A stretch of DNA of 26,188 nucleotides. Source: a virus. The notes under the pieces were generated by a model that was not told the origin of the DNA, made no database searches, and saw only the letters and a list, made by a program, of their open reading frames with translations. The stretch is taken from the IMG/VR virus record IMGVR_UViG_3300046812_000633, positions 1-26,188 of that record. One strand, 5' to 3'. Within the stretch, counting starts at the first letter, position 1. The number at the start of each line of letters is the position of its first letter. Shown in pieces: positions 1-26,188 of this stretch. The position numbers and the translations under genes are program-made.

Positions 1-9
1 TGCCGATCA

Positions 10-141
10 TCACGCGATCAGCGCCGCGTGGGTGAACTGCACGAGCGGCTCGTGGCTGGAGAAGGGGGCGAGCATGAGCCAGCCCAGGGCGAGCAGGACG
101 GCCAACAGGGTGACGCGGTAGACCAGCTCGTCCCAGTTCAT
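10..141 (-). CDS. Small single-pass membrane peptide (43 aa)
   Basis: A short leftward frame of 43 codons begins MNWDELVYRV and has a hydrophobic stretch, roughly residues 10-26, rich in Leu, Ala and Val, that could cross the membrane once. Its ATG overlaps the stop codon of the upstream 66-aa gene in an ATGA arrangement, so it is probably translated by coupling as the third gene of a leftward chain headed by the SWIM protein. I do not recognise the family. The overlap and the clear membrane segment are the support; a peptide this short could still be spurious. Confidence 0.5.
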   Translation of the reverse strand: MNWDELVYRVTLLAVLLALGWLMLAPFSSHEPLVQFTHAALIA

Positions 142-338
142 GCGCCCACCCCGAAATCAGGGGTGATCTGGATATCGCCCACGACTGAACCGGGCACCCG
201 CTTGACCGGCCCCCCGTACGGAATTGGCGTGTGGGCGAGAGAAGCCGGGCACCAACGGCTCGGGGTGCGCTGGTGGTAGCCAAGCGCATGTTGCTCGTCC
301 AGCCGGCGCCACTCTGGCTGTAGGGTTACGCAGTTCAC
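138..338 (-). CDS. Hypothetical protein (66 aa)
   Basis: Leftward gene of 66 codons. The frame stays open further upstream, but the best start is a GTG whose bases overlap the stop of the SWIM gene as GTGA. The same type of overlap (ATGA) joins its 3' end to the 43-aa membrane peptide. The product, starting MNCVTLQPEW, is basic in its first half and has a loop-rich C-terminus ending DFGVGA. No domain is recognised. The case for it being real rests on the two 4-base overlaps that tie it into one operon; function is unknown. Confidence 0.5.
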   Translation of the reverse strand: MNCVTLQPEWRRLDEQHALGYHQRTPSRWCPASLAHTPIPYGGPVKRVPGSVVGDIQITPDFGVGA

Positions 339-616
339 GCGACGACCTTGAGCCGGCGCGGCCGGCGTTCGGTCAGCGTGGCCTGCTGGAGGACGGCGTA
401 CAGACGTACGGCCAGGATGTGCTTGCACTCGCTGCTGCGGTACGTGGCATCGGGACAGGTGCAGGTGCTCGAGTCGGCGGCGTAGAAGGCGCCGTCGTGG
501 CGCTGGCTCGGGATGCCGAAGCCACCACCAGGCAGGGTGAGCCAGTCGGCCGCGCCGGCGGTGAGCTGCAAAGCTTTCAGGCTGCGCGGGTTTTCTGTTG
601 AGATGGTAATCTGCAT
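335..616 (-). CDS. SWIM zinc-finger protein
   Basis: Leftward 93-aa protein with a SWIM zinc-binding signature: Cys52-x-Cys54, nine residues, then Cys64-x-His66, in the context TCTCPDATYR and ECKHILAVRLY. SWIM domains bind zinc and mediate DNA or protein contacts; they occur in helicases, transposases and small phage proteins. Here the domain fills most of the protein, with a small N-terminal beta-rich part before it and a basic tail (TERRPRRLK). The ATG at 616 lies about 8 bases downstream of the expected transcription start of a good leftward promoter. It heads a leftward chain of three overlapping genes, divergent from the HTH regulator at 681. Its actual role in the phage is not known. 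Confidence 0.85.
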   Translation of the reverse strand: MQITISTENPRSLKALQLTAGAADWLTLPGGGFGIPSQRHDGAFYAADSSTCTCPDATYRSSECKHILAVRLYAVLQQATLTERRPRRLKVVA

Positions 617-630
617 GAGTTCGTACCGAG

Positions 631-659
631 ACTATATCAAGTCATGCATGAGAATGCAA
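631..659 (-). promoter_or_regulatory. Leftward sigma70-type promoter for the SWIM operon
   Basis: Read on the minus strand, TTGCAT (654-659) and TATAGT (631-636) are separated by exactly 17 bases, close to the TTGACA/TATAAT consensus. The expected transcription start is near 624, leaving about 8 bases of leader before the SWIM start codon. The region is clearly more AT-rich than its surroundings. Confidence 0.55.
642..651. promoter_or_regulatory. Palindromic operator candidate TCATGCATGA
   Basis: A perfect 10-bp palindrome lies inside the spacer of the leftward promoter and just upstream of the rightward -10 box. The half sequence TGCATGA recurs at 613-619, at the SWIM start codon. The position suits an operator for the HTH regulator encoded at 681, acting on both divergent promoters (inference). 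Confidence 0.35.
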
Positions 660-667
660 GCTTTAGA

Positions 668-673
668 TATACT
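668..673 (+). promoter_or_regulatory. -10 box TATACT of a near-leaderless promoter
   Basis: TATACT lies 7 bases before the ATG at 681, so transcription would start on or next to the start codon and give a leaderless mRNA for the HTH regulator. No convincing -35 hexamer is visible, which is compatible with a regulated promoter. Confidence 0.4.
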
Positions 674-680
674 CTTGCCC

Positions 681-905
681 ATGACTGTGTACGATGGACA
701 TATGGTGAAACTGCCGCGGCTGCGGACGATCCGCGAACGGCAAGCGCTCAACCAGCGCGAACTGGCCAAGGCGGCCGACATCACTCCCGCATCTCTGTCC
801 CGAATCGAAGCCGGCCGACAGGAGCCCTACATGAGCACGGTGCGCAAGCTCGCCGCGGCGCTCGGTGTCAAGCCCAGCGACCTGATGGACTCAGACGGTG
901 AGTAG
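681..905 (+). CDS. Cro/CI-type helix-turn-helix transcriptional regulator
   Basis: A 74-aa XRE-family DNA-binding protein. Almost the whole chain is one HTH domain: helices around RTIRERQALNQ, RELAKAADI, then the recognition region TPASLSRIEAGRQEP and a final pair of helices ending in ALGVKPSDLMD. The frame is open far upstream, but the ATG at 681 is chosen because TATACT lies 7 bases before it; the ATG at 702 is the alternative. The last 4 codons overlap the next gene by 8 bases. As the first gene of the rightward lysogeny block, divergent from the SWIM operon, it probably controls both directions. Its C-terminal 12 residues are duplicated in the small gene just before the integrase. Confidence 0.88.
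   Translation: MTVYDGHMVKLPRLRTIRERQALNQRELAKAADITPASLSRIEAGRQEPYMSTVRKLAAALGVKPSDLMDSDGE
867..895 (+). repeat. 29-bp direct repeat, copy 1 (regulator tail)
   Basis: This 29-base segment, starting GTCAAGCCCAGCGACC, is identical to 1544-1572. It encodes VKPSDLMDS near the end of the HTH regulator. Immediately upstream the two copies still encode the same Ala-Leu-Gly with three synonymous changes (GCG CTC GGT here, GCA CTG GGC in the other). Confidence 0.9.
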
Positions 906-1095
906 CGACATCGAACCGCGTCTGCGCGCGCATGATCTCCAAATCGAGGTGCAGATCCGCGACCTGGAAATTCGGCTGCTGGGTGCGATCACATCGTCGA
1001 GGACCTGGACGATCGGCATCGTTGTCGCGCTGCTGGTGCCGCTCTACGTGATGAACGTCACCGTCCTGATCTTTCTGTACAACGCCAAACCCTAG
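898..1095 (+). CDS. Small single-pass membrane protein (65 aa)
   Basis: GTG-started protein overlapping the end of the HTH regulator by 8 bases. The first 35 residues are charged and probably helical (PRLRAHDLQIEVQIRDLEIR). A strongly hydrophobic segment follows, about residues 38-61 (WTIGIVVALLVPLYV and on to LIFLYN), ending in a short NAKP tail. The layout suggests an N-terminal cytoplasmic coil anchored in the membrane. I do not recognise a family. Its position between repressor and integrase suggests a lysogenic-conversion or regulatory role, which is speculative. Confidence 0.65.
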   Translation: MSSDIEPRLRAHDLQIEVQIRDLEIRLLGAITSSRTWTIGIVVALLVPLYVMNVTVLIFLYNAKP

Positions 1096-1106
1096 AACAA
1101 GACAAG

Positions 1107-1140
1107 AAAAAGCCCCGCCGCCATGGGAACGGCCGGGGCT
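1107..1140 (-). terminator. GC-rich hairpin with a T-run on the minus strand
   Basis: AGCCCCG at 1111-1117 pairs with CGGGGCT at 1134-1140. Five A residues at 1107-1111 give a T-run only when read leftward, so as an intrinsic terminator it would stop leftward (antisense) transcription coming from the integrase side. Read rightward there is no U-tract. Confidence 0.4.
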
Positions 1141-1170
1141 CGCGCAAGTCAACCGATGAAAGGACTGACT

Positions 1171-1184
1171 GACCTGCAATGAAC
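1171..1184 (+). repeat. Start-codon repeat, copy 1
   Basis: GACCTGCAATGAAC spans the start codon of the 75-aa zinc protein and is identical to 1395-1408, which spans the start codon of the next gene. AAAGGAC, a Shine-Dalgarno-like sequence, precedes both copies at slightly different spacing. Confidence 0.8.
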
Positions 1185-1406
1185 AGTCTACCGCCAGCCG
1201 ATGACGTCTCGAATGTCGCATTCGTTCAATGCCCAAGGTGTCGCCAGTGGCGCGACCCGTCAAGCGAGTCCACCTGTCCGTGCGCGAACTCACCGCTCGA
1301 GGCGGAGCGTGCCGATGCACGGCGCGAGCTCGCGCGGCTGCTCCTCAAGGGGCTGGCGATCCTGGAAGCGGAGCAGCAGGCCAGTAAAAGGACCGACCTG
1401 CAATGA
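1179..1406 (+). CDS. Small zinc-ribbon-like protein (75 aa)
   Basis: A 75-aa protein with a probable four-cysteine zinc site: Cys18-x2-Cys21 (QCPRCRQW) and Cys33-x-Cys35 (STCPCANS). A charged helix (ERADARRELARLLLKGLAILEAEQQ) fills the C-terminal half and could mediate oligomerisation. The ATG at 1179 follows AAAGGA by 14 bases and lies within a 14-bp repeat that recurs at the start of the next gene. Its stop overlaps the next start as ATGA. Probably a DNA- or protein-binding accessory factor of the lysogeny block; the family is not recognised. Confidence 0.65.
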   Translation: MNSLPPADDVSNVAFVQCPRCRQWRDPSSESTCPCANSPLEAERADARRELARLLLKGLAILEAEQQASKRTDLQ

Positions 1407-1408
1407 AC
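1395..1408 (+). repeat. Start-codon repeat, copy 2
   Basis: Identical to 1171-1184 and in the same position relative to a start codon (ATG at 1403). AAAGGAC at 1387-1393 precedes it. Confidence 0.8.
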
Positions 1409-1585
1409 GGTTTGGCCCAGCGCGAATTCGACAACGACTACCGGGTGATCGGCGTGACCGAAAAGCCTGACCCTGCAGCGATCGCCGCCGCGGTGCGCGC
1501 CTTCGTCGCTTTGCGACTGCTACGCCGCGCCACAGCACTGGGCGTCAAGCCCAGCGACCTGATGGACTCAGAATCGAATGCCTGA
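1403..1585 (+). CDS. Small protein carrying the regulator's C-terminal tail (60 aa)
   Basis: A 60-aa protein whose last third, ALGVKPSDLMDS, is identical in protein to the tail of the HTH regulator at 681-905, and identical in DNA over 29 bases. The first 45 residues (MNGLAQREFDNDYRVIGVTE onward) have no HTH resemblance, so it is either a remnant of a duplicated regulator or a chimera that kept the last helix. It overlaps the preceding zinc-protein gene by 4 bases and the integrase gene by 8, so it is probably translated with them. It might interfere with regulator dimerisation, or simply be debris maintained for coupling; neither can be decided from sequence. Confidence 0.6.
   Translation: MNGLAQREFDNDYRVIGVTEKPDPAAIAAAVRAFVALRLLRRATALGVKPSDLMDSESNA
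1544..1572 (+). repeat. 29-bp direct repeat, copy 2
   Basis: Second copy of the segment at 867-895, in the same reading frame relative to its gene and ending just before the integrase start codon. Confidence 0.9.
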
Positions 1586-3302
1586 GGCAACCATCGCGGC
1601 CTCATACGAGCGCGTCTCAACGCTCATCCAGGCTCAGCAGGGCTACAGTCTCGGCACACAGCGCAAGGATGCGACGCAGTTCGCCACCGAGAACAACCTG
1701 GTGCTGCCCGACGACCTGCGCTTCCGCGACGGCGAGGAGCACAGCGCATCTGGTGCTGATTGGAATCTGCCGTGGTTGAACGCGATGCTGAACGCTGCCA
1801 AAGAGCGCCGCTTCGAGATTCTGCTCGTCCCGTCGCACGATCGCTTCGCGCGCAACATGACCAAGGCGTTGGTGCTCGAGGAGCAGCTCCAACAGTACGG
1901 CGTGCGCGTGGTCTATATGAACGTGGCCGTCGACGACACGCCCGAGGGTCGTCTGCTGCGCAACCAGCTCCACGCTTTCAGCGAATACGACCGCGAGAAA
2001 CGCAAACTCGTCAGCATGCGCAACCGTCAGGCCAAGGCGGCAATGGGCCGTTGGGTGGGCGGCGGCCCGACGCCATACGGCTACCGATGCGTTCGCGAGT
2101 CGCGCGGCGCCGATCGCAAGGGGCGCGTCGTCGGGCTCGAGATCATCGAGTCGGAGGCGATGGTCCTGCGCGACCTCTATCGTCGAGCGCTGACAGATTC
2201 GATCTACGTGCTGGCAGCGCGGCTCAATGGGCTCGGGGTTATCGCACCCGGTTACAGTCGCGCCAAACGTGGTACGCGTAATCACTGGAGCCATGCCACC
2301 GTTGGGGGGCTACTCCACAACCGACTGTACATGGGCGAGGGGCACTACGGGCCGCATGCCATCAAAGTGCCGCCCATCGTCGACGCTACGTTGTTCGATA
2401 GCGTTGAGCTGGCACTCGCCGAGCGACACCGCCGCCCGAGTTTCTGGCGCACTCGCCAGGAGCAGCAGGAAGACCCGTTTCTGTTGCGCGGACGTCTGCG
2501 CTGCGGTCACTGCACTGGTCTCGACCGCGACGTGATCCTGCGCTGCGACCTGGTCGCCAGCGGTGGAGACCACATCCGCTACTACACGTGCCCGTATCGC
2601 TATGCCTCGCGGTTGGCGCGGACGCAGGCAACGACCACGGTGTGTGATCTCCCCAACATGCCAGCCGAACTGATCGAGGCGCGCGCGTGGGAGGACCTCA
2701 GCGCGGCGATCGCCAGACGTGAGGAGTTCGAGCGCGACTTGCTCGATTCTGAGGAACGCCACGCCGCGGCCTTGAAAGAACACGCGAGTCGACTCGAGGC
2801 GTTTCGTGCGCAGATCCAGAAGGCACAGCGTCGACTCGACTACCTCGTTAGCCGGCGCGCGGAGCTGGTCTCGGGCGACGACGACGAGGAGATCGGCGCT
2901 GTCGAGCGCAACCGTGCCGAAGCACTACGCCAGATTGCTGGCCTGCGCGAGGAAGAGGCCGCGCTGGTCGCCAATGTAGGCGAGCGGTCAAAGGGACTCA
3001 GTGCCGCGGACGTGACGCTGGTGCGTCAAGCCATTCAGGATCTAGAGCCGGACTTCGACGGGGTCACCGTAGCTGATCGCCGACAGCTACTCGATCTGCT
3101 CGATGTCGTTGGGGTGGTGCACGTCGACGTGGGCGAGAGCAAACTCAGCAAAGCACGCCCGCGCGGCTGGCACGCTTCGGTCACCTGGTACTCGCGCATT
3201 CGTGTGCGCACTGACCGTTCCGTGTTGAAGTACTGGTTAGTACTCACAAGATCAGGGCTGAGGTTGGACCGTGTCGAGCGGCTCGCCCAGGAAGCGGCGT
3301 AA
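1578..3302 (+). CDS. int: Large serine recombinase (phage integrase)
   Basis: A 574-aa large serine recombinase that would integrate and excise the phage by attP x attB recombination through a covalent phosphoserine intermediate. The N-terminal resolvase fold shows the nucleophile Ser14 in YERVST, the DRFARN motif near residue 90, and the long helix around EYDREKRKLVSMRNRQ. A recombinase domain follows (about 155-300, GGGPTPYGYR, then ATVGGLLHNRLYMGE). Next come a zinc ribbon with Cys309, Cys312, Cys338 and Cys356, and a coiled-coil region (about 370-470). Length is normal for the family. The ATG overlaps the preceding 60-aa gene by 8 bases. The gene is the last of the rightward lysogeny block, and attP is often close to such genes. 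Confidence 0.97.
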   Translation: MPEATIAASYERVSTLIQAQQGYSLGTQRKDATQFATENNLVLPDDLRFRDGEEHSASGADWNLPWLNAMLNAAKERRFEILLVPSHDRFARNMTKALVLEEQLQQYGVRVVYMNVAVDDTPEGRLLRNQLHAFSEYDREKRKLVSMRNRQAKAAMGRWVGGGPTPYGYRCVRESRGADRKGRVVGLEIIESEAMVLRDLYRRALTDSIYVLAARLNGLGVIAPGYSRAKRGTRNHWSHATVGGLLHNRLYMGEGHYGPHAIKVPPIVDATLFDSVELALAERHRRPSFWRTRQEQQEDPFLLRGRLRCGHCTGLDRDVILRCDLVASGGDHIRYYTCPYRYASRLARTQATTTVCDLPNMPAELIEARAWEDLSAAIARREEFERDLLDSEERHAAALKEHASRLEAFRAQIQKAQRRLDYLVSRRAELVSGDDDEEIGAVERNRAEALRQIAGLREEEAALVANVGERSKGLSAADVTLVRQAIQDLEPDFDGVTVADRRQLLDLLDVVGVVHVDVGESKLSKARPRGWHASVTWYSRIRVRTDRSVLKYWLVLTRSGLRLDRVERLAQEAA

Positions 3303-3479
3303 GGCGCCGCGCTGGTCGGCCAGGTGCTGACGATTCGACGGTGTCGCGTCGGTCGTCAGCCGGCGTTCGATCTGTTCGAGACGAACACGCGCGAGAATAA
3401 CGTAGACCTCGCGCGGTAGACGGGCTGGCTCGACCATGCCCACCAGTCTGTGGCGTCGCCATAGGCTGTAGGCGGACAA
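3252..3479 (-). CDS. Hypothetical basic protein (up to 75 aa)
   Basis: Leftward frame convergent with the integrase and overlapping its last 51 bases. The product is helical and charged (PREVYVILARVRLEQIERRL), with no recognised domain. The longest form starts at TTG (3479); an ATG at 3437 would give 61 aa and is at least as likely, since neither has a Shine-Dalgarno sequence. It lies downstream of the HTH repressor gene on the same strand, so they may be co-transcribed. Coding-like composition is the main support; the heavy overlap with the integrase argues for caution. Confidence 0.4.
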   Translation of the reverse strand: MSAYSLWRRHRLVGMVEPARLPREVYVILARVRLEQIERRLTTDATPSNRQHLADQRGALRRFLGEPLDTVQPQP

Positions 3480-3493
3480 GTGGGGCCAAGTGG
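3474..3493 (-). repeat. ACTTG(G/T)CC repeat, copy A (inverted)
   Basis: GGACAAGTGGGGCCAAGTGG is the reverse complement, with one mismatch in 20, of 4386-4405. It contains two ACTTG(G/T)CC units read on the minus strand. Together with the following CCC it also forms GGGCCA-AG-TGGCCC, a 14-bp palindrome with an asymmetric centre. It lies at the downstream end of the leftward repressor gene. Confidence 0.75.
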
Positions 3494-3509
3494 CCCGACG
3501 CGTTTTCAG

Positions 3510-3731
3510 TCAGATAGGCGGCTCGTGCTGCAGCTCGTGCGGCTTGATCTTGAGCGCCTTCGCGAGGGCCAGCGCGGTCGACGGCAGCACGTCCTTGTCG
3601 CCGGTCTCGGCGTTGTGGATCGTGGACCGCGAGATGCCGGCCAGATCGGCCAGCGCCTCCTGGGTGAGTGCCGAGCGCAAGCGCCATCGCCGCAGATGCG
3701 GTAAGCGCAAGTACGACGAGGGCACGACCAT
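3510..3731 (-). CDS. HTH repressor (XRE family)
   Basis: Leftward 73-aa Cro/CI-type DNA-binding protein. The HTH runs through RWRLRSALTQEALADLAGI, the recognition helix SRSTIHNAETG, then KDVLPSTALALAKALKIKPHEL. The frame is open to 3809, but the ATG at 3731 is preferred because the HTH fold begins just after it and a CATAAT box lies 9 bases upstream. It is divergent from the HTH-containing gene at 3979, with a palindromic operator between them. This is the classic layout of a lysogeny switch, so it is a plausible prophage repressor. It is different from the regulator at 681, so the phage carries two. Confidence 0.85.
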   Translation of the reverse strand: MVVPSSYLRLPHLRRWRLRSALTQEALADLAGISRSTIHNAETGDKDVLPSTALALAKALKIKPHELQHEPPI

Positions 3732-3740
3732 GGATACTCC

Positions 3741-3746
3741 ATTATG
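3741..3746 (-). promoter_or_regulatory. -10 box CATAAT for the leftward repressor
   Basis: CATAAT on the minus strand lies 9 bases upstream of the ATG at 3731, implying a very short leader or none. No good -35 is seen. TGTTGAACA at 3754-3762, an imperfect palindrome resembling the AGAACA half-sites at 3852-3877, is just upstream and could be an autoregulatory site. Confidence 0.35.
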
Positions 3747-3851
3747 CGGCACATGTTGAACAGCCAGGTTGTGCGTAGGTTGTGACTTGTATGGGTGTAA
3801 CGTTGGCATAAAGCTAAGAGCGGCTGCGCCAGGGGTAAGGGGAGAGGCGAC

Positions 3852-3877
3852 AGAACAGTTGTTCTATAGTCTGTTCT
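3852..3877 (+). promoter_or_regulatory. Palindromic operator overlapping a rightward -10 box
   Basis: AGAACA-GT-TGTTCT (3852-3865) is a 14-bp perfect-arm palindrome, and a third half-site TGTTCT follows at 3872-3877. TATAGT (3865-3870), a good -10 hexamer for rightward transcription, lies between the second and third half-sites, so a bound repressor would block it. No clear -35 is visible. The likely ligand is the HTH repressor at 3510-3731 (inference). Confidence 0.5.
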
Positions 3878-3902
3878 TTGGGAAAGGGCAGGGGGTTGGG
3901 GT

Positions 3903-3986
3903 ATGCGACACGCCGGCATTGTGACGCGCATGAGACAAGTAGTGACATGGCCCCACTTGTCCAATTTTCGGCCGCGTCATGGATGA
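3903..3986 (+). CDS. Possible 27-aa leader peptide
   Basis: A 27-codon frame starts at ATG 3903, preceded by G-rich sequence (GGGGGTTGGGGT). Its stop overlaps the start region of the 134-aa gene at 3979 by 8 bases. It lies just downstream of the rightward -10 box, so it could be a coupling leader. It has no protein signature and may be chance. Confidence 0.2.
   Translation: MRHAGIVTRMRQVVTWPHLSNFRPRHG
3949..3963 (+). repeat. ACTTG(G/T)CC repeat, copy B
   Basis: GGCCCCACTTGTCCA is matched at 14 of 15 bases by 4392-4406 and lies 15 bases before the start codon at 3979. GACAAGT at 3934-3940 forms an inverted pair with its ACTTGTC. Confidence 0.7.
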
Positions 3987-4383
3987 GGCGACGGCTCGCT
4001 ACCTGAAAGAGTTGGCCGATGCGCTGCTCCAGACCGCGCGCATCCAGCACGAGATGCAGCAGGAATTCGGTTTCCTGCAAGGCATTGCTCCCGCACCGTC
4101 TGACAAGAAGCCACGGCGGCCGATGACGTCGCACCGCGGGCCGTCCAACCCGCGGCATCAGACGTTTCGCGGATTCGCTCTCGACATGCAGCAATGCGAG
4201 GCCAAAGCCACACGTGAGCATCTCAGGCTCTCGAAGAAGAACGTCGCTCAGTTTGGTGTCGTCTCAGATAAAACGGTCGTCCGGACGATGGAGTGGTACG
4301 GGCTGGCGCCGACGGCCTGGCCGCCGTCGACCTGGGATCCGAACGAGTCGCGTGAGGGCGGCGCCGGCACCAAAAACTCGTAA
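3979..4383 (+). CDS. HTH DNA-binding protein, rightward arm of the switch
   Basis: A 134-aa protein. The first 30 residues form a charged helix (DEATARYLKELADALLQTAR), a basic linker follows (about 43-65), and the C-terminal part REHLRLSKKNVAQFGVVSDKTVVRTMEWYGL has the spacing of a helix-turn-helix, with SDKTVVRTM as recognition helix. It ends in a Trp/Pro-rich tail (WPPSTWD). It is transcribed away from the HTH repressor, downstream of the palindromic operator. Copies of a 15-bp repeat sit 15 bases before its start and 8 bases after its stop. It could be an antirepressor, excision factor or early activator; the exact family is not recognised. Confidence 0.75.
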   Translation: MDEATARYLKELADALLQTARIQHEMQQEFGFLQGIAPAPSDKKPRRPMTSHRGPSNPRHQTFRGFALDMQQCEAKATREHLRLSKKNVAQFGVVSDKTVVRTMEWYGLAPTAWPPSTWDPNESREGGAGTKNS

Positions 4384-4385
4384 TC

Positions 4386-4406
4386 CCACTTGGCCCGACT
4401 TGTCCA
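4386..4406 (+). repeat. ACTTG(G/T)CC repeat, copy C
   Basis: CCACTTGGCCCGACTTGTCC begins three bases after the stop codon of the 134-aa gene and contains two ACTTG(G/T)CC units 10 bases apart. It is the inverted partner of 3474-3493 (19 of 20) and a direct partner of 3949-3963. Confidence 0.75.
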
Positions 4407-4441
4407 TCCGGACCCGTCTGCCGCGGCCCATCCTTCCCTGC

Positions 4442-4627
4442 ATGGTGTTGCGCAAGCAGGTCGAGATTCGGGATGAGGACGTCGAGCGGCTGCAAGCGCT
4501 CGCATGGAGACATCACCGTTCGTTTGTCGAAGAAGCGGGCTTCCTCCTTCACCTGAAAATTCAAGAGGAGCAGGTTGATCAAACCCAGCAGCAAGACCCT
4601 GAGCCGGTGTCTGAGGTCGTCGCCTGA
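4442..4627 (+). CDS. Ribbon-helix-helix-like protein (61 aa)
   Basis: A 61-aa protein with the pattern of an Arc/MetJ-type ribbon-helix-helix: a short strand (LRKQVEIRDE), helix A (EDVERLQALAWRHH), the turn RSF, and helix B (VEEAGFLLHLKIQEE), followed by an acidic Gln-rich tail. Such proteins dimerise and bind operators with the strand. The ATG at 4442 is the first in a frame that is otherwise open upstream without coding character. Its stop overlaps the next start by one base (TGATG). Likely an early transcriptional regulator. Confidence 0.7.
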   Translation: MVLRKQVEIRDEDVERLQALAWRHHRSFVEEAGFLLHLKIQEEQVDQTQQQDPEPVSEVVA

Positions 4628-4728
4628 TGGCCGTCTTTATCGGCGTCGTGCTGTACCTCGTCGTGCTCGGCTGGACGCTGGCCTTTTTTGTCAGCGTCAG
4701 TCGGGCTAACAAGCGGTTGATCCCATGA
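4627..4728 (+). CDS. Tiny membrane protein (33 aa)
   Basis: A 33-codon frame, MAVFIGVVLYLVVLGWTLAF onward, is one hydrophobic helix (about residues 3-23) followed by a positively charged end (SRANKRLIP). This pattern predicts an N-out, C-in single-pass peptide. It is locked into the gene chain at both ends: TGATG with the upstream gene and ATGA with the downstream one. The overlaps and the clean membrane segment make it credible despite its size. Function is unknown. Confidence 0.6.
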   Translation: MAVFIGVVLYLVVLGWTLAFFVSVSRANKRLIP

Positions 4729-5000
4729 CCGGCGACCCCGCGTCGCCGATGTTCCTCGACTCAGCGCTGCCCATCCCCGAACCACGGAAGTCGCCGATGG
4801 ACGAACGCGTCTCCCGCGCCTGGGCACGGTTCGAACAGGAATTCGACCTTCCCGTACCGTCGCTCGATCTGCGCGAGGCGTTCCTCGCCGGCTGGCGCGC
4901 CGGCGGTGCCGACGTGCTGCGCAGTACCGCGCGTCTTGCCGAGCTGGTGCCCACGCTGCGCGAATTGATCGCCTGGCTCGAGCAGGGCGAGGAGGCGTGA
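4725..5000 (+). CDS. Hypothetical protein (91 aa)
   Basis: A 91-aa acidic protein. Its first 30 residues are Pro-rich and probably disordered. The rest is helical (RVSRAWARFEQEF, LREAFLAGWRAGGADVLRS, LRELIAWLEQGEEA), the middle part resembling the small 'aFlaGWraG' helix found in many uncharacterised phage early proteins. The ATG is chosen for its ATGA overlap with the tiny membrane gene, and its stop overlaps the next gene as GTGA. No function can be given. Confidence 0.7.
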   Translation: MTGDPASPMFLDSALPIPEPRKSPMDERVSRAWARFEQEFDLPVPSLDLREAFLAGWRAGGADVLRSTARLAELVPTLRELIAWLEQGEEA

Positions 5001-5434
5001 GTTCCCTGCTCTGGACGCCGCCGGGCACCAAGACCCACTCTGGGCGGGATCTCTTTCCGCCGCCCGACGTACTCAAGCTCGCGAGCGGCGCGCTGCTGAA
5101 GCACACCGGCGAGTGGATGACGCTGCCCATCGGTGAAGCCAAGGTCTACCGCGGGCCGCACGAACTGGTGGTGCTTGTATCGCTCGACGACCGTGGCGAG
5201 CCGTGGGGCACGCTGCTGCACATGAGCCTGAGCCTGCCGCGAGGGTATCCCGACTGGGACCTGATCTATGCGGTGACCCGCGTGGTGTTTGGCGAGCACG
5301 TCGACGCGATGATGCCCATCCCGCGCGAAGAGGCGTTCATCCACGGCGCGGTGTCGGAGCAGCGACGCGGCAAGGTTCGGCAGGTGTTCCACGTGATCGA
5401 GATGCCCCAGGCGTGGATGAAGGAAGACGAGTGA
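4997..5434 (+). CDS. DUF7694-like phage protein (145 aa)
   Basis: A 145-aa protein of mixed alpha/beta type. The segment LLHMSLSLPRGYPDWDLIYAV, followed by FGEHVDAMMPIPREEAFIHG and a closing VFHVIEMPQ, resembles the uncharacterised phage family I know as DUF7694 (strand, Trp-x2-Ile helix, 'ffG.d..a...P', 'yvh'). That assignment is from memory of the pattern. It starts with GTG overlapping the upstream stop and ends overlapping the lysozyme-like gene by 4 bases. Function of the family is unknown. Confidence 0.7.
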   Translation: MSSLLWTPPGTKTHSGRDLFPPPDVLKLASGALLKHTGEWMTLPIGEAKVYRGPHELVVLVSLDDRGEPWGTLLHMSLSLPRGYPDWDLIYAVTRVVFGEHVDAMMPIPREEAFIHGAVSEQRRGKVRQVFHVIEMPQAWMKEDE

Positions 5435-5838
5435 GGGTGGCCCTCCTGTCGGCGACGCTGCTGGTGCTGACGGCGCACACGGTCGATGCGCGCGACGCGT
5501 CCGACGATCCCGTGGTCACGACGGCCGCAGTCACCGACGACACCACGGACGTCCAGGTCGTCGAGGTCGAGCAGCCGGTGGTCGATCCACGGGTGGAATG
5601 CATCATCGGCAAAGAATCCGGGTGGCAGGACGTGCCCAACCGTCAGGGCAGTGGCGCCCAAGGCCCAGGCCAGTACTTCCCGTCCACGTGGGCGGCTCAC
5701 ACGGCGCTGTACCGACGCGCCACGGGCTATGGCGGCTCACTGAGCCTGCACAGCCTGGCTGACGTGAGACGCGTCATGGCGTACGTACTTTCTGCCTATC
5801 CATGGATGCGGAGCGCATGGACGGTGAGGGGCTGCTGA
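5431..5838 (+). CDS. Secreted transglycosylase-like protein (135 aa)
   Basis: The N-terminus MRVALLSATLLVLTAHTVDA looks like a signal peptide, followed by a Thr/Val/Asp-rich linker. From Cys57 the sequence reads CIIGKESGW, with Glu62 as the probable catalytic acid, then GAQGPGQYFPSTW, which matches the glycine-rich and 'W' segments of small transglycosylase or Rpf-type domains. It ends with Cys135, which could pair with Cys57. Such enzymes cleave peptidoglycan outside the membrane. The GTG start overlaps the preceding gene by 4 bases. Its place among early genes rather than in a lysis cassette is unusual. Confidence 0.8.
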   Translation: MRVALLSATLLVLTAHTVDARDASDDPVVTTAAVTDDTTDVQVVEVEQPVVDPRVECIIGKESGWQDVPNRQGSGAQGPGQYFPSTWAAHTALYRRATGYGGSLSLHSLADVRRVMAYVLSAYPWMRSAWTVRGC

Positions 5839-6053
5839 TGAACAAGACCGAGGCGCGCCGCAAGTACGTGCTGCTCGAAAACACGGAGGTCTACCGCGTC
5901 GGGGAATCCCCGCGGCGACGGCGGCGTGGGACGGACTGGGTCTTTCTTTCCTTGTGGGGCGTGATTCTAGTGAGCTGCCTGATGGTGCTCGGCGGCGTGG
6001 CGTGGCTGTTGTGGCAAGCCATCAGCGCCGTGGGCCGTCTGGTGCATGGATGA
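5838..6053 (+). CDS. Small basic membrane protein (71 aa)
   Basis: A 71-aa protein with a charged N-terminal half containing a polyarginine patch (SPRRRRRGTDW) and one transmembrane helix (about 36-60, LWGVILVSCLMVLGGVAWLL). Its start overlaps the stop of the secreted transglycosylase-like gene (TGATG), so they are probably made together. The basic patch before the helix predicts a cytoplasmic N-terminus. A holin-like or anchoring role next to a wall hydrolase is possible but not shown. Confidence 0.65.
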   Translation: MNKTEARRKYVLLENTEVYRVGESPRRRRRGTDWVFLSLWGVILVSCLMVLGGVAWLLWQAISAVGRLVHG

Positions 6054-6065
6054 GGAGGACGATGT

Positions 6066-7112
6066 ATGGCTACTACTGACACCCGAGCGATTGTCACCAC
6101 TCAGGCCGCCGGCGCGCAGACGCCGCAGGACGCGGAGATCCGCCAGTGGGCGCAGGTCGTCGAGATGACCGGCGTCGACCTCGCCACGATTGCGCTGATC
6201 CGTCAGAAGCAGGGCAAGGACCCCGCTCCTCCGATCGAGATGGGCATGTTCCTGCACGCCTGCAAGCAGCTCGGCCTCGACCCGCTGTCCAATCAGGCGT
6301 ACTGGATCCGCCGCGCGGGGAAGGGCGCCCTGCAGGTCGGCATCGACGGGTTCCGCCTGATCGCCAGCCGGAGCGGGGCGTACGCCGGCAGCGAGCCGGC
6401 CGTCTTCCGCGGGACGCAGGAGTTGAAGGACGGCAACCGCACGCTGATAGTGCCGTCCGAGGCGCAGGTGGTGGTCTGGCGCATTGTCCAGGGACGGAAG
6501 TGCGCGTATACAGGCCAGGCGTTCTGGGACGAGTTTTATCCGGGCGATGGCCCGGTGGGGGCGATGTACCGCAGTAAGCCGAGGCTGATGCTGGCCAAAG
6601 ACGCCGAGGCGCAGGCTCTCCGAAAAGGGTTCGCGGCGGAACTGGTGGGTATGCCCGTGCGGGCGGTCGAGGTCGCTGAGGTCGAGGTCGAAGAGGTCAC
6701 TACACGCCCGGCCGCGCGGCCAGCGTTCAACCCGGCCGACTACGACCGCATCCACGGCAGCGAGGAGGACGGCACGTTTTACGATCAGCCGGCGCCAACC
6801 ACGCCGCCGCCTGGACGTGGTGAGGCGCCAACCTCACCACGTCGTCCAGACGAGGTTTTATCAGTCGACCCTGACACCGGCGAGGTCCTCGACCTGGTCG
6901 AGCAGCCTGGTCGACCCATCATCGCGGCGTGGGCGGACAATCGGAAGCTGGTGCAGCGGGCCCAGCAGCTCGGCCTGCAGGGTTTGCCGGTGCTGAACAA
7001 CCGCTCGCCGGATGACGTCGTGGCCGCGGCCAATCGCGACCTCACCGAACGCATACACAACCATGAGCTCGACCAGAAGCTCGTCGCGGAGCAGGCGAAG
7101 GCAGGCATCTGA
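6066..7112 (+). CDS. recT: RecT/Bet-family single-strand annealing protein
   Basis: A 348-aa protein whose first 200 residues match the RecT/Bet annealase family: EMGMFLHACKQLGLDPLSNQ, then YWIRRAGKGALQVGIDGFRL, GAYAGSEPAVFRG, and MYRSKPRLMLAKDAEAQALRK. Such proteins coat and anneal complementary single strands in phage recombination and replication restart, with an exonuclease partner. The C-terminal 130 residues are Pro/acid-rich and variable, ending in a helical piece. The ATG follows a strong Shine-Dalgarno GAGGAGGA by 6 bases, one of the few in the window. A VRR-NUC nuclease gene follows closely. Confidence 0.9.
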   Translation: MATTDTRAIVTTQAAGAQTPQDAEIRQWAQVVEMTGVDLATIALIRQKQGKDPAPPIEMGMFLHACKQLGLDPLSNQAYWIRRAGKGALQVGIDGFRLIASRSGAYAGSEPAVFRGTQELKDGNRTLIVPSEAQVVVWRIVQGRKCAYTGQAFWDEFYPGDGPVGAMYRSKPRLMLAKDAEAQALRKGFAAELVGMPVRAVEVAEVEVEEVTTRPAARPAFNPADYDRIHGSEEDGTFYDQPAPTTPPPGRGEAPTSPRRPDEVLSVDPDTGEVLDLVEQPGRPIIAAWADNRKLVQRAQQLGLQGLPVLNNRSPDDVVAAANRDLTERIHNHELDQKLVAEQAKAGI

Positions 7113-7114
7113 GC

Positions 7115-7312
7115 GTGAGTCGGTTTCTGTGTGTCGAAGTAGAGGATGTTGACCAGCACCGTGCCCAGGGTGGCGCGGGCATCTTCGACGCCATCCGGTT
7201 GCTACCCGGGGTACTCCGGGTAGTGGACCTGAGCGTCGTGTCCGGCAAAACCCTGGACGTCATCCTCCTGCATCGGCCAGAACCCAAACGTCGCGGCGGC
7301 ACACCGTCATGA
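7115..7312 (+). CDS. Hypothetical protein (65 aa)
   Basis: A 65-aa GTG-started protein two bases after the RecT gene. It looks like a small alpha/beta fold: strand RFLCVEVED, helix HRAQGGAGIFDAIRLL, strand VLRVVDLSVVSGK, strand LDVILLHRP. Its stop overlaps the nuclease gene start by 4 bases. It resembles small DNA-metabolism accessory proteins in shape only; I cannot name a family. Confidence 0.6.
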   Translation: MSRFLCVEVEDVDQHRAQGGAGIFDAIRLLPGVLRVVDLSVVSGKTLDVILLHRPEPKRRGGTPS

Positions 7313-7668
7313 ACACCGGTCGCCAGGTCCTGCTGGGCGCCGTCGGCGAGGAGGAGTTCGCCCGCCAACTGAAACGGTGGGCGGCCCGCGCGGGGTGGTG
7401 CGGCTATCACGTGCGCTACTCCCAGGCGGTGGTGGAGGGCGTGCATACCACCCGTCATGACGGCCACGGCGATGCGTTCGGCATTCCGGATTGGATTTTT
7501 GCAAAGGCGGGGTATCCGCTCATTCTGCCGGAGTTGAAGGCATCCGCCGGTCGTGTGAGCAAGGATCAGAAACGGTGGCTGGAGGTGTTGAATCAAGCCA
7601 CCGGTGTGCTAGCGCCGGTGTGGAGGCCGGACATGGAGTCCGACATCAAGCGCGTGCTGGGAGTCTGA
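7309..7668 (+). CDS. VRR-NUC-type nuclease
   Basis: A 119-aa protein with the VRR-NUC form of the PD-(D/E)XK nuclease fold: Glu15 in the first helix, GIPDW with Asp61, then PELKAS with Glu75 and Lys77, followed by GRVSKDQKRWLEVLNQATG with Gln87. These stand-alone domains are metal-dependent DNA nucleases in phage replication and recombination modules, and may cut branched DNA. Length is typical. The ATG overlaps the preceding stop, and the next gene begins directly after its own stop. Beside RecT, it is the natural candidate for a nuclease partner. Confidence 0.88.
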   Translation: MNTGRQVLLGAVGEEEFARQLKRWAARAGWCGYHVRYSQAVVEGVHTTRHDGHGDAFGIPDWIFAKAGYPLILPELKASAGRVSKDQKRWLEVLNQATGVLAPVWRPDMESDIKRVLGV

Positions 7669-8367
7669 ATGGCCTGGATAGAAAGCCATCAGGCGATCGG
7701 GCAACACCCGAAGACGATCGCGCTCGCGCACCAGCTCGGGGTGAGCCTGCCGACGGCGGTCGGACACCTCCACTACCTGTGGTGGTGGGCCCTGGACTAT
7801 GCACCGGATGGCGAACTGAAGCGGCACAGTCCGTCAATCATCGCGCACGCCTGCCAGTGGAGGGGTAAGCCCGAGCGTCTTTTACAGGCGCTCGTGGAGG
7901 TGGGCTTTCTGGAGGGTGACGAGTCAGGCGCGCGCATCCACGACTGGGAGGAATATGCAGGCAAGCTGATCGACCGACGGGCGACGAACCGCGAGCGCAT
8001 GCGAAGTGCACGTGCAGCGCACGGTGCGAATGGTGTGCAACCCACGTCCGGAGAGACCGTGCATGCACGTGTGGGGCTACCCGGTAGCGACGCACGTGTG
8101 GGGCTACCGGACCGGACCATACCGGACCTACCGGACCATACCGGACCGGAGACGTCTCTCTCCCGGCCTGAAAAGTTAAATCCGGCTGGCCCGGCTCGTC
8201 CCGGCCCGGCCCCGGGCGTGCGTGCGCGCGAGAACGGCCCAGACCCCAAACTCCTGGCCGAGCACCTGAGCCGAATTGAACGCGAACGGGCCAGCCGAGC
8301 CAGGCCAGGCCAGCCAGATTTAAGAAATTCTTTCAAGACGGACGAAGACGACGGTGCTGTCGGCTGA
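7669..8367 (+). CDS. Replication initiator-like protein (232 aa)
   Basis: The N-terminal 110 residues look like a winged-helix phage replication module: WIESHQAIGQHPKTIALAHQ, then AVGHLHYLWWWALDYAPDGE, HACQWRGKPERLLQALVEVG and IHDWEEYAGK. This pattern is common in replisome organisers. The C-terminal half is low-complexity (Pro, Gly, Arg) and ends with a charged helix (LLAEHLSRIERERA). Its linker DNA contains a block of short repeats (8065-8147) that could be replication iterons, as in the lambda O gene. The ATG directly abuts the nuclease stop. Its end overlaps the next gene by 14 bases. Confidence 0.75.
   Translation: MAWIESHQAIGQHPKTIALAHQLGVSLPTAVGHLHYLWWWALDYAPDGELKRHSPSIIAHACQWRGKPERLLQALVEVGFLEGDESGARIHDWEEYAGKLIDRRATNRERMRSARAAHGANGVQPTSGETVHARVGLPGSDARVGLPDRTIPDLPDHTGPETSLSRPEKLNPAGPARPGPAPGVRARENGPDPKLLAEHLSRIERERASRARPGQPDLRNSFKTDEDDGAVG
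8065..8147 (+). repeat. Iteron-like repeats inside the replication gene
   Basis: GCACGTGTGGGGCTACC occurs twice (8065-8081 and 8092-8108). Five copies of ACCGGACC follow, at 8106, 8111, 8121, 8130 and 8140, four of them preceded by T. A pyrimidine-rich stretch and then AAAAGTTAAAT follow downstream. The cluster lies in the variable linker of the initiator-like gene and is a candidate replication origin. Confidence 0.55.
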
Positions 8368-8842
8368 CGATGCCCGCTCTATCGCTGCCGATTGGCGCGC
8401 CAGGTTCACCGACGAAGCGGCGTTCGAGTTGTCCTGGACTCGCTACTTCGAGACGGCCACCGTGCCCGATAGCGATCGCCTCGAGGCGTGGCTGGCCAGG
8501 GACCTCGCCAAGGACGAGGTGCTCCACGCCGGCATCGTCACCGAGCCGATCCTGCCGACGCGCAGTCGCTACCTCCAGACCGACTGCGTCCACTGCGCTG
8601 GCAATGGCTACGTCCGTGCCGACGTCCCGCTGTCGGACCCACGTTTCGGCAAGGCGCTGCGCTGCCCGGACTGCAACGGCGGGCACCGCAGCGAGGTCGT
8701 CTCCCCGACCGACGGAGCACCGCCACCCCGCACCGGCAACTGGTGCTACAAGTGCGGCCAGGACGAGCTCGAGCCTGCCGGACCGACCTGCAGCAACCCG
8801 GTCTGGCACACTCCGCCAGCGGTACGCGCGGCCGCGGCATGA
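8354..8842 (+). CDS. Two-zinc-site protein (162 aa)
   Basis: A 162-aa GTG-started protein. The N-terminal 70 residues are helical (DDARSIAADWRARF, LEAWLARDLAKDEVL). Then comes a DnaJ-like zinc site, Cys78-x2-Cys81 with AGNGY and Cys104-x2-Cys107, and a second putative site, Cys131-x2-Cys134 with Cys146 and His152. Its position right after the initiator-like gene suggests a replication accessory role such as a loader or primase partner, but no motif proves this. It overlaps the upstream gene by 14 bases and the next one by 4. Confidence 0.7.
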   Translation: MLSADDARSIAADWRARFTDEAAFELSWTRYFETATVPDSDRLEAWLARDLAKDEVLHAGIVTEPILPTRSRYLQTDCVHCAGNGYVRADVPLSDPRFGKALRCPDCNGGHRSEVVSPTDGAPPPRTGNWCYKCGQDELEPAGPTCSNPVWHTPPAVRAAAA

Positions 8843-9018
8843 CTGAGTACGCGCGTGTCGAGCTGCGCGAACTGGCGCGCAAAATGATCTACCTCGAAGC
8901 GGCCGCGCAGCTCGCCCTCGAACGTGGCGACACGCTCAAGGCACGGCAGTTGTGGTTTCGACGGGTCCAGGTCTGCAGCGAGCGGTCTGCAAAACTGCGG
9001 GAGTACTGGCGACGATGA
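8839..9018 (+). CDS. Small helical protein (59 aa)
   Basis: A 59-aa almost entirely helical protein (RVELRELARKMIYLEAAAQL, then ERGDTLKARQLWFRRVQVC) resembling a single TPR-like helix pair. The ATG is set by an ATGA overlap with the preceding zinc protein, and its end overlaps the next zinc protein in the same way. No family is recognised. The chain of overlaps supports co-translation with its neighbours. Confidence 0.6.
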   Translation: MTEYARVELRELARKMIYLEAAAQLALERGDTLKARQLWFRRVQVCSERSAKLREYWRR

Positions 9019-9221
9019 CCATCCCAGACACGTGCGACCGCGCCGGGTGCCAGGCGCCCATTGCGACCTGGTGTCCACTTTGCGTGCGCGTGTTCTGCGC
9101 CGAACACGACCAGCTCCCGGACGGTCACCTCTGCCTCTCGAGTGTCCGGTTCAACGTCAGCCGCCAGCTCGAGCCGGACGAAGTCGATCAGGCGCTCGAG
9201 CATTTCAGGCCCGTACCGTGA
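9015..9221 (+). CDS. Small B-box-like zinc protein (68 aa)
   Basis: A 68-aa protein dense in metal ligands: Cys7, Cys12, Cys20, Cys23, Cys28, His31, His38 and Cys40, in the order C-x4-C-x7-C-x2-C-x4-C-x2-H-x6-H-x-C. This fits a cross-braced two-zinc fold such as a B-box or AN1-type finger, which are rare in phages. A short helical tail follows (EPDEVDQALEHF). It is joined to its neighbours by ATGA and GTGA overlaps. A protein-binding role is likely from the fold type; the target is unknown. Confidence 0.65.
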   Translation: MTIPDTCDRAGCQAPIATWCPLCVRVFCAEHDQLPDGHLCLSSVRFNVSRQLEPDEVDQALEHFRPVP

Positions 9222-9325
9222 GCACCGATCCGGGTTCCACTCACTACGTGGGTGACGGGTGTCAGCCCGCCCACGATCCGCGCATCGACCAGGCGCACAT
9301 GAGCGAAAGCCCGCCTAGCACTTAG
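9218..9325 (+). CDS. Small hypothetical protein (35 aa)
   Basis: A 35-codon GTG frame that overlaps the stop of the zinc protein (GTGA) and ends 17 bases before the terminase small-subunit-like gene. It is polar, with His, Asp and one Cys (YVGDGCQPAHDPRID), and has no recognised domain. The overlap is the only strong support. Confidence 0.4.
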   Translation: MSTDPGSTHYVGDGCQPAHDPRIDQAHMSESPPST

Positions 9326-9342
9326 GATGGCCTGATCTAGCA

Positions 9343-9624
9343 GTGAAATTTCAGAAAGGCCAGAGTGGAAATCCTGCCGGCCGTCCCAAGAGCGAACCCA
9401 CGATTACCCCGTGGCTTAAACGCCTGCTGCTCGAAAAACACGACGGCAAAACACGAGCCGAACATGTGGCATCACGGCTCATTCAGATGGCCCAGGACGG
9501 CGACGTGAAGGCCATCGCCGTCGTGCTCGAGCGCATCGACGGCAAGGTGCCCGATCAGGTCGATCTGACCTCCGACGGCCAGGCGTTCAGTTTCACCATT
9601 CAGCGCGCCCATGCCGACGATTGA
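9343..9624 (+). CDS. Terminase small-subunit-like protein (DUF5681)
   Basis: A 93-aa protein with the N-terminal signature KFQKGQSGNPAGRPK of the DUF5681 family, which is found next to terminase large subunits and probably acts as DNA-binding small subunit. A helical segment follows (WLKRLLLEKHDGKTRAEHVA, then IQMAQDGDVKAIAVVLERID), with GKVPDQVD, a motif common in small terminase C-termini. The GTG at 9343 begins exactly at the signature. The last 14 bases overlap the large-subunit gene, supporting coupling. Confidence 0.8.
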   Translation: MKFQKGQSGNPAGRPKSEPTITPWLKRLLLEKHDGKTRAEHVASRLIQMAQDGDVKAIAVVLERIDGKVPDQVDLTSDGQAFSFTIQRAHADD

Positions 9625-10963
9625 GCGCACTGCCGCCTACACACGGCCCTGGATGGCCGACTATCAGTTGGACGCGGTGTTCGCGCCTGAACGCTACGCC
9701 ATCGTGGCCGCCAGCACGAAGTCCGGCAAGACCGTGGCCTGCCTGGTGTGGTTGCTCGAGCAAGCCATGCAAGGCGCACGCGGCCAAAATTTCTGGTGGA
9801 TCGCTCCGGTGTATTCCCAGGCCGCGGTCGCCTACGAACGCATGAAGTACGGCATTCCCAGAGGTCTCTACAAGCCGCGTGAGACAGACCTGACGCTCAC
9901 CCTGGCCAATGGCGCGGTGCTGTGGTTCAAGAGCGCGGAGAAGCCAGACAACCTGTACGGCGAGGATGTCTACGCCGCGGTGATCGACGAGGCCACACGG
10001 TGCCGAGAAGAGGCCTGGTACGCGGTCCGGTCCACGCTCACCGCGACCCGTGGGCCGGTCCGCATCATCGGCAACGTGAAGGGCCGCCGAAACTGGGCGT
10101 ACCAGCTCGGCGTCCGCGCCGAGGCGGGGGAACCCGGCATGCACTGGGCCAAGATCACCGCGTACGACGCGGTGCAGGCCGGTGTGCTTGCCCAGACCGA
10201 GATCGACGACGCCAGGAGCAAACTGCCCGAGGCGGTCTTCCGCGAGCTGTACGAGGCGGAACCGTCCGATGACGAGGGCAATCCGTTCGGCATCAACGCT
10301 ATCCGCGCGTGCCTCGAGCCGATGCACGCGGAGTGCAAGCCCGCGGTGTGGGGCTGGGACCTGGCCCGTGCGAACGACTGGACCTGGGGCATAGCCCTGT
10401 GCGACCACGGCAGCGTGTGCCGCTCGGAGCGCTGGAACCAAACCGCGTACCCGAGCCTCGACCCGGAGTCCGACGCATCCGAATCCACCTCGCATCCGCA
10501 ATTCTGGGAGGTCACCCTGCGCCGTATCCGCGACCTGGTTGGCCGCGCGCCGGCCGCGGTCGACTCCACCGGACCTGGGGGGCCGATCGACCAGGCGCTG
10601 AACGCGGAGCACCGCAACGTCGAGGGCTATGTGTTCAACCAGCGCTCCAAACAGTTGTTGATGGAGGGCCTGGCCATCGCGATTCAGGAGCACACGATCG
10701 GCTTTCCGGAGGGCATCCTGCAACTGGAGCTCGAGGCGTTCGAGTACGCCTACACACGAACTGGAGTCCACTATGCGGCACCGGAGGGAATGCACGACGA
10801 CGGCGTGTGCGCCCTGGCATTGGCGGTCTACAAGTTCGGCAAGCTCGGGCAAACGCGCATGCTCGAGGTGCTGTTTACGCAATCGGCCAACGTGCGGCAC
10901 CACGGCGCGCTGGTCGGCGGCAAGTTTTCCCAGGGCGGCCCGAGGAATCCACTCGAGCCGTGA
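9611..10963 (+). CDS. terL: Terminase large subunit
   Basis: A 450-aa two-domain packaging motor. The ATPase part has a Walker A in ASTKSGKT (34-41) and a Walker B in AVIDEA with Asp126 and Glu127. The nuclease part has the RNase H-like acidic residues Asp250 (WGWDLAR), Asp318 (AVDSTG) and Asp396/Asp397 (HDDGVCALALAV). It drives DNA into the procapsid through the portal and cuts the concatemer. Length is normal. It overlaps the small-subunit-like gene by 14 bases. The portal follows after one small gene, the usual packaging order. Confidence 0.95.
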   Translation: MPTIERTAAYTRPWMADYQLDAVFAPERYAIVAASTKSGKTVACLVWLLEQAMQGARGQNFWWIAPVYSQAAVAYERMKYGIPRGLYKPRETDLTLTLANGAVLWFKSAEKPDNLYGEDVYAAVIDEATRCREEAWYAVRSTLTATRGPVRIIGNVKGRRNWAYQLGVRAEAGEPGMHWAKITAYDAVQAGVLAQTEIDDARSKLPEAVFRELYEAEPSDDEGNPFGINAIRACLEPMHAECKPAVWGWDLARANDWTWGIALCDHGSVCRSERWNQTAYPSLDPESDASESTSHPQFWEVTLRRIRDLVGRAPAAVDSTGPGGPIDQALNAEHRNVEGYVFNQRSKQLLMEGLAIAIQEHTIGFPEGILQLELEAFEYAYTRTGVHYAAPEGMHDDGVCALALAVYKFGKLGQTRMLEVLFTQSANVRHHGALVGGKFSQGGPRNPLEP

Positions 10964-11004
10964 GCCCGGCGTGAAACCTTGACCGTGAAACGTACACTGA
11001 GCGT

Positions 11005-11328
11005 ATGCCGACTGCATCTCCACGTGATCTCGCCGGCGAGGCTGCCGTCCTCGCCGCCCAACTCGAGGAATCTGACAGCGCCACCATCTACACCGAGGTT
11101 CCCGGTCTCGACGAGGCCGGCGCCAAGGCCCTGCTCGGTGGTGATCCACCGCTGCACGTCGAGTTCGACCAGGTCCGCCAGTTGTGGGCCGTACGCCTGG
11201 CCACGCCCGAGGAGGTTGCCGAAGCGCAGGCCGCCGCTACCGCCGCCGTGGCGACCCGAACGCAGGAGCACGAGGCCACCAGGGGCAGCGCTCAGGAGCA
11301 CGAGAGCAAAGACACCGCGCGTCACTGA
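11005..11328 (+). CDS. Hypothetical acidic protein between terminase and portal (107 aa)
   Basis: A 107-aa protein. The middle part (TIYTEVPGLDEAGAKALLGG, then LHVEFDQVRQLWAVRLATP) looks like a small alpha/beta domain. The C-terminus is an Ala/Glu/His-rich disordered tail (AEAQAAATAAVATRTQEHE). No Shine-Dalgarno sequence precedes the ATG. Its stop shares a base with the portal start (TGATG). It may be a head-completion or portal-associated factor by position; the family is not recognised. Confidence 0.65.
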   Translation: MPTASPRDLAGEAAVLAAQLEESDSATIYTEVPGLDEAGAKALLGGDPPLHVEFDQVRQLWAVRLATPEEVAEAQAAATAAVATRTQEHEATRGSAQEHESKDTARH

Positions 11329-13373
11329 TGCGTGAAGGCGACGTCCCAACCAGCGGCCAACTCGCCACCATGTGGTGGAGTAAGTACAACGAGTGGCAGA
11401 CGTCGCGTCTTCGCGTCCGCGATTGTCGAGACTGGCTGAATAATCGCTGGGACCCCGTCGTCCCGAAGGACTTCGCCCAGGTCGCTGGGAACCTCGCGAT
11501 AAAACTGCCGTACGCCATCACCGTGCCCCTGCATGCGGTGCAGATGCTGTCAGGCAAACGCCCGCGCTTGCGCCGCGACCCGATGGGCAAGAGCGTCAGT
11601 TCCCGCACCAACGCATCGGACCTCGAGGTCTGGGCCAACGCCTGCATCCAGGCCGTCGAAGAGCAGCACGGGAAATTCTGGCGCCCCTTGATGGACATGC
11701 TCTTCAACCAGGGCTGCGGCGCGGTGTTGTGCTTCCCCGCCGCAGCCGGCTGGGAAAACATGCCCTCGTTCGTGGACGACGACGGCGGCGTGTACCCGCA
11801 ATTCAAGCGCCCGACGATCAAACAGTCCGCCTCTGAGTACGAGGAGTTTCTGCTCGACTGGCGCGCCAGACAGGTGCCGATGAGCATCCGCGTCATCGGC
11901 ATCGACCAGTGCCTACCCATGCTCGGACCAGGCCACCGCCTCGACGGATTGCTGGTGCGCTCGCAGTACGCTCAGGAAGAGCTCGAGGCGCGCGGCTACC
12001 GCTGGCGGTTCGGGGACACGGGCCACATCGGACCGGGCTATGACCCCGATTACATGAGCCAGTCGCGCGGCAGCTATCCGAAGTTCACGCTGTACGAACT
12101 GTGGCGCCCGGGTAGCGTGGTCTATTACATCGGCCAGGGCGTGACCGCGCCGGCCACGGACGGCAGCAACATCACGCTGGCCCACCGCGTGAATGCGGGC
12201 GGCGAGACCAGCCTGGCGGCGGTGGATCTGGCCAAAGACTTCGGCATCACGCGGCTGTGCGGCACCTGGGTGTGGGGCTGCAATTTTGCCAGTGAAACGG
12301 ACCCCGACCGCCGCGGCGTCCCGTTCCTGTGGCCCTTTTTGAGCGTCTTCCAGGGCATGAACAACCTGGCCACCGCGAAGCTGGCCCACGCCTGGCAGCA
12401 CGCGTTCGGCGGCTGGTTCATCCCCGCTAATGCCGACGTCAGCCCCGACCTGGTGCTCGAGAATGGCCGCCCGCGCGAGATCGACATCCAGCCCATGAAA
12501 GCCCAGTACGTGGCCGGTACCCCGGTGCCTGCGACGCATCCTGGCACGAACAAAGACGTCGACGAGCTGATGGGCCTGATGCTGGGCAGCGTGCACGAGG
12601 AGGCGCCCTCAGCGGCAGCCGGTGGTGGTCCGGGGGCGACGAGCGGCCACGACCGCGCGCTGATCCGGTCGATGCTGCAGGACGCCTATGACGACGTGCT
12701 CAACGGTGGGCTCGAGGCGATGACGTTCGTCGGCAGTATGGCCACCGAGATCGCCGATCGCATCGTCGAGCACTATGACGTGACGGTGCCGGTGTACTGC
12801 AGCGTGCAGCCCAAGGGCATGCGCCAATCCGTGCGTAAAGCCCAGGAACTGACCCGCGACATGACGCAAGGGGTGTACGACTTTTACGCCGAATACCCGC
12901 CAGAGGAAGGCGAGAATCTCCCCTACGCCCAGATGCTGATGCAGTGGTCGCTCGAGGGCCGCATCCCGCTGCGCCAGGCCCTTGAAAAAGGCCTGGGCGA
13001 CGAGAGTCCCGACCAGACGATGATCGAGATCCAGACCGAGAAACTGCTCTTCAACACGCCGCAGGGTCAGCAGTATCTCTTCCAACTCGTCGCCAAGAAA
13101 CTGGACGACGAAAAGATGGCGCAATTGTTCGCAGCCGTGCAGTCGGGTCAGGCGATGCCCGACGGCACGCCCACCGCGGCGTTGCCAGGTGGTGGGCTGC
13201 CGGGCCAGACCGGCCAACTGCAAGGGACCGCGCCGCCACAGCCGGTAAACTCAGCGGTGGGCGGGATCATGGCGGGAGCCATTGGCGCTGGGCCGATGCG
13301 TCAGGACGTGCTCGCTTCCCAGCAAGCGGGCGCCATAGTCGGACCGGGGGCCGCAGCCCCTCCGGGTGGATAG
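11328..13373 (+). CDS. Portal protein
   Basis: A 681-aa protein placed after the terminase and of the size of large podovirus-type portals. The N-terminal region MWWSKYNEWQTSRLRVRDCR, followed by KLPYAITVPLHAVQMLSGKRP, is the start pattern of such portals. A long alpha/beta body and a helical C-terminal part (VRKAQELTRDMTQGVYDFYA, then PLRQALEKGLGD) follow, ending in a Gly/Gln/Pro-rich tail. The portal forms the dodecameric channel for DNA entry and exit. ATG 11328 overlaps the preceding stop by one base. No catalytic motif exists to prove the call; size, position and pattern support it. Confidence 0.82.
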   Translation: MREGDVPTSGQLATMWWSKYNEWQTSRLRVRDCRDWLNNRWDPVVPKDFAQVAGNLAIKLPYAITVPLHAVQMLSGKRPRLRRDPMGKSVSSRTNASDLEVWANACIQAVEEQHGKFWRPLMDMLFNQGCGAVLCFPAAAGWENMPSFVDDDGGVYPQFKRPTIKQSASEYEEFLLDWRARQVPMSIRVIGIDQCLPMLGPGHRLDGLLVRSQYAQEELEARGYRWRFGDTGHIGPGYDPDYMSQSRGSYPKFTLYELWRPGSVVYYIGQGVTAPATDGSNITLAHRVNAGGETSLAAVDLAKDFGITRLCGTWVWGCNFASETDPDRRGVPFLWPFLSVFQGMNNLATAKLAHAWQHAFGGWFIPANADVSPDLVLENGRPREIDIQPMKAQYVAGTPVPATHPGTNKDVDELMGLMLGSVHEEAPSAAAGGGPGATSGHDRALIRSMLQDAYDDVLNGGLEAMTFVGSMATEIADRIVEHYDVTVPVYCSVQPKGMRQSVRKAQELTRDMTQGVYDFYAEYPPEEGENLPYAQMLMQWSLEGRIPLRQALEKGLGDESPDQTMIEIQTEKLLFNTPQGQQYLFQLVAKKLDDEKMAQLFAAVQSGQAMPDGTPTAALPGGGLPGQTGQLQGTAPPQPVNSAVGGIMAGAIGAGPMRQDVLASQQAGAIVGPGAAAPPGG

Positions 13374-13377
13374 GCGC

Positions 13378-13596
13378 ATGGCAGGCAAGATGCCCAATAT
13401 CGGCAGCAACTCGAGCGGCACGAGCAATCCGAGCCCCAGTCCTGGTCGCATCGCCAGTCGCGGCGGTCAGTCGCTTGGAGTCCAGGACAATGCCAACGTG
13501 GCCAACTTCCCAGAAGACCCCGAGGTCTTCAACGCCTCCCCCGCCACGAAGAAGAGTTACTCGTGGAACAAGGGCGAGACGGGCAACGCGACGTAG
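13378..13596 (+). CDS. Small disordered protein (72 aa)
   Basis: A 72-aa Ser/Asn/Gly/Pro-rich protein (MPNIGSNSSGTSNPSPSPGR onward) that is mostly disordered, ending in KKSYSWNKGETGNAT. It begins 4 bases after the portal stop. The composition suggests a minor virion or assembly peptide. No family is known to me. Confidence 0.55.
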   Translation: MAGKMPNIGSNSSGTSNPSPSPGRIASRGGQSLGVQDNANVANFPEDPEVFNASPATKKSYSWNKGETGNAT

Positions 13597-13600
13597 GCTG

Positions 13601-13774
13601 ATGCCAGGCAACTGGATTAAAGGAGCGATCAAAAAGCCAGGCGCTCTGCGTGCGCAGCTCGGCGTCTCGGGCGAGGCGCCCATTCCGGCGAAGAAACTCA
13701 ACGCTGCGGCGAGCAAGCCCGGCAAACTCGGCGCTCGAGCCAGACTGGCGCAAACGCTCAAAAAGATGCACTGA
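13601..13774 (+). CDS. Short basic phage protein (57 aa)
   Basis: A 57-aa basic protein of a type often seen near phage capsid genes: an opening GNWIKGAIKKPGALRAQLGV, a short linker, and a closing ARLAQTLKKMH, with a loss of the usual middle helix. High Lys/Arg content suggests DNA or scaffold binding inside the head, though the role is unproven. The ATG at 13601 is the first in a frame otherwise lacking coding character upstream. Confidence 0.7.
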   Translation: MPGNWIKGAIKKPGALRAQLGVSGEAPIPAKKLNAAASKPGKLGARARLAQTLKKMH

Positions 13775-13785
13775 CGGAGGACCTG

Positions 13786-13938
13786 ATGGCCAAAGCACCG
13801 AAGATGCCCAGGGTGAAGATGCCGCCGATGCCGAAGGGGCCGAAAGCGCCGGCGATGGGGATGGGTGCAACGCCCAACCTGGGCGCTCGAGCGATGCGCA
13901 CCCCGAAGGGGTTTTCTCGGGGGAACATCAAGCCATGA
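13786..13938 (+). CDS. Lys/Pro/Met-rich basic peptide (50 aa)
   Basis: A 50-codon frame with a good Shine-Dalgarno GGAGGA (13776-13781). The product is a repetitive basic peptide (PKMPRVKMPPMPKGPKAP) ending TPKGFSRGNIKP. It is probably unfolded and could bind DNA or be a minor head peptide. Its stop overlaps the next ATG (ATGA), and the Shine-Dalgarno plus overlap make it credible. Confidence 0.6.
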   Translation: MAKAPKMPRVKMPPMPKGPKAPAMGMGATPNLGARAMRTPKGFSRGNIKP

Positions 13939-14156
13939 CTCGCGCCAAAGCCGAGAGCGACAATCGGAACGGTCAGGGCCCGTCAGCGTATCCCGAACTG
14001 GACAAAATGGCGCGCCTCAACGCGCAGTTACTGCCGCCCCAGGTCGGCGTGCTCGAGTGCGATCGCCACAGTTATCCGTGCGCACCCCAGCGTTTGCACA
14101 AGGGCTCGAGCACGCCGACCGGCGGCAACGGCGGCGGTCACCTGCACTCGTACTGA
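13935..14156 (+). CDS. Hypothetical small protein (73 aa)
   Basis: A 73-aa protein, polar at the N-terminus, with a short helix (YPELDKMARLNAQLLPPQ) and a Cys/His-containing C-terminal part (VLECDRHSYPCAPQRLH, then GGHLHSY) that might bind a metal. The start is set by the ATGA overlap with the upstream peptide. No family is recognised. Confidence 0.55.
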   Translation: MTRAKAESDNRNGQGPSAYPELDKMARLNAQLLPPQVGVLECDRHSYPCAPQRLHKGSSTPTGGNGGGHLHSY

Positions 14157-14159
14157 TCG

Positions 14160-14306
14160 ATGTCCGCTAGCACCCGTCGGCGGCGCGGTCGACTGCACCA
14201 GTCTCCCTACGCCTACTTTCTGGTCGTGCTGTCTGGCATCGTCGTCGCCGATGTCGGCTACTGCTGCGACGATCATCTCAAGCCACCAGGCGGCTACGTT
14301 CGGTGA
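14160..14306 (+). CDS. Small membrane-type protein (48 aa)
   Basis: A 48-codon frame: a basic start (STRRRRGRLHQ), then one hydrophobic segment (PYAYFLVVLSGIVVADVGY) and a Cys-Cys-containing polar tail. The layout predicts a single membrane span with a cytoplasmic N-terminus. It sits 3 bases after the previous stop and overlaps the next gene as GTGA. Function is unknown. Confidence 0.5.
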   Translation: MSASTRRRRGRLHQSPYAYFLVVLSGIVVADVGYCCDDHLKPPGGYVR

Positions 14307-14908
14307 GCGGCCGGAGCTCGCAGGATGTGCTGCAGCAGACGGTCAACGGGTTTGCCGCCCGGGTGAGCGAGTACGCCGATGGCATCGCGGGGCGTCTGGG
14401 GCAACCGCTCAGCGGCACCCAGTTGAGCAAGGATGACGCCGTGCAGCGCTGGAATTTCTCGCCGCTCGGCTCGACGCAAGCGGCCGACGCCGCCTATCAC
14501 CAGATGGTCGCCCAGGGCACGCCGCCGGGCCAGGCCCTCGACAAGGTGTACCCGATGCGCAGCATGCTGTACCGCGGCGCCGACACCCAGGACGCGATCA
14601 GCAACGCGCGCCAGATCGCGGGCTGGGCAGCCGATGCCACGGGCCAGCCAGCGCCCCAGGAGCCGAAGAGCTCGACGTTGCCGCTGTTGATGGCGCAGCA
14701 GCCGCCAGTACAAGGCGCGCCTTCGCCGATGCCTGGCCCAGGTCCTGGTGGGCTGCCCCAACCCTCTCCGGGGCCGATGCCAGGGCCTGGGATGGCGATG
14801 CCCGCGATGCAGCCACCGGTGGTCCCGACACTCGGCAATCTGCCGCCGATGGGCGGCTCAAACGTGCCGCTGTCTGTGCCGATGCCGCAACCCGCTGGAG
14901 TGACCTGA
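14303..14908 (+). CDS. Putative virion protein with Pro/Met/Gly-rich tail (201 aa)
   Basis: A 201-aa protein. Residues 1-115 are helical and folded in character (QDVLQQTVNGFAARVSEYAD, then QAADAAYHQMVAQGTPPGQA and NARQIAGWAADA). The last 85 are low-complexity with PMPGPGPGG-type repeats. The GTG start overlaps the small membrane gene by 4 bases. Located between portal and the long coiled proteins, it is probably structural or injected; I do not recognise a domain. Confidence 0.65.
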   Translation: MSGRSSQDVLQQTVNGFAARVSEYADGIAGRLGQPLSGTQLSKDDAVQRWNFSPLGSTQAADAAYHQMVAQGTPPGQALDKVYPMRSMLYRGADTQDAISNARQIAGWAADATGQPAPQEPKSSTLPLLMAQQPPVQGAPSPMPGPGPGGLPQPSPGPMPGPGMAMPAMQPPVVPTLGNLPPMGGSNVPLSVPMPQPAGVT

Positions 14909-14909
14909 C

Positions 14910-16760
14910 GTGCCGATAACTGCGCGACCCGATCCCAACAATCCCGGCAAGTTCATCTGGGTCGATTCGGCGACGGGTCAGCCAGCCACGCAACCTGGCG
15001 GCGCCAACACGCCGTATGTCGCGCCCAGCGACCAGCCCGCGCAGGCACCCGTCACCAACGTGAACATCGACCCCAACGCTAGCAAAGCGGCCACGTCCAC
15101 CACGGGTCCAGCCGCGGGCCCGGCTGCGCCAGGGTCGCCGAGCATGGGTGGCTACACCGTCTCGCAGGTCATCGGCGAGTCCGATGCCGAGCTGCTGAAA
15201 GCCAACACCGACGTCGCCAAGCTGTGGGATCAGATCAACGCCCAGAAAGTTCTCGTCGATCAGGCACAGAACGATCCCGCCACCATCGCCAACCCGGCGA
15301 AACTGACCGCCGCCACCAGCACCCTGAACGCGCTGTACTCGACTCTCAGCCAGGGCTTGCAGCGCGTCGAGACGGCCAACGCGTCGCGCAGCAAAACGCT
15401 CAACGACGCGATCCACGATGGGACCGTTGATCCAGGCCAGGTCCAGGTCGCGCAGTCCACCGCGGCGAAGGCCGACGCGGACGCTGGGCTGGCCAGGACG
15501 CAGGCGAAAGTCCTCGACGAGGGCTCAGACGGCCAGAAAGCGCTGGTTGCGGCCCAGGCAACGTCGGCCAGTGCCCAGGCGGCCTCGCTGCTGGCGACGG
15601 CCGCGGCAACCACGGCCAAGACGCCGGCGGAGATTGCCCAGCTCAACGCTCAGGCCAAGGCCCTGAACGCACAGGCCGACCAGACCAACGCGCTGCTGCC
15701 GGGTCTGATCGACAAGCAAAAAGCCGAGACCGGGCTGACCAACGCCCAGACCAGCCTCACCGGCTCGCAGTCACAGCTCGCCCAGGCCCAGGCCACGCAG
15801 GCGACGGCCAACGCGGGGCTGACAGACGCCCAGACGGCCCAGACGAAGGCACAGACCTCGACGCTGCTGCCGGCTCAGGTGGGGCTCGCGGGCGCCCAGG
15901 CGGGGCTGGCTGGGGCGCAGACGGCCCAGGCGCAGGCGGGCATTGAGAAAGACAAGCTGGGTCCGCTGTACGGGCTGCAGGACCAGATCAAGGCGATCCA
16001 GACGATTCAGCAGCAGGTGTTCGGTCCAGGTGGCTCGGGCGATCCCAACGAGGCCAACGACCTACTGAAACAGTTCACGACGGCGACGCTGTCGGGCACC
16101 ACGCCGTACGCGGCCAACGTTGCCGCGGCCAACGCCGGGCTGACCGCGTTCGGCACCCAGGCGTCATTGACGAATGCAGCCCAGGCAGCCGCGGCCTCGA
16201 GGGCGAACCAGTACACCGGGACGGCCGGCAGTGTGCTCGGCTCACTGCTGGGGGTGATGAAGGACGCGCCGGCGGGCTCACAGGCCCTCGGTCCCGCGTT
16301 CGCCGACGCGATGGGCCAGATTGCGCAGGGCACCCAGGCGCCTCAGTTTGCCGCGCCCCAGATGCCTCAGGCGCCCGCGTTGCCGGCGCTGCTGCAGAAG
16401 CTGGCGCCACCTGCCGCACCTACCGGCCCAGCACCCGCACCACCCATGCTCAGACCACCCGCCCCGGCGGCGGCGCCGACGACCGCACCGACGACCAGCG
16501 CGCCCGTGACGATCAACATTGGCGGCCAGGGCCAGTCGTCAGGTGCGCCGCCATCGTCACCGCAGCAATTCCCCGGTCTCGCCCAGGGCTCGAGCGCTCA
16601 GGGCACGGCGCTCTCGGCTGGCCCAGGCTTGCCGATGCCGAGCGTGCTTCAGAACTACGCACCGCCGACCACGGATTATGTCCACCAGTTGTGGGGCAAT
16701 GAGCTCGGCTCAGGCGCGGTGAAGTCACCGTATGCCGCGATCGGGCAGGGGGTTAGTTGA
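14910..16760 (+). CDS. Long Ala/Gln-rich helical virion protein (616 aa)
   Basis: A 616-aa GTG-started protein. The N-terminal 75 residues are Pro/Gly/Thr-rich. Residues about 85-350 are almost all helical, with recurring segments such as TNAQTSLTGSQSQLAQAQ, TDAQTAQTKAQ and AGLAGAQTAQAQAG, consistent with long coiled-coil or layered helices. The C-terminal third is Pro/Ala-rich. Proteins like this in podovirus-like phages are ejected internal proteins or tail-tube lining proteins, so an injected role is likely but inferred. Its stop shares a base with the next ATG. Confidence 0.7.
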   Translation: MPITARPDPNNPGKFIWVDSATGQPATQPGGANTPYVAPSDQPAQAPVTNVNIDPNASKAATSTTGPAAGPAAPGSPSMGGYTVSQVIGESDAELLKANTDVAKLWDQINAQKVLVDQAQNDPATIANPAKLTAATSTLNALYSTLSQGLQRVETANASRSKTLNDAIHDGTVDPGQVQVAQSTAAKADADAGLARTQAKVLDEGSDGQKALVAAQATSASAQAASLLATAAATTAKTPAEIAQLNAQAKALNAQADQTNALLPGLIDKQKAETGLTNAQTSLTGSQSQLAQAQATQATANAGLTDAQTAQTKAQTSTLLPAQVGLAGAQAGLAGAQTAQAQAGIEKDKLGPLYGLQDQIKAIQTIQQQVFGPGGSGDPNEANDLLKQFTTATLSGTTPYAANVAAANAGLTAFGTQASLTNAAQAAAASRANQYTGTAGSVLGSLLGVMKDAPAGSQALGPAFADAMGQIAQGTQAPQFAAPQMPQAPALPALLQKLAPPAAPTGPAPAPPMLRPPAPAAAPTTAPTTSAPVTINIGGQGQSSGAPPSSPQQFPGLAQGSSAQGTALSAGPGLPMPSVLQNYAPPTTDYVHQLWGNELGSGAVKSPYAAIGQGVS

Positions 16761-18400
16761 TGCCAACGTATGCGCTGCCGGATCCGTCAGGAAGCGGGAC
16801 GATCTATGCCAGCGGCAACTCGCTGCAGGAAGCCGAGCAGACCGCGGCCAGCGCGCGGGGCATGTCGTCGTGGACGGGTGGCAGCTTCGGTGGCGACAGC
16901 TCCTCAAGCGGCGGCACGGCACCGAATCCAGGCCCGACGACGATCAATCCTCAGGGCCTGGTCAACCCCAACCTGGGCGGTCTGAACGCGCTGGGTGCGC
17001 AGGTTTCGGGCGTTACCCAGCAGCAGCTCGCTCAGCAAAAAGCCGAGTTCGACGCGCAACTGCAGTTTGCGCAGCAGCAGATGCAGCAACTGGGCATTCC
17101 TCAGTTGCAGATCAACCAGCAACTCGCCCAACTGCAGCAGCAGCAGTTCCAGAGCCAGCTCGCCCTCGCCCAGCAGGCGCAGCAATACAGCCAGGCCGCC
17201 ACGACCGCGGGTCTGACGGGGTATTTCAACCCGCCGTCGGCTGTCCCCAGCGTCGCCCAGTGGACGAACCCAACCGGCGGCGGCACGACGGGCGGTGCTG
17301 GCGGCGCGACTGGCGGCGGCGCGGCGGCGGCAAATCCCCAGGATCAGTACGTTCAGGCCAGGACGCAGCAACTCATGAGCGTGGCCGGGATGGGCCAGGC
17401 GCAGGCGCAACAGACCGCGCAGTCCGAGTGGGGCCAGGGCTTCGCCCAGTCCGGCAATGTGGCCTACGGGATGCCCACGGGCTTCTCGATGGGCACCCAG
17501 CCGGCCGCCGGCGCGGCCGGTGGTGGTGCCACTGGGAATCCGCAGGACCAGTACCTGCAGGCGCGCATCCAGCAACTCATGAGTGTCGCGGGCATGCCCC
17601 AGGGCCAGGCTCAGCAGACGGCACAATCGGAGTGGAGCCAGGGGTTTGCCCAGAGTGGCAACGTCGCGTACGGCCTGCCCTCCGGCTACGGTACTGCCAG
17701 TCCCGGCGCCGCACCGGGCGCCTCAGACGGCACCCAGACGCCGGCAGGTGGTGGTGGCGGGGCTGGGCAGCAGACCCTCGCGGGTGCGCTCCAGCAAGCG
17801 CAACTCAGTGGCCAGTACCAGGGCGCACCGACCGAGGCCGCCAGTGAGTTCGCCCGTCAACTCGCCCAGGCGCAGCAACAGTTCGCCGCGCAACAGGCCC
17901 AGCAGCAGGCGCAATTCGAGCAGTCGTTCGGCTTACAGCAGGGCCAGCTCGGGCAGCAGTACCTGAGTACCGCGGCTCAGCTCCAGGGTCCGCAGAACAC
18001 GTTCCAGCTCTCGAATTATCTCCGCGGCGCGCAGGGTAATCAGGCCGTGCCGACGTATCTGCAGTCGCTGGCCAACAACGTCGGCATGCCGTCCTTCCAG
18101 GGAACGGGCAGCACGCCGCCGAATACGCAGACGGCCGCGGGTCTCGCCGGTCAGTTGGGCGGCACGACGTCGGCGACGCCAGGCTGGGACTACAACCAGA
18201 CGCTGGGCGCCATCCAGGGCATCATGGGCCAGGGCGCCCAGAGCCTCGGACCCGGTGCACTCGAGCGGCTGAGTCCGGACGAGCTCCAGGCGCTCGGCTC
18301 GGGCATCGGCGCCGCGGGCGGGTCATTGCCGTCGTTCCTGCAGCAGTACCAGCAGAGTCGCATCGGCCAGCAGGCCCCGACCCAGACCGCCCTGGCGTAG
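16760..18400 (+). CDS. Gln-rich virion protein with an internal tandem repeat (546 aa)
   Basis: A 546-aa protein extremely rich in Gln, Gly and Ala. After a Gly/Ser-rich start comes a Gln-rich coil (about 90-150). Then a 68-residue unit repeats at residues 192 and 260; the first 48 residues of each are identical at 42 positions (NPQDQY, then QQLMSVAGM and GFAQSGNVAYG). A second Gln-rich coil follows, then a Ser/Gly-containing end. The ATG at 16760 overlaps the previous stop; a TTG three bases earlier is not preferred. It is probably a structural or ejected partner of its neighbours; no family is recognised. Confidence 0.7.
   Translation: MPTYALPDPSGSGTIYASGNSLQEAEQTAASARGMSSWTGGSFGGDSSSSGGTAPNPGPTTINPQGLVNPNLGGLNALGAQVSGVTQQQLAQQKAEFDAQLQFAQQQMQQLGIPQLQINQQLAQLQQQQFQSQLALAQQAQQYSQAATTAGLTGYFNPPSAVPSVAQWTNPTGGGTTGGAGGATGGGAAAANPQDQYVQARTQQLMSVAGMGQAQAQQTAQSEWGQGFAQSGNVAYGMPTGFSMGTQPAAGAAGGGATGNPQDQYLQARIQQLMSVAGMPQGQAQQTAQSEWSQGFAQSGNVAYGLPSGYGTASPGAAPGASDGTQTPAGGGGGAGQQTLAGALQQAQLSGQYQGAPTEAASEFARQLAQAQQQFAAQQAQQQAQFEQSFGLQQGQLGQQYLSTAAQLQGPQNTFQLSNYLRGAQGNQAVPTYLQSLANNVGMPSFQGTGSTPPNTQTAAGLAGQLGGTTSATPGWDYNQTLGAIQGIMGQGAQSLGPGALERLSPDELQALGSGIGAAGGSLPSFLQQYQQSRIGQQAPTQTALA
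17333..17686 (+). repeat. Tandem 204-bp coding repeat, second unit partial
   Basis: Unit 1 runs 17333-17536 and unit 2 begins at 17537. About 150 bases of unit 2 clearly match. Many differences are synonymous (for example CCC CAG GAT CAG against CCG CAG GAC CAG), so the duplication is old and the protein sequence has been kept. Confidence 0.85.
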
Positions 18401-18403
18401 CGT

Positions 18404-21400
18404 ATGCCGAGCGGTATCTGGCTCGACGACGCGACCTACCTGCAAACGGCAGGGCAGTTGTGGGCGCAGCAGCAGACCCAGAACGTCCACGCCGGGGTGA
18501 ACTGGGCCCAGCAGGCGATGCAGGACACGGTTGGCCGCTTGCAGCAGATGGTGCCCCAGATCCCGACCACGCCCGCGCCAGCGCCGGCTGCACCTACCCC
18601 GGTCGCCCCGCCGCCCGTCGAAGCACCGCCACCGCCGATGCCCGCACCAGCGCCACCCGTGCCGATCGGGGGCCTGACGCCCGCAGCCGGTGCGCTGCCG
18701 GCACCCAGCGACCTGACCGGCGCGGGGATCACGCCACCACCGCCGGCGCCCACGCCACCGCCGGCTCCAATGCCGGTGCCCGCGCCCGCGCCGTCGACCC
18801 CCGATGTAGGCCAGAATTGGGCGCAGCAGCAGATCCAGAATCTGCTCAATCCGTCCACCGCTGGCCAGCAGACGCCGTCGCCGACTCCAGCCGCAGCAGC
18901 GCCTATTCCTGGCTTGCCCGCGGCTCAGCCCTCGTCTGACGCCACCTCAGCGCCGGCACCCGTATCAGGTGGTGTCTTCGCGCCGGACCAGACGGCCTCT
19001 GACCGTGTGCGTGGTCAGTCAGACGTGATTGCCCGCGCCAGCGCGAGCACGGGCACGCCTGCACCCGTTATTGCCGCGATCATGGACACCGAGGCAGGCG
19101 GTCCGACCTCGCGCAGTTCGCAGGGTGCCAACGGATTCATGCAGGTGCTGGACCAGCACTTCAAGCCGGGCGAGAACCCGTTCGATCCGACCACGAACAT
19201 CACGCGCGGCGCCGAGATCCTCGCCGACAACTACAAGCGCTACGGCAGTTGGGACAAGGCCGCCGCGGCGTATTTCGGCTCGATCGACGCCCAGGGCAAC
19301 ATCACCAACGCCAGCGATGCGAACGGCACCACCGGCAACAGCTACGTCAATCGCTTCCTGTCCAATCTGCAGCACTACGGTGGGGATGCCGCGGGTGCGG
19401 TCAAAGATGTCGCGCAGAGCGGACTGAGCGCGGTCAATACCGCCGTACAGGGCGTCCAGTCAGCGGTCGCGCGTACTTCCCAGTTCGGTCTGGGTCTGAG
19501 CTCGGGCGACGCGATGGCGTTCTGCGGGCCGACCGCGGCGATCGCCTTCGCCCAGTCCTTTGGCCGCAATCCGACCGTTCAGGAAGCCAAGCAACTCGCC
19601 CAGCAGGTTGGCTGGAATCCTGACCAGGGCATGGCCGGGCCGCAGTCCGAAGTCCAGCTGCTCAAGACGATGGGCGTGGATGCGCACATGACCGCGGGCG
19701 TGGACTGGGCCCAGGTCGGCCGCGACGCGTCCGGTGGCAACCCGGTCATTCTCGACACGCCTGGGCATTACTACTACGTCGACGGCTACAACCAGCAGAC
19801 CGGCCAGTTGCATGTCGGCACGTCGGGCACCGACCTGAAGGGTGGCTCGGAGTGGATGACGCCCGATCAGATCAACGCGATGCCGCAATCGCACGGCGGA
19901 GCTCGAGCGGCCATCTTCGCCGACCACCCACTGGCTCAGTCTGACGGTCTCGCCCAGTCAAGTGCACGGCTGACGATGGGCACGATGCAGCCAGGGTCAT
20001 CCGCTCCGCCTGATCTCGGGCAGTCGATCGGCCAGGCGGTCGGCAATGCGCCGCTGCCGTTCCTGGGTGGTCAGAGCATCTCAGACATCAGCGGGCTGCT
20101 CGGCCAGAACAGCCAGCAGTTGCAGCAGGGCCGCGACCTGGTCGGCGGCATCCTTTCGCCGGACTCGTCCACGTCAGGCGTCTTGCAGACGAAAGCCAAC
20201 AGCATCCTTCAGGCGGTCCAGGACGTCGGCTCGAGCGCGTCGAAGGCCGGGCAGGATTTGCTCAACCAGGGGCAGAACGTGCTGGGGAACGCGCAGAGCG
20301 ACATCTCGCAGGCGCCGACCACCATTCAGGGCATCCTGCAGCAGAATGCCCTGACGAGCCAGGGCATCCCGAATATCGGCGGCCAGGCGCTCGAGGGTGC
20401 GGGCAATCTGCTCGCTCCCCTGGGGCGGTTCGGGGGCGGCGCGCTGTCGGTTCTCGAGCAGCAGCGCCAGCAAGCTCTCCAGACGCCCGACCAGTTCACC
20501 CAGGCCGCCAACGTCCTCGACTCAGCGCGGCGGGGGGACATTCTGGGGACGCTGGGCGGCGGGGTCGGCCTGGGCCTGCAAGCCATCCAGCCGTTCATCG
20601 GTGGCTCCCAGGCCGACGTCAGCCCCGCTGTCTCGGCGGGGCTCGAGGCCGCGGGTGTGCCGCAGCCGTACTCGCAGATCCTGGGTCAGGCGGGGAATGT
20701 GCTCGCCGGGCCGGCCGTGGAGGCCGGCGCGCCGCGTCTGCTCGGTGCAGCCGAACGCTACCTGCCAGAGTTGGGTGGTGAGGTGCTGGGGCGGGGATTG
20801 GGCGCGCTGGACAGGCTCAGCCCACCGTCTGTGGCGTACGCGTCCACTCAGGGTGCCCCGCTCGAGGAGCAGGCGACGCGGATGTTCCACGGCACGGGCT
20901 CAGACTTCCCCAGGGTCGATCCGTCGGCGGTGAGCGGCGAGGACAATTTGTTCGGGCCGGGCTACTACCTGACGAGCGATCCGCGCGTTGCTGGTGGTGT
21001 CGTGGCGAGCGGTGGCGAGCAGGTGGGGCCGTCGTGGCTCAAGAGTTCAGTCAAACGAGCGCCGGGGTCCGTGATCAGCCGGGGCTATGCCCAGGAGACC
21101 GCACCACCGCCGGACAGTCTGAACATTCTTACCGACCAGGTGGACGGCATTCGTCAGGCGCTCCAGAACCCGGACCTATCTGAGAGTGGACGTACAGCGC
21201 TCGAGGATCTGCTCACGAAGGCTCAGACGCAGATCCAGCAGTTCGCTGGACCGAATGTTCGCGCCATCGACGTGCCGCAGAACCTGAACCTGTTTGACAT
21301 GGAACGCCCGGTGCCCGCGGACCAGGCTGAGGCGATCGCCAAACGGCTCTGGGGGCCGGATGCACTTGCAGATCCGGAGACGCGAGCCGAGGTCCAGAGC

Positions 21401-23752
21401 TGGTCGACGCCCGCTGTCGATGGTGCGTCGGTGTATGACACGATCCGCGGCGAGGTCGGCGACGGGAGCAAGACTGCTGCCAACCAGGTGCTCGCCGACG
21501 CCGGCTTCGATGGCATTCAGCACTCGGGCGGCAAGCGCATCCCGATGACCGACGCATCCGGCGTTCCCATCGAGCACGACGTCAATGTCATTTTCCCGGA
21601 TTCGCTCGACAAGGTCCGCAACGCGATCAGTGGCACGCAGGGCGGCATGGCATCGGCCGAGTTCGCGGCGCACCTGGGTGGTGCCGCGGCCGGCGGCCTG
21701 GCGGGCTACGAGACCACGCCCGACGATGCGTCGCCCCAGGAACGTGCGCTGCGCACCGCGCTCGGCGCTGGGGCTGGCTTCGCCGGAGTTGCGGGTGCCG
21801 GACAGGCGATGCGGCTTGCTCGAGCGGCGCCATCGGCCCCTGGTGGTATCAGCGCGGCCGACTGGCTTCAGGGTGCGTACAAGGGTGGCGTCATTGGCGG
21901 GCTCAACACGATGGCTGACGTGGCCTCGAATGCCACGCTCAGCCCCATCCTGAGCGCCGGCGCGGGGTACGTGCGGGATCTCGTGTCACTCTCACCGGGG
22001 CGCATGGCTGGCCGCACGCTGGGGGCCATGTCCGGCATCGCCGACTGGGGCGATCACTTCCTGGCCGGCCTGAGCGATTCGCTGTCACGCCCCACGTCGC
22101 TGTCGGCGCGGGCTGGCGGCGCGCCAAGAGTCATAGCGAATCTCATCGAGGGGATGGGTGCGTTGCATGGCGCGTTCCAGAACGCGACCTCGGAATTGAT
22201 CCAACGGATGGAGATGGGCGCCGCGGCGGGTGATGCTGCTGGCAACACCATTTTCAGTCCGGGCTGGAAGGGCAATTTCAGCACCGAGCTCGGGCGGCTA
22301 CCGGCGGACGTCGTTGCCCGCGCGCAGGCGGTGGGCGATCGGACCGCGGCCCGTGGCGATCTCGGCACACTGGCCAGTGCGTTCGGCAACTTCGTGAATC
22401 GTGCCGGCCCGATCGGCGACGCGTTGTTTCCCGTGTATCGCATGGGCATGGCGCTCGGCAGCCGCATGGTCGAGGCGTCACCGCTGGGCCTGGTCGGCAC
22501 GGGCTTCGACGTCGCGCGAGGCCTGGCTGGAAAAGGCCCGTACGCCGCGGGCCTGGGCAGCACGCCGACGGGCACGGCTGTCGGACCGCTCACCGAGCGG
22601 CTGACCAACAACATCATCGGCACCGTTGCCAGCATGTGGCTGGCCAACAAAGCCCTGGCCGGCCAGGTCACCGGCGATGGACCGACCGACCCCGGCCAGC
22701 ACCAGGCGTGGCTGGCGAATGGCAATCAGCCGAATAGCTTCATCGGACCCGACGGGGCCTACCACAGTTGGCAGAAACTGCCGCCGCAGTTGCGCGGTCC
22801 GTTGATGACCGCAGGGGCCTACGCGGATGCGTACCAGGCCTACGCCAAGGCCCTGGCGACCAAACAGACGGCCGGGCCACAGGCGTATGGCATTGAAGAG
22901 CCGCTCACCGCGGCGGCCTGGCAACTGGTGTCTGAGATTGGGCGTCAGGTGGCCTCAGCGACGCCGATGCGGACCCTCGCAGACCTGTACGACGCGGTCG
23001 GCTCGAGTTCGAACGCGTCCGGTGCTGGCATGAGCGCCGCGGGGGATGTTGCTTCGAAAGTCCTGGGCGGCATGGTCCCAGCCTCGGGCACGGTGCGTTC
23101 GGTGGCCGAGATGACTGACCCGACGCAACGCCAGACGCTGACGCCGCGCACGCTGCAGGAGTTGCCGCAGAGTGTCCTCGAGCACGTCGCCCAGAATATT
23201 CCTGGACTGCGGGAGGGCTTGCCCGCGCGCCAGGACGTGCTCGGGCGACCTATCAGCAACCCGTTGCAAGGCCTGGGGGAGCTGTTGCCGGTTCGGACTG
23301 CCGCGGGGCAGCAGACGCCGCTGCTCGAGGCGATGCAGCGTCTGGGGGTGGCGCCGTCCGGGCCGCCAGCCACGATTCCATACGGCCCAGCCAACGAGCT
23401 GCGGCTGAAGCCCCAGGAGCAGCGCGCCTTCGAGCAGTATCGCGGCCAGATCCTGGAACGGTCAGCCGCGCCGCTGGTGGCGTCGCCGCAGTTTCAACAG
23501 ATGCAGCCCTACGCGCAACGCGCGGCGCTTGAGCGTATCGACTCGGCCGCGGCGTCGGCCGCTGGTCGGATGGTGCTGGGCGACATCGTGCGCACGCCTG
23601 GCGCGGCCCAGAGCCGTATGCAGTCGACGGGCGTTCTCGCGCCAGTGGTGGGCTATGGCCCGGACATTCTCGGCAATCAATACACCGACCCAGGTGCGTC
23701 AGCACGTCTGGCCCAGCACCAGGCGCTCATCCAGTCGCTGCTGGGGAGCTAG
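18404..23752 (+). CDS. Giant polyvalent virion protein: lysozyme, C39-like peptidase, ART-like domain
   Basis: A 1782-aa protein. Residues 1-195 are a Gln-containing start and a long Pro/Ala linker. About 205-325 is a soluble lytic transglycosylase domain: Glu230 in MDTEAGG, GANGFMQVL, and AAAYFGS. About 366-500 resembles a C39/papain-like peptidase with Cys374 (AFCGPTAA) and His455 (PGHYYYVDGY). About 825-1075 looks like an ADP-ribosyltransferase of the polyvalent-protein type: His829 (FHGTG), Tyr854/Tyr855 (GPGYYLT), GFDGIQH near 1036, and HDVNVIFP. The C-terminal 480 residues, with NIPGLREGLPARQDVLGRPI (from 1598), resemble the LPD38-type region of large phage proteins. It is probably ejected into the host. 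It starts 3 bases after the previous gene. Confidence 0.88.
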   Translation: MPSGIWLDDATYLQTAGQLWAQQQTQNVHAGVNWAQQAMQDTVGRLQQMVPQIPTTPAPAPAAPTPVAPPPVEAPPPPMPAPAPPVPIGGLTPAAGALPAPSDLTGAGITPPPPAPTPPPAPMPVPAPAPSTPDVGQNWAQQQIQNLLNPSTAGQQTPSPTPAAAAPIPGLPAAQPSSDATSAPAPVSGGVFAPDQTASDRVRGQSDVIARASASTGTPAPVIAAIMDTEAGGPTSRSSQGANGFMQVLDQHFKPGENPFDPTTNITRGAEILADNYKRYGSWDKAAAAYFGSIDAQGNITNASDANGTTGNSYVNRFLSNLQHYGGDAAGAVKDVAQSGLSAVNTAVQGVQSAVARTSQFGLGLSSGDAMAFCGPTAAIAFAQSFGRNPTVQEAKQLAQQVGWNPDQGMAGPQSEVQLLKTMGVDAHMTAGVDWAQVGRDASGGNPVILDTPGHYYYVDGYNQQTGQLHVGTSGTDLKGGSEWMTPDQINAMPQSHGGARAAIFADHPLAQSDGLAQSSARLTMGTMQPGSSAPPDLGQSIGQAVGNAPLPFLGGQSISDISGLLGQNSQQLQQGRDLVGGILSPDSSTSGVLQTKANSILQAVQDVGSSASKAGQDLLNQGQNVLGNAQSDISQAPTTIQGILQQNALTSQGIPNIGGQALEGAGNLLAPLGRFGGGALSVLEQQRQQALQTPDQFTQAANVLDSARRGDILGTLGGGVGLGLQAIQPFIGGSQADVSPAVSAGLEAAGVPQPYSQILGQAGNVLAGPAVEAGAPRLLGAAERYLPELGGEVLGRGLGALDRLSPPSVAYASTQGAPLEEQATRMFHGTGSDFPRVDPSAVSGEDNLFGPGYYLTSDPRVAGGVVASGGEQVGPSWLKSSVKRAPGSVISRGYAQETAPPPDSLNILTDQVDGIRQALQNPDLSESGRTALEDLLTKAQTQIQQFAGPNVRAIDVPQNLNLFDMERPVPADQAEAIAKRLWGPDALADPETRAEVQSWSTPAVDGASVYDTIRGEVGDGSKTAANQVLADAGFDGIQHSGGKRIPMTDASGVPIEHDVNVIFPDSLDKVRNAISGTQGGMASAEFAAHLGGAAAGGLAGYETTPDDASPQERALRTALGAGAGFAGVAGAGQAMRLARAAPSAPGGISAADWLQGAYKGGVIGGLNTMADVASNATLSPILSAGAGYVRDLVSLSPGRMAGRTLGAMSGIADWGDHFLAGLSDSLSRPTSLSARAGGAPRVIANLIEGMGALHGAFQNATSELIQRMEMGAAAGDAAGNTIFSPGWKGNFSTELGRLPADVVARAQAVGDRTAARGDLGTLASAFGNFVNRAGPIGDALFPVYRMGMALGSRMVEASPLGLVGTGFDVARGLAGKGPYAAGLGSTPTGTAVGPLTERLTNNIIGTVASMWLANKALAGQVTGDGPTDPGQHQAWLANGNQPNSFIGPDGAYHSWQKLPPQLRGPLMTAGAYADAYQAYAKALATKQTAGPQAYGIEEPLTAAAWQLVSEIGRQVASATPMRTLADLYDAVGSSSNASGAGMSAAGDVASKVLGGMVPASGTVRSVAEMTDPTQRQTLTPRTLQELPQSVLEHVAQNIPGLREGLPARQDVLGRPISNPLQGLGELLPVRTAAGQQTPLLEAMQRLGVAPSGPPATIPYGPANELRLKPQEQRAFEQYRGQILERSAAPLVASPQFQQMQPYAQRAALERIDSAAASAAGRMVLGDIVRTPGAAQSRMQSTGVLAPVVGYGPDILGNQYTDPGASARLAQHQALIQSLLGS

Positions 23753-23970
23753 GGGTTGACCCAGAGCGGGCAAGTCATGGCGACCTGACCGCCCTCAGGC
23801 GTCGTAACCACCGAGCAGCCGCTGTACAGCAGGTGCAGGTAGGTGTCGCCGCCCATGCCCTGAATCCGGTAGGTGCTGTGCAGATTGAGCGCCAGAAGGG
23901 TCGCGCAGACCATTGCTGAAGCGATCAGGATCGCGAGGACCAGGGGCCAGGATTTAGACTGAGTCTGCAT
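23749..23970 (-). CDS. Leftward membrane protein (73 aa)
   Basis: A 73-aa protein on the opposite strand to the late genes. Residues 8-29 (WPLVLAILIASAMVCATLLA) are a membrane anchor or uncleaved signal. The rest (STYRIQGMGGDTYLHLLYSG, with Cys52 and Cys67) would be outside and could form a disulfide. The start is firm: AAGGAGGT (23979-23986) lies 8 bases upstream, the best Shine-Dalgarno in the window. Its TAG stop and that of the giant gene share the palindrome CTAG. A superinfection or lysis role is possible; no family is recognised. Confidence 0.75.
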   Translation of the reverse strand: MQTQSKSWPLVLAILIASAMVCATLLALNLHSTYRIQGMGGDTYLHLLYSGCSVVTTPEGGQVAMTCPLWVNP

Positions 23971-23995
23971 CCGGAAGAACCTCCTTCGGTGCCGT

Positions 23996-24030
23996 GCTCC
24001 CGGCAGTTCGCGCTGTGCGGGAGCCTTTTT
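23996..24030 (+). terminator. Intrinsic terminator of the late operon
   Basis: GCTCCCG (23996-24002) pairs with CGGGAGC (24018-24024), with an inner CAG/CTG pair, followed by CTTTTT ending at 24030. It ends rightward transcription about 240 bases after the giant gene. Rightward late mRNA would therefore run antisense through the leftward membrane gene before stopping. Confidence 0.75.
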
Positions 24031-24059
24031 GATGTGCTGCGCACTATAGCGCCGGAGGG

Positions 24060-24088
24060 TTGAGTCGGTCGGACTTGCGCGGTGTTAT
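24060..24088 (+). promoter_or_regulatory. Possible promoter for scaffold and capsid genes
   Basis: TTGAGT (24060-24065) and TGTTAT (24083-24088) are separated by 17 bases; each matches consensus at 4 of 6 positions. A start near 24095 would give a leader of about 12 bases before ATG 24107. A separate promoter is expected because a terminator lies just upstream. Confidence 0.35.
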
Positions 24089-24106
24089 CGTAGGCGTGTC
24101 TGAGAA

Positions 24107-24970
24107 ATGCCAGACGCTGAGCCAGGCGCACCTGCCCCGACGAGTCCGGACGGCGAGTCCCAGGTCACCATCGCTCTCGGTCCCGATCAATCGATCTATC
24201 CCGAGAGCCTGAGACCCCCTGAGACCACGCCCGCACCACCCGCCGACGACGCACCGGAACCTGACGAAGCGACCGTCTCCGAACCGCCGCCCGAAAGCGC
24301 TGGAACCGTCCTCCCCCCCGAACAGGGTGAGACGCGGGGGACCCGCCGACGAGCTGCCGACGAGGCGTACCAGCGCGGGCTGGCAGAAGGTCAAGCCAAG
24401 CACGAACGGGAGCAGGCCGAACGCACACGCGCGCAGCAATACGAGCAAACCCAGCGCGAAGCCACGCAACGCGTGGACAGTCTCTTCCAGGACCTGGGGT
24501 CCAGTGACTGGGCCACCGTCGATCGGGCCCGTCGCGAGCTCGCACAGATGTACGGCGGTAACCGTGAGGCGCAACAGCTTCAGCAGGCCACGCGGCAGCA
24601 GATCCTGACCGAAATGGCCCAGGATTTCTCAAAGCTGCGCGACCTCGAGGGCATCACCGATGCCGACTATCAAGCCCTGCACTCGGCGCCGTCCGCGGCA
24701 GACCTGGCCAGGCGGGCCATCGACCTCGGCAAAAAGTCTCAGGGCGATCAAATCGCACGCCTCGAGGCTGAGTTGCAGGGTCTGCGCGGCCGACTGGTCG
24801 GCTCACGTGCGACACCCGAACGCGCCAATGGCAGCAGCCACTCAGATGGCAACGTTTCGATCGAGGAATACGCGACTCTGTCGCCGAAAGACGCCCGCAA
24901 GCTGAGCCCAGCGCAGATCGATGCGATGACCGCCCAGATGCGCGCCGACGCCGAGCGCAGTCGCAGCTAA
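24107..24970 (+). CDS. Scaffolding protein (probable)
   Basis: A 287-aa acidic helical protein directly before the major capsid gene, which is where scaffolds lie. The first 80 residues are Pro/Glu-rich and disordered. Then comes a long charged helix (DEAYQRGLAEGQAKHEREQA and on), a helical middle (LFQDLGSSDWATVDRARREL), and a second coil (QIARLEAELQGLRGRL). The C-terminus (EYATLSPKDARKLSPAQIDA) resembles the C-terminal helices by which scaffolds bind capsid protein. It would guide procapsid assembly and then leave. No sequence motif is diagnostic, so the call rests on composition and position. Confidence 0.75.
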   Translation: MPDAEPGAPAPTSPDGESQVTIALGPDQSIYPESLRPPETTPAPPADDAPEPDEATVSEPPPESAGTVLPPEQGETRGTRRRAADEAYQRGLAEGQAKHEREQAERTRAQQYEQTQREATQRVDSLFQDLGSSDWATVDRARRELAQMYGGNREAQQLQQATRQQILTEMAQDFSKLRDLEGITDADYQALHSAPSAADLARRAIDLGKKSQGDQIARLEAELQGLRGRLVGSRATPERANGSSHSDGNVSIEEYATLSPKDARKLSPAQIDAMTAQMRADAERSRS

Positions 24971-24990
24971 TCAGGGCTGACTTCAAACAG

Positions 24991-25005
24991 CCCTCCACCG
25001 GAGGG
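24991..25005 (+). promoter_or_regulatory. Hairpin covering the capsid gene Shine-Dalgarno
   Basis: CCCTCC-ACC-GGAGGG is a perfect 6-bp stem with a 3-base loop. GGAGG (25000-25004) is the only Shine-Dalgarno sequence before the TTG start at 25017, 12 bases away. Folded, the stem would hide it from the ribosome. Confidence 0.5.
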
Positions 25006-25016
25006 TTCATACCACC

Positions 25017-25898
25017 TTGGCCGACGTCACGATTACGACGGCCGCGCTCTACATCGACCAGGTCTGGTCGCCTGAACTCAATCGGGCTATCCAGTACGAC
25101 GTCGTGGTCGCGGCATTATTCGACGACAAAAGCGCGCTGGTCGACCAGCACGCCAACACCATCAACTTGCCGAGCAGGCACAACCTGACCGCCAACGCCA
25201 AGGCGGCGGGCACGGCACTCACGCCACAGGCCATCACCGAGACCCAGCAACAGTTCGTGTTGCCGATGACCAATGGGCACAGGGCCATCGCGCAAGAGAT
25301 CGAGGACATCGCCGAGATCCAGAGCCGGTACGACATCCGCTCCGAGACGACGATCGCCGGAGCGTATGCGCTCGCGCGTCAGATGGACGTGGATGCCGCG
25401 AGCCTGTTCGCCGCCGCGACCAACTCGAGCGGGACCTCGAGCGCGGAGCTGACCGACGACAACCTGATTCTTGCCCGCACCCTGCTGCGCAACAACGCCG
25501 CGCCCAGGCCCTGGTACATCGTGGTTCCGCCCGCGACCTACTCCGGTTTTCTCAAGCTCGAGAAATTCACCAACATGCTCTACATCGGTGAAAGCACCGA
25601 AGGCACGGCGGTGGAAGAGGCCAAGGTGGGCCGCATGTATGGCGCCGACGTGTATGAGTCGCAGTTGCTGGCCGGCTCAGCACCAGCCGCGACCGGTGCG
25701 TTCTGGTCGAAGACGCACTACTTCAAAGCTATCCAGCGTCAGCCCACCACCCACACCTGGTACAGCCCGCTCGACCTGGCCTGGATCGTCAGCATGGACT
25801 GCATCTACGGCATGTTCGAACGGTTGGAGGCCGACGAGGCCGCGGCAGCCACCACCAACTCGAGCAACTGGGCTGTCAAACTTTTATGCACGAAATGA
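25017..25898 (+). CDS. Major capsid protein
   Basis: A 293-aa capsid protein. The start, ADVTITTAALYIDQVWSPEL, followed by NRAIQYDVVVAALFDD and INLPSRHNLTANAK, is the typical opening of HK97-fold coat proteins of this kind. AIAQEIEDIAEIQSRYDIRS and GAYALARQMDVDAASLFAA form the spine-helix region, and NAAPRPWYIVVPPATYSGFL is the conserved domain-A segment. It builds the icosahedral shell on the scaffold. The start is TTG, unusual for the most abundant virion protein; no ATG or GTG lies in frame nearby. Its Shine-Dalgarno is inside a hairpin. Confidence 0.9.
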   Translation: MADVTITTAALYIDQVWSPELNRAIQYDVVVAALFDDKSALVDQHANTINLPSRHNLTANAKAAGTALTPQAITETQQQFVLPMTNGHRAIAQEIEDIAEIQSRYDIRSETTIAGAYALARQMDVDAASLFAAATNSSGTSSAELTDDNLILARTLLRNNAAPRPWYIVVPPATYSGFLKLEKFTNMLYIGESTEGTAVEEAKVGRMYGADVYESQLLAGSAPAATGAFWSKTHYFKAIQRQPTTHTWYSPLDLAWIVSMDCIYGMFERLEADEAAAATTNSSNWAVKLLCTK

Positions 25899-25904
25899 CC
25901 TGCA

Positions 25905-26188
25905 CTAACTGAGTAATTTACGTGCAAGTTCCTCGCCAGTTAGCCCGTGGTAAACCACGATCAGAAGTGGCCTCGGTTGCATAGCGAATTGGGCGTCGAC
26001 ATTGTTGAGTGCCTTGGCGGTTCCCCCGTACATGAAGTACAGACCGGGGAAATGAACCGACGTGGTGCGCCACATGTACGACAGGTAGGGCAGCGCTCGC
26101 TTGATCTCGATGAATCCATCGCCGGGGATGTAGAAATCCGGTCGCACTCGGTCCATGGAGACTGCCGTGGGGTTGGCCTCTTGGAACC
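25905..26188 (-). CDS. PD-(D/E)XK nuclease-like protein, N-terminus outside the window
   Basis: Leftward frame that stays open to the right edge, so the gene is cut. An ATG at 26156 exists, but the residues before it (FQEANPTAVS) look coding, so the true start is probably beyond the window. RPDFYIPGDGFIEIKRA carries the PD...(D/E)XK pattern (Asp of PDF, then Glu and Lys of EIK) of restriction-endonuclease-like nucleases. The rest (HFPGLYFMYGGTAKALNNVD and PLLIVVYHGLTGEELARKLL) is unrecognised. It converges on the capsid gene with a 6-base gap. It looks less GC-rich than its neighbours and may be a mobile or homing-type insertion. Confidence 0.65.
   Translation of the reverse strand, partial: FQEANPTAVSMDRVRPDFYIPGDGFIEIKRALPYLSYMWRTTSVHFPGLYFMYGGTAKALNNVDAQFAMQPRPLLIVVYHGLTGEELARKLLS

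Follow-up and report, generated by a model that had tools for sequence, protein, structure and literature searches.

The window analysed here, a 26-kb IMG/VR virus record taken at its full length of 26,188 nt, contains an open reading frame (ORF) for a protein of 1782 aa that begins with ATG and has no internal stops (GC3 = 0.81). The gene, the segments of its product and the neighbouring genes, all on the + strand, are laid out as follows:

14910-16760, +: 616-aa Ala/Gln-rich neighbour, probable ejection or core protein
16757-18400, +: 547-aa Gln-rich (19%) neighbour, probable second ejection protein
18404-23752, +: 1782-aa modular protein, probable internal virion (ejection) protein
18404-18583, +: conserved Gln/Trp N-terminal segment, residues 1-60
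18584-19003, +: Pro/Ala-rich linker, residues 61-200
19025-19273, +: SLT transglycosylase domain with catalytic Glu230, exchange slot 1
19421-19948, +: C39-like papain-fold peptidase with Cys374/His455, slot 2
20186-20428, +: conserved hinge, residues 595-675, found in 21 relatives
20429-20848, +: variable linker, residues 676-815
20861-21658, +: ART domain with H829, Y854/Y855 and D1036, slot 3 (cargo)
21848-23749, +: all-alpha C-terminal region, residues 1149-1782, internal-virion-protein-like
24107-24970, +: 287-aa protein, probable scaffold by position only, without a family match
25017-25898, +: major head protein (MCP; phrog_267, E 1.3e-29)

Identical ORFs occur in two other contigs, L002 and L005. 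The record to which L005 belongs (G002, 37,711 bases) is the same phage as the window, nearly without difference, as one mismatch was counted in 12,960 bases of one stretch and one in 13,044 bases of the other. G002 has a terminal repeat (116 bases or more) at its ends, so that its roughly 37.6 kb probably represent the complete genome. Besides the 1782-aa protein and the major head protein, it encodes an integrase of the large serine recombinase kind (window positions 1578-3302, + strand; phrog_95, E 8e-66), a RecT-like annealing protein (6066-7112), a terminase, a run of Ala/Gln/Pro-rich proteins, and a probable portal and a probable scaffold, the last two named from position and size only. 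The serine integrase and the RecT-like protein together suggest that the phage is probably temperate. Scans of genome contigs for prophages or hosts found none. The capsid distantly resembles that of Anabaena phage A-4L, none of the named phages being close.

The order probable portal - g201 - g616 - g547 - 1782-aa gene - g287 - MCP recurs in about 16-20 phages. The two adjoining Ala/Gln-rich proteins contain 19% and 10% Gln, so that the Gln-rich pair described in an earlier note on this DNA is real. The 547-aa neighbour also carries an internal duplication, the sequence NPQDQYxQARxQQLMSVAGM... being present twice.

Relatives of the 1782-aa protein were found in metagenomic contigs of uncultured phages, some of them truncated at an end. 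The N-terminal Gln/Trp segment is common to 19 relatives; its NWAQQ.. motif reappears at about residues 137-165, and most relatives likewise have a second copy. The Pro/Ala-rich stretch that the earlier note had pointed out is present, at about residues 51-200; that it separates an anchor from the enzymes and suits passage through a narrow channel, as the note imagined, is conjecture. The stretch is followed by the SLT domain (PF01464, residues 208-290), which passes the Pfam curated cut-off (E 8.5e-12, 45.1 bits against 21.3) and whose E230 is invariant across an 11-member hydrolase alignment, as expected of the transglycosylase region with Glu230 that had been proposed. Similarly, the C39-like region proposed around Cys374 and His455 matches Peptidase_C39_2 above cut-off (PF13529, residues 371-469; E 9.3e-6, 26.7 bits against 24), with further matches in L022, L023 and L006, and both residues are invariant in 14 C39 relatives. 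The position usually occupied by DP in C39 reads GTSG, as placed by eye in the alignment. D460 is nearly invariant and N463 invariant among these relatives, and either may serve as the third catalytic residue. Past the C39-like domain lies the hinge, which contains a Gly-Gly at 659-660; where it ends, similarity between relatives collapses.

The earlier note had also marked an ART-like H-Y region (His829, Tyr854/855). These residues are invariant in 25 of 25 ART sequences, and so is D1036, which adds a third conserved position to those of the note; nearly all of these proteins are at 33-66% identity. ART-PolyVal (PF18760) scores 14.3 bits in the window protein, below its curated cut-off of 31.2; among the 25 sequences, weak matches to this profile are seen in 16 (best E 1.2e-4), and 10 match DUF3990 (PF13151). 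Polyvalent ARTs have H on strand 1, Y on strand 2 and D on strand 5 (PMC5512222). In the structure model of the domain (pLDDT 78), H829, Y854/855 and D1036 sit at or beside strands 1, 2 and the DGI strand. A Foldseek search of BFVD matched the model to phage proteins named PolyVal ART (E 1.2e-4 to 5.8e-3; E 1.2e-4 and 2.7e-4 for two matches so named), with modest TM scores of 0.32-0.37 by query; against the PDB, Foldseek gave no significant match. Relatives and fold thus lend support to the ART assignment.

The C-terminal 634 residues are almost wholly helical. The internal virion protein family phrog_6651 is matched by 33 of 35 C-terminal relatives (best 4.6e-27), and the model of this region finds structural matches among large polyvalent proteins as well as among the internal virion proteins of Synechococcus podoviruses (E 3e-17 to 3e-10). 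The LPD38 (PF18857) profile found no match in the window protein, in 13 C-termini or in 10 contigs, the controls being silent too. In this weak test the name "LPD38-like" given to this region by the earlier note gained no support, while its kinship with polyvalent and internal virion proteins did so by profile and fold. Several unrelated enzymatic domains are carried on one chain with LPD-type regions, as in polyvalent proteins, and the location of the gene between the probable portal and the capsid, the phrog_6651 match and the podoviral internal-virion fold all agree with a polyvalent or internal virion protein. In the PDB, sequence searches run with the complete chain or with profiles of C39, ART and the C-terminus yielded no meaningful match. 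The SLT part alone has counterparts in named phages and plasmids, and a search of the named phages with the C39 part yielded no match.

In scans of viral contigs, 76 distinct C39-containing proteins were collected. Those that are complete range from 1301 to 2990 aa, and the distance from C39 to the C-terminal module varies from about 160 to 1900 residues. In a close group with portals at 84-100% and MCPs mostly at 84-100% identity, the surrounding genes are the same and the modules differ. Thus, L004 is 97% identical to the window protein in C39, 99% in the cargo/ART region and 99% in the C-terminus, against 27% in the hydrolase, which is a different SLT. L013 (portal 100%, MCP 99%) has the other SLT and a C-terminus at 40%, with ART absent. 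L015 (MCP 100%, portal 97%) also lacks ART and has a glucosaminidase-like domain in place of SLT, a call made from motif and alignment; the glucosaminidase of L023 passes Pfam. ART is absent from L012 as well, its C-terminus being 94% identical over the available part, and L006 differs from the window mainly in the linker before ART. At the DNA level the boundaries are sharp: the hydrolase exchange spans about 18900-19400, and that of linker and cargo starts at 20400. In relatives, slot 1 holds the other SLT type or a glucosaminidase, slot 2 holds Peptidase_M23 in a few cases, and slot 3 is empty or filled by GNAT (L067, L078, L059), DUF7178 (L078 and L058) or unknown cargo. Each of the four parts, from hydrolase and peptidase to cargo and C-terminus, is exchanged between close phages.

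In the wider family, most cargo slots gave no match in Pfam. Three giant relatives of 2689-2990 aa (L138 2293-11262, L053 1185-9575, L101 3307-11373) have cargo regions of at least 1000 residues without a strong Pfam match, where unknown effector domains are possible. In L108 (8503-15798) the module order is altered, with the glucosaminidase after C39 rather than before it.

The C39-like domain is the most conserved module of the protein (74-98% in the close group), its mean identity to the window over residues 340-515 being 89% compared to 29% for the hydrolase. Such conservation at first pointed to self-processing: after ejection, the protease would cleave its own chain and so release the cargo. 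Cysteine protease domains process the chain of multi-effector toxins, and for a zinc peptidase (MPTase) a self-processing role has been proposed in other polyvalent proteins. The position of C39 ahead of the cargo slot, the conserved hinge that follows it with its Gly-Gly, and the conserved xxGG end of the ART domain just ahead of a disordered stretch would all suit this explanation. However, three ART-bearing relatives that lack C39 have Peptidase_M23 in their N-terminal half (E 4e-19 to 5e-20), and M23 is a murein endopeptidase family. The replacement is seen between G011 and L166, whose DNA is about 80-98% identical upstream, up to about residue 300; beyond it, the place taken by C39 in G011 (174 bits) is taken by M23 in L166, and the two are alike again from near residue 500. 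At the position of the first M23 zinc ligand, L166 has Lys, compared with His in L168 and L169, so the L166 copy may be impaired. Separately, the ART of L166 (4087-8730) is matched by its profile at both ends only and lacks the middle portion; it is perhaps a decayed cargo.

The only recurrent Gly-Gly motif considered as a self-processing site, NAxSGxxGG, belongs to the ART module. It is also kept in M23-bearing proteins devoid of C39 (L166 and L168) and does not track C39, which led us to demote the self-processing explanation; we now consider it unlikely. The exchange of C39 for M23 between close phages, together with the placement of C39 directly behind the wall glycosidase, suggests instead that C39 is most likely a wall peptidase paired with the glycan cutter. 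A double role, in which C39 would cut wall peptides and also free the exchangeable effector by self-cleavage, seems quite improbable; if it were true, the ejected protein would work in the manner of autoprocessing multi-effector proteins, with a cargo that can be swapped.

Two further explanations bear on the protein as a whole. As the product of the largest gene, with wall hydrolases and an all-alpha C-terminus, it could be a structural protein of the tape-measure or tail-lysin kind in which ART is a fossil, and one relative does weakly match Tape_meas_lam_C (E 0.29). We find this very unlikely. Nearly all C-termini match the internal virion family and the fold is that of podoviral internal virion proteins; the gene lies between the probable portal and the capsid; the length of complete relatives varies in a way unlike that of a ruler; and the ART residues have stayed invariant across 25 proteins that are for the most part well diverged. 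Because every relative is a metagenomic contig, the exchanged modules might also be chimeras formed when related phages from mixed samples were assembled together. This too is very improbable, given that the window sequence was recovered in several contigs (L002, L005, L003), one of which (L005) closes on itself by the terminal repeat, that the other SLT type occurs with the same flanks in three contigs (L004, L012 and L013), and that the boundaries of exchange fall at domain edges in many pairs, distant ones included.

Altogether, these data make it fairly likely that the phage, which is probably temperate and probably has a short tail, uses the 1782-aa protein as its large ejection protein (an internal virion protein like T7 gp16) and that this protein is built as a polyvalent chassis. 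T7 gp16 combines a transglycosylase with a membrane- and DNA-handling C-terminus, and mosaic swapping has precedent among such proteins (PMC8954989). By analogy with gp16, the protein would be housed in the head with its two Gln/Ala-rich neighbours and exit via the tail at infection. The N-terminal half would then cut the wall, SLT (E230) acting on glycan strands and the C39-like domain (C374/H455) on stem peptides, and the helical C-terminal third would aid passage of DNA and protein over the inner membrane. ART would reach the cytoplasm and ADP-ribosylate an early host target; T4 Alt, which has another kind of ART, acts early in infection (PMC5512222). The domain may have a role in counter-defence, among other possibilities; it could also be inactive or target something other than a host protein. 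The swapping of enzymes between phages would occur by recombination within the conserved stretches between the slots.

Phage-type polyvalent proteins (Iyer et al. 2017, PMC5512222) similarly carry several enzymes on one virion-associated chain, with HYD-type ART, lysozyme and GNAT modules and domain shuffling. The present protein differs from them in that its peptidase is C39-like (papain fold) and outside their four listed peptidase superfamilies, that this peptidase is the most constant module, and that exchange takes place between phages whose capsid proteins differ little or not at all. T7 gp16 and the internal virion proteins of T7-like and cyanobacterial podoviruses (phrog_6651; PMC8954989) share with it the N-terminal transglycosylase, the helical C-terminus and a gene cluster of Ala/Gln-rich core proteins; unlike them, it carries an ART cargo and one more wall enzyme, and its gene is placed between the probable portal and the capsid. 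The ART resembles ART-PolyVal and DUF3990 in its H-Y-D residues, in the weak profile matches of relatives and in predicted fold; it differs in remaining below the curated cut-off and in a large helical insert from strand 2 to a GPNVR motif. C39-like domains are also found in the modular, wall-lysing endolysins of mycobacteriophages (PMC3314691), which are lysis enzymes, whereas the protein described here is probably a virion protein.

The suggestion of the earlier note that the domain order may be new holds in one respect, as the peptidase list of the founding polyvalent survey includes no papain-like or C39 enzyme (PMC5512222). No earlier report of the arrangement was found in the open literature searched, which does not prove its absence. 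Since domain shuffling is already known in polyvalent and internal virion proteins, we do not propose a new category; the features that set this protein apart are its C39 module and the clarity with which individual modules are seen to be exchanged among phages whose capsid proteins are identical or nearly so. A papain-like peptidase is thereby added to the polyvalent repertoire, and its exchange with M23 indicates its role. Phages that are almost the same except for a single enzyme of this probably ejected protein form a natural series, with which two questions become testable: the function of the cargo enzymes that phages inject, and whether the wall cutters of ejection proteins are matched to the host wall.

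At its 3' end, the 1782-aa gene is overlapped by a 73-aa ORF on the opposite strand (window positions 23749-23970, - strand; GC3 0.82). Its product has a hydrophobic N-terminal stretch and is possibly a small membrane protein.
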